Assembly: GCA_013297755.1 (NCBI GenBank)
Contig: JAAFIH010000012.1
Coordinates: 1 to 64,000, forward strand
Direction: 5' to 3'
Length of the DNA stretch: 64,000 bases
DNA from: Cytophagales bacterium
GTDB lineage: Bacteria; Bacteroidota; Bacteroidia; Cytophagales; UBA9547
Of the stretch, positions 1-64,000 are shown piece after piece (the stretch's first letter is position 1; every line of letters begins with the position of its first letter). The translations under genes and the position numbers were made by a program. The notes below the pieces were generated by a model. That model was not told the origin of the DNA and made no database searches. It saw nothing but the letters and a program-made list of their open reading frames with translations.

Positions 1-452
1 ATAATCAGGTACTTACAAATTATTGGTATCGAAAATAAATTAAAAATACTCTAAAATAGATGAAAAAACTAAAAAATTAGGTCAGAATTTCAGGTTTTTG
101 GGTAGGGTAAATACAAGTTGGGTTAAGAATCTTTTTTAAAAAAAATACTTGTTTTTTAAATAACCCTCTCCCTAAATCTATTTTCTGTTCTATGCAAAGA
201 TTCCAAAGGGATGGATTTTAGATTTTAATATATAAAAATCTCATATTTTAGTAATATATTTTTTTGTATTATGTTTTCCATTGAGATTGACCTGTATTAT
301 ATGTTCGATGAATAAGTTTCAAAGCCAAGATTAAATATATTTCGAAATATTTTTCGAGATTATTAAACTGATTTGTACTTCAATGTGCTTTTCTGTTACA
401 TTATATTATTATTATCTTTTTTAATATTTATTTTTTAATTCTTCAATAACTA
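1..452. other. AT-rich non-coding leader stretch
   Basis: No open reading frame, RNA gene or clear repeat is visible in this very AT-rich stretch at the window edge. It may hold the 3' flank of a gene outside the window. The only supportable signal is the promoter-like motif immediately after it. Confidence 0.5.
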
Positions 453-460
453 TATATTTG
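453..460 (+). promoter_or_regulatory. Bacteroidota -7 promoter element (TATATTTG)
   Basis: TATATTTG matches the Bacteroidota -7 consensus TAnnTTTG exactly. No good TTG -33 element lies about 20 bases upstream, so the match rests on one element. Transcription would start near 466, about 33 bases before the ATG at 499. Confidence 0.4.
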
Positions 461-498
461 TAGAGTAAAACTTAATTTTTGTGTTTTATTATTTTAAA

Positions 499-1626
499 AT
501 GTGGCTAAGGATTAGATTTATTTTAGTTGTTTTTTTGGGCTTCAACTACAGTATTTTTGGTTGGGGGTTTTTTGCTCACAAGCGAATTAATCGTTTGGCT
601 GTATTTACTTTACCTGCCGAAATGCTCCCATTTTATAAAAAGAATATTATTTTTATAACCGAAAATGCCATAAATCCCGATCAAAGACGCTATGCCGTGG
701 ATGGAGAAGCTCCCAGACACTACATTGATATTGATAATTATGGCGATAGTGCTTTGTATAAAGTGCCCAGATACTGGAAAGATGCAGTTTCAAAATATAC
801 CGAAGATTCGTTGATGAAGCATGGAATCAATCCCTGGTTTATTAATAAAATGAAGTACCAGCTGACAGAGGCCTTTAAGCAAATGGATGCAGGCCGAATT
901 CTTAGACTTTCGGCCGATTTGGGCCATTATATAGCCGATGGCAATGTGCCGCTACATACTACCAAAAACTATAATGGGCAACTTACTGGCCAACTCGGTA
1001 TACATGGATTTTGGGAATCTAGGCTGCCAGAGCTATATTCTGAAGAGTATGATTATTTTGTAGGCCATGCCACTTATGTCAAAAATACACAACTTAGAGC
1101 TTGGCAAGCTACCAAAGAGGCTCATTTGGCCTTAGATTCTGTGTTTGGTTTTGAGAAAATTCTTACTCAAAAATTTAGTATCGACAAAAAATATACTTTT
1201 GATGAGCGTTCGGGCATGACTATTAAAACATACTCAAGGCCATTTTCAAAAGCCTATCACGATATGCTTGCAGGACAAGTCGAACGCAGAATGATTGCAT
1301 CTATCAAAATGATTGGCGATTATTGGTTTACGGCTTGGGTTGATGCTGGACAGCCTGATTTGGTTTATATTTTAGACTTTGATTTTTCTGCAGAAGACAA
1401 AGAAAAAATGTATAGAGAAACTGAAGGTTGGAAACAAAAATTGATTGAAGCGCGCCCAGAAAGTTTTTTAAAAGACCCCGACCAAGATGGTCATAGAGGA
1501 CATATAGCTTGCTGTTCTCACCCTGACGATTATAAATATGTAAGTAAATCTAAAATTTTAAAGCAAAAAAATCCAAAATTGTTGGTTTATAAACCTTCTA
1601 AGTCTTTTAAGCCCTCCAAAAAGTAG
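499..1626 (+). CDS. Exported zinc-dependent phospholipase C / S1-P1 nuclease-like protein
   Basis: The 375-residue product has a hydrophobic N-terminal export segment (about residues 4-20) followed by WGFFAHKRIN, the Trp plus His start typical of mature S1/P1 nucleases and zinc phospholipases C, where the N-terminal Trp and His bind zinc. Later His/Asp clusters (DLGHYIADGNVPLH, HGFWESR) fit the remaining zinc ligands. A role in hydrolysing phosphodiesters outside the cytoplasm is inferred from the family. A GTG at 481 is in frame, but ATG 499 puts the hydrophobic segment right at the N-terminus and leaves a sensible leader after the promoter motif at 453. The C-terminus is Lys-rich and looks disordered. 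It converges with the helicase gene, with one base between them. Nuclease versus phospholipase activity cannot be told from sequence. Confidence 0.75.
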   Translation: MWLRIRFILVVFLGFNYSIFGWGFFAHKRINRLAVFTLPAEMLPFYKKNIIFITENAINPDQRRYAVDGEAPRHYIDIDNYGDSALYKVPRYWKDAVSKYTEDSLMKHGINPWFINKMKYQLTEAFKQMDAGRILRLSADLGHYIADGNVPLHTTKNYNGQLTGQLGIHGFWESRLPELYSEEYDYFVGHATYVKNTQLRAWQATKEAHLALDSVFGFEKILTQKFSIDKKYTFDERSGMTIKTYSRPFSKAYHDMLAGQVERRMIASIKMIGDYWFTAWVDAGQPDLVYILDFDFSAEDKEKMYRETEGWKQKLIEARPESFLKDPDQDGHRGHIACCSHPDDYKYVSKSKILKQKNPKLLVYKPSKSFKPSKK

Positions 1627-1627
1627 A

Positions 1628-3427
1628 TTACAATTCATTTAATTTTAATTTTTTAATTCTAGATTTGATAGCTCCTTGAGTTCTACCAAAGTGTTGGGCT
1701 AATGTTTTGGAATTGATGCCATCGTAATATTTTGTGGTTAGCTCTTGGTCCATTGCTTCTGTCCAGGCGTTATAGGCCTCTTTGAAATCTTTTTTTATTC
1801 GTTCTTTTACCTCTTCTCCAGTTTCTTTAGTTTCTTTGATAATATCAGTTTGTGAAGAATAATTTTCATAAGTTTCATTATTTTCTTCTTGTTTTTTTAC
1901 TTTCAAAATATGAATATTTGAAGTTTCTTTAAAATCAAAGTGAAGTAATGTTTCTGGGATATAGATTTTATTTTTGGCTCTTGTTATGGCAACATAGAGT
2001 AAATTAATTTCTTCATTTATCTTACTTATTTGTATATCATCCAAATCTCTTAACATACCAAATTTGTCTAATTTCTCTTTGGTAATAAAATCCTCCACAA
2101 TATGAATAGCATCATATTCCATGCCTTTGCAACGATGAACAGTAGAAAAAATCATTTCAGCTTTGTGCTTATCATCATCTGAAACGTGTTTTTCTTTTAT
2201 TTCTTTTATAATTTCAGGTATTTCCTCTCCATATTCTTCTACAATATCTATCATCATGCTTAGTTGTGCATCTTCAGTTTTTTTTACATATTCTTTCAAT
2301 TCGTTCATATCGGCCATTATTTTAATAAGAGGGTCCCGTATTAAATGTTTTTTTGATAGATATAAATTCAAAATATCATATAAAGATGCCCCTTCATCTG
2401 CGTAGGTGTACGAATGTATGTTGCCTTCAAAGTAAATGTGTTTTACTTTTTTCTTTTCGGTAATGTAAGCAATAGCTTTCAACAAAAGTCCAAGGTTTGT
2501 GCGTCCAATGACAGCTTTCGTAACCATTTCATTGCTTTTTCCCTCACCTTTAATTAAAACTGGATTTTCAAAATCATCTTCAAAGTCTTTTAATTGAAGG
2601 GTTTGCATAGCAAGTGAAGCAATGTCAGGTCCAAATCTAAAACTTGATGTAAGATTAAAGTTTTTGAAATTTACTTTTTCTAGAGAGTTCACTGCAAATC
2701 GCCATCCATAAATTTGTTGATGAGTATCGCCCACAATTACTTTTATGGCTGGTTGTTTCAAAAAAATATCCAACATGGCTGGCGATGCATCTTGTCCTTC
2801 GTCAAATAAAATATAATCAAAGGGTAGGGTAGGGTTAGATAATTGGAATTTTTTGAGGTAGAAATCGTGTGTTATTTCAATTTCGGCTTTATCCATTTTG
2901 CTTAAAAAAAGCCTCGTTTGGCTTTCTATATAGGGATAAAATGTTTTTACAAAGATTTTGGCTTTTAGATCAAAAACTACATCTAAGTAATTGAGGTCTT
3001 GAACTTTTGATTTGTCGCTATTACAAAAATAAGTGGCAAATTTATTTACATGGTTTGCAATGACATATTCAGTGTGTTTCTCTTCATTGCCTTTCAAAAG
3101 TAATAATTGAGCTAATTCATTCGTTTTATATCCATTTGCTTTTACACTGTATTTATTTGAAAAAACTATATATTTATAAGCTAAAGCATGGGCAGTTTCT
3201 ACTTTTACATTATTTAGGCCAATTTTTTGAAATTTTATGGCAGACTCTAATTTAACGGATTTATTAAAAACGATATAAAGAATCTTACTATTTTTGGGTC
3301 TTGTTTTGGCATATTCTATGACTGTGGTTGTTTTGCCAGATCCTGCAACTGCATTTATTTTTATGTTTTCGTTAGACGAAATTATTGCAATTTGTTCACT
3401 GGTAAGTTTCATTTGTTTTATAGTCAA
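1628..3427 (-). CDS. UvrD/Rep-type superfamily 1 DNA helicase (FBH1-like)
   Basis: A 599-residue ATP-dependent helicase. Motifs are in order: Walker A (AVAGSGKTT, about residues 26-34), Walker B/motif II (ILFDEGQDAS, 206-215), motif III (GDTHQQIYGWR, 233-243), motif V-like (STVHRCKGMEYDAI, 428-441) and motif VI (LLYVAITRAKNKI, 477-489). The DEGQD box and overall length resemble the short FBH1-like branch more than full UvrD. After the helicase core, residues 500-560 are charged and the last 40 residues (SKTLAQHFGRTQGAIKSRIKKL) look like a small helix-turn-helix, an unusual tail. It probably acts in DNA repair or removal of recombination intermediates (inferred). It is the last gene of a minus-strand run after the SDR gene, 75 bases away. 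Confidence 0.8.
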   Translation of the reverse strand: MTIKQMKLTSEQIAIISSNENIKINAVAGSGKTTTVIEYAKTRPKNSKILYIVFNKSVKLESAIKFQKIGLNNVKVETAHALAYKYIVFSNKYSVKANGYKTNELAQLLLLKGNEEKHTEYVIANHVNKFATYFCNSDKSKVQDLNYLDVVFDLKAKIFVKTFYPYIESQTRLFLSKMDKAEIEITHDFYLKKFQLSNPTLPFDYILFDEGQDASPAMLDIFLKQPAIKVIVGDTHQQIYGWRFAVNSLEKVNFKNFNLTSSFRFGPDIASLAMQTLQLKDFEDDFENPVLIKGEGKSNEMVTKAVIGRTNLGLLLKAIAYITEKKKVKHIYFEGNIHSYTYADEGASLYDILNLYLSKKHLIRDPLIKIMADMNELKEYVKKTEDAQLSMMIDIVEEYGEEIPEIIKEIKEKHVSDDDKHKAEMIFSTVHRCKGMEYDAIHIVEDFITKEKLDKFGMLRDLDDIQISKINEEINLLYVAITRAKNKIYIPETLLHFDFKETSNIHILKVKKQEENNETYENYSSQTDIIKETKETGEEVKERIKKDFKEAYNAWTEAMDQELTTKYYDGINSKTLAQHFGRTQGAIKSRIKKLKLNEL

Positions 3428-3502
3428 TATCTGTTACTTATGAAACATTAATCATCATATTTTGGCTGTCTAATACTAAAAATCTATATGTTTTGAAAAA
3501 TA

Positions 3503-4291
3503 TTATTTTAGATTTTTGATATATAAATTACCTGCAATAGATTCTATGATTGATTTTGGCAAAAAATAAGTTGCCCAAACCCCAATTTTATTCGTAAGGC
3601 CAGGTACGACTTCTGCTTTTTTGCTGAACATACTATCGATTCCAAATTTTGCTACCACGTCAGATGGCATACTAAATTTATCGGCTACTGCTTGCATGGC
3701 ATCTGATGATTTCATACCTGATCGATTTGTGAAATTTGTAGTAGTTGCTCCTGGGCTGAGGCAAGTTACAGATACATTGGTATTTTTTAGTTCAAATCTC
3801 AAAGATCTTGTAAAAGACAATACAAAGGCTTTGGTGGCTGCATAAACCCCAAGTGCTGGTACAGCTTGATAGGCTGCAGTGCTAGCTACATTGAGAATGT
3901 AGGTATTTGGTTGATTTTTGAGCATTGGCAAAAACAAATATGTAAGTGTTACTAGGGAGTTCATATTAAGTAACATCATGTTTTGTTGGCTTTCAAAAGT
4001 AAGATTTTCAAATTTTCCCCACAATCCATATCCTGCGTTATTTATCAATATAGAGATACTATAATCGTTTTTAGAAACCCACTCATAAATAGCTTTGGGG
4101 GCATCAGAAGTTGATAAATCTATGGCCAAAAAATGTACTTTAATTTTATATTTTGATACAATTTCGGCTTGAGTAGACTTTAGTTCTTCTTCATTTCTAG
4201 CTATCAATAATATATCGTATCCATTTTTGGCCAATTCAAGTGCCATATCTTTGCCAATGCCTTTGCTAGAACCAGTAATTAGTGCGTACAT
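3503..4291 (-). CDS. SDR family oxidoreductase
   Basis: A 262-residue classical short-chain dehydrogenase/reductase. The cofactor motif TGSSKGIG is at residues 6-13, NNAG at 84-87, the catalytic Ser in NVAS (137), and the YAATK box gives Tyr150 and Lys154. The C-terminal part resembles the DltE/YqjQ-like group used on varied ketones or lipids, but the substrate cannot be predicted. It follows the PhyH dioxygenase gene on the same strand with a 78-base gap, so the two may share a transcript and act on a common lipid-like substrate (inference). Confidence 0.85.
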   Translation of the reverse strand: MYALITGSSKGIGKDMALELAKNGYDILLIARNEEELKSTQAEIVSKYKIKVHFLAIDLSTSDAPKAIYEWVSKNDYSISILINNAGYGLWGKFENLTFESQQNMMLLNMNSLVTLTYLFLPMLKNQPNTYILNVASTAAYQAVPALGVYAATKAFVLSFTRSLRFELKNTNVSVTCLSPGATTTNFTNRSGMKSSDAMQAVADKFSMPSDVVAKFGIDSMFSKKAEVVPGLTNKIGVWATYFLPKSIIESIAGNLYIKNLK

Positions 4292-4369
4292 ATTTAAAAA
4301 TTAGGGTAAGGTTTTGAAATAAAAAAAGTTGCAATTCAGTCTTGTATTGCAACTTTAGGAAAATATTTT

Positions 4370-5188
4370 TTATTTTAACAAATACATAAATCGTTGATAC
4401 AATCTTGGTTTGCTGTTTTCGTTGCGTGGCTTAAATTTGCCAGTAATAAATGGCACATACATCACACGTCTACGGCTGATTTCGCCTACAAGTGGCGATA
4501 AAGCCACTCTGTGCCATAAGCGACCATCGTGTACGGTAAGATCGCCTTTTTCTACATTTAATCCAATTTCTTCGGCATCTGGTTCGTAGTCCAAAAAGTA
4601 TTTTTTGCGAAACAATAATTGCCTTAACGATTGCTTATGTGTACCAGGAATCAATCTAAGACCGCCATTATCGGTCGAAGAGTTATCTAAATGTATGCCT
4701 ACATTGAGCATTGGCATAATTTTTTTTCCATAAAATACATCTCTTAACGAATCTGTATGCCAACCCATTTGCGAAAACTTACTGTTTTCGGTATTGATAT
4801 AATGATTGATTACAAGGCCATCTTTTTCGTATTCGCCAACTCGTGGGCTGATTACTTTTTTTCCCAAAAGTGGAAATAAGGCTTTGAATCGCTCGTCTTT
4901 CAGTAAATTGTGCAAAACAGGACTGAAAAGTGATGAAAATGCAAATCTTTGAACTATTTTGCTTCCATCAATATCAAAACCCCATTTTATAGGTACGCCA
5001 TTTACTTTCTCTCGATTTTCGCTAATCCATTGTTTTTGAACATCATGTGTGCCTGAAATGATTTCTGCTACATGTTCTTTGGTAATAAATGACTTGAAAT
5101 GTATAAAACCATGTTCTTCAAAAAATGCAATTTGTTCTTGTGTTAGTTTATCGCCTAAAGTAAATTTTGGATAATTAAAATCTCTCAT
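4370..5188 (-). CDS. Phytanoyl-CoA dioxygenase (PhyH) family protein
   Basis: A 272-residue Fe(II)/2-oxoglutarate-dependent oxygenase. The iron-binding HxD is in GWHTDSL (His144, Asp146) and the distal His is in DGRLWHR (His226); the following Arg pair (RRRVMY, about 239-243) suits 2-oxoglutarate binding. The region DNGGLRLIPGTHK is the family's conserved GxLxxxPGSH block. Such enzymes hydroxylate aliphatic substrates; the actual substrate is unknown. The N-terminal QEQIAFFEEHGFI is the usual PhyH opening, which supports the start. It lies upstream of the SDR on the same strand. Confidence 0.85.
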   Translation of the reverse strand: MRDFNYPKFTLGDKLTQEQIAFFEEHGFIHFKSFITKEHVAEIISGTHDVQKQWISENREKVNGVPIKWGFDIDGSKIVQRFAFSSLFSPVLHNLLKDERFKALFPLLGKKVISPRVGEYEKDGLVINHYINTENSKFSQMGWHTDSLRDVFYGKKIMPMLNVGIHLDNSSTDNGGLRLIPGTHKQSLRQLLFRKKYFLDYEPDAEEIGLNVEKGDLTVHDGRLWHRVALSPLVGEISRRRVMYVPFITGKFKPRNENSKPRLYQRFMYLLK

Positions 5189-5352
5189 TCTATAAGTTTC
5201 TTTCTAAAGTTTTGCAAATTAAGTATTTTATTAAATATTTTAACATAAATAATAAAAAAAAGTTTCATATTTTAATCTGGCAATGAAATTGGTGAATTTT
5301 AATTGAATATTTTTGAATTAAATGATATTGTTTAATATTATTACTAATATTG

Positions 5353-8094
5353 TTATCTTAATACTTCAATCCACCCTTTAAATTCAGAGGTAGATTTTTT
5401 TGGATAATATTTGTAGTAATACATTCCATCGGGTAAACCATTGGCTTGCCAATCATTTTTATAATTATTGGAGTGATAAACTTCCATACCCCACCTATTC
5501 GTAATTTCTAAAGTTGAATTTTCGTCTATTCCTTGGATAACAAAACTGTCGTTAAATCCATCGTTGTTGGGGGTAATTATGTTTGAAATAATGTAAATAC
5601 CATCGCAATTTCTTTTTATTTCTATCAAATCTTTATTTTGGCATCCATTAAAATCAGTTACTGTAAGGCTGTAAATCCCCTCTTTTTTTATGACAATATT
5701 TTTATTGGTATCTAATGTATTCCAGAGATATTTTTTGAAATTAGCAGCGTTTATTGTCGTATAATTTTGAGAGATGTCGCAAATAAAATCTTGAGCTGTA
5801 TTTATCAATGGTAATTTTGGAAGTTCCCAAACCACCACCGACAAGCTATCTTTTGCTCTACAACCCCAAGTATTGAATGTATGAGCAAAATATTTTTTGG
5901 TTGATGTAGGCCAAACCACAGGAGATAGGGTATTGATGTTTTCTATATCTGTATCAGGTTTCCAAGTCAAAATTCCATTGAAAGTTAGTGTTTTAAGCTG
6001 GTAGTTAGCGCCCAAACATATACTTGTATCGTTGTTTAATTTAATTATTGGTATTGGATTTGCTGTAATTCTAATAGAATCGTTGATGCTACAGTTGCTA
6101 TTTGTTATTACTTTGAAGTAATAATTTGTTTTTTTTCTAATAATTCTATCAAAATTATTAGTAAGATAAGTAGAATCCTTCCATTGAATGGTATTATTTA
6201 AAGATTCTACTTTAATGTTTATTTTTTCTTTCACACATACACTTGTATCACTTGTCTTTTGATACTTTGGCAAAGGATTTACTTTGATAGTAATACTATC
6301 GGTACCAGTGCAACCACTAGGGAGGGCATAAATTACATTTATTTTGTAGGTGGTAGTAGTTGTAGGAGCTATTACAGGCGATGTAGTAGATGTGTTTTCA
6401 AAACTAGAATGATACTGCCATTGATACGTGTTTACTCCAGCAAAAGAAGCAAATATTTGTGATTTCTGACCTATACAAATACTATCATTTTTTAATTTTA
6501 ACTGCAAGATTTTATTTATAACCTCAAAAGTAGTTTTATCCTCGAATCTGCAACCTTCTGGACTAACAATTTGACTAACAATGGTGTTTATACCAATAAA
6601 AGTGGGTTTAATTACTAGATTTGTTTCTCCAAGTTCTCTAGTGTTGTTATTTATTTTCCAATAATATACTACTCCGCTAGGTATAGAAATGACGCTATTA
6701 AGAACATCAGTTGCACTGAAATTTGATTGAATTGATATTTTATTTTTCTTACAAATTACATTCTGAGAATTTGTAATATTTTGAGTATAAAATACAGGAT
6801 TTACGCTTATTGTAACTTGTGAATGTACTGTACATCCACCAAGATTAGTGGCCGATACTGTATATGTATTTGTTTGTAGTGGTTGGATGGTTAAGTAATT
6901 ATTTGTAGAAGTGTAGTTACTCCATTTATAGGAATAAGTATCAATTATATTAACTTTTGATGCTATTGTTATAACATTAAAATTACATATTAAAGTATCT
7001 TTACAATTTGTGTTTAATACAAATGGATTTCCAATTTTTAGATATACAGAATCAGAAAAAGTACAATTCCCAGATGTAGTAACATTTAATTGATAAAATC
7101 CTGCTGATGTAGTTGTGATAATATGGGTTGTATTTCCTGTAAATGTCTGATTATGAAACCATTGGTAAGCTGCAAAGATAGGTTTAGAGGTTAAAACAGG
7201 TCTAATTTCATTTTCACAAATTTTGATTGTGTCTTTATTTTTTTGAAAACTAGATTCCAAAAAATTACTACTTATACCACCTTTTTCGATCATTATTCCA
7301 GAATCTTTTACATTATCTAAAGCATCAGCAATGGCAATTTTTAAATGATAGGTCTGGCAGGGAATTAGCTTAGCCTTAGCTTTTAGGGGTATAGTATAGC
7401 CATCATACTGCATGGTGTTTGAGTAAGCAGGATTAAATATAAAATATTGACAATTATTACATAAATCTGTTTTAGGATTTTCCCAGTAAAAATCAAATAA
7501 ACTTACTGGATTTGCTTTGCCTGCGTGTATATTATTTACTGCTATGATATTATTATCTGGTAAGATAGCTATATTTTTTGTGCCAACTATACCAGGCCCT
7601 GACAAGAATATACCCATTCCATCGTTTCTGTATCCAATAAATTCATTGTACTCTTCAGACCCAAATACATAATTTATATGTAGAGAATCTGAAGCTGCTA
7701 CAAAATCAAATTCTAACACAAATTGGTCATAAATATGTTCTGAAAGTGAAGAGAAATTAAAAATAGACCTTAAATCAGCATCTTCTATGGAGTAATTGAG
7801 ATTGGCATCGGCCCCACGACTATCGTTAGGGGCATTGGCTATGGATGCTCGGCCGTTGGTAAAAATACTTCCACTTTTGTATCCACTTTCTTGTTTGACA
7901 TCAAAAAATACACCTGCTTGGTTTAGATTTGCTCCATTATAAGTAATATTTGATATTTTTATGCCCTTTCCTATGATATTGTTTGCAATTTGTAGTATTG
8001 TATTGGTACTCATATTACCATCTGTAACTACGATTTGCGAAAAAATTGAACTTTGAAAAAATATAAGTAATATTATTAATATTATTTTTTTCAT
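5353..8094 (-). CDS. Secreted T9SS type B protein with choice-of-anchor L domain
   Basis: A 913-residue protein with a signal peptide (residues 1-19, ending SIFSQ). The N-terminal 250 residues contain GSEEYNEFIGYRNDGMGIFLSG, a signature of choice-of-anchor L domains. The middle is a chain of Ig-like/PKD-like segments with repeated spaced cysteines. The last 90 residues begin ISNIITPNNDGFNDSF and continue with ITNRWGMEVYHS and WQANGLPDGMYYY, the gliding-motility-associated (type B, CHU_C) T9SS sorting domain. It should be exported by the T9SS and retained at or released from the surface, perhaps as an adhesin (inference). The start lies 3 bases after the stop of the Lrp gene, so translation is probably coupled. 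Confidence 0.88.
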   Translation of the reverse strand: MKKIILIILLIFFQSSIFSQIVVTDGNMSTNTILQIANNIIGKGIKISNITYNGANLNQAGVFFDVKQESGYKSGSIFTNGRASIANAPNDSRGADANLNYSIEDADLRSIFNFSSLSEHIYDQFVLEFDFVAASDSLHINYVFGSEEYNEFIGYRNDGMGIFLSGPGIVGTKNIAILPDNNIIAVNNIHAGKANPVSLFDFYWENPKTDLCNNCQYFIFNPAYSNTMQYDGYTIPLKAKAKLIPCQTYHLKIAIADALDNVKDSGIMIEKGGISSNFLESSFQKNKDTIKICENEIRPVLTSKPIFAAYQWFHNQTFTGNTTHIITTTSAGFYQLNVTTSGNCTFSDSVYLKIGNPFVLNTNCKDTLICNFNVITIASKVNIIDTYSYKWSNYTSTNNYLTIQPLQTNTYTVSATNLGGCTVHSQVTISVNPVFYTQNITNSQNVICKKNKISIQSNFSATDVLNSVISIPSGVVYYWKINNNTRELGETNLVIKPTFIGINTIVSQIVSPEGCRFEDKTTFEVINKILQLKLKNDSICIGQKSQIFASFAGVNTYQWQYHSSFENTSTTSPVIAPTTTTTYKINVIYALPSGCTGTDSITIKVNPLPKYQKTSDTSVCVKEKINIKVESLNNTIQWKDSTYLTNNFDRIIRKKTNYYFKVITNSNCSINDSIRITANPIPIIKLNNDTSICLGANYQLKTLTFNGILTWKPDTDIENINTLSPVVWPTSTKKYFAHTFNTWGCRAKDSLSVVVWELPKLPLINTAQDFICDISQNYTTINAANFKKYLWNTLDTNKNIVIKKEGIYSLTVTDFNGCQNKDLIEIKRNCDGIYIISNIITPNNDGFNDSFVIQGIDENSTLEITNRWGMEVYHSNNYKNDWQANGLPDGMYYYKYYPKKSTSEFKGWIEVLR

Positions 8095-8097
8095 ATT

Positions 8098-8562
8098 TTA
8101 TGGTATATGTAGGGTTCGGTTGGTGCTTTCTTGTAGAGAAATAAAAGTTTCTGTACGTTCTATTCCACTTATTTTTTGAATTTTATCATGTAGCAATTCC
8201 ATCAAATGTTTGGTATCTTTACAGATTAATTTTGCAAAAATACTATAATTACCTGTGGTATAATTGATGCTTAAAATTTGTGGAATAGTTAATAAATCTT
8301 TTACAACTGTATCGTATAGCGAACTTTCTTTAAGATATATACCCAAAAATGCAGTAATGTCATAACCAATTTTTGTATAATCTATGATTAATTGCGAACC
8401 AATGATAACCCCTAATTGTTCCATTTTTTTCATACGAACATGGACTGTACCAGCCGAAACACACACCATTTTGCCAATTTCAGTATACGGTATTTGAGCA
8501 TTTTGTGTTAAAATAGACAATATTTTTAAATCTATTTTATCAATTTCATAATTATCTGTCAT
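8098..8562 (-). CDS. Lrp/AsnC family transcriptional regulator
   Basis: From the ATG at 8562 the product has 154 residues, the usual Lrp length. The opening DNYEIDKIDLKILSILTQNAQIPYTEIGKMV is a textbook Lrp winged helix-turn-helix start, followed by VSAGTVHVRMKKMEQLGVI (recognition helix) and a C-terminal RAM/AsnC effector domain. An in-frame ATG at 8583 would add seven residues with no family match, so the shorter start is preferred. It directly precedes the T9SS type B gene by 3 bases, so it may be cotranscribed with that gene. A TATTTTTG motif lies about 30 bases upstream. Confidence 0.88.
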   Translation of the reverse strand: MTDNYEIDKIDLKILSILTQNAQIPYTEIGKMVCVSAGTVHVRMKKMEQLGVIIGSQLIIDYTKIGYDITAFLGIYLKESSLYDTVVKDLLTIPQILSINYTTGNYSIFAKLICKDTKHLMELLHDKIQKISGIERTETFISLQESTNRTLHIP

Positions 8563-8591
8563 TTTTTGAAGTGTAATTATCAATTATTTAT

Positions 8592-8599
8592 CAAAAATA
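8592..8599 (-). promoter_or_regulatory. Candidate -7 element for the Lrp gene
   Basis: Read on the minus strand this is TATTTTTG, a full match to TAnnTTTG, about 30 bases before the Lrp ATG. No convincing -33 TTG is visible. Confidence 0.35.
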
Positions 8600-8646
8600 C
8601 TATTTTATTATTAATAATGTATTTTTTTAAATATTTTATTGAATAA

Positions 8647-8678
8647 TTTGTAAAATATTAATCATCCAATTACTTTTG
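8647..8678 (+). promoter_or_regulatory. Bacteroidota promoter of the tRNA-like gene
   Basis: TTTG at 8647-8650, a 20-base spacer, then TACTTTTG at 8671-8678: both the -33 and -7 elements match the Bacteroidota sigma consensus. The predicted start is near 8684, about 26 bases before the acceptor stem of the tRNA-like gene. The same spacing occurs upstream of the PorP/SprF gene. Confidence 0.65.
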
Positions 8679-8709
8679 CATTATCAAATACATAGTATTT
8701 GAAACACCT

Positions 8710-8821
8710 TGTAGAGTGTTGAAATTGGCAGACATACCCTCCTATCCCGAGGGTGGGGAACAAAGGATAAACCCGCAAGGGCTAACTTCTCCGTGGGTTG
8801 GTTCGAATCCCCCCTCTACAG
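8710..8821 (+). tRNA. Aberrant class II tRNA-like gene (Leu-like D-arm)
   Basis: A tRNA-shaped gene of 112 bases against about 85 for tRNA-Leu. The acceptor stem is a perfect 7-bp TGTAGAG/CTCTACA (8710-8716 with 8814-8820), with G8821 as discriminator position. Bases 8717-8718 are the expected TG, followed by a Leu-type D-arm (GAAATTGGCAGAC). The anticodon stem is a perfect CCCTC/GAGGG (8737-8741 with 8749-8753), but its 7-base loop is CTATCCC, reading ATC at positions 34-36 rather than any Leu or Ser anticodon. About 41 bases follow instead of 11-24; they can fold as GGGGAA/TTCTCC plus CCC-GCAA-GGG. The T-loop TTCGAAT is canonical, but the T-stem pairs only if TT (8798-8799) bulges. No CCA is encoded. 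Its own promoter and terminator argue for expression. It could be a diverged tRNA, a tRNA-like regulatory RNA or a pseudogene. Confidence 0.5.
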
Positions 8822-8829
8822 CTTTTATT

Positions 8830-8870
8830 AAGCCAAAAATCGTAAATATATTACTTTTTTTGGCTTTTTT
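8830..8870 (+). terminator. Intrinsic terminator after the tRNA-like gene
   Basis: AAGCCAAAAA (8830-8839) pairs with TTTTTGGCTT (8857-8866), followed by a T run. It closes the tRNA-like transcript and, because the stem is A/T-flanked on both sides, may also serve the convergent HNH gene. Confidence 0.7.
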
Positions 8871-8894
8871 TTATTTATTTTTTAATTATTGTAA

Positions 8895-9428
8895 CTACAC
8901 TAATACACTATTTTTTTCTTTAGATTTTCCCAAATAAGGATACCATTGAGGATCTACATTGCCTGAGAAATTTCTCAAAAATAATAAAAATGAAGGTTTA
9001 AAAGGCTTTTGTGATAAAGGCATATTAGCTTCTTGTGGAGTAAAGTCGCCTTTTTTGGAGTTGCACGAACGACAGGCAGTAGTAAGATTATCCCAACTTG
9101 ATGAACCACCTCTCGAGCTTGGTAATACATGGTCGATGGTTAAATCTGAAGTTGAGCCACAATATTGACATTTATTACTATCTCTCTTAAAAATATTTTG
9201 TTTATTGAGTAGCACACCCTTGAAAGGAATTTTGGCATAAGAGTGTAGTTTGATAATAGAGGGCATGGGATAGGCTTTTGAAACTGTATGCAAAAATTTG
9301 TCTTTTACATCGGCAATCATTTCGGCTTTTTGCATAAAAACTAATAAAAAAGCACGCTCAACGCTGCAAATGGATAAGGCAGTGTAATCCTGATTTAATA
9401 TTAGTACTCTATTGGTTAATGTACTCAT
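8895..9428 (-). CDS. HNH endonuclease family protein
   Basis: From the ATG at 9428 the product has 177 residues. Residues about 85-130 form an HNH nuclease with zinc knuckles: CQYCG, then LTIDHVLPSSRGG and DNLTTACRSCNSKKG. The N-terminal VLILNQDYTALSICSVERA is the conserved opening of the widespread HNH family found in many bacterial genomes outside phages, which supports this start over the longer in-frame ATG at 9482. Its cellular role is not established; DNA cleavage or nicking is inferred from the fold. Nothing nearby suggests a homing or phage context, although it sits right beside the odd tRNA-like gene, convergently oriented. Confidence 0.85.
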   Translation of the reverse strand: MSTLTNRVLILNQDYTALSICSVERAFLLVFMQKAEMIADVKDKFLHTVSKAYPMPSIIKLHSYAKIPFKGVLLNKQNIFKRDSNKCQYCGSTSDLTIDHVLPSSRGGSSSWDNLTTACRSCNSKKGDFTPQEANMPLSQKPFKPSFLLFLRNFSGNVDPQWYPYLGKSKEKNSVLV

Positions 9429-9624
9429 TTGTAAGGATACGTATTTGAAAGTTTTTTTATATTTTTTTGAAAATCTATACAATATAAATTATATTTCAAA
9501 AAAAATAATATTATTTAGTAACATTTAAGCATTTTTTAAATCATTTTGTTTGTCTTTTTTTTAATTATATTATCTTGTTAGTAATAATTTTTTAATTAAT
9601 ACTAAAATTAAAATTATCAATATT

Positions 9625-12177
9625 TTGACTCAAACTACCGAAAATTTAAGATTACAAGCGGCCGAGGATGGCACTCATTGGAAAAAATTTGGTCCCTACT
9701 TATCAGAACGCCAATGGGGGACAGTGCGAGAGGATTACAGTGCTTATGGTGCCGCTTGGGAGGCTTTTACACATGACGAAGCTAGATCGAGAGTATATAG
9801 GTGGGGAGAAGATGGGTTGATGGGTTTTTCTGACGAAAATCAACTTATTTGTTTTGCTTTAGCTTTTTGGAATGGCAAAGATTCCATCCTAAAAGAACGT
9901 CTTTTTGGGCTAACTGGCACTCAGGGCAACCATAGCGAGGATGTCAAAGAATATTACTATTATTTGGCTTCCACTCCTACACATTCTTACATGAAAATGA
10001 GGTATAAATATCCTCAGAGTGCTTTTCCGTATAGTTTATTAGTATCAGAAAATGAACTAAGAAATAAATCAACGCCAGAGTTTGAGCTGTGCGATACAGC
10101 CATTTTTGAAAATAATAAATATTTTAATATTGATGTAGAATATGCCAAAAATAATCCAAATGATATTTTAATAAAAATTACTATTGAAAATAAATCTTCT
10201 GAAGCTACAAATATTACTATTTTGCCAACATTATGGTTTAGAAATACTTGGAATTGGGGCTACGATGACTATAAACCTCATCTTGATTTATCTGAAAATA
10301 CTTTAGTAGCTACTCATCAAGAATTAGGAAATTATTACTTATATTCCGAAAATCAGTATCCATTTTTGTTTACCGAAAACGAAACTAATGCTACTCGACT
10401 GTATGGACTTGCCAGCAAAACACCTTTTGTAAAAGATGCCTTTCATGAATATATCATCAATGGAAGAAAAGAGGCAGTTAATGAATCAAAAAAAGGCACT
10501 AAAGCTGCACTACATATTCATTTAGAATTTGAAAAACTTGATGTTAAAGTAATAAATCTTAGATTTACGAATGATAAAAATTTGTATGATGAACGACAAA
10601 ACTTACATCCTTTTACAGATTTTGATTCCATTTTTTTTCAAAGAAAATCAGAATTTGATGATTTTTATCAATCCACTTTTCAAAGTACCAATCTTGAACT
10701 TGGAAAACAGCTTATGGCTGGTATGTTTTGGAGCAAACAGTATTATGAATACAATGTAAAAAAATGGTTATTTGGCGATCCCAATCAATTTCCACCCCCA
10801 AAAGAACGCCAAAAAGGCCGAAATTCAACTTGGCAACATATCCACAACAAAGATATTATTTCTATGCCCGACAAATGGGAATATCCCTGGTTTGCAGCCT
10901 GGGATAGTGCTTTTCATTGCATAGCTATTGCAAAGTCTGATTGTTTTTTTGCAAAAAATCAACTTTTGATGTTTCTTTCAGATAGATATATCAACGAATA
11001 TGGCCAGATTCCTGCGTATGAATGGGCTTTTGGCGATGTCAATCCCCCTGTTTTGGCAATGGCTATTTGGGAAGTTTATTTAATTGATTCATCAAAAAAT
11101 ATTACTAAAGATATTTCTTTTTTAATAAAAGCATTTGATAAATTGCAACTCAATTTTAATTGGTGGCTCAATACTCAAACCAAAAACAATAGAATGATTT
11201 TTGGTGGTGGTTTTTTGGGGTTAGATAACGTAGCTGTTGTAGATAGAGGTAAGCCTTTGCCTTTTGGCCACTGGCTCGAACAGGCCGATGGCACTGCTTG
11301 GATGGCTCGATTTGCTTTAGATTTAGTAAAAATTGCTCTCGAAATTGATAAATACAATCAAATATATACAGACAGAGCTTTGTTTTATACGAAGATATTT
11401 TTTAAAATATCTTATGAATTAAATCATTCGGAAAGTGGGCTATGGAGTAATAAAACCGAGTTTTATCATGATAAAATTACAAATTTTTCAAATGAAAATA
11501 TTTTTTTAGACCATAAAAATATTGTTGGATTATTACCTTTGATAGCTTCTGATGTGATACTAAATGATGATTTGATTACGAGAAATTATTTTGAGGATGT
11601 ATCCTTTTTTTTAAATGAAAACGACCAGTATAATCCTTATTTCAAGGATATTGGCAGTAATAAATTTTACTTTTCATGTGTACCCGAAGAGCGATTTTTT
11701 AAACTAAAATCAAGTTTATTTTCTACAAATGAATTTAATGGAAAATTTGGAATAAGGTCTTTATCCTACCAATATAAAGAAAATCCTTATAAAATTAATT
11801 TGTTTTCTGAAAATTTTACAATGGCATACACACCAAGAGAAAGTACAACAACTAATTTTGGCGAAAATTCTAATTGGAGAGGTCCAGTATGGTTGCCTGT
11901 AAACTATGTTTTATTGCAAAGTATGTTGGTTCATGCTCAATTTTATGGAAATGATTTATTAGATAAGAGAAAGGACATTATTACTAATTTAACACATATA
12001 TTTGTTGAAAATAGTCAGGGTTTTTTGCCCATTTATACAGATACATTATTGTCAAAAATGGATGATTTCAATAAAATGCCGCTTTTTTATGAGTTTTTTG
12101 ACCCAGAAACTGGCAAAGGTGTAGGAGCCGCACATCAAACAGGTTGGACTGCCTTGTTGGCAGTGTTGATAGATTGA
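9625..12177 (+). CDS. GH63/MGH1-type glucosidase
   Basis: An 850-residue cytoplasmic-looking glycoside hydrolase of the mannosyl-oligosaccharide glucosidase (GH63) type. The N-terminus (EDGTHWKKFGPYLSERQWGT) is characteristic of the bacterial branch. An (alpha/alpha)6-barrel follows, with PWFAAWDSAFH (Asp427 is a good catalytic candidate), LEQADGTAWMARF (about 551-563) and GPVWLPVNYV (from 753). The natural substrate is unclear; bacterial members act on alpha-glucosides such as glucosylglycerate or mannosylglycerate. No signal peptide is visible. The start is a TTG with no in-frame ATG before the conserved N-terminal block, so TTG is preferred. It is apparently monocistronic, with a convergent SGNH gene 19 bases downstream. 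Confidence 0.88.
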   Translation: MTQTTENLRLQAAEDGTHWKKFGPYLSERQWGTVREDYSAYGAAWEAFTHDEARSRVYRWGEDGLMGFSDENQLICFALAFWNGKDSILKERLFGLTGTQGNHSEDVKEYYYYLASTPTHSYMKMRYKYPQSAFPYSLLVSENELRNKSTPEFELCDTAIFENNKYFNIDVEYAKNNPNDILIKITIENKSSEATNITILPTLWFRNTWNWGYDDYKPHLDLSENTLVATHQELGNYYLYSENQYPFLFTENETNATRLYGLASKTPFVKDAFHEYIINGRKEAVNESKKGTKAALHIHLEFEKLDVKVINLRFTNDKNLYDERQNLHPFTDFDSIFFQRKSEFDDFYQSTFQSTNLELGKQLMAGMFWSKQYYEYNVKKWLFGDPNQFPPPKERQKGRNSTWQHIHNKDIISMPDKWEYPWFAAWDSAFHCIAIAKSDCFFAKNQLLMFLSDRYINEYGQIPAYEWAFGDVNPPVLAMAIWEVYLIDSSKNITKDISFLIKAFDKLQLNFNWWLNTQTKNNRMIFGGGFLGLDNVAVVDRGKPLPFGHWLEQADGTAWMARFALDLVKIALEIDKYNQIYTDRALFYTKIFFKISYELNHSESGLWSNKTEFYHDKITNFSNENIFLDHKNIVGLLPLIASDVILNDDLITRNYFEDVSFFLNENDQYNPYFKDIGSNKFYFSCVPEERFFKLKSSLFSTNEFNGKFGIRSLSYQYKENPYKINLFSENFTMAYTPRESTTTNFGENSNWRGPVWLPVNYVLLQSMLVHAQFYGNDLLDKRKDIITNLTHIFVENSQGFLPIYTDTLLSKMDDFNKMPLFYEFFDPETGKGVGAAHQTGWTALLAVLID

Positions 12178-12196
12178 TTTGAATATTAAAAATGTT

Positions 12197-12919
12197 TTAT
12201 TTTAAAATTTCAATTATTTTTTCGCCAATTCGTTTCGACCAAAGACCATATTGAAATCCTGAAGGGTGCAAATTATCTGAAGCCACCAAGTTGGGCAAAT
12301 TACTTCTCGAAATATCTGTTATATATACGTAATTAACTTCATTTTTTACACTTATTTCAGCATTTACATCGTTATATTGATTTATTTCAGAAGATATTTT
12401 ATTGCGGTTGCTAGTGCCATAAGGACTAAAACCATAATCTGGAATGGAAATGACGATTACATTTTTGCTTTTATTTTTTGTAAAAACCAGCGAAGTATTG
12501 ATTAACTGTTGAAATTCTACCTTATATGTTTCTATATTTCTTGATTGATATTGATTATTGACACCTATTAATAATGTAACAATATCATAAAAAGTTGTGT
12601 CAGCGGCCAAACGAATGGCATCTATTAAATTGTCGGTCCGCCAACCCGTTTGGGCAATTATTTTGGTTTTTTCTATGCTATAATTGCTATCTATAAGCAT
12701 TTGAGCAACTTGGTTTGGAAATCGTAATGAATCGACCACTCCCTGACCTATGGTATAAGAATCTCCCAAAGCAAGTATTTTAATTTTTTTTTTTGTCATA
12801 TTTTCGCCAGAAATAGTTTCGTTTTTAATTTTAATGTCCTCTATATCATACATTGGTTTTTTGCAACTTAATGTCAGAGAACATAACAAAAATACGTAAT
12901 TATTGAAAATTGATTTCAT
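12197..12919 (-). CDS. SGNH/GDSL hydrolase lipoprotein
   Basis: A 240-residue lipoprotein: the signal peptide ends in LTLSC with Cys19 as the lipidated residue. The SGNH blocks are present: GDSY with nucleophile Ser54, GVNNQY (block III Gly/Asn), and a C-terminal DNLHPSG giving Asp215 and His218. It should be an esterase or acyl hydrolase in the periplasm or outer membrane. The substrate is not predictable; carbohydrate esters are common for the family. It is divergent from the PorP/SprF gene and convergent with the GH63 gene. Confidence 0.85.
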   Translation of the reverse strand: MKSIFNNYVFLLCSLTLSCKKPMYDIEDIKIKNETISGENMTKKKIKILALGDSYTIGQGVVDSLRFPNQVAQMLIDSNYSIEKTKIIAQTGWRTDNLIDAIRLAADTTFYDIVTLLIGVNNQYQSRNIETYKVEFQQLINTSLVFTKNKSKNVIVISIPDYGFSPYGTSNRNKISSEINQYNDVNAEISVKNEVNYVYITDISRSNLPNLVASDNLHPSGFQYGLWSKRIGEKIIEILK

Positions 12920-13080
12920 AATTTTTTTAGAAATATTATTATAAAGAAGTATTCAACTACTTTTGTTGTGATTTTTAACAAAATTTTTACTATTATTTGT
13001 CTATTTTTTGATAGATTTTTGATAGTTTTAAAGGATTTTAACATTTAGAAAAAAATATTATTATATTTTTCGCATTTTTA

Positions 13081-13112
13081 TTTGTACTTTACAAATAATG
13101 TTTCTATTTTTG
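13081..13112 (+). promoter_or_regulatory. Bacteroidota promoter of the PorP/SprF gene
   Basis: TTTG at 13081-13084, a 20-base spacer, then TATTTTTG at 13105-13112. Both elements match the consensus, and the predicted start near 13118 leaves a leader of about 40 bases before ATG 13158. Confidence 0.6.
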
Positions 13113-13157
13113 TAAATGTTAATTTGAATTTTAATTTATATTTCAATGTTTTGTAAG

Positions 13158-14186
13158 ATGAAAAAGATAATTCTACCCATACTATTCGCCACTGTGATTT
13201 CTTATGGTCAGCAATTGCCTCAGTATACGCAGTATATGCTTAATCCCTATTTGATAAATCCAGCTGTAGCGGGTACAACAGATCATTTTGACATAAAGTT
13301 GGGGTATCGTAATCAGTGGATGGGTTTTAATTCAAATGTAGATGCAGGTGTTGGGGACTATCAAGTAGCACCAATAACATATTATGCTACCGCTCATGGT
13401 CACATAGGCAAAGACCATCAAAGATTGCGTGGTCGTCACAAAAATCAAAATTCTTGGCATCATGGTGTAGGTGTTCAAGTAATTAGAGATCGTACAGGTC
13501 CTACAAGTCATACTACTTTTCAGGGTTCTTATTCTTATGACATGAGTCTTAAAAAGAATCTTCGTTTATCTTTTGGAGCTTTTTTAGGTGTAAGACAATG
13601 GTCTATTGATGGAAACAGAATTAGATTATCTGATGGCTCTACTGGTCAAAGTACAGTTAATTCTGTTGTAGATTTGAGTACACTTTTACCTACTGTAAGT
13701 TTTGGCTTGTGGATGTATCACAAATATTGGTATGCTGGACTTTCATTATTGGATGCAATACCTTTCAAAACATCTCAATCTGCATATATTAATTCTTTAA
13801 ATACTAATTCGAGCGTTTCCAATAAGTTATCACAACACTTTTTTCTTACATTTGGTGCCATGTTTCATCCAAATAAAGAAATTGCTATTATACCATCTAT
13901 CCTTATTCGTCCAACACTTGGTGTAAACTTTGGAGCAACTTCTATTGACTTAAATACAAAAGTAAGATACAAAAATATGCTTTGGGGTGGGTTATCAGTT
14001 CGTTCTTCAGATGCTTTTGCAGTTTTGTTTGGCATTCTTATAGACAAAAAATTTGAAATAGGATTATCTTACGATTATACACTCAACGGCAGCCTGAAAG
14101 CAAGAAGTGCTGGATCGTTTGAATTATTGTTAGGTTATCGTATAGATCCAAGAGCTCACGTAATTTCTCCATCTGACTTTTGGTAA
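13158..14186 (+). CDS. PorP/SprF family T9SS-associated outer-membrane protein
   Basis: A 342-residue protein with a clean signal peptide (MKKIILPILFATVISYGQ) followed by QLPQYTQYMLNPYLINPAVAGT, the hallmark N-terminus of PorP/SprF proteins. The rest alternates hydrophobic strands ending in a C-terminal aromatic, as in a beta-barrel of about 14 strands. Family members partner with specific T9SS cargo, most often a very large gliding adhesin encoded next door. Here no large cargo gene is adjacent; the nearest T9SS cargo is the type B protein 5 kb upstream. The ATG at 13146 adds MFCK before the signal peptide and is less likely. Confidence 0.88.
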   Translation: MKKIILPILFATVISYGQQLPQYTQYMLNPYLINPAVAGTTDHFDIKLGYRNQWMGFNSNVDAGVGDYQVAPITYYATAHGHIGKDHQRLRGRHKNQNSWHHGVGVQVIRDRTGPTSHTTFQGSYSYDMSLKKNLRLSFGAFLGVRQWSIDGNRIRLSDGSTGQSTVNSVVDLSTLLPTVSFGLWMYHKYWYAGLSLLDAIPFKTSQSAYINSLNTNSSVSNKLSQHFFLTFGAMFHPNKEIAIIPSILIRPTLGVNFGATSIDLNTKVRYKNMLWGGLSVRSSDAFAVLFGILIDKKFEIGLSYDYTLNGSLKARSAGSFELLLGYRIDPRAHVISPSDFW

Positions 14187-14232
14187 AATACATTTTAAAT
14201 TAGCTTAATATTTTATTATAAATTTCAGTTAA

Positions 14233-14288
14233 AATACCAAACAAAAAGGGTTGATTTATGATTAAATCAACCCTTTTTGTTTGGTATT
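14233..14288. terminator. Bidirectional terminator with a 26-bp stem
   Basis: A perfect 26-bp inverted repeat (14233-14258 with 14263-14288) with a 4-base loop. It carries an A-run on the left and a T-run on the right, so it can terminate the PorP/SprF gene and the convergent dapF gene. The stem is unusually long for a simple terminator. Confidence 0.75.
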
Positions 14289-14290
14289 AT

Positions 14291-14383
14291 CAATGTTGTT
14301 TAATTTAGCATTTTTTATTGCCATTATCTTAGTCTTTCTCCAAAGTAGATTGAGACTATCTGATTCTTAGGTAAACAACATTG
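14291..14383. repeat. About 92-bp inverted-end repeat, copy A
   Basis: The ends are a perfect 12-bp inverted pair, CAATGTTGTTTA and TAAACAACATTG. The core contains TTAGTCTTTCTCCA and a later TTCTTAG. It shares end sequence, core and length with copies at 37191 and 63244. It lies between the convergent PorP/SprF and dapF genes, directly after the terminator. Confidence 0.7.
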
Positions 14384-14419
14384 TATTATTATTTGTAAAT
14401 TATTTTTATTCTTTATTGA

Positions 14420-15202
14420 CTATTTTTTTTCTACATAGAATTTACCCTTAAAAACCATTTGAGCTGGGCCAATTAAATAAATATTTTCAAAAGAATTATC
14501 TTTTTTAGTAAAGCTTACTTTTAATTTTCCGCCTAAAACTTTTATATCTATGGGGCTTTGCATACCTAGGTTAGAAGCTACAAGAGCTGCTGCTGTTACA
14601 CCAGTACCACAAGAAAGGGTTTCGTCTTCTACACCACGTTCGTACGTACGTACATATAATTCGTTTTCAGAGATTTGTTCTACAAAATTTACATTTGTGC
14701 CAGCAGGAGCATAATTTTCGCTATATCTCACGGCTCGTCCTTCGCCAAAAACATCATATTTTTGGACCTCTTTTACATATTTTATATGATGGGGCGAACC
14801 AGTATTTAAGAAAAATCCATCTTCGTTTGTTTCAATATTTGACACATCGTTCATTTTTAAATGCACAATTTCATCTATGATATGGGCATGATGAATTCCG
14901 TCTATCGCTTTGAAAGCACATTGGTCTCCAATGATTCCTAAAAACTGAGCAAACATTACTATACATCTACCTCCGTTGCCACACATCGAACTCTCTTTGC
15001 CATCGCTATTAAAATAAATCATTTTAAAATCATGTTTTTTGTGATTTTGGAGTAAAATAAGACCATCAGCACCTATACCAAATTTGCGATCACAGATTTT
15101 TTTTATGAGAGCTGTATTTTCTATTTCAAAATGCTCATCTCTATCGTCAATCATTACAAAGTCATTTCCAGTACCTTGATATTTGCAAAATTTAATTTTC
15201 AT
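14420..15202 (-). CDS. dapF: Diaminopimelate epimerase
   Basis: A 260-residue enzyme that epimerises LL- to meso-diaminopimelate for lysine and peptidoglycan synthesis. The opening [17 protein letters not shown] is family-diagnostic. The two catalytic cysteines are in [10 protein letters not shown] (Cys74) and [11 protein letters not shown] (Cys198). Length is normal. It stands alone, convergent with the PorP/SprF gene and divergent from the CHAT gene, so it does not sit in a lysine operon here. Confidence 0.95.
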
Positions 15203-15412
15203 ATTTTTAAGTTTTATTCATCTAATCTGTAAATTAAAATAAGTTTACTTTTTGTTCAATAATATTTTTACAAATTATGTTAATTTCTGTTATTTAGCAA
15301 AATTTATTTCTAAGTCAGTCGCCAATATACACTGATATTTTAAATGTAGTTTTAAATATTTGGTTTTGTGATTAAAATAAAGTAATTATGTATTGAAATT
15401 CAAAAAAACAAG

Positions 15413-18106
15413 ATGAGATTTTTTTTATATTTTTTATTTTCATTTACTTTACTTTTAGGTCAAAACAAAACACCAAACCTCTCCAAAGAAGTTGCTACCA
15501 TAGATTCTTTATTTGATACTGGTCTGTATGATATGGCTGAAGCTGAGATTAAAAATAATATTGAAAAAAAAGGCATTTCAGATCCAAACTATTATAATTT
15601 TTTGCAAAAGCAAGCTGAATGTTTGTCTCGCTTAGGAAAAATAGAAGAAGCACAAGAGGTTTTAGATAAATGTGATTTTCATAAAATGTCTCCTAGCACT
15701 AAAATTGAAGCCTTAAATTGCAAAGGATTTATTTTACTCAAAAAAGGGAATATTGATAAAGCTATTGAAATTTTTAATACTGCTAGTGAAAGTTGCATTT
15801 TATCTCAAAAATCTGTTTTAGGTTTATGCTTAAATAATCTAGGACTAGCAAATTGGACTAACGGAAACAACGAACTGGCTTCTGAACTTATGTTGCAAGC
15901 CTTGCATAATTATATCGATTATTATGGTTCGAGCCATGCTAAAGTAGCCTCAGTTTATAACAATTTAGGACTCATCAATAGTTCAACTCGCCCAGATATA
16001 GCTTTAGAAAATTATCAAAAATCACTCAAATTAAATGTACAGCTTTTTAAAGCAAATCATCCTAGTATTGCCATTGCATACACAAATATTGGTATTTTGT
16101 ACAAAAATAAGAATGAGTTTACATTAGCACTTGATAATTTTGAGAAAGCAATACAAATTTATACATCTATTTATCAAGATAATCACCCATCTTTAGCTTT
16201 TGTTAATTCAAATATTGCACAAGTTTTTATGTCTAAAAACAGCAACGAAAAAGCAAAAGAATTTTTGATACAAGCAAAAAATATATATGAAAAATCTTAC
16301 GGAAAAAAGCATCCTGAATTAGCACGTATTCATATATTATTAGGAAATATAAATCTAAAAGAGGGGAAAATTAAACAAGCACTCATCGATTATCAACTAG
16401 CTTTAGTTGCTAATTCAATTCTCTTTGATGACTTAAATATTAACTTAAATCCATCTACCAATGATTGCTACAATAAATTGCTTCTAATTAATATTTTAAC
16501 TCAAAAAGCAAAAGCTATAGAAAGTCATTATTATACAAAATCTTTAAAGAAAACCGAATTATTGCAGGCCGCTAAAATTTATCAAATCTGTGATACAGCA
16601 ATAGTAGCACTAAGGCAAAATTTAGTAAATAAATCAGATAAAATTCAATTAGGAGCCTATGCTAATGATGTTTATGAGTTTGCAATCGAAACAAATTTGC
16701 AATTAGCTGAAGTAAGTTTATTTAAGAATAAATACCTAGAATGGGCTTTTTATTATAACGAAAAAAGTAAGGCCTCTGTGTTGATCGAATCTATTGCTGA
16801 TGCCAATGCCAAACAATTTGCAGGTATTCCTGATAGTTTATTAGCAAAAGAGAAAAGTTTGCAGCTTGAGATAAGCTATGTATTGCAACAAATAGCTCAA
16901 AAACAAAATTTTGTGCCTGAAAAAGAATTACTTAATAAGTTATTTGTTCTAAAAAATCAATTTAGTCAATTTACCGAAAGACTTAAAATAGATTATCCCG
17001 ATTATTTTAATCTAAAGTTTGCATTTACTTTAGCAAATTCAAAAGAAATTTCTAAACTATTGCCTAAAAACACAGTTCTTTGTAGCTTTTTTGTTGCAGA
17101 AAACAGCAATAAAGTCTTTAATTTTATTGTAAAATCAAATGCTCTTAAAGTTTATACTACTTCATTAGATCTAGCTATCGACAAACAAGTTACAGTTTTT
17201 AGAAATGCTATCAAATATAATTTACCAAGTAACTTTAATGAAATTTCCTTTAAATTATATAAGATTCTTTTCCCATTTAAAATAACTTCAAATATCAAAA
17301 ATTTGGTAATAGTACCAGATGGAAAATTAGGAACTATACCTTATGAAGCACTTTTAACAAAAAAATACGATTCTGATAATTACGAAAAGGCCCCTTTTTT
17401 AGTTCATAATTCAAGTTTTTCTTACGCATACTCTTCTACACTTTATAGAGATGCTCAAATAAAAGTTCAACCTTATACTCAAAATACAGCCTTAATTTGT
17501 GCTCCAGTTACATTTAATAAAAATGCACAAAAAAACGCTTTAATATCTTTGCCAGCTTCAGAATTGGAGTGTTCTGATATAAGAAAGTTGCTAAAATCAA
17601 ATAAATATGAAACAAAATCTTATTTGAATGAGCAAGCCAATGAATCAATATTGAAAAATATAAATGTATCTAATTTCAAGTACATTCATTTGGCCACGCA
17701 TGGTATTGTCAATGAGTTACACCCAGAGCTTTCTCAGATTTATTTGAATAGTGATTCTCAAAATGACGGTAATTTATACTCTTGGGAAATATATGGACTA
17801 AAATTAAATGCAAATTTAGTTTCTTTATCAGCCTGCCAAACTGGACTTGGCAAAGTGAGTAAAGGAGAAGGTATCATTGGTTTATCAAGGGCTTTATTGT
17901 ATGCTGGCGCTCAGAATGTAATGGTTTCTTTATGGACAGTTTCTGATGCTTCGACTTCTACTTTGATGGTTGATTTTTACGATAAACTTACTACTGATAA
18001 TTTTTCATTATCTCAATCATTACAAAAAGCTAAGTTAAATATGCTAAATAATAAAGTTTTTTCAAATCCATATTATTGGGCACCATTTATACTTATAGGT
18101 AAATAG
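15413..18106 (+). CDS. Exported TPR-CHAT domain protein
   Basis: An 897-residue protein with a signal peptide (MRFFLYFLFSFTLLLGQ), then about ten tetratricopeptide repeats (roughly residues 20-330) including the NLG...Y...AL pattern of kinesin-light-chain-type repeats. A helical linker leads to a C-terminal CHAT domain (about 590-897). The caspase-like dyad is present: HLATHG (His763) and SLSACQTG (Cys808), followed by GEGIIGLSRALLYAGA and VSLWTVSD. CHAT proteins are clan CD peptidases; several are effectors or self-cleaving proteases. The N-terminal signal puts this one outside the cytoplasm. No obvious partner gene is adjacent, so substrate and trigger are unknown. Confidence 0.88.
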   Translation: MRFFLYFLFSFTLLLGQNKTPNLSKEVATIDSLFDTGLYDMAEAEIKNNIEKKGISDPNYYNFLQKQAECLSRLGKIEEAQEVLDKCDFHKMSPSTKIEALNCKGFILLKKGNIDKAIEIFNTASESCILSQKSVLGLCLNNLGLANWTNGNNELASELMLQALHNYIDYYGSSHAKVASVYNNLGLINSSTRPDIALENYQKSLKLNVQLFKANHPSIAIAYTNIGILYKNKNEFTLALDNFEKAIQIYTSIYQDNHPSLAFVNSNIAQVFMSKNSNEKAKEFLIQAKNIYEKSYGKKHPELARIHILLGNINLKEGKIKQALIDYQLALVANSILFDDLNINLNPSTNDCYNKLLLINILTQKAKAIESHYYTKSLKKTELLQAAKIYQICDTAIVALRQNLVNKSDKIQLGAYANDVYEFAIETNLQLAEVSLFKNKYLEWAFYYNEKSKASVLIESIADANAKQFAGIPDSLLAKEKSLQLEISYVLQQIAQKQNFVPEKELLNKLFVLKNQFSQFTERLKIDYPDYFNLKFAFTLANSKEISKLLPKNTVLCSFFVAENSNKVFNFIVKSNALKVYTTSLDLAIDKQVTVFRNAIKYNLPSNFNEISFKLYKILFPFKITSNIKNLVIVPDGKLGTIPYEALLTKKYDSDNYEKAPFLVHNSSFSYAYSSTLYRDAQIKVQPYTQNTALICAPVTFNKNAQKNALISLPASELECSDIRKLLKSNKYETKSYLNEQANESILKNINVSNFKYIHLATHGIVNELHPELSQIYLNSDSQNDGNLYSWEIYGLKLNANLVSLSACQTGLGKVSKGEGIIGLSRALLYAGAQNVMVSLWTVSDASTSTLMVDFYDKLTTDNFSLSQSLQKAKLNMLNNKVFSNPYYWAPFILIGK

Positions 18107-18138
18107 TTTTTTAAATATAAGTCTTCCATTGTATCCAT

Positions 18139-18174
18139 AAAAAATCCTACAAGTAAGAATTTGTAGGATTTTTT
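18139..18174. terminator. Bidirectional terminator between the CHAT gene and lpdA
   Basis: A perfect 14-bp stem (AAAAAATCCTACAA at 18139-18152 with its complement at 18161-18174). A and T tracts on both sides suit the two convergent genes. Confidence 0.8.
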
Positions 18175-18201
18175 CGCAATAAAACAAAATTTATATAATT
18201 T

Positions 18202-19605
18202 TTAAATATGCAACGCACGATTTTCGGTAGCTGCCAAACAGGCTTCTTTTACAGCTTCCATATAGGTAGGATGTGCGTGGCTCATGCGACTTACATCCTC
18301 TGCCGATGCCCTATATTCCATGGCGGTTACGGCAGCAGCTATCATATCGGCAGCCCTAGCACCTATGATGTGTACTCCTAAAATTTCGTCAGTAGTTTTA
18401 TCTGCCAAAACTTTCACAAATCCGTCTGTATCCATACTTGCTCGAGCTCTGCCAAGGGCTTTGAATGGGAAACTGCCAGCTTTATAGGCTTTTCCTGCGG
18501 CTTTTAGTTGTTCTTCGGTTTGTCCTACTCCTGCTACCTCTGGCCAAGTATAGACTACTCCTGGAATTAGATTATAATTAATATGTGGTTTTTGTCCAGC
18601 CAATGTTTCGGCTACCATCACACCCTCTTCTTCGGCTTTGTGAGCCAACATGGCACCAGCCACTACATCGCCAATGGCATAAATATTTGGGGTGGCAGTC
18701 TGTAAATGAGCATTTACAGGTATTTTTCCACGATCATCGGCTTTTAAACCAGCGGCCTCAAGTGCCAATCCATCAGTGTAGGCTTTGCGGCCTACAGCTA
18801 CTAAACAATAATCGCCTTTAAAATCGACTTTCTTACCATCCATTGTTTCGGCACTTACAGTAACTTCGCTACCTTTGACACTAGCACCAGTAACTTTATG
18901 AGAAAAATGAAATTCAAATCCAATTTTTGATAACGATTTTTGCAATTCCTTACCCAGAGCTTTGTCCATAGTAGGAATGATACCATCCATATATTCGATG
19001 ACAGTAACTTTGGACCCCAATCGAGCATACACAGAGCCCAACTCTAAGCCTATAACCCCACCACCAATCAAAATAAGATTTTTGGGTATTTCTTTCATTT
19101 TGAGAGCTTCGGTAGAAGTAATAATTCTTTCTTTGTCAATTTTTATAAAAGGTAATTCAGTAGGTTTTGATCCAGTGGCAATAATGATATTTTTTGAAGT
19201 TATATCTTCAGCAGATCCATCAGATTTAGTAATTTTAATCGTGTTTTTATCCTTAAAAGAGCCTACACCTTTGTAGGTCGAAATTTTATTTTTTTTCATT
19301 AAATATACAATACCTTCGGTAGTTTGCTTTACTACTTCGTCTTTGCGAGCAATCATTTGAGGTAAATTTACATTTACAGCCCCTTTTATGTCGATGCCGT
19401 GGGTTGTAAAAGTGTGGGTAGCATTGTGATAATGCTCTGAAGAGTCTAAAAGAGCTTTTGATGGTATACAACCTACGTTGAGGCATGTACCGCCAAAAGT
19501 GTCATATTTTTCTACTAGAGCAGTTTTCATACCCAATTGGGCACAGCGAATGGCTGCTACATATCCACCTGGACCCGAACCAATAACTACTACATCAAAT
19601 TGCAT
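18202..19605 (-). CDS. lpdA: Dihydrolipoyl dehydrogenase
   Basis: A 467-residue FAD-dependent E3 component that reoxidises dihydrolipoamide in 2-oxoacid dehydrogenase complexes and/or the glycine cleavage system. It shows the FAD motif GSGPGGYVAA near the N-terminus, the redox disulfide GGTCLNVGCIPSK (Cys41, Cys46), the NAD-binding GGGVIGLELG, AIGDVV, and the C-terminal HPTYMEA with His445 and Glu450. It is not clustered with E1 or E2 genes; sucA is 13 kb away on the other strand. Convergent with the CHAT gene and divergent from nadD. Confidence 0.95.
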   Translation of the reverse strand: MQFDVVVIGSGPGGYVAAIRCAQLGMKTALVEKYDTFGGTCLNVGCIPSKALLDSSEHYHNATHTFTTHGIDIKGAVNVNLPQMIARKDEVVKQTTEGIVYLMKKNKISTYKGVGSFKDKNTIKITKSDGSAEDITSKNIIIATGSKPTELPFIKIDKERIITSTEALKMKEIPKNLILIGGGVIGLELGSVYARLGSKVTVIEYMDGIIPTMDKALGKELQKSLSKIGFEFHFSHKVTGASVKGSEVTVSAETMDGKKVDFKGDYCLVAVGRKAYTDGLALEAAGLKADDRGKIPVNAHLQTATPNIYAIGDVVAGAMLAHKAEEEGVMVAETLAGQKPHINYNLIPGVVYTWPEVAGVGQTEEQLKAAGKAYKAGSFPFKALGRARASMDTDGFVKVLADKTTDEILGVHIIGARAADMIAAAVTAMEYRASAEDVSRMSHAHPTYMEAVKEACLAATENRALHI

Positions 19606-19769
19606 AATATATAAGTGATAATGTTTAAAATTCTTTTTTATGCGAATGTAAATGGTTTATATCAAAACAAAAAAAATATTCTATTTTTTGTAGTAAACTT
19701 TTAAAAATATTTTTTTTTTGATTGAATTATAATCAATTTACAGACCAGATTTTTAAAATTCTATCATTT

Positions 19770-20345
19770 ATGCACATAGGTTTGCTTTTTGGATCATTTA
19801 ATCCCATCCACATTGGACATTTAATAATTGCAAATTCTATGCTCGATTTTGCTAAACTAGATGAGGTTTGGCTTGTAATAACTCCACAAAATCCTCATAA
19901 AATCAATTCCTTATTAGTAGATAAATTTTTGAGACTTCAAATGGTAGAATTGGCCATTGATGATAATCCAAAATTAAAAGCATCTACCATAGAATTTGAT
20001 ATGCCTCAGCCCAATTATACCATCAATACATTGAATAAATTAGTCGAAAATTACCCCAATTTTAAGTTTTCACTTTTGATAGGGGAGGATAATCTGACGA
20101 GTTTTGATACTTGGAAAGACGCAAAATCTATAAAAGAAAATTTTAAAATATGGGTATATCCACGTCTGAATCAATCTAACTTAACTTCCCAACCTCATCC
20201 AAACATTTCAGTTTTTCCATGCCCAAAAATAGAAATATCTTCTACTTATATTCGTAATAATATCAAAAATAATTGCTCTATAAAATATCTTGTTACAAAA
20301 GATGTAGAACAGTTTATTATTATGAATCATCTTTATGGTAAATAA
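19770..20345 (+). CDS. nadD: Nicotinate-nucleotide adenylyltransferase
   Basis: From ATG 19770 the product has 191 residues and begins MHIGLLFGSFNPIHIGH, the nucleotidyltransferase GxFxPxHxGH signature at its usual position. The C-terminal ISSTYIRNN is the conserved ISSTxIR box. It transfers AMP to nicotinate mononucleotide in NAD synthesis. An in-frame TTG at 19722 would add 16 residues ahead of the conserved start and is not favoured. It lies about 90 bases before aroA on the same strand. Confidence 0.93.
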   Translation: MHIGLLFGSFNPIHIGHLIIANSMLDFAKLDEVWLVITPQNPHKINSLLVDKFLRLQMVELAIDDNPKLKASTIEFDMPQPNYTINTLNKLVENYPNFKFSLLIGEDNLTSFDTWKDAKSIKENFKIWVYPRLNQSNLTSQPHPNISVFPCPKIEISSTYIRNNIKNNCSIKYLVTKDVEQFIIMNHLYGK

Positions 20346-20436
20346 TATTTTTTTATACCCAAAATTTCAATTATAATTTTAATTATCATATATTTTTACG
20401 ACTTTTGCACCCTCAAAAAATTGCGTACTATACCTT

Positions 20437-21669
20437 ATGAGCAAAATTAAAATATCGCATCCTACCAAGAAAGTAAAACAAACCATACATTTGGCTTCGT
20501 CCAAAAGCGAAAGCAATAGGGCCTTGATTATCAATGCTTTGTGCGATTTTCAATGTGATATTCAAAATATTTCTTCTGCCAGAGATAGCGTAACTATGCA
20601 ACGATTATTAAATAGTACTGAAACCACTCTTGATGTAATAGATGCTGGTACAACTATGAGATTTCTTACTTCTTATTTAAGTTTGAAAGGACACGATAAA
20701 ATACTTACTGGCACTGCTAGGATGTGCGAAAGGCCAATAGCATTGCTTGTAGACGCTTTACGAAATTTAGGAGCCGAAATAGACTATTTAAAAGAAGAGG
20801 GTTTTCCACCCATTAAAATTAAAGGATTAAAAAAACAGATTAGTAATAAAATAACCATTCGTGGAGATGTAAGTAGTCAATATATTTCTAGTTTATTGAT
20901 GATAGCACCACTTTTGCCCGATGGATTAATATTAGAATTGACAGGCGAAATTGGCTCAAAACCTTACATTTCTATGACCCTGCAAATGATGGCTGATTTT
21001 GGTATAAAATATAGTTTTGTGGGTAACATTATTACTGTTCAAAACCAAAAATATATTCCTACAAAATTCTATGTAGAATCAGATTGGTCGGGTGCAAGTT
21101 ATTGGTACATAGTGGCTGCATTGGCCCAAGAAGCTGAAATTGAGCTGGTTGGTCTCAAAAAAAATTCGCTTCAAGGAGATGCAGAAATTGCCAAAATCAT
21201 GGAAAAACTAGGTGTAAAAACCCAATTCAATAACAATTCTATTACAATTACTAAAAATGTAGCTATTGCAAAAAAAATTGATATTGATTTTACTGATTGC
21301 CCAGATATTGCTCAAACTTTGGCTGTAATTTGTGGTGGTATTGATACAATTCTTACTATGACTGGTGTCGAAAGTTTGAAAATCAAAGAAACTGATAGAC
21401 TTTTTGCTCTAAAAACAGAATTAGCTAAAATTGGGGTGGCGGTTGCCGAAAAAACTACAAATCATGCTTATACAGTATCTAATAAAGTAAATTTTAGTAC
21501 TTTGCCCACATTTGCTACCTACAAAGATCATCGCATGGCTATGGCTTTTGCACCACTGGCATTGTTGCATGATGTCGTGATAGAAAATCCAGATGTAGTT
21601 GTCAAATCTTACCCAAGTTTCTGGGATGATTTGAAATTAGCGGGTTTTGTAATTGAAGAATTAGTGTAA
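20437..21669 (+). CDS. aroA: 3-phosphoshikimate 1-carboxyvinyltransferase (EPSP synthase)
   Basis: A 410-residue enzyme of the shikimate pathway joining PEP to shikimate 3-phosphate. Conserved blocks are SKSESNRALIINAL, DAGTTMRFLTSYL, RGDVSSQYISSLLM, ESDWSGASYW, DCPDIAQTLAV, KETDRLFAL and YKDHRMAMAFA. The length is slightly under the usual 425-430, consistent with Bacteroidota forms. It follows nadD and converges with the DUF2520 gene, 4 bases apart. No other aro gene is in the window. Confidence 0.95.
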   Translation: MSKIKISHPTKKVKQTIHLASSKSESNRALIINALCDFQCDIQNISSARDSVTMQRLLNSTETTLDVIDAGTTMRFLTSYLSLKGHDKILTGTARMCERPIALLVDALRNLGAEIDYLKEEGFPPIKIKGLKKQISNKITIRGDVSSQYISSLLMIAPLLPDGLILELTGEIGSKPYISMTLQMMADFGIKYSFVGNIITVQNQKYIPTKFYVESDWSGASYWYIVAALAQEAEIELVGLKKNSLQGDAEIAKIMEKLGVKTQFNNNSITITKNVAIAKKIDIDFTDCPDIAQTLAVICGGIDTILTMTGVESLKIKETDRLFALKTELAKIGVAVAEKTTNHAYTVSNKVNFSTLPTFATYKDHRMAMAFAPLALLHDVVIENPDVVVKSYPSFWDDLKLAGFVIEELV

Positions 21670-21673
21670 TTAT

Positions 21674-22447
21674 TTATTGAATTTTAATTATATTTTCTGA
21701 TAACAACTTATATAAATTAGTCATTGTTGGGTGTTGCTTCAACAATTCTAAATGATTTTGGATTGTACTAAAATCTTTGCGATTGGCGGGCCCAGTTTGG
21801 GCTATTTTAGGATGCGATACGCTCAAGGCTTTTTGAGTTGTAGCCTCTATTAGTGGTTTTAAGAGTTCAAATGACAAACCGTTTTGTTCTAATAAATCGT
21901 AAGAAATTGCATATAAATGATTTGTGAAATTGCAAGCAAATACAGCAGCTAAGTGTAATATTTTCCTGTCGTTAGAGTCGTAAAAGGCCACATTTTCGCA
22001 AATACTAAAGGCAATTTTTTCTAATAATTTTTCGGTATTTTCATCAGATGCCTCTATACAAATAGGTGTTTTTTTTATATCTAAAGTAGCAAATTTTGAA
22101 AAAGTTTGCAATGGATAGAATACACCATAATGACTAAAACTTTTGTTCTCAAAAATATCCATTGCTACAGTCCCAGAAGTATGCATAATAGTAATATTTT
22201 CTGGAAAAGTAATACTATTTAAAATTACTTGCAGTACATCGTCTGGCAAAGAAATAAAAAATATATCTGCTGTAGAATGTCTAAAATCAAGTTGATTGGT
22301 GGGTTTGGCATCGTACAATTTTTGACTCAAGGCTTTGGCATGGGTTATATTTCTGCTGTAAACATCTGTAATTTGATGGCCATTTTTATCCAAAGCCTGT
22401 GCTAAATGGTAGGCCACATTACCAGCACCAACAAATGCTATTTTCAT
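21674..22447 (-). CDS. Rossmann-like and DUF2520 domain protein
   Basis: A 257-residue protein. The N-terminal Rossmann segment starts MKIAFVGAGNVAYHLAQAL (GxGxxxxHL dinucleotide motif), continues with FISLPDDVL and MHTSGT, and the C-terminal half is the all-helical DUF2520 domain (HLAAVFACNFTNHLYAISY...). The architecture resembles NADP-dependent oxidoreductases of the 6-phosphogluconate dehydrogenase fold. The substrate is unknown. It is divergent from the anmK operon, with about 110 bases of shared upstream sequence. Confidence 0.87.
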   Translation of the reverse strand: MKIAFVGAGNVAYHLAQALDKNGHQITDVYSRNITHAKALSQKLYDAKPTNQLDFRHSTADIFFISLPDDVLQVILNSITFPENITIMHTSGTVAMDIFENKSFSHYGVFYPLQTFSKFATLDIKKTPICIEASDENTEKLLEKIAFSICENVAFYDSNDRKILHLAAVFACNFTNHLYAISYDLLEQNGLSFELLKPLIEATTQKALSVSHPKIAQTGPANRKDFSTIQNHLELLKQHPTMTNLYKLLSENIIKIQ

Positions 22448-22469
22448 TCTATTTTTTTTATAAATATAC

Positions 22470-22477
22470 TATATTTG
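22470..22477 (+). promoter_or_regulatory. Candidate -7 element for the anmK-mre operon
   Basis: TATATTTG is a full match to TAnnTTTG. The predicted start near 22484 gives a leader of about 75 bases before anmK. No good -33 TTG is seen, so this is tentative. Confidence 0.4.
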
Positions 22478-22558
22478 TAAAAAAATGAAATAATTTTTTT
22501 TAGAAGTTGCCTTTTTCTTTGATAGATTTTTAAAACAAGTAAATTATTTTTATATAAA

Positions 22559-23644
22559 ATGCCAGAAACTTACTACACTTCAAATGTTTTTTATGTTATA
22601 GGATTGATGTCAGGCACATCATTGGATGGCTTAGACATAGCCTATTGTAAATTTGAAATTTCAAATAATGAAAATCCTAAATATGAGATAATTTTTGCAG
22701 AAACAATCAAATATAGTAATGAAATAAAACAAATTTTTTTAGATTCTGAACATGTTTCTGGTTTAGTTTTTGCTTTAAATGATCGAAAAATAGGAGATTT
22801 TTTTGGAACAGAAGTCAAAAAATTTATTTTAAAATATTCAATTTCAAGAGTTGATTTTGTGGCATCTCACGGGCATACAATTTTTCATCAGATTGACAAA
22901 AAACTTACTGTTCAGTTGGGGCATGGTGCCAATTTGGCTGCTGCTTGTGGTTTGCCTGTGGTTTGTGATTTTCGTACTTTGGATGTAGCTTTGGGCGGGC
23001 AGGGGGCTCCATTAGTGCCTATTGGCGACCAATTATTATTTTCTGACTATTTTTATTGTTTAAATCTAGGTGGAATCGCCAACATTTCGTTTCAAAATCA
23101 ACAAAACCAAAGAATAGCTTATGATATTTGTCCTTGCAATTTGCCATTAAATTATTTAACAAAATTATTACTAAAAGAGTATGATGATAAAGGTAGCTTA
23201 GCTGCCAATGGAACAATTAAAGATGAGATGCTCACAAAGTTAAATTTATTGCCTTTTTATACCCAAAATGAACCAAAATCGCTTGGTAAAGAATGGTTTT
23301 TGCACTATTTTTTACCCATTTTAGAAATAGATTTACATTCCATTCAAGATATATTGGCCACAGTATGCGAACATATAGCAATACAAATTGGTAAACAAAT
23401 AAAAGAACACTCAAAAAATCTTTTTATTACTGGCGGTGGAGCTTTCAATGATTTTTTGGTGCAACGAATCAAATATTATTGTCCTTGCAAAGTGATAATT
23501 CCTGATGAAAAAGTGATAAATTTTAAAGAAGCCATTATATTTGCATGGCTTGGTGTGTTGAGGTGGCAAAATATGACCAATACATTGCAATCTGTAACTG
23601 GTGCTTCTGCCGATTCTGTGGGTGGTTGTGTATATTTAAGATAA
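22559..23644 (+). CDS. anmK: Anhydro-N-acetylmuramic acid kinase
   Basis: A 361-residue kinase that hydrolyses and phosphorylates 1,6-anhydroMurNAc released in cell-wall turnover. It shows the phosphate-binding GLMSGTSLDGLDIAY near the N-terminus, SHGHTIFHQ, GGQGAPLVPIGD, LNLGGIANIS and FITGGGAFNDFL, the diagnostic AnmK blocks. It is the first gene of the long envelope run; mreC starts 6 bases after its stop, so the cell-wall recycling and rod-shape genes are probably cotranscribed. Confidence 0.95.
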   Translation: MPETYYTSNVFYVIGLMSGTSLDGLDIAYCKFEISNNENPKYEIIFAETIKYSNEIKQIFLDSEHVSGLVFALNDRKIGDFFGTEVKKFILKYSISRVDFVASHGHTIFHQIDKKLTVQLGHGANLAAACGLPVVCDFRTLDVALGGQGAPLVPIGDQLLFSDYFYCLNLGGIANISFQNQQNQRIAYDICPCNLPLNYLTKLLLKEYDDKGSLAANGTIKDEMLTKLNLLPFYTQNEPKSLGKEWFLHYFLPILEIDLHSIQDILATVCEHIAIQIGKQIKEHSKNLFITGGGAFNDFLVQRIKYYCPCKVIIPDEKVINFKEAIIFAWLGVLRWQNMTNTLQSVTGASADSVGGCVYLR

Positions 23645-23650
23645 AAATAG

Positions 23651-24514
23651 GTGAATAAACTAATTCAATTTCTTTTTCAAAGAGTCAATTTTATACTTTT
23701 TATTTTACTTGAAATTATAGCCTTGGTTCTTTATTTTTCTAATAATGCTTACCAAGGTGCAGCGTTTTTTAATTCCTCAAATGCCATATCTGGCACTATT
23801 TTGGATTTTTCTAGTTCTACCAGAGATTATATATATCTACAAGACATCAACAACACACTGGCTGCCGAAAATTCTTACCTTAGAAAACAACTCAATTCCA
23901 ACAAAATTAATAAAGAAATGTATGCAAGTCTTGCTAAAGACACCACAAGAGCCCAAAAATATGATTTTACTCCAGCAAAAGTTATCAATAATTCTACTGA
24001 TAAATTGTATAATTTTATTACTATCAACAAGGGTGCAAACGACAGTATTTTTCCTGGAATGGGCGTAGTATGTGCCTTTGGTGTGGTAGGCAAAGTAAAA
24101 TCAAGTTCTAAAAATTATGCCACTATTACATCTTTGTTGCACAAAGATATGCTTATATCATCAAAATTGAAAAGAAATGGAGCTATAGGCTCACTCAGAT
24201 GGGATGGAAACAACCCAAGTATGGCCAAATTGCAGTTTATTCCCAGACACTTGGAAGTAAAAAAAGGCGATACCATTGTGTCTTCAGAATATAATTCTAT
24301 TTTCCCAGAAGGCGAAATGATAGGTAAAGTTACATCCATTTTGATAAAAGGAGATGAAAATTTTTACACATTAAATGTAAGATTATCAACAGATTTTTCA
24401 AAACTTTCTTATGTGTATGTTATCAAAAATAGATTTAAAGCCGAGCAAGATAGCCTCGAATTATTAAATTCGGCCATTAAAATAGAAACTAAAAATACCA
24501 AAACTAAAAAATGA
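23651..24514 (+). CDS. mreC: Rod shape-determining protein MreC
   Basis: A 287-residue inner-membrane protein with one transmembrane segment (about residues 10-28), a short coiled coil (about 55-85, AAENSYLRKQLNS) and the periplasmic beta-rich MreC domain with INKGANDSIFPGMGVV and VVGKVKSSSKNYATITSLLH. It scaffolds the elongasome between cytoplasmic MreB and periplasmic partners. The start codon is GTG, six bases after anmK, and the stop overlaps the mreD start by four bases (ATGA). mreB is not in the window. Confidence 0.93.
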   Translation: MNKLIQFLFQRVNFILFILLEIIALVLYFSNNAYQGAAFFNSSNAISGTILDFSSSTRDYIYLQDINNTLAAENSYLRKQLNSNKINKEMYASLAKDTTRAQKYDFTPAKVINNSTDKLYNFITINKGANDSIFPGMGVVCAFGVVGKVKSSSKNYATITSLLHKDMLISSKLKRNGAIGSLRWDGNNPSMAKLQFIPRHLEVKKGDTIVSSEYNSIFPEGEMIGKVTSILIKGDENFYTLNVRLSTDFSKLSYVYVIKNRFKAEQDSLELLNSAIKIETKNTKTKK

Positions 24515-25026
24515 AACAAAACGAACTCATCAAAATAGCCATTTCGTTTATTGTTTTTGTGCTTTTACATACCCTTTTGTTCAAACATTTCGTGTTTTTG
24601 GATGTGGCATTATGTTTTTTGTATATTGGGTTTATTCTTACTTTACCTATCTCTATTCCAATGCCAATTTTGTTGTTTGTTGGGTTTTTTACAGGATTTT
24701 TTGTAGATTTATTTTATGATACCATTGGCATACACATTGCTGCTACACTTATTATTGTTTACATAAAACCAAGATTTGTTGCCTTACTTACTCCTTTGGG
24801 TGGTTATGATGAAATCAATGATATTTCTATCGAATCTATGGGAATGAGGCGTTTTATTACGTATTGTTTTATCATCATTTTTATACATTCTTTTGTTGTT
24901 TTTTTTATGGAATCGGCAGGATTTAGTTTTTTTTACATGACAATCTTAAAAACATTTTTTACTTCAATTCTTACTTGCTTATTTGTTGTTTTGATACAAT
25001 ATATTATTTTTACTCCAAAGAATTAA
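24511..25026 (+). CDS. mreD: Rod shape-determining protein MreD
   Basis: A 171-residue highly hydrophobic protein with five to six predicted membrane helices. It has the MreD pattern of a basic N-terminus, FVFLDVALCFLYIGFIL and GFFTGFFVDLFYDTIGIHIAAT. The sequence is poorly conserved in the family; overlap with mreC makes the assignment firm. In many Bacteroidota mreD is followed by genes for PBP2 and RodA, which are absent here; a TPR gene follows instead after a gap of about 75 bases. Confidence 0.88.
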   Translation: MKQNELIKIAISFIVFVLLHTLLFKHFVFLDVALCFLYIGFILTLPISIPMPILLFVGFFTGFFVDLFYDTIGIHIAATLIIVYIKPRFVALLTPLGGYDEINDISIESMGMRRFITYCFIIIFIHSFVVFFMESAGFSFFYMTILKTFFTSILTCLFVVLIQYIIFTPKN

Positions 25027-25102
25027 ACAAGTTTTGGTATCCATTTACGTTATGTGGATATGTTGATGTAAAATATTTGCAAATTTGAATCGTTCAAATA
25101 TA

Positions 25103-28096
25103 ATGCTGAAGAAAATATTTTTTTTATTATGTATTTATTTTTTTAATTGCACGGCTCAATTAAATTTATTTCAATCAGAAAATGAAGATAAATTGTTTAA
25201 TGAAGCTAAGGAATATCTTTTTTTGGGCAAATTTTCGGCCGCTTATGAATCTTTTCAGTCTTTTAGTGCCAAATATCCAAATCAAATAAAGTCAGTAGAT
25301 GCTCAATATTATATCGCAAATTGTGCCTTGGAGTTGAATCATAGCAATGCTGTGGCCTTGATGAAGATTTTCTTAGAAAATTATCCAAACCATAATAAAT
25401 CTGTATTTGCAAATTTTGATATTGGAAATTATTATTTTAAACAAAAAAATTACTCCAAAACAGTAGAATACCTTTCGCAAGTAGACAATACAGTGTTGGA
25501 TAGTGAAAACAAAATAGAGTCAAATTTTAAACTTGCCTATTCTTACTTGAATCTTAAAAATTATGACAAAGCTGCTACTGTTTTTCAAAGATTGAAAATA
25601 GAAAAAAATAAATATCAATTTGCAGCAAATTATTATCTGGGCTTTATTTTTTACAAAAAAGACCAATTTGATTATGCTGAAACACATCTTGTAAAAGCGG
25701 CCGAAAATCAATCTTATGCTCGTATAGTTCCAGTTTTGCTTGCCAACTGTTATCTCAAACAGTTAAAATACGATACTTTAATTAAATATTGTGAAACACA
25801 ATTAGAATTAAATGATAACAAAAAGGGACTTGAAGATTTATATTTATTACTTGCTGAAGGGTATTTTCATAAACAACAATGGGACAAAGCCATAAAAAAT
25901 TTCGATTCTTATTTTTCTTCTACAAATCTTACCAATGATTTAGCACAGTTTAGGTATGGTATTTGTGCATACAAGACCGAAGACTACAACAAAGCCATAC
26001 AGTTTTTGAAAAAAACTGCCGAAAAAAACGACACTATTGGTCATAATTCTGCCTATTACTTAGGTCTGACTTGGTTGCAATTAGGCAATAAAACTTTTGC
26101 TTTTAATGCTTTTAATCAAGCTAGAAAAATGACATTTAATAAAAAAGTGGCACAACAAGCCAGTCTCGAATATGTAAAAGTAGGCATGGAATTAGAAAAA
26201 TTTCAAGATGTAATTGCTGGTTGTAAAGAATATTTATATAATAATCAAAATGGAAGTTTTGTACACAACGAAATCAACGATGTGCTTGGCGAGGCTTACC
26301 TGCACACCAACGACTATGCCACTGCCATCAAACATATAGAAGGCATGAAATTCAAATCTGGGAATGTTAATAAAACTTACCAATTAGTAACTCATTATTA
26401 TGCTATACAACTCTACAACAATGATAAATACAACGAAGCTATTGAATCTTTTGAAAAATCCTTGGCCAATGATTTTAATAGAGAAACCTCCCTTATCAAT
26501 CATTATTATTTGGCAGAATCTTACATTCAAACAAAACAAGAAGAGAAAGCCATAGAAAATTTTGATAAAATAATAAAACATACCGCCAAAATAAGTCCAG
26601 AGTTGTTTGCTCGTAGTTTTTATGGACTTGGATATATATATTTCAATAAATCAGATTATTCTAAAGCACAAATTTATTTTAAAGATTACCTAGATGAGCA
26701 AAAAAATGAAACTAATAAAAACATGCTCAACGATGGATTTATTAGATATGCAGATTGTTTGTATGCTGCCAAAAAAATGGTAGATGCACTTAAATATTAC
26801 GACAAACCCATAGAAAATCAAGCTCCCAATGATTTAGATTATTGCTATTTACAAAAAGGAATAATTTTGGCAGCCATCAATAAAAATGAAGAGGCAAAAA
26901 GTAAGTTAAATATCATTATTCAAAATTATCCTACTTCAAATTATTACGATGATGCACTTTTTAATTTTGGTCTTATTGATTTTGAATCTACCAACTACCC
27001 ATCGGCCGTAACTGCCTTTACAGATATAATCAATGCCAATAAATCTGATATATATGTGCCACTTGCCCTCCAAAAACGAGCTATTGCCATGTATAATCTC
27101 AAAAATTATGATTTATCGGCACAAGATTATCAAACTATTTTAAATAAATATCCATCTCATAAAGTTGCCTCTAGTGCAGTGCTTGGCTTGCAAGAAGCCT
27201 TGAACCAGCTTGGCAAAGCCGACCAAATGGATACGCTTCTAGCCACTTACAAATCTTTGAATCCCAACGATGTAAGCATCGAAAAAGTAGAATTTGAAAA
27301 TTGTAAAACACTATATTTTGAACAAAAATATGCTGATGTTATTTCTAAATCTAATAAATTTATAAACCAACATCCAAACAGTGTTTATATGGGTGATGTG
27401 AAATATTTTTTGGCAGATGCTTATTCTAAATCAGAAAATAAACCAATGGCCAAAACTTACTTTGAAGAGGTATATAGTTCTGGTAAAAGCACTTTTTTCA
27501 ATAAAACACTGCAACGTCTAGCAGAAATAAATTTTGAAAATAAAGATCACAAAACATCTTTGCTTTATTATAGAAAATTAAATCAGCTGGCGGCTAATAA
27601 AAAAGAACTTTCGCAAAGTTGGAGTGGACTAATGCAAAATTATTACGAATTAGCTATGTATGATAGTTCTAGGTTTTTTGCTTCTGAAAACCTCAAAAAC
27701 ACTTCTTCATCTATTGTTATCAATAATAAATCTTTGCTTTTTTTAGCAAAAAATTCATTGGCTCAATCCAATCCTGTGGCACAAGACGAGTTGCTTCAAT
27801 GTTTAAATACCGCCACAGATATACATGGAGCAGAAGCTGCATATTTACTTGCCAAAAATTTGCATGAATCCAAAAAATTTAAAAGTTCTTTAGAAATATT
27901 ATTTCATCTCAATAAAAAATATATTTCTTACTATAAATGGATAGATAAATCATATATGCTTATTGCAGATAATTATATTGAAATGCAAGAATTGTATCAA
28001 GCCAAAGCCACCCTTATATCTATCATTGAAAAAGCCAAAGACCCAGAAATTTCTAATCAAGCAAAACTAAAACTCGAAAAAATAGATATTCAGTGA
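25103..28096 (+). CDS. Large exported tetratricopeptide repeat protein
   Basis: A 997-residue protein with a signal peptide from ATG 25103 (MLKKIFFLLCIYFFNCTAQ); the upstream in-frame TTG at 25085 is less likely. Nearly the whole mature chain is TPR units, with typical pairs such as AQYYIANCALELN, YYLGFIFYKKDQFDYAETHLVKAA and DDALFNFGLIDFE. Lengths and spacing match TPR solenoids used as periplasmic or outer-membrane scaffolds. The stop overlaps the next gene's GTG by four bases (GTGA), so it is translationally coupled to the outer-membrane barrel gene and the two products probably act together (inference). Confidence 0.87.
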   Translation: MLKKIFFLLCIYFFNCTAQLNLFQSENEDKLFNEAKEYLFLGKFSAAYESFQSFSAKYPNQIKSVDAQYYIANCALELNHSNAVALMKIFLENYPNHNKSVFANFDIGNYYFKQKNYSKTVEYLSQVDNTVLDSENKIESNFKLAYSYLNLKNYDKAATVFQRLKIEKNKYQFAANYYLGFIFYKKDQFDYAETHLVKAAENQSYARIVPVLLANCYLKQLKYDTLIKYCETQLELNDNKKGLEDLYLLLAEGYFHKQQWDKAIKNFDSYFSSTNLTNDLAQFRYGICAYKTEDYNKAIQFLKKTAEKNDTIGHNSAYYLGLTWLQLGNKTFAFNAFNQARKMTFNKKVAQQASLEYVKVGMELEKFQDVIAGCKEYLYNNQNGSFVHNEINDVLGEAYLHTNDYATAIKHIEGMKFKSGNVNKTYQLVTHYYAIQLYNNDKYNEAIESFEKSLANDFNRETSLINHYYLAESYIQTKQEEKAIENFDKIIKHTAKISPELFARSFYGLGYIYFNKSDYSKAQIYFKDYLDEQKNETNKNMLNDGFIRYADCLYAAKKMVDALKYYDKPIENQAPNDLDYCYLQKGIILAAINKNEEAKSKLNIIIQNYPTSNYYDDALFNFGLIDFESTNYPSAVTAFTDIINANKSDIYVPLALQKRAIAMYNLKNYDLSAQDYQTILNKYPSHKVASSAVLGLQEALNQLGKADQMDTLLATYKSLNPNDVSIEKVEFENCKTLYFEQKYADVISKSNKFINQHPNSVYMGDVKYFLADAYSKSENKPMAKTYFEEVYSSGKSTFFNKTLQRLAEINFENKDHKTSLLYYRKLNQLAANKKELSQSWSGLMQNYYELAMYDSSRFFASENLKNTSSSIVINNKSLLFLAKNSLAQSNPVAQDELLQCLNTATDIHGAEAAYLLAKNLHESKKFKSSLEILFHLNKKYISYYKWIDKSYMLIADNYIEMQELYQAKATLISIIEKAKDPEISNQAKLKLEKIDIQ

Positions 28097-29739
28097 AAAA
28101 AAATATATTACTTATATGCTTATTTTTTTTAATTTCCATTTGTTTTGCACAAGACAAACCAGAACCAACAAATCAGTTAGAGAATACTGAAATTGTTGTT
28201 GAAAAATCTAAAAAGATTACTTTTCCAGTATTAAACAAAGTTACCGAAAAAGCCAACAGCAGCAAGAATCAAATCAATACACTAGACCCAGTAAAATATA
28301 ATTTTGTAGAACATCCCCTATTGGTGCCCAATGTAGAAACCAAAATCAAAGTACCTGCCATCAAAGATGCTGCTCAAATTAAACAATATCCACATTTTGT
28401 GAGGCTAGGAATGGGCAATTATCTTACTACTTATGCAGAAGGGTATATGACATCAAATGCCACCAAACCTTTACAAGCAAGCATACATGGCAAACATTTT
28501 GCTTCTGCCTTTGGTCCAGTGGCATTTGCTGGAAATAGTCAGAATAACATCAAAGGAGAAGTAAGATATGCCATGAAAAAAAACTTGTTGTCTTTTAAAA
28601 CTTCTTACGCACGTACTGGATTTAGGTACTATGGATATAGCACTAGGCCAACTGATAATTTTAAAGACACTATATTTCAAGCCTATAATAATTTGCAAAA
28701 TTCAATTTCATTGACCAAAATTGACACTAATTCAACTTGGTTTTATGATTTTAATTGTAGTTTTAACTACACCAACTCTAAGAAATTTCTAATTTCTGAA
28801 AAAGATATTTTATTGAAATCTACCATAAATTATGCTTTAGATGAGTTTAAAAAAATTAAAATAGATTTTGGAGCAAACTTACTTCTGTTATCTAATTTAA
28901 AATCCTACAATCGGTCTATTTATTACGTTCAGCCTTTGTTTGAATACAAAGTAAATGATAAATTAACTATTGATGCAGGTTTTAGATTGTTTTATAACCA
29001 AGATACATCCAAAAATATTAGAAATTTGAGGCTCTATCCGCATTTGGACATTTCTTATTTGATTTCAGAAAAGATGAAACTATATACAGTATTTTCTGGG
29101 GGTACTTTAAAAAATACTTACAATAGTTTTACAAATGAAAATCCTTTTTTGAGCAATCAATTAACAATATCTCATACCAATCAAAAAATTAATGCAACTC
29201 TTGGTATCAAAGGTACACCGTTTAGATATTTTTATTTTAACACTTATTTTGGCTATCAAAACGTAAGAAATTTAGGTTTATATTCTCCGAATAGGACTGA
29301 TTCGGCTAGGTTTGATGTATCCTATGCAAATGGATCTATCTATACGGCCAGTGGAGAAATTTCTTTTCAAAAATCAGAAAAATTTACTTTAGGTTTATTG
29401 GCCAAATACAATGGTTTTTCGCTAGACAATAATCAAAAAGCATGGCTGCGACCTCAAGCTGAAATTACTTTTTTGGCCAACTATCAACTGTCAAGAAAAC
29501 TTTCGTTTTATGCCGAAACTTACGTTTTGGCTGGGTTGTATAGTCTTAATTTTGTGTCAAAAAATGAAAGAGAACTAAATGCAATTTTTGATATAAACTT
29601 AAAAACCAACTATAAAATCAACGATAGAGTAGCCATTTATTTGAACTTTTATAATATTTTAGGCTCTAAATACCAACGATTTGTAAATTATCCCGTAAAA
29701 AGTATAAATTTTTTAGGTGGTTTCACAATTAGTTTTTAA
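28093..29739 (+). CDS. Outer-membrane beta-barrel protein (TonB-receptor-like)
   Basis: A 548-residue protein with a signal peptide (residues 1-18, ending ISICFAQ), then a Pro/Glu/Lys-rich periplasmic segment and, from about residue 100, regularly spaced amphipathic strands (LGMGNYLTTYAEGY, NNIKGEVRYAMKKN, KLTIDAGFRLFYN) ending in an aromatic C-terminus (INFLGGFTISF). There is no plug domain or TonB box, so it is not a full TonB-dependent transporter. Cargo or function is unknown. The start is a GTG overlapping the TPR gene stop, and the HU/SPOR gene follows 12 bases later, suggesting one envelope complex. Confidence 0.8.
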   Translation: MKKNILLICLFFLISICFAQDKPEPTNQLENTEIVVEKSKKITFPVLNKVTEKANSSKNQINTLDPVKYNFVEHPLLVPNVETKIKVPAIKDAAQIKQYPHFVRLGMGNYLTTYAEGYMTSNATKPLQASIHGKHFASAFGPVAFAGNSQNNIKGEVRYAMKKNLLSFKTSYARTGFRYYGYSTRPTDNFKDTIFQAYNNLQNSISLTKIDTNSTWFYDFNCSFNYTNSKKFLISEKDILLKSTINYALDEFKKIKIDFGANLLLLSNLKSYNRSIYYVQPLFEYKVNDKLTIDAGFRLFYNQDTSKNIRNLRLYPHLDISYLISEKMKLYTVFSGGTLKNTYNSFTNENPFLSNQLTISHTNQKINATLGIKGTPFRYFYFNTYFGYQNVRNLGLYSPNRTDSARFDVSYANGSIYTASGEISFQKSEKFTLGLLAKYNGFSLDNNQKAWLRPQAEITFLANYQLSRKLSFYAETYVLAGLYSLNFVSKNERELNAIFDINLKTNYKINDRVAIYLNFYNILGSKYQRFVNYPVKSINFLGGFTISF

Positions 29740-29751
29740 ATTGCTTTCCAG

Positions 29752-30882
29752 TTGATAGAAAATTATTTAAAAGAATTACTTTTTTCAAACGACATAGTAG
29801 CGTTGCCTGGTCTTGGTTGCTTTCTTACCGAACGCAAACCAGCTCAAATTTCTATTGCAAATAATAAAATATTACCACCATCAAAAACCATTACATTTAA
29901 TGAAAAATTACATGTTGGCGATGGCCATAATTTTATTAAAACAATATCTGAAGCAGAAAATATTACGGAAACTGAAGCTCAAAATCGATTATTTAGCTAT
30001 GCAGGTCAAGTAAAATATATACTTAATACCGAAAAACAATATATTATTGAAGAAGTAGGACGGCTTTATACCAATAAAGATGGTTCGCTTGCCTTCGAGC
30101 AATTCCATAAATTTAATTATTTGGAAGACAGCTATGGCTTGCCAGATATTTATTTACAATCAATCGTAAGAAATGAACAAATTAAAGTAGATGTTTTAAC
30201 CTCAAATGTTGAAATTATGTCAGAAGTTATCGATCAAAATTCAGAAGAGGATGAATTAGAATTTGAAGACTCAAATCAGCCCAAAAAGAGTTCTGGCTTA
30301 GGCTTGTATTATTTTGCTAGTGCGTTTGCATTGGTATTTGTACTTTGTACTACGTACTATTTGAATATGGACAAAAACACTTATGCCATTGGCAGTTTTG
30401 ATCCTATTTCTTTTTTGAAAGGTGGAAATAGTGAAGCTTTTTCAGACCAAAATGCAGATATATCTGAAAATAAACTTTTGCCCGACAACTCTGATAATGA
30501 ATTTGTAGACAATCAACCCGTTTCAAACGATTCTGAAACTCAAGTTTCTAGCGAAGCTTCAGTTGCAGTAGAAACAAAAAATGCAGAACCTGCTGCACAA
30601 CCAATGACTGTAACAGAAAGTATTGATTTATCCCAAGCTGTAACATCAAAAATGGGTAAGTTTTATATTGTTGTTGGTAGCTTTAAAAAATCATCTAAAG
30701 CTCAAGCATTTATTACTGATTTGCAAACCAAAGGGCTTGATGCAAAAATGATTGCACAAGATGGAAATACCGACATGTTGAGAGTAAGTGCTGCCGATTT
30801 TGATGATTACAATCAAGCAAATACCAAAAAAAGCGAGTTACAATCACAATTTGGATTGGATTCGTGGATATTGAATTATTAA
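29752..30882 (+). CDS. HU-CCDC81 and SPOR domain membrane protein
   Basis: A 376-residue protein. Residues 1-130 match the Bacteroidota CCDC81-like HU pair (LKELLFSNDIVALPGLGCFLTERKPAQI, then EEVGRLYTNKDGSLAFEQ). A membrane helix follows (about 183-203), then an acidic linker, then a C-terminal SPOR domain (about 302-376, KFYIVVGSFKKSSKAQAFITDL) that in this family binds denuded peptidoglycan glycan strands. Topology would place the HU part in the cytoplasm and SPOR in the periplasm, linking DNA-binding-like modules to septal cell wall. The start is a TTG 12 bases after the previous stop; no ATG precedes the conserved opening. Confidence 0.9.
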   Translation: MIENYLKELLFSNDIVALPGLGCFLTERKPAQISIANNKILPPSKTITFNEKLHVGDGHNFIKTISEAENITETEAQNRLFSYAGQVKYILNTEKQYIIEEVGRLYTNKDGSLAFEQFHKFNYLEDSYGLPDIYLQSIVRNEQIKVDVLTSNVEIMSEVIDQNSEEDELEFEDSNQPKKSSGLGLYYFASAFALVFVLCTTYYLNMDKNTYAIGSFDPISFLKGGNSEAFSDQNADISENKLLPDNSDNEFVDNQPVSNDSETQVSSEASVAVETKNAEPAAQPMTVTESIDLSQAVTSKMGKFYIVVGSFKKSSKAQAFITDLQTKGLDAKMIAQDGNTDMLRVSAADFDDYNQANTKKSELQSQFGLDSWILNY

Positions 30883-30897
30883 TTTTAAAATCATAAA

Positions 30898-31572
30898 ATG
30901 CTGATTACTAAGTTTTTACAAATAACAACTCCATTGGTAACTCAAGAAGCTGCCAGTGAAAGTAGCATTACCCTCATAGATTTGATTCAGAAAGGTGGTT
31001 TCATTATGGTACCTATTTTTTTACTTTCTGCCATTACAGTGTATATTTTTGCTGAAAGATTTCTGACCATTAAAAGTGCTACCAAAAATTCTGATAACTT
31101 ACTTGTATCTATCAAAAATGCCATTAAAAATGGAGATCTGGCTGGAGCAAAAAATGCTGCACTATCTAGCAAATCAGCTATTGGTAATGTGTTGCTCAAA
31201 GGCATAGCCAAGATAGGGCAACCTATCAAAACTATAGAGGCATCTATGGAGGCCACTGGCAAGTTAGAAGTGATGAAATTAGAAAAAAATTTAGGCATAT
31301 TAGGTATTATTGCAGCCATAGCTCCCATGCTTGGTTTTGTGGGTACTATTTCGGGTGTTATCAAAATTTTCTATAACATTTCGTTAGCCGACAATATAAG
31401 TATTGGATTGATTGCAGGTGGATTGTACGAAAAAATGGTAACAAGTGCTGCTGGTTTGATAGTGGGTATGTTGGCACATATTGCCTATCATTTTTTACAT
31501 ATTTTATTGGACAATGTCATTCATACTATGGAAAGTGCTTCGCTAGAATTGGTAGAAACCGTAAGTGAATAA
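30898..31572 (+). CDS. MotA/TolQ/ExbB proton channel family protein
   Basis: A 224-residue inner-membrane protein with three helices (about 36-56, 136-158 and 172-195). The conserved segment LGILGIIAAIAPMLGFVGTISGVIKIF and the following GLYEKMVTSAAGLIVGM are diagnostic of the channel helices. It would couple proton flow to an envelope process with an ExbD/TolR partner. No exbD follows, unlike the usual exbB-exbD pair; the next gene is a TlpA-like lipoprotein 3 bases later. The partner must be encoded elsewhere or replaced. Confidence 0.9.
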   Translation: MLITKFLQITTPLVTQEAASESSITLIDLIQKGGFIMVPIFLLSAITVYIFAERFLTIKSATKNSDNLLVSIKNAIKNGDLAGAKNAALSSKSAIGNVLLKGIAKIGQPIKTIEASMEATGKLEVMKLEKNLGILGIIAAIAPMLGFVGTISGVIKIFYNISLADNISIGLIAGGLYEKMVTSAAGLIVGMLAHIAYHFLHILLDNVIHTMESASLELVETVSE

Positions 31573-31575
31573 TAT

Positions 31576-32724
31576 ATGAATGTTACCCAAAACTATAATC
31601 TTACAATATTGAAACACATATATATATATATACAATTATTTTTTTTTGTTTTCTTTTTTAGTTGTAAAAAAGAAAATGAAAGTACAGATTCTAAATCGTA
31701 TTCTATAACACTACATAGTGAGTTTGAAATTTCTGATACCATTGTTTTACAAAAATTTGTAGGTAGCAATGTTATTTCTATCGATTCTCAAATTGTTGTC
31801 AATAAAAAAGATATTTTTTTTGAAGGTGTATTCAAAGAACAGGCTTTTCATAGATTGATTTTTAAACGAAATAAACTCGAAAAAGTAATAGCGTTGGATA
31901 ATCAACCTATTGAGTTATCACTCAAAGGCAATATTGCACTTCCTGTTTTTAGCACCACAAAGGGGCAGTTGAATCAAGATTTTGACTTACTCAATCAAGC
32001 CAACACCCAATATCAAAACTTTGCAGACTCACTAAATCAACAGTATATTTTATATTCAAACACAAATCCAAGTAAATTAGAAGATATAAAAGTTGAGTTT
32101 CAAAAAGCCGAAAAACAATTTATTGATGATATAAAAACAAAAATAAAAAATCAAAAATTATCTATTGTTTCTGTACTTGCACTTACCCAACTCAAAGTAG
32201 ATACAGATTTTGAGTTTATAGATTCTACTGCCACAAAATTAGAAGATTTGAAAGGAACTTCAACCTATATAGATGCCTTTTTAACTGATTTTGCTAATCT
32301 AAAATCTACATCAGTGGGGCAGCCAGCACCTGATTTTCAGGCTAATACACCAGATGGAAAAATTATTAAACTATCTGATTATAAAGGAAAATACATTTTA
32401 CTAGATTTTTGGGCATCGTGGTGTGGTCCATGCAGAAGAGAAAATCCAGTTGTGGTTCAGGCCTATAAAACATTTAAAAATAAAAATTTTGAGATTTTAA
32501 GTGTTTCTTTGGACGAAGATAATGAAAAATGGAAACAAGCCATCAAAGACGATAATCTTACTTGGAATCATGTGTCAGATTTGAAAGGTTGGGACAGCGA
32601 CCTAGCCAAATTATATGGGGTTGAATCTATACCTCAATCTTATTTGCTAGATTCAAAGGGAAAAATTATTGCTAAAAACTTACGAGGACAAGAATTGATT
32701 GACAAATTAAAAGAGGTTTTATAA
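31576..32724 (+). CDS. TlpA-like thioredoxin lipoprotein with DUF4369-type N-domain
   Basis: A 382-residue lipoprotein: the signal sequence ends FFFSC with Cys30 lipidated. Residues about 40-240 resemble DUF4369, a beta-rich domain common in Bacteroidota. The C-terminal 140 residues are a TlpA/ResA-type thioredoxin fold with PAPDF and WCGPC (Cys283, Cys286), plus the cis-Pro in ESIPQSYLLD. A role in periplasmic thiol reduction or cytochrome maturation is typical of the family. It starts 3 bases after the ExbB-like gene and closes the envelope cluster before sucA, 42 bases downstream. Confidence 0.9.
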   Translation: MNVTQNYNLTILKHIYIYIQLFFFVFFFSCKKENESTDSKSYSITLHSEFEISDTIVLQKFVGSNVISIDSQIVVNKKDIFFEGVFKEQAFHRLIFKRNKLEKVIALDNQPIELSLKGNIALPVFSTTKGQLNQDFDLLNQANTQYQNFADSLNQQYILYSNTNPSKLEDIKVEFQKAEKQFIDDIKTKIKNQKLSIVSVLALTQLKVDTDFEFIDSTATKLEDLKGTSTYIDAFLTDFANLKSTSVGQPAPDFQANTPDGKIIKLSDYKGKYILLDFWASWCGPCRRENPVVVQAYKTFKNKNFEILSVSLDEDNEKWKQAIKDDNLTWNHVSDLKGWDSDLAKLYGVESIPQSYLLDSKGKIIAKNLRGQELIDKLKEVL

Positions 32725-32766
32725 AAAAGTATTTACACAAAACAAAAGATATAATTAATTTAAAAA

Positions 32767-35514
32767 ATGGATAAATTTTCATTCATCGCCAATGCAGATA
32801 CTACTGCCATAGATAGTATGTACGAAGCCTATAAGTCTAATCCTGCTCAAATAGATGCTTCTTGGGCTACTTTTTTTGAAGGTTTTGATTTTTCTCTAGC
32901 CAAATATGGTGAAAATAATGGAGTTTCTAAAACTTCAAACACAGCTTCAAATGTTGGCAGTATCAACGAAAAAGAAGTAAATGTCTACAGACTTATTCGT
33001 GGGTATCGTTCAAGAGGACACCTAAAAGCCAAAACCAATCCTATCCGTGAACGCAAAGATAGAGATGCCTTGATTTCTATCAAAGATTATGGTCTATCTG
33101 AAGCAGATTTGGATACTAGATTTAAAACTGGGATAGAAATAGGCATGGAAAATGCTACTTTACGAGAAATTATTAAAACTTTAGAAGCTACATACGAGGG
33201 CTCGTTTGGGTTTGAATATTATTATATTCGCCAACCTGAAATTCTAAAATGGCTAACCATAGAATTTGAAAAAGCAGCCAAAGCTTATAATCCACCCAAA
33301 GAAATAAAAACTCGTATTCTCTCTAAATTAAACGAGGCCACTGTTTTTGAGAATTTTTTGGCCACCAAATATGTAGGTCAGAAAAGATTTGGCCTTGAAG
33401 GGGGCGAAAATGCCATTGTTGCTATTGACACAATCATTAATGTAGGCTCGCTTTTTGGGGCCGAAGAGGTGGTTATTGGTATGGCACATCGTGGACGATT
33501 GAATGTGCTTTGTAATATCATGGGCAAAACTTATGAGCAAATTTTTAATGAATTTGAAGGAAATATAGACATAAACAGCATTGAAGGGGCAGGAGATGTG
33601 AAATACCACATGGGTTACTCAAGCGAAATAAAAACTATTTATGACAAAAAAATGCACCTCAAGTTGATGCCCAATCCATCGCATCTCGAGGCTGTGGATC
33701 CACTTGTTTTGGGATATGCTCGGGCCCAAGTGGATGACGAATACAAAGGCGATTATAAAAAATGTGTCCCAATTTTGATTCATGGAGATGCAGCAGTGGC
33801 CGGACAAGGAATAGTTTATGAAACACTGCAAATGCAAAGTTTACCTGGATACACTACAGGTGGTACCATACATTTTGTAATCAATAATCAAGTTGGGTTT
33901 ACAACCGATTTTGATGATGCTCGTTCGTCTATTTACTGCACAGATATTGCCAAATTAGTAGATGCCCCAGTTATTCATGTGAATGGAGACGATGCTGAAG
34001 CTGTGGCTTTTGCAGCAAAAACAGCCATTGATTATCGTCAATTATTTGGCCGTGATATATTTATAGACATGGTTTGTTATCGCAAAAATGGACATAACGA
34101 GAGCGATGAACCACGTTTTACACAACCAAAATTATATAGTTTAATTGCCAAACATGCTTCGCCAAGAGAAATTTATAAACAAGATTTAATAAAAAGAGGC
34201 GAAATAAACGAAGCACAAGCCGAAGAGATGGATGCTCAGTTTAAGGCACTGTTGCAAGCCAAACAAAATATGGTCAAAGAAAAACCATTGCCCTACATAC
34301 CCTCTAAATTGGAACAAGAGTGGCAAGGTATGAAAAAAGCAACACCAGAGGATTTTGAAAAATCGCCCAATACTGCCATTTCTGCTGATTATTTATCTAA
34401 AATAGGCAAAGCCCTGACCACTATTCCTGCTGATTTTAAACCCTTGAAACAAATTGACAATTTGATAAAGGAGCGTGAAAAAATGATTAATGAAACCAAA
34501 ACTATCAACTGGGCTACGGCCGAATTGATGGCTTATGGTTCGCTTTTGATGGATAATAAAATAGTAAGAATTTCTGGACAGGATGTAAAAAGAGGTACAT
34601 TTTCGCATCGTCATGCCTACTTTATGGATGTAGAAAAAAACGAACCATACTGCCAAATAGACCATATAGATAGCAAACAAAATAAATTAAAAATATTCAA
34701 TTCCTTACTCTCAGAATATGGTGTTTTGGGTTTTGAGTATGGCTATGCTATGGCTACACCACATGCTTTGGTCGTATGGGAGGCTCAATTTGGTGATTTT
34801 TCTAATGGTGCTCAAACGATGATAGATCAGTTTATATCAAGTGCCGAAACCAAATGGGGTCGTCAGAATGGATTGGTTATGTTATTGCCACATGGCATGG
34901 AGGGGCAAGGCCCAGAGCACTCTAGTGCAAGACCAGAGAGATTTTTGCAATTAGCAGCCGAAAAAAATATGGTGGTTGCCAACCTTACTACTCCAGCCAA
35001 TATTTTTCATATCTTACGAAGACAACTGGCGTGGAATTTTAGAAAACCTTGTGTGATAATGTCGCCAAAATCGCTTTTGCGTCATCCCTTGGTGGTTTCG
35101 CCAATCGAAGAAATTACCAAAGGCACATTCCAAGAAACTTACGATGATACTTTTGTAAAAGCTGCTGACGTCAAAAAAGTACTTTTATGTACTGGAAAAG
35201 TTTATTTTGATTTATTAAATGAACAACAAACAAACAATAGGGGAGATGTAGCTATAGTAAGAATTGAGCAATTATATCCATTCCCTGAAAAACAAATTAT
35301 AGCTATTTTGAGTAAATATAGCTCTGCAAAAGTAGTTTGGGTGCAAGAAGAAAATAAAAATATGGGCTATTGGGACTTTATACAAAGATTGATGCCCGAA
35401 AATATAAAAATCACTGTCAATGCTCGAAAATCAAGCTCTTCGCCTGCCACTGGATACAACAAAGTGCATGTAAAAGAGCAAGCTGAGTTGGTAAAAAATG
35501 CTTTTAGCGTATAA
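32767..35514 (+). CDS. sucA: 2-oxoglutarate dehydrogenase E1 component
   Basis: A 915-residue thiamine diphosphate enzyme of the TCA cycle. It has the N-terminal E2-binding segment (FIANADTTAIDSMYEAYKSNP), GMAHRGRLNVLCNIMGK (His241), HGDAAVAGQGIVYETLQM, DMVCYRKNGHNESDEPRFTQP (ThDP motif), and C-terminal LLPHGMEGQGPEHSSARPERFLQLA. Length fits the family. The E2 gene (sucB/odhB), normally next, is absent; a terminator follows at 35544 and then a gene-poor stretch. It may be read through from the upstream envelope genes. Confidence 0.95.
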   Translation: MDKFSFIANADTTAIDSMYEAYKSNPAQIDASWATFFEGFDFSLAKYGENNGVSKTSNTASNVGSINEKEVNVYRLIRGYRSRGHLKAKTNPIRERKDRDALISIKDYGLSEADLDTRFKTGIEIGMENATLREIIKTLEATYEGSFGFEYYYIRQPEILKWLTIEFEKAAKAYNPPKEIKTRILSKLNEATVFENFLATKYVGQKRFGLEGGENAIVAIDTIINVGSLFGAEEVVIGMAHRGRLNVLCNIMGKTYEQIFNEFEGNIDINSIEGAGDVKYHMGYSSEIKTIYDKKMHLKLMPNPSHLEAVDPLVLGYARAQVDDEYKGDYKKCVPILIHGDAAVAGQGIVYETLQMQSLPGYTTGGTIHFVINNQVGFTTDFDDARSSIYCTDIAKLVDAPVIHVNGDDAEAVAFAAKTAIDYRQLFGRDIFIDMVCYRKNGHNESDEPRFTQPKLYSLIAKHASPREIYKQDLIKRGEINEAQAEEMDAQFKALLQAKQNMVKEKPLPYIPSKLEQEWQGMKKATPEDFEKSPNTAISADYLSKIGKALTTIPADFKPLKQIDNLIKEREKMINETKTINWATAELMAYGSLLMDNKIVRISGQDVKRGTFSHRHAYFMDVEKNEPYCQIDHIDSKQNKLKIFNSLLSEYGVLGFEYGYAMATPHALVVWEAQFGDFSNGAQTMIDQFISSAETKWGRQNGLVMLLPHGMEGQGPEHSSARPERFLQLAAEKNMVVANLTTPANIFHILRRQLAWNFRKPCVIMSPKSLLRHPLVVSPIEEITKGTFQETYDDTFVKAADVKKVLLCTGKVYFDLLNEQQTNNRGDVAIVRIEQLYPFPEKQIIAILSKYSSAKVVWVQEENKNMGYWDFIQRLMPENIKITVNARKSSSSPATGYNKVHVKEQAELVKNAFSV

Positions 35515-35543
35515 GAATTTTTGACTTATGTATAGGATTTAAT

Positions 35544-35573
35544 AAAAAACCTTTCTAACGAGAAAGGTTTTTT
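35544..35573 (+). terminator. Intrinsic terminator after sucA
   Basis: A 13-bp perfect stem (AAAAAACCTTTCT at 35544-35556 with its complement at 35561-35573) and loop AACG, with the T-tract forming the end of the stem. It ends the run that begins at anmK. Confidence 0.8.
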
Positions 35574-36154
35574 ATTATTGATTTTAAATTATATTTTGGA
35601 TCAACTTGTATTAAATTTTACATAAAGCCTTGATAATCAGTTGATTCCGATGGCATAATTTTTTATTGGGGTAACACAAACTTTTTATCTTGTGAAATAT
35701 TATTATCTTTTTCAAACAAGTTCTTTCATTCTCTAAGTAAGAAATCCTTTATCTTGTTTTATAACAAACAGAACACAGAACACTATTCAGAACCTATCAG
35801 AAAAATAAGTTATTAAGCCAAAATCATTGATTCTATTTTGATAAAAACTAGCTGACGACCACTGATACATTTTTGGAATTTCTGCGAAATTTCATCTTTC
35901 ATTCTATAGATTATTATAAATATAGTCTAGCTTATGTATCAATTTCAATTTAGTATTCTTCAAATCTGATACTAACCTCGACAGGTATTCGCTAAAAAGA
36001 CCTGTACTTTTACATGATTTTGTTTGTTCTTTCTTTTACTATTTGTTTTTTTTACTTTTCGCATAGTAACGCTATTTATATTTTTAGAGATTTTTTTACC
36101 AAATGATTTATACAATTTTTTGATTAATAGCTTGCAACCTATTATACTCGAAAA
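35574..36154. other. Gene-poor intergenic stretch
   Basis: About 580 bases with no reading frame above background and no clear repeat. On the minus strand a 29-codon frame (near 35904 to 35815) starts MKDEISQKFQKC, but it has no recognisable family. Nothing else can be supported. Confidence 0.5.
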
Positions 36155-36520
36155 ATGAAAAGATGTGTTATCATATTTGTCTATTTTTTGCTAGTGCCAA
36201 CCCTATTTTTTAGAGTACATGCCAAATCTATACCACAAGACAATAGTTCGCTTTTGCGTAGAATCTTTGGACATTGTTTGCCTATCTCAGTTACATTTTT
36301 GATAGGGTTAATAGGGTTTATATTTTGGGATAGACGTACGGTTGTACGTGTTGTAGAAGACGATATAAAATCAATTGAGCAAGAATTGAAAGCTGAGCGT
36401 CTCAAAATCGCCACTATGCAAGTTGATTTAAAATCCTTACAAATTTTTCAAAAACTTTTTCACGATATAGCTTATGGCAAGCCTGTAACAAACGAGCTTT
36501 TAAAACAATATGGTGTTTAA
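36155..36520 (+). CDS. Small two-helix membrane protein with coiled coil, unknown function
   Basis: A 121-residue protein that I do not recognise. Residues 4-22 are hydrophobic and end VHAKS, which could be a cleaved signal peptide or a first membrane helix. Residues 45-64 (LPISVTFLIGLIGFIFW) are a clear membrane helix. Residues 70-106 (VEDDIKSIEQELKAERLKIATM) form a charged, probable coiled coil facing one side of the membrane. The layout resembles small membrane-anchored oligomerisation modules. It stands alone in a gene-poor stretch with no evident operon. It could be a lineage-specific envelope protein; a spurious frame is possible but the ordered domain layout argues against that. Confidence 0.6.
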   Translation: MKRCVIIFVYFLLVPTLFFRVHAKSIPQDNSSLLRRIFGHCLPISVTFLIGLIGFIFWDRRTVVRVVEDDIKSIEQELKAERLKIATMQVDLKSLQIFQKLFHDIAYGKPVTNELLKQYGV

Positions 36521-36608
36521 ACTATTATTGTTTATTACATTATTTTTTTGAAAATTTAAACAAAAAACATCTTTAAATTGTAATATATATTATTAAAATA
36601 ACTATAAA

Positions 36609-37169
36609 ATGATTTATAAAGTATTAATGTTTATCTCTTCTTTTTGTTCAACAAAAAGTAGTGTTGTAATTCCAAAAAACGAGTTAATAGTGGCCAAAAA
36701 ATCTATATATGATTTTAAACTCAAGACTATTGATGGCAAAGAAGTAAGTCTTGCTATGTATAAAGGGAAAAAATTACTAATAGTAAATACAGCTTCTGAG
36801 TGTGGCTATACGCCTCAGTATGCAGATTTGCAAAAACTGCATGACAAATTTGGTAAAAAAGTAGTTATTCTTGGTTTTCCTGCAAATAATTTTGGTGGAC
36901 AAGAACCAGGCAGTAGCAAAGATATAGCCACTTTTTGTCAAAAAAATTATGGTGTTACGTTTCAGATGTTTGAAAAAATATCTGTTTCTGGAAGCGATAT
37001 GCACCCACTTTATAAGTTTTTGTCTACTAAAACCGAAAACGGCAACATCAATCAAGCTCCTTCTTGGAATTTTTGCAAATATTTGGTTAATGAAGATGGC
37101 TTAGTCGTAGGTTTTTTTAAATCCAACATTAGTCCTATGAGTTTAGATATTATTAGTCAGTTGGATTAA
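36609..37169 (+). CDS. Glutathione peroxidase family protein (Cys type)
   Basis: A 186-residue thiol peroxidase. The catalytic site is NTASECGYTPQYADLQ with Cys65 in place of selenocysteine; GFPANNFGGQEPG supplies the catalytic Gln, and WNFCKYLV the Trp/Asn pair. It reduces hydroperoxides, in bacteria usually with thioredoxin rather than glutathione. The first 30 residues are hydrophobic then polar and may be an export signal, without a good lipobox. A shorter start is not offered by an in-frame ATG before the conserved core. It is followed by repeat copy B within 22 bases. Confidence 0.92.
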   Translation: MIYKVLMFISSFCSTKSSVVIPKNELIVAKKSIYDFKLKTIDGKEVSLAMYKGKKLLIVNTASECGYTPQYADLQKLHDKFGKKVVILGFPANNFGGQEPGSSKDIATFCQKNYGVTFQMFEKISVSGSDMHPLYKFLSTKTENGNINQAPSWNFCKYLVNEDGLVVGFFKSNISPMSLDIISQLD

Positions 37170-37190
37170 GATAATTCAGCACAGATATTT

Positions 37191-37281
37191 CAATGTCGTT
37201 TACTTAAACATTTTTTAATGTCTCTATATTAGGCTTTCTCCAAGGGAAAAAGTTAATTGAGTTCTTAAGTAAACGATATTA
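37191..37281. repeat. About 92-bp inverted-end repeat, copy B
   Basis: Left end CAATGTCGTTTACTTAA pairs with right end TTAAGTAAACGATATT over about 15 positions. The core has TTAGGCTTTCTCCA. Compared with copy A, the end bases change together (TTG with CAA in A, TCG with CGA in B), which supports pairing. It lies 3' of the glutathione peroxidase gene. Confidence 0.7.
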
Positions 37282-37776
37282 ACTAATATTTTTTTAGTAA
37301 TATATTACTTTTGGTTATGTTTTAGAATTGCTTTTATCCAAAGTTGTTTTTTGAAAAATACTTTAAATTCAATAATCAAAAAATATAAATCAGCTTTTTA
37401 CTGTGCTATTAAATATTTACATATTTATTTTTAAAAAATACCCCTTTTTGATTTCGATAAATGGAAATTATAAATTAGGTATACGAATTTATAATTTTTT
37501 CAATTTAATAGCAGTTTTTCTATCCCCATCCCAATTTTAAATTAGCACATTCTTGCTCAAAACTTTCGTTTTGCCAACAAGCACAGAATCCAAAATGGAT
37601 TGGACTTTAGTTTCAACTACACAAAATACTTTCTATTTTAGTAATATTTCAATTTCTTATTATTAGATATTTTTAAATTCTTTTGCCCTGACAAATGTTG
37701 GCTTTAAAAGACTATTCTATTTTTTTATTATACAATCAAAATGATTTTATTTTTTTTCAAAAGGACATACCAAAAA
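37282..37776. other. AT-rich intergenic stretch without genes
   Basis: No supportable gene or RNA. The segment ends in the palindromes that follow giant gene 1. Confidence 0.5.
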
Positions 37777-37835
37777 GAACACGCCAAAAGGCGTGTTCCT
37801 AAAATACAAAAAAGAACACGCCAAAAGGCGTGTTC
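37777..37835. repeat. Two P1 palindromes 3' of giant T9SS gene 1
   Basis: Two copies of the hairpin GAACACGCC-AAAA-GGCGTGTTC (37777-37798 and 37814-37835), separated by 15 A-rich bases. They lie about 40-100 bases beyond the stop of giant gene 1 and could act as its terminator. The same palindrome recurs at 43674, 52464, 57557, 57658, 57708 and 57759. Confidence 0.85.
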
Positions 37836-37876
37836 CTACAATTTAAAAAAACATCAAAAAAAAGGTTTGTGGGCTT

Positions 37877-40800
37877 TTAGTCAACTACCAATTTTTTGCT
37901 CCTATTCCCTACTTTTACCAAATAAATGCCTTTAGCTAAATCAGCTTTTATTTGTGTATTTTCTGAATCTATTTTTTGTGTATAAACAATCGAACCCAGC
38001 GCATTGAAAATAGTTAATAGTTCTGTGTTGGTTGTTGGTTGTTGGATGTTTACACTAAATTCGCCATTGGAAGGGTTGGGATAGATGCTAAAACTGGTAG
38101 ATTGGTAGGTTGGTAGATTGGTAGAAGTCATTGTTGCATCTGTTGGAGTAATCAAAACACTTGCAGTTGGCACTTGGTTTGGGTTGCTTACTTGCACATT
38201 AACAGCTCCAGTATTAGTGATAACTCCAACTGGTAAGTTTATAATCAATGTATTGTTTCCTATGCTTGCTACAACAGGTACTGCTACTCCATTGATTGTA
38301 ATATTGGCTCTTGAACTAAATCCTAATCCATTTACTGTAATCAATGTTGGGCCTGTTATTGTGGTTATGTTTCCAATGGTTACTATGCCAGTAACTGTTG
38401 CCACAGGTACAGAAGTATTTGGTGGACTTACGATATTTAAAGTTGGGACTCCTACTTGCCCTGGATTTTGTACTGCTACATTTACAGAAGAAGAGTTAAA
38501 CCCACTTGGCAAGGTAGCCACTATGGTATTTCCATTTACTACTATAATGTTTGAAAGAACCACGCCATTCACAGTTACCGTTGCTCCATTTGCAAAACCT
38601 GTACCAGAAATAGTCATGCTATTGGCAGGATTGCCCGAAAGCACAACGCCTGTGGTACTTGCTACTGGCACAGATGTATTGATTGGGTTTACAACAGTTG
38701 TGGGTGTACTAGCTACTTGGTTTGGATTTTGCACTGCTACATTTACAGAATTAGAATTAAACCCACTTGGCAAAGTTGCCACTATGGTATTTCCATTTAC
38801 TAGTATAATGTTTGTAAGAACCACACCATTCACAGTTACAGTTGCTCCATTGACAAAACCTGTACCCGAAATGGTGATGCTATTGGCTGGATTGCCCGAA
38901 AGCACAACACCTGTGGTACTTGCGACTGGCACAGATGTATTGATTGGGTTTACAACAGTTGTTGGTGTACCTGCTACTTGGTTTGGATTTTGCACTGCTA
39001 CATTTACAGAATTAGAATTAAACCCACTTGGCAAAGTTGCCACTATGGTATTGCCATTTACTACTGTAATGTTTGTAAGAACCACACCATTCACAGTTAC
39101 AGTTGCTCCATTGACAAAACCTGTACCCGAAATAGTCATGCTATTGGCTGGATTGCCCGAAAGCACAACGCCTGTGGTACTTGCCACTGGCACAGATGTA
39201 TTGATTGGGTTTACAACAGTTGTTGGTGTACTAGCTACTTGGTTTGGATTTTGCACTGCTACATTTACAGAAGAAGAGTTAAACCCACTTGGCAAAGTTG
39301 CCACTATGGTATTGCCATTTACTACTATAATGTTTGTAAGAACCACACCATTTACTGTTACGGTTGCACCATTGACAAAACCTGTACCAGAAATAGTGAT
39401 GCTATTGGCTGGATTGCCCGAAAGGGTTACACCATTAATAGTTGCTGAAGAAGGCAAAACTGTTGGAATTGTAACATCGATAGCTGTTATGGTAACTGTT
39501 GGCGATGGATAATCCTCATCGTTGTAAGCATACATCTCTGTACCAAGAATAGATGACAATACAATTGTTTCTATATTACTACTTTTTGGAGCTATACCCA
39601 CCAAACTCACTACTACAAAAGTACTACCTGAATTTAATTTCAGTCCAGCCCATAAATTATTGATTATGATTACTACACCATCTTCGTCATTGGTACTAAA
39701 AATAAAACCTAAACCTGTAACCGTAGCAACAGTTGCCGTTGCAGGATTGCCAGTAGTAAATATGCCAGTAATGGTTGGAATAGGTATTTCTCTAACTCTA
39801 GCACTATAAACTTCTGGTGTACACACATTTGGACCCGAGATAGTTACAAAATATGTACCTGCACCTTTGCCAGAAATAGTTGTGCCTGTTTCGCCACTAC
39901 TCCAATTGTAGGTAAGGTTTGTACCCGCAGAAGATACCGTAATCGTAGCTGTTTGCCCTGTAAAAATATCTACATTCCTAGGACGAGTCACCAATACTGG
40001 AATCTCTTTGCGTACATAATTTGCAATAGTAGTTTGAGGCATACCACAATCGCCTTGCACCGTTACAGAAATGCTTGTGGTGGTAGATACAGTGTTATTA
40101 TTTGAATTATTGCCAGGGGTATTTGACCAAACATATTGCAGATTAGCACCTGTAGCCGATATTTCTATAACTGTATTATCTACACAAATATCTTGATTTA
40201 TTAATGGTGATACAATAGTAGTTAATGGAATAGTAGCAAAATTTGTACCATCTATCGTTTGCACAGCTGTGGTAAGGCTTGATGGAAAAATTGTTGGCGT
40301 ACCCGGACACATTTGCGTTGGATTCATAACGCATGGAATTGGGGCTCCAGGCATACTTCTACACGTATTTACTATGGCATAATATCCACCAAAAGTAACA
40401 TTGGCTTCGGTCAAAGAAATAGACTTTTGTCCATCAAATGCGGTTAATGCTATGTCATCACTTGTAGTTGATGTGTTATTATCAAAAAACCAACGGTATC
40501 TAGGGGTAGCTACTGCACACGATGGCGAATCAAACGATCCAGAAACAGTCAGATTAAAGGTACGACTAGTTGCTTGGCATAATCCCAAAACCGCTCCATC
40601 AAGATTTAAAGTTCCTACATTGTTGCTTACTGTTGCCGTTGGCAAAGTTCTGCTTGGGTTCAATACTTCTACATATACATTATCAGAAGTTATATTGTTG
40701 CATTTGCCCATTACATTTACTGAATAAAAACCAGTAGTAGTAGGGCTTATGCTAGGTGTATTTTCGCCAGTACTCCACATATAACTCAAATTTGTACCAA

Positions 40801-42388
40801 CTGCAGATACCGAAATAGTGCCAGTGGCTAGACCAGGTATAACAATAGATTTGGGTTGCTTAACGATAGCTGTAAGCGGACTTACATTATCAATAGTCAA
40901 TTCGATGTTTTCAATTAATGGAGCTCCGCAAAAACCACTAGAGGTAACCATATACACGCCAGCCGTAGATACATTGATGCCAGCAGTGGTAGCACCAGTG
41001 TTCCATAAAATAGTCACCCCACTTCCAATTGGATGCACGGTAAGTGCAGTCAACTTTTCTCCACAAATGGTTTGCGATGTGCTTGGCCCAGTCATATATT
41101 GTAAGTTAAAATAGTTTGATAGCACCACATTATTTGAAACCACTGGCAAACCACAAGATCCACTTACAGTTACGTTGTAGTTTGTATTTGCCACATTGGT
41201 ACTCATGGTATTAGTATTACTCAAGCCATTGCTCCAAGCATACATTAAATTTGTACCTGTTGCCGAAACTGCAAACAATACATTACTACCTGCACACGTG
41301 CTTTGCGAAACTGGTTGGCTGACTATACTTGTATTTGCCAAGCTAGTTAAAGTTGCTGTTTGCGATACTTGTGTATTACACAATCCATTGACAGTAACTG
41401 TATATGTACCAGCTCCAGCACTGATACCAGGTGTGGTTACTCCATTGCTCCAAATGTATGTTGGCAAAGTGCCTACTACACTCACAACCAAGCCTGTTGT
41501 AGAACCTACACAAACACTATTGTTTAAAGGTTGTGATGTAATGCTTGCGTTTGGTAAAAAATTATATATACCTGATATGCTTGTAACATTCTCTGATGTA
41601 ACAAAAGGCATACAACCCATTGGACCAGGCGTACACGTAGATCTTGTTTTGCAGGTACCAATCTTTACATAATATCCTCCAACTGACAAATTGGCTGCTG
41701 AAAGAGAAATGGAAGTTACTGTTGAGTTTAAAGCACCAATCAATATATCATCACCTGTAAAAGTAGTATTGTTATTGTAATACCAACTGTATGTATTTGA
41801 AACATTAGGACACATCATAGAGCCTCTAATTAAAAAACTACCACTTACACTGGCTGTAAATGTACGAAATGCAACATTACAAGCATCACTTACAGAGCCA
41901 TTTAAAATTATATCTCCATCGGGTATATTTATAATAGATGGAGGTAATTGAAGTGCTGGTGTGTTTTCTGTAACAATAGTAAATGGCATAGAGCCATAAA
42001 ATGTTGCAGAATTATTATTAATATTTAAAAAACCAGTGGTTGTACCTGTAAAAGTGTTATTAGTTAGGTTTATTGTATAACCAATAATAGAAGTAGTTTG
42101 AGAACCAGCAGCGGTACCAATATGTTGATATTGACTAATATTCAAAGCCAATGGAGAAATCGTATTGTTTGAATAGTTAATATTTAAATTTTCTAATGAA
42201 ACACTACCACTCCATTGATTCATTTGTGAAGTTATCGTAAAAGTACCTGTAGTAACAGAACCATTGGTAGCTTTTACAAATAAAGTACTTGGATTCCAAG
42301 TTGTATTGAGATTAACTCCGCCAGCAAAAGCGGCAAATTGTGTAGCCAAGGCCACAATAAAACTAAGTTTTGTAATTGTTTTGAACAT
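37877..42388 (-). CDS. Giant T9SS type A cargo protein 1 (Ig-like and IPT/TIG repeats)
   Basis: A 1503-residue secreted protein. A signal peptide (MFKTITKLSFIVALATQFAAFAG) is followed by about 950 residues of beta-rich Ig-like segments with repeated SNG/WSTG and TGTYxVTVxGxC patterns. Next comes a block of near-identical 87-residue IPT/TIG-like repeats (about 983-1336, GNPANSxTISGTGFVNGATV), then a type A Por sorting domain (from about 1431, FSIYPNPSNGEFS, ending GIYLVKVGNRSKKLVV). It should cross the outer membrane through the T9SS and be anchored or released, probably as an adhesin or matrix protein (inference). Its tail and upstream region match giant gene 2. The tandem DNA repeats leave a long open frame on the opposite strand that is an artefact. 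Confidence 0.88.
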   Translation of the reverse strand: MFKTITKLSFIVALATQFAAFAGGVNLNTTWNPSTLFVKATNGSVTTGTFTITSQMNQWSGSVSLENLNINYSNNTISPLALNISQYQHIGTAAGSQTTSIIGYTINLTNNTFTGTTTGFLNINNNSATFYGSMPFTIVTENTPALQLPPSIINIPDGDIILNGSVSDACNVAFRTFTASVSGSFLIRGSMMCPNVSNTYSWYYNNNTTFTGDDILIGALNSTVTSISLSAANLSVGGYYVKIGTCKTRSTCTPGPMGCMPFVTSENVTSISGIYNFLPNASITSQPLNNSVCVGSTTGLVVSVVGTLPTYIWSNGVTTPGISAGAGTYTVTVNGLCNTQVSQTATLTSLANTSIVSQPVSQSTCAGSNVLFAVSATGTNLMYAWSNGLSNTNTMSTNVANTNYNVTVSGSCGLPVVSNNVVLSNYFNLQYMTGPSTSQTICGEKLTALTVHPIGSGVTILWNTGATTAGINVSTAGVYMVTSSGFCGAPLIENIELTIDNVSPLTAIVKQPKSIVIPGLATGTISVSAVGTNLSYMWSTGENTPSISPTTTGFYSVNVMGKCNNITSDNVYVEVLNPSRTLPTATVSNNVGTLNLDGAVLGLCQATSRTFNLTVSGSFDSPSCAVATPRYRWFFDNNTSTTSDDIALTAFDGQKSISLTEANVTFGGYYAIVNTCRSMPGAPIPCVMNPTQMCPGTPTIFPSSLTTAVQTIDGTNFATIPLTTIVSPLINQDICVDNTVIEISATGANLQYVWSNTPGNNSNNNTVSTTTSISVTVQGDCGMPQTTIANYVRKEIPVLVTRPRNVDIFTGQTATITVSSAGTNLTYNWSSGETGTTISGKGAGTYFVTISGPNVCTPEVYSARVREIPIPTITGIFTTGNPATATVATVTGLGFIFSTNDEDGVVIIINNLWAGLKLNSGSTFVVVSLVGIAPKSSNIETIVLSSILGTEMYAYNDEDYPSPTVTITAIDVTIPTVLPSSATINGVTLSGNPANSITISGTGFVNGATVTVNGVVLTNIIVVNGNTIVATLPSGFNSSSVNVAVQNPNQVASTPTTVVNPINTSVPVASTTGVVLSGNPANSMTISGTGFVNGATVTVNGVVLTNITVVNGNTIVATLPSGFNSNSVNVAVQNPNQVAGTPTTVVNPINTSVPVASTTGVVLSGNPANSITISGTGFVNGATVTVNGVVLTNIILVNGNTIVATLPSGFNSNSVNVAVQNPNQVASTPTTVVNPINTSVPVASTTGVVLSGNPANSMTISGTGFANGATVTVNGVVLSNIIVVNGNTIVATLPSGFNSSSVNVAVQNPGQVGVPTLNIVSPPNTSVPVATVTGIVTIGNITTITGPTLITVNGLGFSSRANITINGVAVPVVASIGNNTLIINLPVGVITNTGAVNVQVSNPNQVPTASVLITPTDATMTSTNLPTYQSTSFSIYPNPSNGEFSVNIQQPTTNTELLTIFNALGSIVYTQKIDSENTQIKADLAKGIYLVKVGNRSKKLVVD
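38641..39423 (-). repeat. Tandem 261-bp coding repeats (87-residue units)
   Basis: Three near-identical 261-base units in register (38641, 38902, 39163), with diverged partial units on both sides. Each encodes one IPT/TIG-like repeat. The near-identity at silent positions suggests recent expansion or gene conversion. Confidence 0.9.
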
Positions 42389-42390
42389 AA

Positions 42391-42437
42391 TTGTTAATTA
42401 TTAATTGTTAATGGTTAATTGTTAATTGTTAATGGTT
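42391..42437. repeat. AATTGTTAAT microrepeats in the leader of giant gene 1
   Basis: Short tandem variants of TTAATTGTTAATGG occupy the bases just upstream of the giant gene 1 ATG, in its probable 5' untranslated leader. Giant gene 2 lacks them, which explains part of its shorter leader. Confidence 0.75.
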
Positions 42438-42449
42438 TTAAATTGATTG

Positions 42450-42457
42450 CAAAAGTA
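42450..42457 (-). promoter_or_regulatory. Candidate -7 element for giant gene 1
   Basis: On the minus strand this reads TACTTTTG, a full TAnnTTTG match, about 60 bases upstream of the ATG. No clear TTG -33 element is present. Confidence 0.4.
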
Positions 42458-42579
42458 TAATAAAATTTTTTAATATAAAGAAACTATTTTTGGGCAAATC
42501 AGCCCGAAATCGTAAAAATTCTAATTTTAATGCTATTTGAAATTAAAATAATACAATAGATTGATTAGAATGTGAATTT

Positions 42580-42596
42580 TATGTAATTATTACATA
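42580..42596. promoter_or_regulatory. TATGTA-N5-TACATA dyad upstream of giant gene 1
   Basis: An inverted repeat of 6-bp arms with a 5-base spacer (ATTAT). The same arms and spacing, with a different spacer (ATATC), occur at 52937 upstream of giant gene 2. Conservation of the arms inside the duplicated region suggests a regulator-binding site. Confidence 0.5.
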
Positions 42597-42812
42597 ATTA
42601 ACTCTACAAAGATATAATCAAAAAATATATTTTTTAAAGTTATTTTCATTCAAAATATCCCAATAAGACATTTTTGTAAAAATTGTTATGTTTTATATAG
42701 AAATAATTATATAAATTAGAAAAAAATATTCAAAAAAAGTAAGGTATTTTTCAAATTAAATTTTTTTTTTTTTAAGAATTAGAAGTTCCACTTTTTTAAA
42801 AAATGGAACTTC
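42580..42812 (-). repeat. Duplicated upstream region, copy of giant gene 1
   Basis: Read on the minus strand, this segment aligns almost base for base with 52732-52953 upstream of giant gene 2: a GAACTT palindrome, TTTAATTTGAAAAATACC, TCTAATTTATATAATTATT, GTCTTATTGGGATATTTTGA, then GTTAATTATGTAATA. Similarity fades beyond the dyad. The coordinates and orientation track the two genes, so it is probably a shared regulatory region. Confidence 0.85.
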
Positions 42813-43696
42813 TGGAGTTTATAATGATACCATCTCGCTCAAAGCGATGGTATCTTTTGTTTAGTTTGACTGTGAGGTGTTATCACCTCACACGAATAGT
42901 TTGACTGTAAGGTGATAACACCTCACAGGACAGAATAGTCTAAAGACCTATAAGGTTTTTAAAAAACCTTATAGGTCTGATTTTAAATTTAATTAGTACA
43001 AGTTTTGCCGTGTGAGGTGTTATCACCTCACACGAATAGTTTGACTGTAAGGTGATAACACCTCATAGGACAGAATAGTCTAAAGACCTATAAGGTTTTA
43101 AAAACCTTATAGGTCTGATTTTAAATTTTTTTGCCGTGTGAGGTGTTATCACCTTACACGAATAGTTTGACTGTGAGGTGATAACACCTCACAGGGCAGA
43201 AAAAGTGGAACTTCTGGAGTTGAAAAAGATACCATCGCTCAAAGCGATAGTATCTTTTGTTTAGTTTGACTTTGAGGTGATAACACCTCATAGGACAGAA
43301 TAGTCTAAAGACCTATAAGGTTTTTAAAAAACCTTATAGGTCTGATTTTAAATTTTTTTGCCGTGTGAGGTGTTATCACCTTACACGAATAGTTTGACTG
43401 TGAGGTGATAACACCTCACAGGGCAGAAAAAAATTTTTTTGCCGTGTGAGGTGTTTTGCCGTGTGAGGTGTTATCACCTAACACGAATAGTTTGACTGTA
43501 ATGTGATAACACCTCATAGGACAGAATAGTCTAAAGACCTATAAGGTTTTAAAAACCTTATAGGTCTGTTTTTAAATTTAATTAGTACAAGTTCCACTTT
43601 ATTAAAAAAGTGGTACTTCTGGGATTGAAAAAGATACTATTGCTTTGAGCGATGGTATCTTTATTAAATAAAAGAACACGCCAAAAGGCGTGTTCT
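42781..43696. repeat. Composite palindrome field (families P1-P5)
   Basis: About 900 bases built almost wholly from five short palindrome families. P5: AGTTCCAC...GTGGAACT. P2: GATACCATCGCT...AGCGATGGTATC. P4: GTGTGAGGTG-TTAT-CACCTCACAC and its reverse orientation. P3: AGACCTATAAGG...CCTTATAGGTCT. P1: GAACACGCC-AAAA-GGCGTGTTC (43674-43695). P4 and P3 alternate about five times with constant linkers (AATAGTTTGACTGT, AGAATAGTCTAA). It lies between divergent genes, so these hairpins are not simple terminators. No coding frame spans it. Confidence 0.9.
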
Positions 43697-43792
43697 TACA
43701 AACCCCCAAGGTGGATTTTATTAACCATCCAAAAAACAAAATTTAAAGTTTAAATTATAAAATATTTTCATAAAAATTTTATTTTAAAACAT

Positions 43793-43818
43793 TTTGTATA
43801 AATTGCAATTTATACAAA
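43793..43818. promoter_or_regulatory. 26-bp perfect palindrome upstream of the glutamate synthase-like gene
   Basis: A perfect dyad centred on AATTGCAATT, with outer arms TTTGTATA and TATACAAA, 36 bases before the ATG at 43855. It has no loop, which suits a dimeric repressor site better than a terminator. Not seen elsewhere in the window. Confidence 0.45.
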
Positions 43819-43854
43819 CAATTCTAAAAAAATACACACCCATTTTATAGTTTT

Positions 43855-45450
43855 ATGAAAGACGAAGGATTACAACTTATCGAAACAGAATTTGCCATAC
43901 TTACTTATGCACTTTATGCTTTTTTTATTTTTATAGTTATAGTGGCTATTAAAGACATATTTTTCAATAAAAAGCATACAATAAAACATAATTTTCCTGT
44001 AGTAGGACATTTGAGATATTTATTAGAAAAAATTGGTCCCGAATTGCGTCAGTATATAGTAGCCAGTAATAGAGAGGAATTGCCTTTCAACCGTAGCCAA
44101 CGCTCGTGGATTTATGCTTCTGCAAAAAAAGAAAATAATTACTCTGGTTTTGGCACCGATCAAGATATTTATGCACCAGGTCATATTTTTATAAAGCCAG
44201 CAGTTTTTCCGTTTCATGTCAAAAAAGACCACATCAATTTTGGCGACCCAGCTTTTTTGCCATGTGCAAAAGTAATAGGAGCGGCATCACAGCGACAAAA
44301 GCCTTTTAGACCATATTCTGTGGTCAATATTTCGGCCATGAGCTATGGTTCGCTATCGGCAGCTGCCGTAGAAAGCATGAACAAAGGTGCACTCAAAGCT
44401 GGATGCTACCACAACACTGGCGAAGGTGGATTATCGCCTCATCATAGTCATGGAGCAGACGTTATTTTTCATTTTGGCACTGGTTATTTTGGGGTTAGGG
44501 ACGATGAAGGCAGATTTTCAATGCCCAAAATAAAGCAATTAGTCATAGACAAACCATTTGTAAAAGCCATAGAAATAAAACTTTCGCAAGGTGCCAAACC
44601 AGGAAAAGGTGGAGTTTTGCCAGGTGCTAAGGTTACCAAAGAGATTTCAGAAATCAGGCATATTCCTGTGGGCAAAGATGTACTTTCACCTGTCAATCAT
44701 TCGGCCTTTGGCAATATACAAGAACTGGTCGATTTTGTAGAATCAATAGCAGAAAATACAGGTCTGCCAGTGGGAATAAAATCAGCAGTAGGCAAAATGG
44801 AACAGTGGGAAGAGTTGGCCGTGATTATGAAAAAAACAGGCCGTGGACCAGATTTTATAACCATTGATGGGGGCGAGGGTGGTACAGGTGCAGCACCACC
44901 TGCCTTTGCAGATAGTGTTTCGCTACCTTTGGTACACGCCTTTTCAAACGTATATAAAGTATTTGCAAAACATGGTCTTACAGATAGAATCGTATTTATT
45001 GCCTCTGGTAAACTTGGCTTTCCTGCCAATGCTTTGATGGCGTTTGCTATGGGTGCCGACCTGATAAATGTAGCTAGAGAAGCCATGATTTCTATTGGTT
45101 GTATTCAAGCCCAAGTATGCCATACCAATCGTTGTCCCGCTGGGGTGGCTACCAATAGCAAATGGTTGCAAGCAGGTATAGACCCTACTTTAAAATCTGA
45201 AAGATTTTATAACTATGTAAAAAACTTACGAAAAGAAATTCTCGAAATTACTCATGCTTGTGGCTACGAACATCCTTGTCAGATGAAAATGGATGATGTA
45301 GAACTAAGTGCAGGTGGCCATGAACTTACTAAAACGCTAAAAGAAAACTATGGCTACGAAAAAGCCGAAGTGCCTTTTACCACTTTGGTTAGTTTACAAG
45401 ATAGCTTTTTGGGTGGTCAGAACAAAACATTGTTAGAGGTAACAAAATAA
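43855..45450 (+). CDS. FMN-binding glutamate synthase family protein
   Basis: A 531-residue protein with an N-terminal membrane helix (about 13-35), then a glutamate synthase central/FMN-type TIM barrel. Conserved blocks are NISAMSYGSLSAAAVESMNKGA, NTGEGGLSPHH, EIKLSQGAKPGKGG, IDGGEGGTGAAP and CHTNRCPAGVAT, whose cysteines help bind a 3Fe-4S cluster. There is no glutaminase domain, so it is not a complete GltB. The membrane-anchored stand-alone form is widespread in bacteria, and its electron donor and product are not settled. A perfect palindrome lies just upstream. Confidence 0.9.
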   Translation: MKDEGLQLIETEFAILTYALYAFFIFIVIVAIKDIFFNKKHTIKHNFPVVGHLRYLLEKIGPELRQYIVASNREELPFNRSQRSWIYASAKKENNYSGFGTDQDIYAPGHIFIKPAVFPFHVKKDHINFGDPAFLPCAKVIGAASQRQKPFRPYSVVNISAMSYGSLSAAAVESMNKGALKAGCYHNTGEGGLSPHHSHGADVIFHFGTGYFGVRDDEGRFSMPKIKQLVIDKPFVKAIEIKLSQGAKPGKGGVLPGAKVTKEISEIRHIPVGKDVLSPVNHSAFGNIQELVDFVESIAENTGLPVGIKSAVGKMEQWEELAVIMKKTGRGPDFITIDGGEGGTGAAPPAFADSVSLPLVHAFSNVYKVFAKHGLTDRIVFIASGKLGFPANALMAFAMGADLINVAREAMISIGCIQAQVCHTNRCPAGVATNSKWLQAGIDPTLKSERFYNYVKNLRKEILEITHACGYEHPCQMKMDDVELSAGGHELTKTLKENYGYEKAEVPFTTLVSLQDSFLGGQNKTLLEVTK

Positions 45451-45622
45451 AATATTAAAAATTTGTAATATTGTTGATAAATATTTTTTTATTATAAACT
45501 TACAATTTGATATTCTATATTTCTTTTCAACAAAAATTAATAGTATATTTTAATACTTTCTTTAAAAACAAACTAAAATTGAGTTTTAGCTTGAATATAC
45601 AATAACTGGAGAAACCTTAAAA

Positions 45623-46318
45623 ATGACAGAATCTATCATATCATTATTATCATTAATAGCTTTAGAAGTAATTTTAGGCATAGACAATATCATATTTATT
45701 TCGATTTTAGCAGATAAATTACCCGAAAATCAGCGTAGCAAACTTAGATTTTGGGGCATAGGCTTGGCTATGTTGATGAGATTGTGCCTTTTAGCATTTA
45801 TTTCTTGGATTTTAAAATTAGATTCTACATTATTTACAATTTTTGACATAGATTTCTCTGGCAAAGGGCTTATTTTAATCATTGGTGGATTGTTTTTGAT
45901 ATATAAAAGCACAAAAGAAATTTATCACAAAACTGAAGCTACCCAAGAAAGTCATAATCAAAACACTCCAGTAGTAAGTTTTAAAAGATTACTTTCTGAA
46001 GTTATTATACTTGATTTGGTTTTTTCAATAGACTCGATTATAACAGCAGTAGGCATGGTACAACAACTTTGGGTTATGTATGCAGCAGTTGTAATTACAG
46101 TTGTGATCATGCTTCTAGCTTCAAAACCAATAAGCGAATTTATCCGAAATCATCCATCATTTAAAATACTTGCCCTTTGTTTTTTGATGATGATTGGTGT
46201 ATCGCTTATAGCCGAGGGATTTCATTTTGAGATTCCAAAAGGATACATTTATTTTTCTATGCTTTTTGCTTTCTTGGTAGATATCATACAGATGAAGACT
46301 GCAAAAGGGCAAAAGTAG
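45623..46318 (+). CDS. TerC family integral membrane protein
   Basis: A 231-residue protein with about seven membrane helices. The TerC signature is clear: SLIALEVILGIDNIIFISILADKLP near the N-terminus and LDLVFSIDSIITAVGM in the second half, with paired Asp residues in the membrane. Family members (TerC, Alx) handle metal ions, especially manganese, or tellurite resistance. No tellurite genes are near, so a metal export role is more likely (inference). A GGAGAA-type ribosome site precedes the ATG. Confidence 0.92.
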   Translation: MTESIISLLSLIALEVILGIDNIIFISILADKLPENQRSKLRFWGIGLAMLMRLCLLAFISWILKLDSTLFTIFDIDFSGKGLILIIGGLFLIYKSTKEIYHKTEATQESHNQNTPVVSFKRLLSEVIILDLVFSIDSIITAVGMVQQLWVMYAAVVITVVIMLLASKPISEFIRNHPSFKILALCFLMMIGVSLIAEGFHFEIPKGYIYFSMLFAFLVDIIQMKTAKGQK

Positions 46319-46578
46319 TATTTCAGTAGTAGTTGTAAGATTTATTTTTTTTTTTTAAAATCAAATACTGATTTCGTTCTATAATTTTATGTTTTTAGAT
46401 ACCAATGAATTAATAGTTTTATTAGTAATAATTTTTGTAAATTATAAAATAAAAATATAGTGTTTTTCTGAAAAATATAATCAAAATTTAATTTCCCCAA
46501 TTTTTACATAATTCTATCAAAGAACATAATTATGGTATTTTTAAGCGACATTTTTAAAGGAAGCCTTTGTTTATATGT

Positions 46579-46998
46579 TTAATTTAATGGTTTGATTATT
46601 TTTGTGTCTATAAATTCATAATTTTTATTAAAAAAATCTGTTTCTAATTTTATGGCTTTAAATTTAACATTGTATTTATCCAAAAAAACATATTCATAAC
46701 AATCTATTTTTTTTGATGAATTTTCCTGTTCACAAAATTTTCCATTTAGAATCCACCACTTTCCATATTCAGTTGCTTCAAATGGTTCTCCATCAACAAA
46801 CATTTTAAAAATAGTTTTAGATTTTCCATTTTTATATCTTATTTGAATCCAATGTTTGGCTAGACTATCGAATTGAATTCCATATTCAGTACCACTCCAT
46901 TCTCCAACCAAATTATCATCAATATTTAACCTTTGTGAAAATAATAAAGTTGATAAAAAAAAATGTAAATAAACCCATATAATTGTAGACTTATTCAT
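46579..46998 (-). CDS. Small exported lipocalin-like protein, unknown function
   Basis: From ATG 46998 the product has 139 residues with a signal peptide (MNKSTIIWVYLHFFLSTLLFSQ). The mature part starts with NLVGEWSGTEYGIQF, a pattern seen in small lipocalin-like or copper-resistance-like beta-barrel proteins, but I do not recognise a family. The start is one base beyond the nuoF stop, so it is probably translated from the nuoF message; the longer frame to 47130 overlaps nuoF and lacks an export signal at its end, so it is rejected. A functional tie to complex I is not implied. Confidence 0.65.
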   Translation of the reverse strand: MNKSTIIWVYLHFFLSTLLFSQRLNIDDNLVGEWSGTEYGIQFDSLAKHWIQIRYKNGKSKTIFKMFVDGEPFEATEYGKWWILNGKFCEQENSSKKIDCYEYVFLDKYNVKFKAIKLETDFFNKNYEFIDTKIIKPLN

Positions 46999-46999
46999 C

Positions 47000-48337
47000 C
47001 TACACTCCCACCATTTCTCTATATACAGCTCCTTTTTTGGCAGCCTCAGTTGGGTGGTTGATGTGCCATTCAAATTCATGCCTAAAATGGCGGATATGAC
47101 TAGCCACAGGCCACGCTGCGGCATCGCCAAGTGGGCAAATCGTGTTTCCTTCTATTTTTTTAGCAATATCTACAAGCAAATCAATGTCATGCATGTGTCC
47201 ATGTCCATGTTCAATTCTGTGCAATACTTTTTCCATCCAGCCAGTACCTTCTCTGCATGGAGAACACTGTCCACACGATTCATGATGATAAAAACGAGAA
47301 AAATTCCAAAGATTATTTACCATACACGATTCTTCATCGTAGGCAATAAATCCACCAGAACCCAACATAGAGCCAGAAGCAAAGCCACCATCAGAAAGCG
47401 ATTCGTAAGACATTAATCTAGTGTCGCCATTTAAGGTTTTGAAAAGTAAATGTGCAGGCAAAACTGGCACCGAACTTCCCCCTGGTACACAGGCTTTTAG
47501 TTTACGGTTTTTCCAAATGCCACCACAATATTCGTCAGACATGGTAAATTCCTCTACTGAAATGCCTAATTCGATTTCGTAAACGCCAGGTTTATTTAAA
47601 CTACCACCTGCAGAAATCAATTTTGTGCCAGTAGATTTACCTATTCCAATTTTGGCATACGCATCTCCACCATTGTTTACAATCCACGAAGTGGCAGATA
47701 TAGTTTCTACATTATTTACCACTGTTGGGCAACCCCACAAGCCTTTTACAGCAGGGAATGGGGGTTTCATACGTGGATTTCCACGTTTTCCTTCCAAAGA
47801 TTCTAAAAGTGCTGTTTCTTCTCCACAAATATAAGCACCTGCTCCACAATGCACATATAAATCTAAATTATAACCTGTTCCTAGTATATTCTTACCTAAA
47901 AATCCTTTGGCATAGGCTTCATTAATGGCTTTTTCGATGATTCTTACAACATACATTAACTCGCCTCGCACATATATATAGGCAGCGTTTGCGCCCAATG
48001 CAAAACTAGAAACTATCATTCCTTCGATTAATCCATGAGGATTTTTTTGCATATAGTAGCGATCTTTGAAAGTGCCAGGTTCGCTCTCATCGGCATTGCA
48101 AACCAAATATCTTGGCACACCTTCAGGCTTAGCAATAAAGCTCCATTTCATACCTGTTGGGAAGCCTGCACCACCTCTACCTCTCAAACCTGATTTTTTT
48201 ACCTCCTCTACTACTGCATCTGGGGTCATCGTTTTCAAGGCTTTTTCTACGGCCGTGTAGCCACCTTTTGAGCGGTAAACATCAAACGTATCTATATTAG
48301 GAACATGAATATTCTCGGTAAGGATTTTGATTGGCAT
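47000..48337 (-). CDS. nuoF: NADH-quinone oxidoreductase subunit F
   Basis: A 445-residue FMN- and NADH-binding subunit of respiratory complex I. NADH-binding GRGGAGFPTGMKWSF and FMN-site YLVCNADESEPGTFKDR are near the N-terminus, with CGAGAYICGEETALLESLEG. The N3-type 4Fe-4S ligands are ESCGQCSPC (Cys355, 358, 361) and TICPLGD (Cys401). Its usual neighbours nuoE and nuoG are missing on both sides; a small exported protein follows. The other subunits must lie elsewhere, which is unusual because nuo genes are normally clustered. Confidence 0.95.
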   Translation of the reverse strand: MPIKILTENIHVPNIDTFDVYRSKGGYTAVEKALKTMTPDAVVEEVKKSGLRGRGGAGFPTGMKWSFIAKPEGVPRYLVCNADESEPGTFKDRYYMQKNPHGLIEGMIVSSFALGANAAYIYVRGELMYVVRIIEKAINEAYAKGFLGKNILGTGYNLDLYVHCGAGAYICGEETALLESLEGKRGNPRMKPPFPAVKGLWGCPTVVNNVETISATSWIVNNGGDAYAKIGIGKSTGTKLISAGGSLNKPGVYEIELGISVEEFTMSDEYCGGIWKNRKLKACVPGGSSVPVLPAHLLFKTLNGDTRLMSYESLSDGGFASGSMLGSGGFIAYDEESCMVNNLWNFSRFYHHESCGQCSPCREGTGWMEKVLHRIEHGHGHMHDIDLLVDIAKKIEGNTICPLGDAAAWPVASHIRHFRHEFEWHINHPTEAAKKGAVYREMVGV

Positions 48338-48513
48338 GGCTTATTTTGGTAATTATTTTTTATAAAACTAATAGAAATATCGAATTGTTTGTTTTCTTAA
48401 ATGATAAATAAAAACAAATATAATATTGTATTAACAATTAAATAATAAAGTAAAAGAAAAAAAATAAAAATTTTGCGAATAAAGATACTATTAGTAATAT
48501 TACTAAAAAAAAA

Positions 48514-48545
48514 TAAAAGCCCAAATATAGATTTATGGGCTTTTA
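48514..48545 (-). terminator. Terminator after the small lipoprotein gene
   Basis: TAAAAGCCCA (48514-48523) pairs with TGGGCTTTTA (48536-48545). On the minus strand it follows the lipoprotein stop by about 15 bases, and a T-tract from the A-rich left flank completes an intrinsic terminator. Confidence 0.75.
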
Positions 48546-48560
48546 AAATCAAAAAAATGC

Positions 48561-48785
48561 TTACTTAGCTGCATATTTACAAGCACCCGAAGAGTTGCCT
48601 GTAAGCACTTTTGAATCGCATTTGGCTTTTACTTCGTCTTCAGTTAATTGCAATAATGTATGGGCTTGATTGGCAGAACCTAGTGATGATGATACATTGC
48701 AAGTGCAATTCCAGTCTTTTTTACTAGAACAAGAACCAAAGGCAATCAATATGCCTGAAACAATAACAAATGATAGTTTTTTCAT
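48561..48785 (-). CDS. Small Cys-rich lipoprotein, unknown function
   Basis: From ATG 48785 the product has 74 residues. The signal sequence MKKLSFVIVSGILIAFGSC gives lipobox Cys19. The short mature part has four more cysteines (WNCTCN, AKCDS, GACKY), probably forming disulfides, and a central helix (QLTEDEVKAKC). Comparable tiny Bacteroidota lipoproteins exist but have no assigned role. The longer frame from 48812 adds nine residues that would precede the signal peptide. It has its own terminator. Confidence 0.7.
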   Translation of the reverse strand: MKKLSFVIVSGILIAFGSCSSKKDWNCTCNVSSSLGSANQAHTLLQLTEDEVKAKCDSKVLTGNSSGACKYAAK

Positions 48786-49082
48786 AATTATATTGATTTT
48801 TAAATTTTTCAAGTTAATACGATTTACAAGGATTTTTGTGTTGAAAAATAAGACCAGTGATATGATATTTTCGACTAAAATTGAATTTATAACGATTGAT
48901 TAAAAAATATCATTTTAACAAAAGTGAAATTAACAAAAATATCCTTACAAATTTTAATTGCTATTTGTTAAATATAAGTATATAATGTTTATTTAAAAAG
49001 GAGTGAATTAATACTTAAAATCAAAAAATTTTTATTCACTAAATTTAAGAAAAAATATTTTTGAGTGCATTTTTTAAAAAAA

Positions 49083-49242
49083 CTCAAAATTCAGGGCAAA
49101 CGCATTTAAAAAGATAGTTGTTATTTTACAATACTATTTGCTTAAAATTACAAAATGACAAAGCCCTTTCCTCTTTGGGGAAAGGGTTGGGAAAGGGGTT
49201 TTTGAGCGAAATTTTTTAAATGCGTTTGCCCTTCTCAAAATT
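49083..49242. mobile_element. MITE-like element, 142 bp, with 9-bp target duplication
   Basis: The element (49092-49233) ends in 20-bp perfect inverted repeats beginning AGGGCAAACGCATTTAAAAA on the left, with the complement on the right. The direct repeat CTCAAAATT flanks both ends (49083-49091 and 49234-49242). It encodes no protein, so it must have been mobilised in trans. The inner part holds a TTTCC...GGAAA hairpin-like segment. Nine-base duplications occur with IS4- and ISAs1-type transposases, but the parent family cannot be assigned here. Confidence 0.8.
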
Positions 49243-49403
49243 AAAATTTCTTTTGAACATAATATGATTAGTAAAATACATATTTATATAGGATATTATT
49301 GCGTATTAAACTTTATTTTATGTTTTTTTGATTTATTTAAAATTAATTTTTTGAAATTTTTAAAAAAAATATGTAATAATTTATAATCTGATGACAAAAA
49401 ATG

Positions 49404-49411
49404 TAGCTTTG
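49404..49411 (+). promoter_or_regulatory. Candidate -7 element for trpE
   Basis: TAGCTTTG matches TAnnTTTG, 24 bases before ATG 49435. No clear -33 TTG. No leader peptide or Trp-rich attenuator frame is visible between it and the gene. Confidence 0.4.
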
Positions 49412-49434
49412 CAATACCAATATACTTGATATAT

Positions 49435-50871
49435 ATGTCTGAAAAAATTATTATAGACACTAGCTATAAAAAAAAAATAGCTGACACTTTTACACCAGTT
49501 TCGGTTTACTTATCGTTACGACAAAAATTTCCCAACGCAGTATTGCTTGAAAGTTCTGACTATCATGGCAATGAAAATAGTTTTTCATTTATTTGTTGCA
49601 ATCCTACTGTTGGTTTTTGGGTACAAAACGGTATTGCTCATTTTAGATACCCAAACGAGCCAACACGAGATGTAACCATAGAAAATACACACACACTACC
49701 AAATGCAATACAAGACTATTGCAAAAAATTTGTGGTAGCCAACAATCCTTTTCCATTTATCAACAATGGGCTTTTTGGCTATACAAGCTACGATGCAGTA
49801 CGCTATTTCGAGGATGTAGCCATTGATACAACTCGAAACGAGGTGTCTATTCCTGATATGCAATATTATGTGTATGAATTTGTGATTGCCATCAATCATT
49901 TCAATAACGAAATGTATATTTTCAAGCATGCAGTTCACAATTATCGGTATGCTGAAAATATAAGTATAGACGATATTGAAAATTTGGTTTATAATCGTAA
50001 TTCTCCACATTTTCCGTTTAATAAAATAGGAGAAGAACATTCAAATTATACAGACGAACAATTTTTAGAGATATTAAAAAAAGGCAAAGACCATTGTTTT
50101 AGAGGCGATGTGTTTCAAATTGTGCTCTCACGTAGGTTTACTCAACAGTTTGAAGGTGATGATTTTACGCTATATCGTGCATTACGCTCGGTCAATCCAT
50201 CGCCTTACTTGTTTTATTTTGATTATGGCACTTTCAAAATTTTTGGGTCTTCGCCTGAAGCACAATTAGTAATAAACGGAAATAAATCTACTATTTATCC
50301 AATAGCTGGAACATTCAAACGCAGTGGCAACGATGAAGAAGATGCAAAAATAGCAGCCAATTTGCGAAACGACCCCAAAGAAACTTCCGAACACGTGATG
50401 TTGGTAGATTTGGCACGAAACGACCTCAGCCGAAACGGTAGCAATGTGTATGTAGAAACTTACATGGAAACACAGTTTTATTCCCATGTTATTCATTTGG
50501 TTTCAAAAGTTGTGGGCGAAATTGCTTCAAATACAAATAAATTTAAGATTGTAGCTGATACTTTCCCAGCAGGCACACTTTCGGGTGCTCCCAAGCACAA
50601 TGCCATGACTTTGATTGAAAAATACGAAAATATAAATCGTTCGTTTTATGCAGGTTGTATTGGTTTTATGGATTTTGATGGCAATTTCAATCAAGCCATC
50701 ATGATTCGTACATTTTTGAGCCAAAACAATACGTTGTATTTTCAGGCTGGTGCTGGTGTGGTAGCCGACTCTAAAGTCGAAAGCGAATTACAAGAAGTGC
50801 ATAATAAGTTAGCAGCCCTCAAAAAAGCCATGACAATGGCAGAGGAGATTTATATCAAACCGAAAAATTAA
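49435..50871 (+). CDS. trpE: Anthranilate synthase component I
   Basis: From ATG 49435 the product has 478 residues. The chorismate-binding half has the conserved FRGDVFQIVLSRRF, YPIAGTFKRSGNDEEDAK, EHVMLVDLARNDLSR and AGTLSGAPKHNAM blocks, and the end IQAGAGVV-like FQAGAGVVADSKVESEL. This fits TrpE rather than PabB or isochorismate synthase. It converts chorismate, with ammonia from a TrpG partner, to anthranilate. The usual trpGDCFBA genes do not follow; the nearest downstream gene is an AraC regulator 460 bases away. A TTG nine bases upstream is also in frame but less likely. Confidence 0.92.
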   Translation: MSEKIIIDTSYKKKIADTFTPVSVYLSLRQKFPNAVLLESSDYHGNENSFSFICCNPTVGFWVQNGIAHFRYPNEPTRDVTIENTHTLPNAIQDYCKKFVVANNPFPFINNGLFGYTSYDAVRYFEDVAIDTTRNEVSIPDMQYYVYEFVIAINHFNNEMYIFKHAVHNYRYAENISIDDIENLVYNRNSPHFPFNKIGEEHSNYTDEQFLEILKKGKDHCFRGDVFQIVLSRRFTQQFEGDDFTLYRALRSVNPSPYLFYFDYGTFKIFGSSPEAQLVINGNKSTIYPIAGTFKRSGNDEEDAKIAANLRNDPKETSEHVMLVDLARNDLSRNGSNVYVETYMETQFYSHVIHLVSKVVGEIASNTNKFKIVADTFPAGTLSGAPKHNAMTLIEKYENINRSFYAGCIGFMDFDGNFNQAIMIRTFLSQNNTLYFQAGAGVVADSKVESELQEVHNKLAALKKAMTMAEEIYIKPKN

Positions 50872-51330
50872 AATTACATTCCTATAATTTTTCTCCCACT
50901 TGGGGAGAAATTAAAAGAGGGGTTTAAAATAAAATTGTAATTTTTGTTTTTCGGTTCAATTTAACTTTATAAATATTTGATAAAAAATGATAATTTTTTA
51001 GGACAACTGATAAAGACTACTCTTGATAAGATTCCTTCAATTTTATTGCAAAACTAAAGTTTTATATAGGTTTAGTGTTGTGTGGAGTGGCAATTTTTTC
51101 TTTGTTCCTAAAAGTATTTTTAAAATTTATATTATTTTACTATATTTTTATTAAAAATTACTAAAGTTGGCTTTTTAATTTTAACAAAAGATAATTATTA
51201 TTAGAATTTTTATTTATTTTTTTAAAATAAATAAATGATATTTTAAAAATCAAATAGAATAAATATTTTACATAATCATACTTAAATTTATTTTTTATTT
51301 TAATTTTACCTCAGTATTATAACCCAAAGT
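50872..51330. other. Intergenic stretch with one small hairpin
   Basis: No gene is visible. A hairpin TTTCTCCC-ACTTG-GGGAGAAA (50890-50910) lies just 3' of trpE, followed by AAAAGAGGGGT. It has no T-run, so it resembles the dispersed CTCCC/GGGGAG intergenic repeat seen in Bacteroidota more than a terminator. A related segment is inside the MITE-like element at 49163-49200. Confidence 0.55.
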
Positions 51331-52431
51331 ATGTCTACTTCTAAAATTATAAGTCAATTTAAAACTATTGCACAGCGTACTGATAAATGGCTGACCAAAG
51401 CTAATGCTTACATGTATAATTTTAAAGATGGGCATTTTCAGTTTCCTTATGCTCCAAGCGACCCAGAATTGATGATTGAAAGCCTCAAAAAAACGCCTTT
51501 TGTTACTTTTGATAAAGAATATCAATGCTTAGAAACAAATTCGCCTTTTATGAAAGTAAAACAAAACTTTGCAAAAGTAGAACAAGGATTTTGGATTATC
51601 GTATCGCAAGTACTATGGAAAGTCAAAGTAAAAGTAGTAGCATTGGTTGATGACGAACCCAGTGATTATTACTTTTTGTCTTACTCACGTACCACAGATT
51701 CGATAAAAGTATTTGTAGACAAAGGAAACATAGAATATGAAAGCTACAATCAAACATGGAACCTATATAAATCAAATACTGCCATGAACGCTTATTTTCA
51801 AAGTAATAGTAGAGTCAATAGTACATTTTTGGTTTTTACAAAAAAATGGATTTTAGATAAAACAAAAAATATCACTACATTAGATTTAGAAATCATTGAA
51901 AAATTACTCAATTCTGGTAGTTCGTTTAAAACATATTTGTACGATACCATAGAAATTAGCAATAGAAGTAATCAAATTCATCAATTATTAGACAATATTC
52001 GTATCCAAGATGTTGATTTTGAAGAACTTAAAAATTTATCAAGTCAGATGGTGATTTTATTTTTTGAAACAGCTGCCCAAAAAGTAAAATTAAATCAACT
52101 GCAGCCAAGCATCAAAAGTGAAGATAGTAATAAGGTTTTAAAAATCGAAAAATTACTATGCAAAACACTCACTTCTGGTTTTTTGGGTATCGACAAACTA
52201 GCTGAAGAATTTAAAATATCGCCAACAAAACTCAAAAATGATTTTAAATCAGTGTTTGGAATGGGTGTATTCCAATATTATCAAAAAAAACAAATGGAAT
52301 TGGCTTTAGAAATGCTAAAACAAAAATTTTCGATACAAGAAATTGCTAAAACCTTGAATTACGAAAGCCAAAGTAAGTTTTCGTCTAAGTTTAGGGATAT
52401 TTATGGCATGTTGCCTAGTAAGTATTTTTAA
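51331..52431 (+). CDS. AraC family transcriptional regulator
   Basis: A 366-residue protein. The C-terminal 100 residues carry the AraC double helix-turn-helix: LGIDKLAEEFKISPTKLKNDFK, then FSIQEIAKTLNYESQSKFSSKFRDIYGMLPSKY, the conserved family ending. The N-terminal 250 residues are poorly conserved and give no effector clue. It is 593 bases upstream of giant T9SS gene 2 in the same direction, separated by palindromes, so control of that gene is a reasonable guess without direct evidence. Confidence 0.88.
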   Translation: MSTSKIISQFKTIAQRTDKWLTKANAYMYNFKDGHFQFPYAPSDPELMIESLKKTPFVTFDKEYQCLETNSPFMKVKQNFAKVEQGFWIIVSQVLWKVKVKVVALVDDEPSDYYFLSYSRTTDSIKVFVDKGNIEYESYNQTWNLYKSNTAMNAYFQSNSRVNSTFLVFTKKWILDKTKNITTLDLEIIEKLLNSGSSFKTYLYDTIEISNRSNQIHQLLDNIRIQDVDFEELKNLSSQMVILFFETAAQKVKLNQLQPSIKSEDSNKVLKIEKLLCKTLTSGFLGIDKLAEEFKISPTKLKNDFKSVFGMGVFQYYQKKQMELALEMLKQKFSIQEIAKTLNYESQSKFSSKFRDIYGMLPSKYF

Positions 52432-52463
52432 TTTCAGCTCCCAAACATACCATGAATTTGTAG

Positions 52464-52756
52464 GAACACGCCTTTTGGCGTGTTCTTTTATTTTATAAAG
52501 ATACCATCGCTTTGAGCGATGGTATCTTTATAAACACCAGATGTTCCAGTTTATTAAAAAGTGGAACTACTACTAATAAAATTTAAAATCAGACCTATAA
52601 GGTTTTTAAAACCTTATAGGTCTAAACAAAAGATACCATCGCTTTCTGCCCTATGAGGTGTTATCACCTTACAGTCAAACTATTCGTGTGAGGTGATAAC
52701 ACCTCACACGGCAAAACCCCAGAAGTTCCACTTTTTGAAAAAGTGGAACTTTTAAT
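52464..52756. repeat. Palindrome cluster upstream of giant gene 2
   Basis: The same families as in the 42.8-43.7 kb field, in mostly inverted order: P1 (52464-52485), P2 (about 52499-52526), a degraded P5 near 52544-52565, P3 (52591-52623), half of P2 (52632-52645), P4 with its linker in reverse (about 52650-52710) and an intact P5 (52732-52750). It reads as a compact mirror image of the first field. It lies between the AraC gene and giant gene 2. Confidence 0.88.
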
Positions 52757-52953
52757 TCTTAAAAAAAGAAAATTTAATTTGAAAAATACCTTACTTTTTT
52801 TGAATATTTTTTTCTAATTTATATAATTATTTATATATAAAATATAATAATTCTTATAAAAATGTCTTATTGGGATATTTTGAACGAAAATAATTTTGAA
52901 AATTCTATTTTTTGATTTTACTTTTGTTGGGTTAATTATGTAATATCTACATA
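52732..52953 (+). repeat. Duplicated upstream region, copy of giant gene 2
   Basis: Aligns with the reverse complement of 42580-42800. About the first 95 bases are nearly identical to the other copy; the rest is similar with scattered changes. It ends in the TATGTA-N5-TACATA dyad, 71 bases before the ATG of giant gene 2. Confidence 0.85.
52937..52953. promoter_or_regulatory. TATGTA-N5-TACATA dyad upstream of giant gene 2
   Basis: Same arms and spacing as the dyad at 42580, with spacer ATATC instead of ATTAT. The arms are conserved while flanking bases and the spacer differ, suggesting selection on the arms. Confidence 0.5.
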
Positions 52954-53023
52954 AAAAGTACACATTTATTTATCTATTTATTTAAGTTTTAACCCTTTTA
53001 TCCATTTTAACCCCATTACTATT

Positions 53024-56000
53024 ATGTTTAAAAAAATTCTCAAATCAGTTATCACCGCTCTTTTGCTATGTGCAGGAGCAAGTCAAGCTCAAATGAGCTT
53101 TTCAGGGCAGTCTTTTGCTAGGCAAGGTATTTACCCTGGCAGTGACAGAGGTAAAATAATATTGGCTGACATAAATGGTGATGGCAGAAAAGATATTATT
53201 TCTGCCAATACAGGTAATCCTTCTTTTTATGTAATTACTAGCTCTGGTATAGGAACTTTCACTTCTACTTTTAAAAGTTATTCTACTGGTGTAAACAACA
53301 CATATTTACCAAGCAGTTTGGCAGTTGCTGATGTAAATAAAGATGGTGCTTTGGATATTATTACCACAAATAAAGCCAACAGAATTTTAAAAGTATTTTT
53401 AAATACACAAGGTGGAAGCAATTTTATCGACAATGGCTCCTTTGGTAATGGCGATAACGGAGCTTATGATGTAGCGGCTGGTGATATTAATAAAGACGGA
53501 AATCCAGATTTGGCTTATGTAACTCAAGTAAATGCTACTGTAGGTAATTTGGTTGTTCTCACTGGTACTGGTGATGGTTTTTTCAATTCTTTTAGAACTT
53601 ATAGTGTTACCTCACAAGCTTTTTGTGTAGGTGTTGCTGACTTGAACAAAGATGGCTTCGATGATGTGGTAGTTACAGATAAAAATTTTAATTATCTTGT
53701 TTTTACAAGCACTGGAGCAAGTGGTATTTTGGGTAACTATAAATCTTATCCTGCCAATGGAGCTAGTAGTGTATTTAAAATGAAAGACATTAATGGTGAT
53801 GGAAATCTAGATTTAATCAATGCTTATTTTAATGGTATTTCAGTAGCTACTGGCAATGGAGATGGTACATTTACAGATCGTGGTGGATATGGAGGAGTAG
53901 GAGTAAAAGAAGTTGATGCAGCAGACGTAGATATGGATGGCAAATTAGATTTAATAGCTAGATATGGAACTGGAATAGCTGTATATAAAGGCAACGGAGA
54001 TGGAACATTTAATAATGTTAATATTTCAACTGATTTTTTTAGTGTTACTTTTGATGATGGTAATGGAGGTAATATTGATGTTTCAGACCTAGATTCAGAT
54101 GGCAAAACTGATGTTGTTGTAACACATACATTAGCAGTAGCAAATTATATGACTGTTTGGAAAAATATTACAAAATCACCCCAAACCATCACTGGCTTTT
54201 CTATTCCATCAACTACTGTGTATGGTTCTACTATCACTGGGCTCAATGCAGTGGCTACTTCTGGGCTTGTGGTTACGTATAGTTCATCTAGCACAATTGC
54301 TGGTATAGTGGGCAATTCTATTTCAACTAGAGGTGCTGGAGTGGTTACCATTACAGCTTCGCAAATCGGCAATAGTTCTTTTGCTGCTGCCACTCCAGTA
54401 ACGGCAGTGCTTACTATTACCAAAGCCAATCTTACCATTACATCTAATAATTTTAGTCAAACCTATGGCGACAGCCCTACATTTTCGGGTACGTTATTAG
54501 GGATTGTAAATAATGATGTTTTGACACAGGTTTTTAATAATTCTACTTCACTTTTTCCTGTTGATGTTTATACAAGTGGTATAACAACTAATGCAAATGG
54601 TACAAATATTGGCAATTATAATAAAATATTTAACCAAGGTACATTGACGGTAGTAGCAGCTAATCTTACTGTTACAGGAAGACCGCTTACCAAAACGTAT
54701 GGTGCTGCCAATCCTGCATTTACCAGTACAAGTGTTGGATTTAAAAATTCGGATAATCTAAATGGTGGAGTTATTATTAGCTATGGCACTATCTCTGCCA
54801 ATGCCGATGCCGGTGTGTATGAATATGCTGTGAGTTTATCAGGCAGCAAATTAAGTAATTATATCGTTACTACTGTGGCTGGCACGCTCACTATCAACAA
54901 AGCCAATTTATCGGTTATTGGTAATAATTTTACAAAAGTATATGGCACTAATAACCCAACATTTACCACCAACAATACAGGTATAACCAATGGAGATGTA
55001 CTTTCGGTTAGGATAGCACCTTTGGCTTCAAATACTGGTGTGGGTATATACAATTTGCCTTTTGATGTAAGTGTGTCTGGTAGCGGATTGGTCAATTATA
55101 ATCTTACTACTGTGGCAGGTGTACTTACGATAACCAAAGCCAACCTTACAGTAACGGCTCAAAGTTTTTCTCGCCTTATCAATCGTGCCAATCCTGTATT
55201 TACGACTAGCACTACTGGTCTTGTGGCAGGCGAGGTGTTAGATATAAGTGTACTCACTACCGTAACTATTAATTCACCACAAGGGGTGTACGCTTTGAGA
55301 CCATCTGTTACTGGTACAACCTTGAGCAACTATAACCTTACTACTGTGGCAGGTACAATAACAGTACTTTGTACTGTGCCAAGTATCGTTGGGACTATCA
55401 ACTCAGCAAATGATTGTGTAGGAAATTCTTATACATTTACTGCCAATGGCAGAGGCACAGATATAGCCTATACTTGGAAAAATAGCATGAACGAAGTTGT
55501 AAGTAGTGCAAATACGTTTACTACAACTGCGGCAGGCATATATACAGTATCTTTGGCTGGTGCTTGTGGTAGTTTTGTTTACAATAGCTCTGTTATAAAA
55601 TTAGATACTATCCCAACGCCCAAATTCTTGGTTCAGCCAGTTTCTAAAAACTATTGCCCAAGTACCGCTGCAAATTTAGCAGTATCGGTAGCAGGCATAT
55701 CTTATGGTCAGTTGCGTTGGTCGAATGGAGCAAATTCTACCAGTATTTCAGTATCTACTCCTGGGAACTATAATGTAACTTTTGTAGGACTTTGTGGCAC
55801 AGTTATTTCTAATAATGCAACCGTAAATTCATTGCTTGGCACATCCATTGTAGCTACACCAGCCAATAAATCGGTTTGCGAAGGCAGTAGTGTGGGACTT
55901 GAAATAACAGCTTTGGGCGACAATTTGAGCTACAAATGGAGCGATGGCAGCACCAATCCAATGAATAATTCTACTGCTTCTGGCTTTTATATGGCAACAG

Positions 56001-57550
56001 TTACAGGTACTTGTGGTTCTAAAGTTTCAGAAGAGATTACTATATCTTTAATAAGGGCGTTGAGAATCAGCGGAATTTCCGAAAATGCAACCATTTGTGG
56101 CAATCAGTTGCCTCATAGAATATTTGTTGATGCTTTTGGCGATGCGTTATCTTATACATGGAATACTGGAGAAACTAATTTTCAAACCAACGCAACCACA
56201 AGTGGCGACTATTTTGTAACCGTAACGGGTACTTGTGGCACTTATATATCTTCTGCTATCGGTATAAATGTAGTAGATGTAACCAGAATTGTAACCCAAC
56301 CAGTGTCAGTTACAGCTTGCGAAGGCTCTTTAGCTACATTTACGGTATCGGCAGTGGGTGGCAATTTAAGTTATTCCTGGAACAATCAAATGAATACAAA
56401 CGCATCTAGCTATACTACAACCGTAGCTGGATTTACAAATCAAGTCTCAGTGATGGTAAGCGGAACATGTGGTGTTGAAAATTCTAGTTTAGCAAATTTA
56501 GTTTCCAAAGCTAAAACTGTCATCGAAGTTGCCCCAGAATCGCAAGTATTGAATTTTGAAAATGAACTGCGAGATTTAAGAGTCTTTGCTCGAGGAAGCG
56601 ATCCTTTAACTTATGCTTGGAGCAGTGGCGAAACTACTTCTACGATTATGCAGAAAGGCGTAGGTACATATACAGTTACCGTAACTGGTGCTTGTGGCAC
56701 AGATACTCGTACTATCATACTTAGTTTGCCAACATCACCAGCAGTTGTATCATTTGTTTATACTCCAACTTCTCTGACCAGTATTTTATCTAATATCATA
56801 GTTACAATTAATGGTAATAATTTTAGTAATGGAGCAACAGTTACTCTAGGTGGTGTAGCACTTACAAATATTGTGGTATCAAGTACCGTAATTACAGGTA
56901 CTATACCAGCTGGTTCTACCATTATTAATCCAAACAACCCAAGTATTGTAGTTCAAAATTTTGGAGCACCAGTAGCTACCCCTAGTCAGCCACAAGTGAT
57001 AGTATTTACTGACCCAAGCATACCAGTATCGGCTACTGTGTCGGGCATATCAGCATCAGCCAATTTGGATAATACTACAAATCCAATATCGGTATCTATT
57101 GTAGGTACAGGTTTCCAAAACGGAGCTACTATTACTGTTGGTGGCGTAGTTTTGACAAATGTTATCGTTGTGGGCAATGTGATTACGGGTACGATACCAG
57201 CAGGATCAACTATCATTAATCCAAGCAACCCAGCCATAATAGTGCAAAACGTAGGAGCAGCAGTAGCAGTACCAGTAGTGATACCAGTGGTTATTACAAC
57301 TTCTACCAATCAACTAATCTACCAATCTACCAGTTTTAGCATTTATCCTAATCCAACGAATGGCGAATTTAGTGTATTAAGCCTACTACCAACTACCAAC
57401 TCCGAACTATTAACTATATTCAATGCTCAAGGTATAGTAGTTTATTCGCAGAAAATAGTTTCAGAAATTACTCAAATTAATGCAAATCTAGCCAAAGGTA
57501 TTTATTTGGTAAAAGTAGGAAATATGAGTAAAAAATTGGTTGTAGAGTAA
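53024..57550 (+). CDS. Giant T9SS type A cargo protein 2 (FG-GAP, MBG and Ig-like repeats)
   Basis: A 1508-residue secreted protein with signal peptide (MFKKILKSVITALLLCAGASQA). Residues 25-385 hold seven FG-GAP/VCBS repeats with calcium-loop DxNxDG motifs (DINGDGRKDI, DVNKDGALDI, DLNKDGFDDV and others), forming a beta-propeller. About 386-790 are MBG-type repeats (NLTVTGRPLTKTYGAANPAF). Ig-like segments follow (790-1240), then two IPT/TIG-like repeats (1240-1420), and a type A Por sorting domain (from about 1437, FSIYPNPTNGEFS, ending VKVGNMSKKLVVE). Probably a surface adhesin or matrix protein. Tail and upstream region are paralogous to giant gene 1, but the N-terminal modules differ, so the two are domain-shuffled relatives. 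Confidence 0.9.
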   Translation: MFKKILKSVITALLLCAGASQAQMSFSGQSFARQGIYPGSDRGKIILADINGDGRKDIISANTGNPSFYVITSSGIGTFTSTFKSYSTGVNNTYLPSSLAVADVNKDGALDIITTNKANRILKVFLNTQGGSNFIDNGSFGNGDNGAYDVAAGDINKDGNPDLAYVTQVNATVGNLVVLTGTGDGFFNSFRTYSVTSQAFCVGVADLNKDGFDDVVVTDKNFNYLVFTSTGASGILGNYKSYPANGASSVFKMKDINGDGNLDLINAYFNGISVATGNGDGTFTDRGGYGGVGVKEVDAADVDMDGKLDLIARYGTGIAVYKGNGDGTFNNVNISTDFFSVTFDDGNGGNIDVSDLDSDGKTDVVVTHTLAVANYMTVWKNITKSPQTITGFSIPSTTVYGSTITGLNAVATSGLVVTYSSSSTIAGIVGNSISTRGAGVVTITASQIGNSSFAAATPVTAVLTITKANLTITSNNFSQTYGDSPTFSGTLLGIVNNDVLTQVFNNSTSLFPVDVYTSGITTNANGTNIGNYNKIFNQGTLTVVAANLTVTGRPLTKTYGAANPAFTSTSVGFKNSDNLNGGVIISYGTISANADAGVYEYAVSLSGSKLSNYIVTTVAGTLTINKANLSVIGNNFTKVYGTNNPTFTTNNTGITNGDVLSVRIAPLASNTGVGIYNLPFDVSVSGSGLVNYNLTTVAGVLTITKANLTVTAQSFSRLINRANPVFTTSTTGLVAGEVLDISVLTTVTINSPQGVYALRPSVTGTTLSNYNLTTVAGTITVLCTVPSIVGTINSANDCVGNSYTFTANGRGTDIAYTWKNSMNEVVSSANTFTTTAAGIYTVSLAGACGSFVYNSSVIKLDTIPTPKFLVQPVSKNYCPSTAANLAVSVAGISYGQLRWSNGANSTSISVSTPGNYNVTFVGLCGTVISNNATVNSLLGTSIVATPANKSVCEGSSVGLEITALGDNLSYKWSDGSTNPMNNSTASGFYMATVTGTCGSKVSEEITISLIRALRISGISENATICGNQLPHRIFVDAFGDALSYTWNTGETNFQTNATTSGDYFVTVTGTCGTYISSAIGINVVDVTRIVTQPVSVTACEGSLATFTVSAVGGNLSYSWNNQMNTNASSYTTTVAGFTNQVSVMVSGTCGVENSSLANLVSKAKTVIEVAPESQVLNFENELRDLRVFARGSDPLTYAWSSGETTSTIMQKGVGTYTVTVTGACGTDTRTIILSLPTSPAVVSFVYTPTSLTSILSNIIVTINGNNFSNGATVTLGGVALTNIVVSSTVITGTIPAGSTIINPNNPSIVVQNFGAPVATPSQPQVIVFTDPSIPVSATVSGISASANLDNTTNPISVSIVGTGFQNGATITVGGVVLTNVIVVGNVITGTIPAGSTIINPSNPAIIVQNVGAAVAVPVVIPVVITTSTNQLIYQSTSFSIYPNPTNGEFSVLSLLPTTNSELLTIFNAQGIVVYSQKIVSEITQINANLAKGIYLVKVGNMSKKLVVE

Positions 57551-57556
57551 TTGTAG

Positions 57557-57578
57557 GAACACGCCTTTTGGCGTGTTC
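57557..57578 (+). terminator. P1 hairpin as probable terminator of giant gene 2
   Basis: GAACACGCC-TTTT-GGCGTGTTC, six bases after the stop codon and followed directly by a run of T. It fits an intrinsic terminator while also being a member of the P1 palindrome family. Confidence 0.7.
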
Positions 57579-57593
57579 TTTTTTTTGTTTAAA

Positions 57594-57779
57594 GATACCA
57601 TCGCTCAAAGCAATGGTATCTTTTCAATCCTATATTTGACTTTTTTTTGAATTGTAGGAACACGCCTTTTGGCGTGTTCATTTTTTTGACGTTTTTTTGA
57701 ATTGTAGGAACACGCCTTTTGGCGTGTTCATTTTTTTTGACGTTTTTTTGAATTGAAGGAACACGCCTTTGGCGTGTTC
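57594..57779. repeat. P2 palindrome and a 3-copy tandem of P1 with linker
   Basis: P2 lies at 57594-57620. Three P1 hairpins follow at 57658, 57708 and 57759, a period of about 50 bases, each preceded by TTTTTTTGAATTGTAGGAAC-like linker and followed by TTTTTTGACG. The last copy has lost a base in the loop. A reading frame on the minus strand through these repeats is an artefact. Confidence 0.85.
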
Positions 57780-57975
57780 TTTTTTTGTATTGTTTTCTCA
57801 AAAATACCCTCGCTCAAAGCGTTGTGATTTTTAAAAGCCTACAGGGTTATATACCCAATATATGATTTATATATAAGTTTTTTTTGAAATTATTACTTTA
57901 TGTTTCCAAATATGTAAATCATTAACTTTTATTAAAACAATACAATAGCATACATTAGTGATTTTTACCATATTT

Positions 57976-59409
57976 TTAATGCTGATATGCACCAATATCA
58001 AATACTATTGGTCTCGATTTATTAGCAATATCAAACCTTATAAATGGAATATTTACACCTTTTTCGGTTGCAATAGATTCTTTTTTTATTTTTAAATCTA
58101 CTGTATAAATGCCACTTTTTGAATCATAATTAAAAGCAGTAAACATAATGGCTTCTTTATCAGATGAAATAATATTTCCATTATTATTACTATAAATATT
58201 TTCGTCTGTTTTTATAACATTATTTTGCAAATTGGTTTGCCAATTATTGTTATCATATTTTTTTAATTCAAATTCTACTTTTTTATCACCCCAAATGATA
58301 TTATTTTTTAGGTCAAGGTCTATTTTTTGATGATTTGTTGCATTTATACCATCACTTATGTATACGCAAGGTTTTGTAGAATTAAAAATAAGTTCACTAC
58401 CAACCCAAGTATTGTTATAAAATTTATAAATTCCACCGTTTTCTATGGATATTAGTTGATTTACACAATTATAAGCTACATTATTCCAACCTTCAATAGC
58501 TGCATGCCAAGCAGAAATGGCACTATTTGTCATGTTTTTTATGACAGAATTGGTTATTTTTAAGTCAGGTAAATGCGTATTATTTTCTTTATTTCCTACC
58601 GAAATACCAGTTGTTCCATTTTTTATTTCAGCATTAGTTATAATATTATTTTGACTTTTTTCTCTTAGAATAATTCCACCCCATTGTCCTGATACATTAC
58701 GCCATTTTTTTTCTAATCTTTCGCCCAAGAATTGTACTTTTTCGTTTTTTCCTGTATCACCAAGTATATGTAAAGAGCCTTCAATATCTAAAAAAGTGTT
58801 TTTATTCCCATATATTTTTGTGCCTTTTTGTATTGTAAGAGTAGCACCAGTGGCTACTTTTACTGTATTGAATAAAAAATGAACCCTAGTACTATCCCAA
58901 ATAGTATTGCTAGTAATAATTGTATTTTTATGATATATTGCATCCAAACCCCAAGAAGTTAATTTTACATATTGCGTTATATTATTAGTCGAAAATTGTA
59001 TGCTATCAACTACTAAAAAAGGCAAAGTAGCATTGCTAAGACTGGGGGTTACTTGTATCAAAACATATATGCTATCGTTGCCACGAATAAAAAAATCTTT
59101 CATTTGAGTAAATTTAACACCATTTACATATAATTGATAACTGCTATTTTGGGCATCCATCAAAGTAATATTTGTTTTAATAGCTTTGGTACTAGGATTA
59201 ATTATTTTTAATCTTTTGCTAACACTAGGACGAATAAAAAGATCTTTTTTGCCAGCCAAAACTGTATCAAATATAATTTCTTTTGCTAATTTATTAGTAT
59301 CGTTTTTGAAAATTAAATCAACACTGTCTGTAGTTAATATCTCTTCTTGAGGTTTACAATTAAAAAGTAATAAAATAATAGAAATTGAATATAAAAATAA
59401 CTTTAACAT
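57976..59409 (-). CDS. Lipoprotein with right-handed beta-helix-like repeats
   Basis: A 477-residue lipoprotein; the signal sequence ends LLLFNC with Cys18 lipidated. Residues about 20-180 form a beta-rich N-domain. The middle (about 185-370) has parallel beta-helix-like rungs: VATGATLTIQKGTKIYG, FLDIEGSLHILG, WGGIILREKSQNNIITNAEIKNGTTGISV. This layout recurs in Bacteroidota outer-membrane lipoproteins of unknown role; carbohydrate binding or lysis is possible but unsupported by catalytic residues. It has its own promoter-like signal and converges on the palindromes of giant gene 2. Confidence 0.8.
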   Translation of the reverse strand: MLKLFLYSISIILLLFNCKPQEEILTTDSVDLIFKNDTNKLAKEIIFDTVLAGKKDLFIRPSVSKRLKIINPSTKAIKTNITLMDAQNSSYQLYVNGVKFTQMKDFFIRGNDSIYVLIQVTPSLSNATLPFLVVDSIQFSTNNITQYVKLTSWGLDAIYHKNTIITSNTIWDSTRVHFLFNTVKVATGATLTIQKGTKIYGNKNTFLDIEGSLHILGDTGKNEKVQFLGERLEKKWRNVSGQWGGIILREKSQNNIITNAEIKNGTTGISVGNKENNTHLPDLKITNSVIKNMTNSAISAWHAAIEGWNNVAYNCVNQLISIENGGIYKFYNNTWVGSELIFNSTKPCVYISDGINATNHQKIDLDLKNNIIWGDKKVEFELKKYDNNNWQTNLQNNVIKTDENIYSNNNGNIISSDKEAIMFTAFNYDSKSGIYTVDLKIKKESIATEKGVNIPFIRFDIANKSRPIVFDIGAYQH

Positions 59410-59425
59410 ATATTTAAAATATGTT

Positions 59426-59455
59426 CAAAATTAAACAATAATTACTATAAATCAA
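59426..59455 (-). promoter_or_regulatory. Bacteroidota promoter of the beta-helix lipoprotein gene
   Basis: On the minus strand, TTG at 59455-59453, a 19-base spacer, then TAATTTTG at 59433-59426. The predicted start near 59420 leaves a short leader before ATG 59409. Confidence 0.5.
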
Positions 59456-59565
59456 CATTTGTCATTAGGAATAAACTATTTGAATTTATTTTTTAATCTT
59501 AATTCAATAAAATAACCAAAAAAAATATCTATTATTGCACGTTTAAATAAAATCAATACTAAAAA

Positions 59566-60378
59566 ATGTCATATAATTTATTAAAAGGCAAACGTGGAAT
59601 CATTTTTGGTGCATTAAATGAAAGTTCAATTGCTTGGAAAGTAGCCGAAATGGCCGCAGCCGAAGGTGCTACATTTACACTTACCAATGCTCCATTGGCC
59701 ATGCGCATGGGCGAAATCAATAAATTGGCCGAATCTACTGGCTCTACTATCATTCCTGCCGATGCTACATCAGTAGAAGAGTTAGAAAATCTATTTTCAG
59801 AATCTGTTAAAGTTTTGGGTGGAAAAATTGATTTTGTATTACACTCCATTGGCATGAGTCCGAATATAAGAAAATCTAAAAATTATGGCGAATTGAATTA
59901 TGATTTTTTTCTCAAAACATTAGATATTTCAGCCTTATCGTTTCATAAAGTGATGCACGTGGCCGAAAAACAAGACGCTATGGCCGAATATGGTTCTATT
60001 GTAGCACTTTCTTACATAGCAGCCCAACGAAATTATCCAGATTATACAGATATGTCGCAAGCAAAAGCAGCATTAGAATCTATTGCACGCAGTTATGGAG
60101 CTCGTTTTGCCAAACTAAAAAAAGTAAGGGTAAACACCATCTCTCAAAGTCCTACCAAAACCACTGCTGGTGCTGGTATTGCAGGTTTTGATGTATTTTA
60201 TGAATTTGCCAATAAAATGTCGCCACTGGGAAACGCCACTGCAGAAGACTGTGCCAACTATTGCATAGCCATGTTTTCGGATTTTACTCGTATGGTTACA
60301 ATGCAAAATCTAATGCACGATGGCGGTTTTTCTTCATCTGGTATCACCGAAGAGATTATTGAAAGTATGAAAAAATAA
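59566..60378 (+). CDS. fabI: Enoyl-[acyl-carrier-protein] reductase (NADH)
   Basis: A 270-residue type II fatty-acid synthesis enzyme that reduces trans-2-enoyl-ACP. The FabI-type cofactor loop (GALNESSIAWKVAEM) replaces the usual SDR glycine motif. The active site is Tyr160-x6-Lys167 in YTDMSQAKAALES. SQSPTKTTAGAGI is the FabI substrate-loop block. Length is normal. It stands alone, divergent from the lipoprotein gene, and ends at a terminator before trmB. Confidence 0.95.
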   Translation: MSYNLLKGKRGIIFGALNESSIAWKVAEMAAAEGATFTLTNAPLAMRMGEINKLAESTGSTIIPADATSVEELENLFSESVKVLGGKIDFVLHSIGMSPNIRKSKNYGELNYDFFLKTLDISALSFHKVMHVAEKQDAMAEYGSIVALSYIAAQRNYPDYTDMSQAKAALESIARSYGARFAKLKKVRVNTISQSPTKTTAGAGIAGFDVFYEFANKMSPLGNATAEDCANYCIAMFSDFTRMVTMQNLMHDGGFSSSGITEEIIESMKK

Positions 60379-60397
60379 ATTCATCAAACTTTATACC

Positions 60398-60436
60398 AAA
60401 AATTCCCTGGCAACTACTCCTGTTAGGGAATTTTTT
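60398..60436 (+). terminator. Intrinsic terminator after fabI
   Basis: An 11-bp stem (AAAAATTCCCT at 60398-60408 with AGGGAATTTTT at 60425-60435), a 16-base loop and a T-tract. It lies about 20 bases after the fabI stop. Confidence 0.75.
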
Positions 60437-60448
60437 ATTTAGAATAAA

Positions 60449-61105
60449 ATGGGAAAAAACAAATTGAAGAGATTTGCTATCAATGAGCAAAGCGAAAACG
60501 TAATTCAGGCAGGCAAACAAATATATACTACCATAAAAGGTAACTGGAATAAAGTACAATTCCCTCATAATCAACCAATAATACTTGAAATTGGTTGTGG
60601 CAATGGCGAATACACCATTGGTTTAGCTTCGCACCACCCAGAATTTAATTTTATTGGCACAGACATAAAAGGTGCCAGAATATTTAAAGGAAGTGTAGAA
60701 GCAAAAGAAAAGAAACTTACCAATGTGGCTTTTCTTAGATGTAGAATAGAATATATTTTGGAGTTTTTTGAACCCAACGAAGTAGACGAAATTTGGATTA
60801 CCTTCCCTGATCCTCAATTAAAAGATAGCCGAGAAAAACAGCGTTTAACTCACACTCGATTTTTAGATTTGTATAAAAAATGCTTAAAACCTCAAGGATT
60901 TATTCATTTGAAAACCGACAGTCGAGAATTAACAGATTTTACTTTAGAAACGCTCAAAAATTATCCTCACAAAGATTTAGCATATACTTTTGATTTGTAT
61001 AATTCTGATTTCTTACCCAATCATAAAGGAATACAAACCAAATATGAGCGAATGTTTTTGGCCAAAGGTAAATTGATAAATTATCTAAAATTTAGACTAG
61101 ACTAG
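60449..61105 (+). CDS. trmB: tRNA (guanine-N7-)-methyltransferase
   Basis: A 218-residue SAM-dependent enzyme that makes m7G46 in the tRNA variable loop. SAM motif I is ILEIGCGNGEY (about 45-55), with GTDIKGARIFKG after it, and the substrate-binding FPDPQLKDSREKQRLTHTRFL is the Bacteroidota form of the TrmB FPDP block. The C-terminal TKYERMFLAKG is conserved. It follows the fabI terminator closely, so its own promoter would overlap that region. Convergent with queA, 14 bases apart. Confidence 0.93.
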   Translation: MGKNKLKRFAINEQSENVIQAGKQIYTTIKGNWNKVQFPHNQPIILEIGCGNGEYTIGLASHHPEFNFIGTDIKGARIFKGSVEAKEKKLTNVAFLRCRIEYILEFFEPNEVDEIWITFPDPQLKDSREKQRLTHTRFLDLYKKCLKPQGFIHLKTDSRELTDFTLETLKNYPHKDLAYTFDLYNSDFLPNHKGIQTKYERMFLAKGKLINYLKFRLD

Positions 61106-61119
61106 ATGTTGCTACAAGA

Positions 61120-62304
61120 TTAAGGTATCAATAGAGAACTATCGCCATAGCTCAAAAATTTAAAGTCATTTTCTAATGCAAAATGATAGATTTCTTTCCA
61201 TTTGTTGCCTACAAATGCAGCCACTAACAAAATAAGTGTACTTTCTGGTTGGTGAAAATTAGTAATAAGTCCTTTACAGATTTTAAAATTGTAGCCAGGC
61301 ATAATCAAAATAGACGTAGTTCCTATCAAAAAATCTTCATTTTTAGACTCTAAAAACCTTATAATTGTATGCAAAGATTCATCTAAACTCAAAAGTGGCA
61401 GTTCATTTTGGTAAGCCTCCCATTGATTTAAAGTAATATTTTTTAAATTAAAATCTATGGCAATTTTCAAACCAATCCAATACAAACTTTCAATCACTCT
61501 CATACTCGTAGTACCCACAACCACTACTTGAGGGTTGTTTTTTATTTGCAATATGATTTCTTTTGAAATAGAAAAATGCTCAGTGTGCATCAAATGTTGC
61601 GTAATAGTATCTGTTTTGATGGGCTTAAATGTGCCTGCACCTACATGGAGAGTAAGATAGTGGACAGAAATATTTTTTTCAGCTATCGACTTTAAAACAG
61701 AATTTGTAAAATGCAAACCAGCAGTAGGAGCGGCAACAGAGCCTTTATTTTGAGCATAAATAGTTTGGTATCTTACTTTATCTATGTCGTTTGCCTTTCT
61801 ATTCATGTAAGGTGGCAGTGGTAGTTCGGCCACTTTTTCAAAAATCTCAAAAATATTTTCATCTCCTTTCCAAGAAAATTCTATGGTATGTTCTGATTCA
61901 TTTTTTGAAATATATCTAGCACTTAAATATAAGCCATCAGTTTCTATTTCTAGTTTTTCGCCCTTCCATTTTTTTAGGTTACCTACCATACAAAGCCAAG
62001 TAGATTGGTAATATTCTGCATTTTTTGTAATTTCAGATTGGGATTCTAAACAAAATATTTCAATATATGAGCCAGTATTTTTCTTAAAAATCAATCGAGC
62101 TGGAAATACTTTTGAATTATTTAATATTAAATTAGTATTTGATGGCAATAAATTAGAAATATTACTAAAAATATATTTCTCAATCTTTTCATCTTTTTTA
62201 TAATACAATAGATTGCTCTCATCTCTTTTGGCATTTGGATGTGAGGCAATTTTATTTTCTGGTAAATGATATAAAAAATCGGTTAAATTAATTTCTGGTA
62301 TCAA
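61120..62304 (-). CDS. queA: S-adenosylmethionine:tRNA ribosyltransferase-isomerase
   Basis: A 394-residue enzyme of queuosine synthesis that transfers the ribosyl group of SAM to preQ1 in tRNA. Family blocks are DFLYHLPENKIASHP, NLILNNSKVFPARL, LPLPPYMNR, YAQNKGSVAAPTAGLHF, LHVGAGTFKPIKTD and TNFHQPESTLILLVAAF. It is somewhat longer than the 340-350 residues of many homologues, which is common in Bacteroidota. It overlaps the end of ribF by 17 bases and is translated after it. Confidence 0.94.
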   Translation of the reverse strand: MIPEINLTDFLYHLPENKIASHPNAKRDESNLLYYKKDEKIEKYIFSNISNLLPSNTNLILNNSKVFPARLIFKKNTGSYIEIFCLESQSEITKNAEYYQSTWLCMVGNLKKWKGEKLEIETDGLYLSARYISKNESEHTIEFSWKGDENIFEIFEKVAELPLPPYMNRKANDIDKVRYQTIYAQNKGSVAAPTAGLHFTNSVLKSIAEKNISVHYLTLHVGAGTFKPIKTDTITQHLMHTEHFSISKEIILQIKNNPQVVVVGTTSMRVIESLYWIGLKIAIDFNLKNITLNQWEAYQNELPLLSLDESLHTIIRFLESKNEDFLIGTTSILIMPGYNFKICKGLITNFHQPESTLILLVAAFVGNKWKEIYHFALENDFKFLSYGDSSLLIP

Positions 62305-63211
62305 TGAGGTTTAGGGCGTATTGTTTATCAATATTTATCTGTTGTTGAAGGCTTTGAATGGAATCAAATTTTTGTTCGTTTCTTATTTTTTTAATCAAAA
62401 ATAGCTCAATTTCTTGTCCATAAATATCAGTTTCAAAGTTTAGTATATGTACTTCTACACTTTTTTTTGTTCCATCAAAAGTTGGCCTTGTACCAATATT
62501 CAGTAAGCCATGATGGTATTGAAGTCCAATCAAAACTTGAACAAAAAAAACACCGTTTGGGAGTAATTTTTCTTTTTCAGAAATATCAATATTGGCAGTA
62601 GCAAAGTTTAGTGTTCTACCAATTTTGTGCCCTTCTACAACAATTCCTTTGATAGAGTACTGTCTTCCAAGTAATAAATTAGCATTTTCTATTTCGCCAT
62701 CAATTATTTTACGTCTGATATTTGATGAGTTTATAGTAATATTATTGATATTTTGTTGTTCAATTTCAAATACATGAAACGGGAATATTTTGTGATCAAA
62801 AAAACGGATATTTCCTTCCCTATTTTTCCCAAAATGATGGTCATAACCCAATAAAAGAGCTTTAATATTTAGTTTTTCAATTAATATAAATGAAATAAAA
62901 TCAGTGGCACTCATCTGAGAAAAAGAATCAGTAAATGGAATTTCAATAACAAAATCAACTAATCCAGTTTTTTTTAACTCTTCATATTTTTCAAGTTGTG
63001 TAGTCAGAAATAATATGTCTGCATTGGGCTGAAGTACAGTTCTGGGGTGTGGCCAAAAAGTAATCACAACAGCTGGTAATTTTTGCGAATGTGCAATTTT
63101 ATGTAGTTTTTCTAATAAAAGTTTATGTGCCGAGTGCACTCCATCAAAAATACCAATTGTGGCCACACAACCTGCAAGTTTTTCAAAATCTACCAATTTG
63201 AATACTTTCAT
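62288..63211 (-). CDS. ribF: Bifunctional riboflavin kinase / FAD synthetase
   Basis: A 307-residue enzyme making FMN and FAD. The N-terminal nucleotidyltransferase domain shows TIGIFDGVHSAHKLLLEKL (GxFDGxHxGH-like, with Ser-Ala for the more usual Gly-His spacing) and GYDHHFGKNREGN. The C-terminal kinase has GRTLNFATANIDISEKEKLLPNGVFFVQV and LNIGTRPTFDGTKKSVEVH. It is the first gene of a ribF-queA pair whose coding regions overlap by 17 bases. Confidence 0.94.
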   Translation of the reverse strand: MKVFKLVDFEKLAGCVATIGIFDGVHSAHKLLLEKLHKIAHSQKLPAVVITFWPHPRTVLQPNADILFLTTQLEKYEELKKTGLVDFVIEIPFTDSFSQMSATDFISFILIEKLNIKALLLGYDHHFGKNREGNIRFFDHKIFPFHVFEIEQQNINNITINSSNIRRKIIDGEIENANLLLGRQYSIKGIVVEGHKIGRTLNFATANIDISEKEKLLPNGVFFVQVLIGLQYHHGLLNIGTRPTFDGTKKSVEVHILNFETDIYGQEIELFLIKKIRNEQKFDSIQSLQQQINIDKQYALNLIDTRN

Positions 63212-63243
63212 TGATGTTGAATTGATTTATTGTGTTTATATTT

Positions 63244-63333
63244 CAATGTCGCTTAGTTAATCGTTTTTATTGCTTCTAAGTTAGTCTTTCTACAGAGGAG
63301 AAATATAATCTTAATTTTAAGTAAACTACAATG
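63244..63333. repeat. About 92-bp inverted-end repeat, copy C
   Basis: Left end CAATGTCGCTTAGTTAA and right end TTTTAAGTAAACTACAATG pair imperfectly. The core TTAGTCTTTCTACAGAGGAG matches copies A and B. It lies between the rplK terminator and the ribF start. This is the most diverged copy. Confidence 0.65.
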
Positions 63334-63369
63334 TTTTTATGTATTGAAAATGATTTTTGTTTAATCAAA

Positions 63370-63402
63370 AAAAGGTCTAATCAATATTTGATTAGACCTT
63401 TT
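63370..63402 (-). terminator. Terminator after rplK
   Basis: A perfect 15-bp stem (63370-63384 with 63388-63402, core GGTCTAATCA) and a 3-base loop, with A/T tracts at both ends. It ends the nusG-rplK transcript 19 bases after the rplK stop. Confidence 0.8.
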
Positions 63403-63420
63403 AAAAGTATTTTCAAAATA

Positions 63421-63858
63421 TTAGATTGGTTTATTTCCTGTTACAGTCAATCCCATAGATCGAGCAGTACCAGCAACCATACTAATGGCCGATTCAATTT
63501 TGAAACAATTTAAGTCTGGCATTTTGGTTTCTGCGATTTTTTTTACATCATCCCAAGTTACACTACCAATTTTATTTCTATTAGGTTCGGCACTTCCTTT
63601 TTGTTTTTTAGAAGCATCCAACAACAAATTTGCTGCTGGTGGAGTTTTTACTACAAAGTCAAACGATTTGTCTGAAAATACAGTAATCAAAACTGGCAAC
63701 ACTTGACCAGGTTTGTCTTGAGTCATTGCATTGAATCTTTTGCAAAACTCCATGATATTCAAACCTTTCGATCCCAAAGCTGGACCAATAGGGGGAGATG
63801 GAGTAGCTGCACCACCTTTTACTTGTAATTTTACGTATCCTGTTATTTCTTTTGCCAT
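63421..63858 (-). CDS. rplK: 50S ribosomal protein L11
   Basis: A 145-residue L11 of the GTPase-associated centre. The N-terminus [35 protein letters not shown] is diagnostic, with the rRNA-binding C-domain ([33 protein letters not shown]) following. It follows nusG as usual, but rplA (L1), almost always the next gene, is missing: a strong terminator and repeat copy C follow, then ribF. Confidence 0.96.
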
Positions 63859-63914
63859 TTTATTTTTTAATTTTTAAAACATTAATAAATATAAACTGAG
63901 GTGTCACCGATTGA

Positions 63915-64000
63915 TTAGGAAGCTTTCTCAACCTCTATATAGCTCAATTCCATTGGTGTATTACGACCAAATATTTTTACAATTACTTTTACTTTTTTCT
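63915..64000 (-). CDS. nusG: Transcription termination/antitermination protein NusG, C-terminal end (partial)
   Basis: Only the last 27 codons are inside the window, translating to KKVKVIVKIFGRNTPMELSYIEVEKAS. This is the end of the NusG KOW domain (VxxFGRxTPxELxxxxVEK). The stop is TAA at 63917-63915. Position directly upstream of rplK is the normal gene order. The rest of the gene lies beyond the window edge. Confidence 0.85.
   Translation of the reverse strand, partial: KKVKVIVKIFGRNTPMELSYIEVEKAS

Follow-up and report, generated by a model that had tools for sequence, protein, structure and literature searches.

What is the role of a stand-alone RNA gene that has the stems of a tRNA, a body resembling that of tRNA-Leu and an anticodon loop foreign to any tRNA-Leu? 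This question is raised by a locus of a Cytophagales bacterium (assembly GCA_013297755.1, contig JAAFIH010000012.1), analysed here within a stretch of 64,000 nucleotides referred to as the window. A first, sequence-only reading of this locus had proposed an intact but non-canonical tRNA-like RNA that has a non-Leu loop and could stem from a tRNA-Leu; this description proved to be right, the tRNA-Leu descent included.

An intact tRNA-like RNA with an expanded variable arm

The features of the locus are collected in Table 1. The RNA has the acceptor, D, anticodon and T stems of a tRNA, together with TG at positions 8-9, G18G19 and a TTCRA T-loop. The acceptor stem of 7 bp, the TG, the Leu-type D-arm, the anticodon stem, the TTCGAAT loop and the TT bulge announced by the sequence-only reading were confirmed by direct reading, and the promoter and terminator that it assigned to the gene are both present by sequence. 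The first D-stem pair of the window copy (8719/8735) is a T.T mismatch, leaving two of three D-stem pairs where most relatives have three. The C encoded after the discriminator likewise follows the window genome's own tRNAs.

Table 1. Positions of the tRNA-like RNA, its parts and the divergent regulator gene in the window
Feature	Position	Strand	Details or basis
Divergent AsnC-like regulator gene (Lrp/AsnC family)	8098-8562	-	PF01037, PF13404
Bacteroidota-type promoter	8648-8679	+	TTTG-N20-TACTTTTG
tRNA-like RNA, U1 to G73	8710-8821	+	covariance model (CM) and covariation
Acceptor stem	8710-8716/8814-8820	+	TGTAGAG/CTCTACA, 7 bp
TG dinucleotide	8717-8718	+	read from sequence
D-arm	8719-8735	+	Leu-type loop AAATTGGCAGA with G18G19
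Anticodon arm	8737-8753	+	stem 8737-8741/8749-8753 CCCTC/GAGGG; loop 8742-8748 CTATCCC
Variable region	8754-8794	+	expanded arm 8755-8792
Variable arm parts	8755-8792	+	V1 GGGG/CTCC; V2 AAG/CTT; internal loop GATAAA/CTAA; hairpin CCC-GCAA-GGG
T-arm	8795-8813	+	TT bulge; loop TTCGAAT
Discriminator G73 and encoded C74	8821-8822	+	
Intrinsic terminator	about 8830-8872	+	AAGCCAAAAA ... TTTTTTTGGCTTTTTTTT; from sequence

The structure was evaluated on an alignment of 33 sequences made without structure as a guide. Paired cells amount to 93.8% against 49-60% in slid controls, two-sided changes occur in 20 of the 30 pairs, and the covariation score reaches 0.394; shuffles give 0.182 and slid partners 0.10-0.16. 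By this comparative measure every stem is backed by covariation, V1 and V2 of the variable arm included, which confirms the oversized variable region and the two-stem arm with a GCAA hairpin first drawn from the window copy alone. The D-stem covaries as TTG/CAA, ATG/CAT, GTG/CAC and ACG/CGT; the T-stem covaries as well, and its TT bulge is seen again in several genera. The CTAA strand of the variable-arm internal loop is kept in 124 of 129 copies. The single-sequence fold is modest (z -2.26) with a misfolded variable arm, so that preference goes to the comparative structure. The RNA of the window is confirmed as real and intact.

A widespread family missed by current annotation

ARAGORN called no tRNA in the window, and the RNA matches no Rfam family above cut-off. 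Neither resource delivered the ordinary tRNA-Leu call that the sequence-only reading had named as its possible undoing. The sole Rfam match at E values up to 10, sRNA-Xcc1, was attributed to chance (19 bits for a cut-off of 53). Relatives, whose search had been suggested together with that for covariation in the variable arm, are nevertheless abundant: they were found by blastn in 46 of 98 related genomes, and 129 copies of the family were collected across 79 loci. A CM trained on a set that includes the window copy (model R1) matches this copy with 119.6 bits (E 2.9e-32, search over 1.5 Mb). The family is well separated from ordinary tRNA-Leu, its full-length members scoring at least 79.8 bits (most >100) and tRNA-Leu about 70 or less, and the gap persists in genomes outside the training set.

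The searches spanning many genomes were conducted on drafts with strict filters. At E below 1e-20, the CM detected the RNA in about 286 of the 390 genomes of the order (roughly 73%, counted by hand), as well as in further families of the class, and again in a second class of Bacteroidota. Named matches include Chitinophaga, Saprospiraceae, Dyadobacter, Spirosoma, Hymenobacter, Pontibacter, Algoriphagus and one Ignavibacteriales genome. ARAGORN without introns called none of the 129 copies; with introns it gave inconsistent anticodons in 22 of them, and the intron reading was rejected. No description of an RNA of this kind was found in the open-access papers searched. On the evidence of these comparisons, the RNA belongs to an undescribed, conserved family that current annotation misses.

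The copy number is variable, with tandem arrays reaching five RNA copies. Five loci (L057, L147, L150, L152 and L056) carry 4-5 tandem copies at a spacing of about 200 bp with near-identical spacers. A mobile element was rejected: no match was found in plasmids or phages, and although arrays and dispersed copies exist, the clusters of neighbouring genes contain no recurrent recombinase. Some genomes of a Hymenobacter-like genus contain a shortened RNA of 76 nt that lacks the variable arm and shares the loop, U1-A72 and G73, which implies that this arm is not indispensable. One such short form (L308:2039-2114, minus strand, 76 nt) has its own promoter and terminator, and this Hymenobacter-like genome also has AsnA. 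A palindromic repeat, TCCCGATAGCTATCGGGA, is located inside the variable arm of some copies (L023) or across the D-arm of others (L157:9891-10022 and 10071-10202), the latter being probably broken. Apparently decayed remnants lie beside the AsnC-like gene in L315, L327, L328 and L317, in genomes that have AsnA, an intact array elsewhere or a GatB-AspRS fusion. A few genomes have, just 3' of the RNA, a gene for a TrmB-like methyltransferase (PF02390), as at L177:9072-9785 and related loci.

Could the RNA itself be a pseudogene left by a decayed tRNA-Leu, or resemble a tRNA by chance? Its body is nearest to the tRNA-Leu(GAG) of the window genome and ARAGORN makes no call; against this stand the conservation over two classes, the strong covariation and the invariant positions described below, and the probability of such an origin is practically negligible. 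The earlier opinion that the gene is not the product of random decay is borne out by the same conservation and covariation.

Aspartate identity and amidation marks on an RNA probably unfit for decoding

Acceptor statistics were computed on 129 copies and loop statistics on the 127 copies with a seven-base loop. U1-A72, G2-C71, G73 and the encoded C74 are each found in 129 of 129 copies, and U35, C36 and C38 each in 127 of 127, within the loop consensus Y N N U C Y C. At position 34, G is found in 100 of 127 copies, and the copy of the window has A. The identity elements of tRNA-Asp are G73, G34, U35, C36 and C38 plus G2-C71 (PMC9976931): the whole set is found in the family, all but G34 being invariant. 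U1-A72, which no copy lacks, is the amidation signal of GatCAB, and the G1-C72 pair of tRNA-Asp blocks amidation (PMC4206432, PMC9976931).

Two classes of long-armed tRNA can be set aside. Bacterial LeuRS requires A73, whereas the RNA has an invariant G73 and a loop without a Leu anticodon; the tRNA-Ser of the window genome have A or T at position 73 and an acceptor of the type AGAGAG. In this genome, G73 is found only in tRNA-Asp, tRNA-Asn and tRNA-Trp. The likeness to tRNA-Leu, a type II tRNA, is that of the GAG isoacceptor and concerns the D-arm and body sequence, the long variable arm, G18G19 and the T-loop; the differences are G73, the Asp-like loop, U1-A72 and the two-stem variable arm with its conserved internal loop. 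Conversely, the RNA resembles tRNA-Asp(GUC) by G73, (G34)U35C36, C38 and G2-C71, and differs from it by U1-A72, pyrimidine 37, a relaxed U33 and the type II body.

The RNA could still be a tRNA with an unusual loop that decodes Asp codons or a rare reassigned codon. The loop is indeed like that of tRNA-Asp, and ARAGORN calls the short form of one genome (G021) tRNA-Asp(atc). A decoding loop is expected to have U33 and a purine at position 37; here, position 37 is a pyrimidine in 126 of 127 copies and U33 is found in only 98 of 127. Moreover, U1-A72 stands in place of G1-C72, and the window genome has a complete set of normal tRNAs with tRNA-Asp, tRNA-Asn, tRNA-Cys and, by the count of Leu tRNAs that had been recommended, four tRNA-Leu. 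Decoding is accordingly regarded as highly unlikely. The complete set, in which tRNA-Cys was found, also led to the rejection of a role as stand-in for missing tRNAs. Read from the aligned copies, the RNA is a Leu-type body that combines the marks of AspRS and GatCAB with a loop devoid of the decoding requirements. The sequence-only reading is in this respect only partly supported. Its structure and its case against decay stand, but the ATC that it took for the anticodon is not in use, the loop being a crippled tRNA-Asp loop; the Asp character of this loop, G73, U1-A72, the AsnC-like partner and the replacement by synthetases had escaped it, since one sequence could not reveal them.

An AsnC-like regulator and the replacement of the RNA by asparagine synthetases

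The best NCBIfam match of the regulator divergent from the RNA is PRK11179 (AsnC), with 151 bits for the window copy and 70 for the next family. The curated cut-off of 227 is missed (151-173 bits), and the protein is therefore designated AsnC-like and not filed as AsnC. Clustering of the neighbouring proteins at 75 loci gave one strong signal, which is this gene: a divergent Lrp/AsnC-family gene is located 123-328 bp upstream of the RNA in 46 of these loci, which come from two classes. A promoter-like match precedes the RNA in 43 of the 46, some being -7-only matches. In the other 29 loci the AsnC-like gene is not adjacent to the RNA. The AsnC-like gene often neighbours the SUF operon. An orthologue of the regulator is present in 78 of the 80 RNA-containing genomes checked.

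Fe-S assembly (suf) genes come after the regulator in part of the loci (L059, L061, L069, L131, L133, L148, L159, L164, L169 and L186), with SufB/D as next gene in 14 of 46. A role linked to SUF was rejected, these genes being confined to that subset and absent from this position in the window.

The slot divergent to the regulator was then read in genomes having the regulator and lacking the RNA. In two of them (G195 and G159) asparagine synthetase A is divergent to the regulator (319.9 and 313.4 bits for a cut-off of 309), with an archaeal asparagine synthetase A as best PDB match. In a third (G441), asparagine synthase B lies divergently at 118 bp from an AsnC-like gene; its score falls short of the cut-off in the strict AsnB model (491.8, cut-off 499) and passes it in asn_synth_AEB (362.8, cut-off 267). 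Elsewhere the slot is taken by an apparently decayed RNA or holds no more than a short transcript; in G227 it contains a different gene. In Escherichia coli, asnC and asnA are a divergent pair; the same arrangement of an AsnC-like regulator with a gene of asparagine synthesis would be found here, that gene being an RNA gene.

A U/G-rich segment, such as TTTGGTTTTTAGTTTGTTGATGAAGTGTAA or TTATGTGTTGTTTATTGGTTAAGGT, is conserved ahead of the terminator whether the tRNA-like RNA is there or not (sites in L317, L326, L327, L328, L331 and L320-L322; 3' of the RNA in L059, L065, L129, L131, L134-L139 and others). It is single copy in nearly all genomes having one, and may be a small-RNA seed. The tRNA-like part could then be a 5' module that serves mainly the maturation or stability of a 3' small RNA, as would be suggested by a segment that recurs 3' of the RNA and is also found, in loci without the RNA, divergent to AsnC-like genes. 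In many copies, that of the window among them, nothing but a terminator follows the tRNA-like RNA, and such a module leaves the invariant marks of AspRS and GatCAB unexplained; we consider it very unlikely.

Co-occurrence with the genes of asparagine synthesis

GatB, surveyed among GatA, GatB and GatC as the indicator of GatCAB, is present in 32 of 32 RNA-containing genomes and in 28 of 45 RNA-less ones (Fisher p 2e-5, uncorrected for phylogeny). AsnB shows the opposite distribution: 0 of 39 genomes with the RNA, short form included, have it above cut-off, against 11 of 41 without (p 3e-4, likewise uncorrected for phylogeny). These contrasts recur inside families f4, f11, f13, f15, f23 and f24. 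Longer AsnB-like paralogues, far under cut-off, are found in a few RNA-containing genomes, and AsnA in 3 of 39 plus one just under cut-off, in genome-wide surveys that covered AsnA and AsnB as distinct from the PRK06462-type asparagine synthetase A. The window genome has AsnRS, one AspRS, LysRS and GatB; neither AsnA nor AsnB was found in it. No second AspRS was found in the 14 RNA-containing genomes tested.

In three RNA-less genera (G274, G292 and G363), GatB exists solely as a GatB-AspRS fusion, and a genome of another family with an RNA remnant (G073) has such a fusion beside a normal GatB. The fusion proteins are about 1100 aa long (L335:5254-8559, minus strand; L336:7086-10424, plus strand; L337; L338), and GatA is directly upstream in L335, L336 and L338, the three loci with that side read. 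In G292 and G274 the fusion is closely followed by the U/G-rich segment. In several RNA-less genomes GatB is present and both AsnA and AsnB are missing, which implies that another route to asparagine exists; an example is the non-discriminating AspRS acting with tRNA-Asn in Bdellovibrio (PMC4206432).

The main rival of a biosynthetic role is a regulatory sensor or decoy in the same circuit, bound or charged by AspRS and perhaps by GatCAB without making asparagine in bulk, whose charging state or abundance would tune AspRS, AsnC or target mRNAs. The pairing of the RNA with the regulator gene, the conserved internal loop of the variable arm, to which no role is assigned, and the separate U/G-rich segment after the RNA in many loci are in its favor. 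The asparagine-making enzymes that occupy the slot and the absence of AsnB in 39 of 39 RNA-containing genomes point instead to biosynthesis, and up to five tandem copies suggest a need for dosage. A sensor seems, on balance, unlikely.

A predicted carrier for tRNA-dependent asparagine synthesis

The RNA is probably a dedicated, non-decoding carrier for tRNA-dependent asparagine synthesis. This role is favored by the joint marks of AspRS and GatCAB, the divergent AsnC-like gene, the slot replacement by asparagine synthetases, the co-occurrence with GatB, the lack of AsnB in RNA-containing genomes, the GatB-AspRS fusions and a window genome without AsnA or AsnB. The RNA would be transcribed from the promoter divergent from the regulator, under AsnC-type control, and the intact tRNA body with its encoded C74 suggests a tRNA-like maturation by RNase P, RNase Z and CCA addition. 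AspRS would then load aspartate through G73, (G34)U35C36, C38 and G2-C71, and GatCAB would read U1-A72 and amidate Asp-RNA to Asn-RNA. Asparagine would be freed by spontaneous or enzymatic deacylation and feed AsnRS and other uses. The loop would retain only the positions read by AspRS: having lost U33 and purine 37, an Asn-charged RNA should not insert asparagine at Asp codons.

Several points count against this carrier. G34 is variable, with A34 in the window; AspRS, as a class II enzyme, approaches tRNA from the side of the variable arm, so that a long arm must be tolerated; AsnA occurs in the four RNA-containing genomes mentioned above, and the regulator is not adjacent in 29 loci and is often a neighbour of the SUF operon.

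Staphylococcal tRNA-Gly for cell-wall peptides is likewise a non-translational tRNA, an aminoacyl carrier unfit for the ribosome; the amino acid, ancestry and pathway are different here, and the suggested product is free asparagine. The predicted chemistry, from Asp-tRNA to Asn-tRNA, is that of AspRS and GatCAB on tRNA-Asn in Deinococcus, Thermus and Bdellovibrio, with the same U1-A72 signal and in bacteria that have AsnRS without AsnA or AsnB (PMC4206432). Unlike the decoding tRNA-Asn, the carrier would be a separate RNA whose loop identity is of the Asp type; a discriminating AspRS could charge this RNA, and it should take no part in decoding.

Significance for the Bacteroidota

To our knowledge, tRNA-dependent asparagine synthesis is known only on decoding tRNA-Asn. 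Loading this tRNA with aspartate carries a risk of mistranslation and depends on a non-discriminating AspRS, two difficulties that a separate carrier outside decoding would remove. If true, it would also explain why many Bacteroidota retain GatCAB despite AsnRS, and would be a clear example of a tRNA that has become a cofactor of metabolism. A widespread RNA family, overlooked by present annotation, is added, and the source of asparagine in Bacteroidota without AsnA or AsnB becomes directly testable in the cultured, non-pathogenic genera Chitinophaga, Dyadobacter, Spirosoma and Algoriphagus. With a chance that we put slightly above even, a large part of this phylum would run a piece of primary metabolism in which an RNA carrier under AsnC-type control replaces an asparagine synthetase gene, a former translation tRNA having become a cofactor of biosynthesis.

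Follow-up and report, generated by a model that had tools for sequence, protein, structure and literature searches.

A probable composite mosaic of repetitive extragenic palindromes and its links to RAYT and T9SS cargo genes in a Cytophagales genome

Introduction

The palindrome field analyzed here, at positions 42781-43697 of the window (the whole 64-kb stretch of DNA under study), is composed of five palindrome families, P1 to P5, separated by constant linkers. With a probability of roughly 0.8, it is a composite, BIME-like mosaic of repetitive extragenic palindromes (REPs), three families of which were spread with the help of REP-associated tyrosine transposases (RAYTs), and which was carried along as the spacer of a T9SS gene. 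Because three of the families surround genes for such DNA-cutting enzymes elsewhere, the field gives the impression of a place where tiny pieces of mobile DNA collect.

REPs, REPINs, BIMEs and RAYTs are known elements, and the available text of PMC3116915 describes tandem arrays of two REP families, GI and GIII, in SBW25. An earlier claim, made from the sequence only, that the field differs from simple REP arrays thus holds for the presence of five families in one array but not for the mixing of families as such. The spread of REPs and the domestication of RAYTs are open questions in this area. The present genome contains three RAYT-palindrome pairs with their substrates side by side in a single array and, together with a clade of relatives in which palindrome and enzyme covary, these make specificity and cross-talk directly testable. 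As far as the literature searched, which is incomplete, shows, an array of five families with RAYT partners for three of them in the same genome is new, as are an untagged, perfect 33-nt palindrome class in Cytophagales and the preference of the repeats for T9SS genes.

Results and discussion

Structure of the field

The elements of the field are as follows (coordinates in the window, strand, feature; a point marks features with no strand).

42781-42813,., P1, 33-nt palindrome of the AGAAGTTCCAC... family
42823-42857,., P2 palindrome of the GATACCATC... family
42870-42928,., P4 inverted pair 1, similar to a REPIN, with arms of 23 nt around a 13-nt spacer
42944-42978,., P3, perfect 35-nt palindrome
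43009-43069,., P4 inverted pair 2
43084-43116,., P3, perfect 33-nt palindrome, identical to the 33-mer flanking the G008 RAYT gene (L255)
43135-43195,., P4 inverted pair 3
43202-43216,., half P1
43224-43258,., P2 palindrome
43274-43289, -, single P4
43309-43343,., P3, perfect 35-nt palindrome
43362-43422,., P4 inverted pair 4
43437-43452,., cut-off P4 start, tandem slip of 17 nt
43460-43519,., P4 inverted pair 5
43533-43569,., P3, perfect 33-nt core at 43535-43567
43589-43618,., P1
43630-43662,., P2
43672-43697, -, P5, of the GTAG-type family but with GTAA in this copy; T tail on the - strand

The order is thus P1-P2-[P4P4-P3]-[P4P4-P3]-[P4P4]-half P1-P2-[P4-P3]-[P4P4] up to the fourth P4 pair, followed by a cut P4-[P4P4-P3]-P1-P2-P5. 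P1 is present in two copies and a half, P2 in three, P3 in four, P4 in 11 and P5 in one. All four P3 copies are perfect over a core of 33 or 35 nt. P4 occurs as five inverted pairs, each with a 13-nt spacer, and as the single copy at 43274; each pair could fold as one long hairpin, which is the REPIN form of two inverted REPs and a spacer in one predicted hairpin. This mapping bears out the sequence-only reading with regard to five ordered families with constant linkers over about 900 bases, the alternating orientation of P4 and a location between divergent genes, namely a 1503-aa gene on the - strand (start 42388) and a 531-aa gene on the + strand (start 43855). Its count of about five units in which P3 follows P4 had to be lowered to four.

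Exact repeats of 105, 66 and 64 nt are found inside the field, the longest of which, 43100-43204, recurs from 43327. Furthermore, seven terminator-like hairpins lie in 42300-44000, compared with 0.6 (sd 0.9) in shuffled sequences. The exact repeats and this hairpin excess exclude a chance origin, and the repeats, together with the 17-nt slip, indicate growth by tandem duplication. The field does not have the repeat structure of a CRISPR array: instead of identical direct repeats and unique spacers, it has palindromes of several families in a mixed sequence, and the linkers between them are constant.

The strong stems raise the question of a structured RNA array or a docking site for nucleoid proteins. 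At least two Watson-Crick pair types occur at seven of the 15 stem positions of P1, ten of 15 of P2 and nine of 15 of P3. Such pair-keeping changes fit a substrate that must fold and are also expected of RAYT substrates, but hairpin-templated repair would give the same pattern. A scan against Rfam gave 38 matches up to an E value of 1, none of which reached the gathering score, and the best matches of the field were eukaryotic microRNA models, which fit any long hairpin. The structured RNA proposed earlier thus found no support in Rfam, and we regard an RNA or nucleoid-protein function as highly improbable.

Copies elsewhere in the genome

The genome is a draft of 4,240,542 bases in 70 contigs. 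A pattern search of all of it with at most three mismatches found 31 copies of P3, 11 of P2, 11 of P1 and 43 of P5, with none for the reversed-pattern controls; P4 gave 34 forward and 27 reverse matches, against 9 and 11 for its control. With looser patterns, the window and 35 fetched stretches contained 42 copies of P5, 37 of P3, 35 of P2, 32 of P1 and 30 of P4. All five families are therefore scattered over the 4.24-Mb genome, which answers the search proposed for each palindrome. Scattering combined with a lack of ordered units and of a T9SS link had been named in advance as telling against the first view of the field; the palindromes are scattered, yet ordered units and a T9SS link are both present.

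The palindromes agree with REPs in size (20-40 nt), in their many copies and in their extragenic position. Few of the listed clusters lie within an ORF: P3 does so once, in L154, P5 once, in L139, and a P4-like palindrome once, in L144. Inverted P4 pairs are also found at C1:130579, C1:133189, C9:11226 and C4:52655, and the order P3-P1-P2 recurs beside a T9SS gene in C15. Among 470,729 nt of sequence from the same genome, 61 of 231 palindromes are 33 nt long, compared with two of 24 in a Markov control; these counts are not genome-wide, because the stretches were selected around palindromes. P1, P2, P3 and other families have the 33-nt length in common. A direct tandem repeat of ~21 nt (AACACTAACTATTGCATATCC; L125:10500-10690) lies downstream of one P1-P2 pair.

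RAYT genes in the same genome

The transposase proposed as a thing to look for elsewhere in the genome, a RAYT-like Y1/HUH gene, was found three times. P4 brackets the gene P0001, with four copies before it and two after it in opposite orientation; P3 brackets P0002 (four copies before, five after); and P1 brackets P0003 (two copies on each side, within 160 nt). The proteins match NCBIfam NF047646 (REP-associated tyrosine transposase) with E values of 2.8e-18, 1.6e-18 and 7.3e-15, respectively, and scores of 66.2, 67 and 55.1 bits, and they are termed RAYT relatives rather than members of this equivalog because these scores lie below its curated cut-off of 80. NF047646 has 21 matches in this genome, including fragments; six of 14 control genomes have a match and one of 14 has a match over the cut-off. 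All three proteins have the NHxH and YIHxNP motifs of HUH, single-tyrosine enzymes, and a profile of seven RAYTs from this genome (alignment A2) matches PDB entry 4er8, TnpA-REP, at 2.3e-13. Pfam PF01797 (Y1_Tnp) gave ten matches but missed P0001-P0003, which were found only through the bracketed ORFs and NF047646.

The idea that the field is a target of a RAYT-like transposase thus stands for P1, P3 and P4, which flank RAYT genes, but not for P2 and P5: in two sets of ten RAYT loci of this genome, neither P2 nor P5 stands directly beside the gene, an absence that carries little weight in a draft genome. One P2 copy lies farther out than the P1 copies on each side of P0003. The palindromes beside the genes differ slightly from those of the field. 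The P4 copies beside P0001 form a sister subfamily with CAGGTG and AAGGTG against GAGGTG in the field, P3 has AAACC against AGACC, and P1 has AAGTACC against AAGTTCC. L235, the nearest relative of P0003 in the set (69%), has a different palindrome family at its flanks, and the P0003 ORF itself contains a member of that family; P1 may therefore be a later neighbor of P0003. Other RAYTs of the genome have other palindromes, such as that of C6, which has its own 33-mer shortly after the stop codon. A RAYT in C9, ~0.9 kb from a P4 pair, was considered as the enzyme of P4 and rejected, as it is flanked by palindromes of its own. The P4-linked transposase gene has a second, truncated copy (L122:5847-6417), which contains an internal duplication and bears a copy of P4 where its 3′ end is broken.

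RAYT loci in other genera

An alignment of P0002, P0003 and the C6 RAYT was used as the query, and matches were obtained in 36 of 59 genomes, including the present one. All 37 matches of at least 99 bits outside this genome were used to compare the left and right flanks. Palindromes are present on both sides at 22 of the 37 loci, and the best left-right pair exceeds the similarity threshold at 15, compared with a mean of 0.47 and a maximum of 3 in 201 between-genome shuffles; the left-right test failed at the other 22. At ten of the 37 loci a matching palindrome copy lies inside the RAYT ORF. In G003 and G008, which belong to other genera, 33-mers of P3 flank relatives of the P3-linked RAYT, and that of G008 is letter for letter the 33-mer at 43084-43116.

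Similarity among RAYTs is correlated with similarity among their palindromes (28 loci, Spearman 0.365, reached in none of 2000 permutations), and remains so with P0002 added (29 loci, 0.36, 1/2000) and with pairs above 60% identity removed (0.33, 3/2000; 400 of 406 pairs kept). For these correlations 7, then 10, of the 37 loci were left out by hand, having no palindrome or a broken or unreadable ORF, and three loci of the present genome were added; further loci were lost automatically, giving the 28 and 29 used. A frame with a T9SS tail is present anywhere within the locus at five of 28 loci of the relatives (four of them independent, as L156 and L181 are one place), and the T9SS link in relatives is weak.

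Comparison with known systems

The field and its RAYTs resemble the REPIN/BIME arrays and RAYTs of Pseudomonas fluorescens SBW25 and Escherichia coli as far as the available text describes them, in that palindromes are short and extragenic, in inverted pairs that form long hairpins and in tandem clusters, and that, as each family in those systems is tied to its own RAYT, P1, P3 and P4 flank their own RAYT genes. Unlike in SBW25 and E. coli, five families share one array, most of them have no GTAG, and P1-P3 are perfect palindromes with a constant length of 33 nt. The proteins are similar to the Bacteroidetes TnpA-Y1 subclasses 2.4 and 2.6, which are HUH/Y1 proteins with NHxH and YIHxNP-like motifs. 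However, the palindromes of subclass 2.4, compared here by its description, have GT[AG]G, which the strong, perfect 33-mers of the present genome do not, whereas those of subclass 2.6 lack GT[AG]G and are described as weaker. For the perfect-palindrome REPtrons Sm and Mb, the available text of PMC8266576 reports that the palindromes are cut in vitro by their TnpA-REP, which is less strict in requiring GTAG; their hairpins, according to the same text, are GTAG-tagged and of at most 8 bp, whereas those found here are of 15-16 bp.

On the preferred reading of a RAYT-spread mosaic, each RAYT would cut its own palindrome in single-stranded DNA and thereby help to spread it, and copies would have gathered at the 3′ ends of genes, above all of T9SS cargo genes, where they may act as terminators. 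No transposition event was seen.

P5 and the 3′ ends of T9SS cargo genes

P5 is a GTAG-tagged REP. GTAG directly precedes the stem on the 5′ side in 29 of 42 copies and is found at the other end in none, against a background in the window of 0.4% per site; the stem is of 9 bp with a 4-nt loop, and most copies are downstream of genes. The GTAG-tagged REPs of Di Nocera (2013) share these characteristics in the available text of that paper; unlike them, P5 has no RAYT found in its own draft genome. GTAG repeats are listed there in Proteobacteria, Cyanobacteria, Chloroflexi and the PVC group, and Bacteroidetes are named, in the text available, only for CGTC (PMC3733652). GTAG is absent at the foot of P2 (0/35), P3 (0/37) and P4 (0/30) and rare at P1 (5/32 at each end), and for this reason P1, P3 and P4 are termed RAYT-linked palindromes and P2 REP-like, rather than GTAG-REPs. 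After a T9SS gene in C23 there is a degenerate array of half P5 units (CCTTTTGGCGTGTTCT; L136:5600-5701).

The link to T9SS cargo genes was examined for all 91 PF18962 matches and for 25 of 27 PF13585 matches, two below the cut-off being left out, with the strict pattern hits of P1, P2, P3 and P5 and without P4. A palindrome lies within 200 nt downstream of 15 of the 91 and three of the 25 genes, compared with shift-control means of 0.40 and 0.05 (maxima of 4 and 2 in 2000) and with 0 and 0 on the flipped strand. As the shift control moves anywhere, mostly inside genes, part of this excess reflects a general 3′-end habit of REPs. These 18 T9SS 3′ ends, not all of them independent because some of the genes are paralogues, touch palindromes among ~50 clusters, whereas T9SS genes are ~4% of all genes (116 against ~2,900, the latter estimated from 319 ORFs of at least 90 aa in 470,729 nt). 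Palindromes also accompany non-T9SS genes, including those for an alpha-2-macroglobulin-like protein, a TaqI-type specificity-domain protein, Fic, an SMC-like protein and others. No paper joining REPs with T9SS genes was found in the literature searched, which did not cover most subscription journals.

The palindromes could instead be ordinary intrinsic terminators of T9SS genes, multiplied by gene duplication only, with the RAYT links being accidental clustering. This would agree with the position of many P5 copies 0-16 nt past T9SS stop codons, with a T tail (at least five T in 8 nt) on the sense side of 24 of 42 P5 copies and on the other strand of none, with palindromes common to paralogous T9SS genes, and with the placement of the 50 clusters of P1, P2, P3 and P5 in the window and 35 stretches (12 convergent, 28 tandem, three divergent and seven not classed). 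However, P5 follows both sorting domains, PF18962 and PF13585, which are unrelated to each other, as well as unrelated genes; P4 has neither a T tail (0/30) nor a 3′-end habit; a 33-nt length class is not expected of terminators; and RAYTs of other genera likewise have matching palindromes to their left and right. Terminators alone are thus an improbable explanation.

Neighboring genes and origin of the field

The field is one of the three clusters between divergent genes. The earlier statement that serial terminators make little sense there is correct for the two present neighbors, for which this function was rejected, as both genes read away from the field; it does not extend to the same palindromes at T9SS 3′ ends elsewhere. 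The surrounding features are the following.

37775-37837, -, two P5 copies beyond the stop codon of the 1503-aa T9SS gene
37877-42388, -, 1503-aa T9SS cargo gene with a PF18962 C-terminal domain
42550-42780, -, block upstream of the 1503-aa T9SS gene, with 88% identity to 52754-52982 over 233 nt
43855-45450, +, 531-aa gene, divergent neighbor on the other side of the field
52462-52753,., second mosaic, P5-P2-P1-P3-P4P4-P1
53024-57550, +, 1508-aa T9SS cargo gene, in part paralogous to the 1503-aa gene
57555-57782, +, P5 and P2 copies beyond the stop codon of the 1508-aa T9SS gene

The second mosaic aligns with the field when inverted (84% over 257 nt) and precedes the 1508-aa gene just as the field precedes the 1503-aa gene; the two proteins have parts in common, the best being the last ~260 residues (48%). 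The match extends past the palindromes into the region before the gene, at the 88% identity listed above, so that a single duplicated block comprises both the field and the T9SS promoter region. The odd site of the field between divergent genes is accounted for in this way, as a duplicated spacer-plus-promoter block with its second copy, at 52464-52982, before the 1508-aa T9SS gene. The closest named matches, by which the genome is judged to belong to the Cytophagales, include proteins with 91% identity to the 531-aa protein in two MAGs that bear the labels Bacteroidetes and Cytophagales bacterium, and no such field precedes the 531-aa gene in the two closest relatives that carry it. The field therefore looks like a moved spacer: the block would have arrived beside the unrelated 531-aa gene together with a copy of a T9SS gene, bringing palindromes that formerly followed another gene, and the transplanted field may then have expanded by tandem duplication.

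The mosaics could also be kept as recombination platforms, with shared palindrome blocks whose homology allows T9SS surface genes to be duplicated, inverted and reshuffled. The inverted relationship between the field and 52464-52982, including the promoter block, the P3-P1-P2 order beside the C15 T9SS gene and the exact internal repeats are all consistent with this; however, any dispersed repeat yields such recombination as a by-product, and many clusters lie at non-T9SS genes, so that maintenance for this purpose is considered unlikely.

A wider extension of the RAYT-spread mosaic, which we put forward tentatively and with more doubt than belief, is that RAYT-driven palindromes have turned, in this lineage, into exchangeable 3′-end and spacer cassettes of T9SS genes, with several RAYTs feeding a common mosaic. 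If so, mosaics would give T9SS genes terminators and shared homology and would drive duplication and reshuffling of the secreted-protein repertoire, and the fixed 33 nt (11 codons) would permit in-frame insertion, even in the genes of the enzymes themselves. The T9SS link suggests a route by which families of surface-protein genes may gain common 3′ ends.

Other repeats were observed at the T9SS genes. Within the 1503-aa gene there is a 261-nt tandem repeat (38462-39424, 3.7 copies, 94% matches), and directly before its start lie heptamer tandem repeats TAATTGT/TTAATTG (42388-42437, 7.1 copies). The same heptamers precede the starts of two related genes in C15 (L130:3205-3355, 21.6 copies, and L130:5975-6032, 8.4 copies) and resemble phase-variable promoter repeats.
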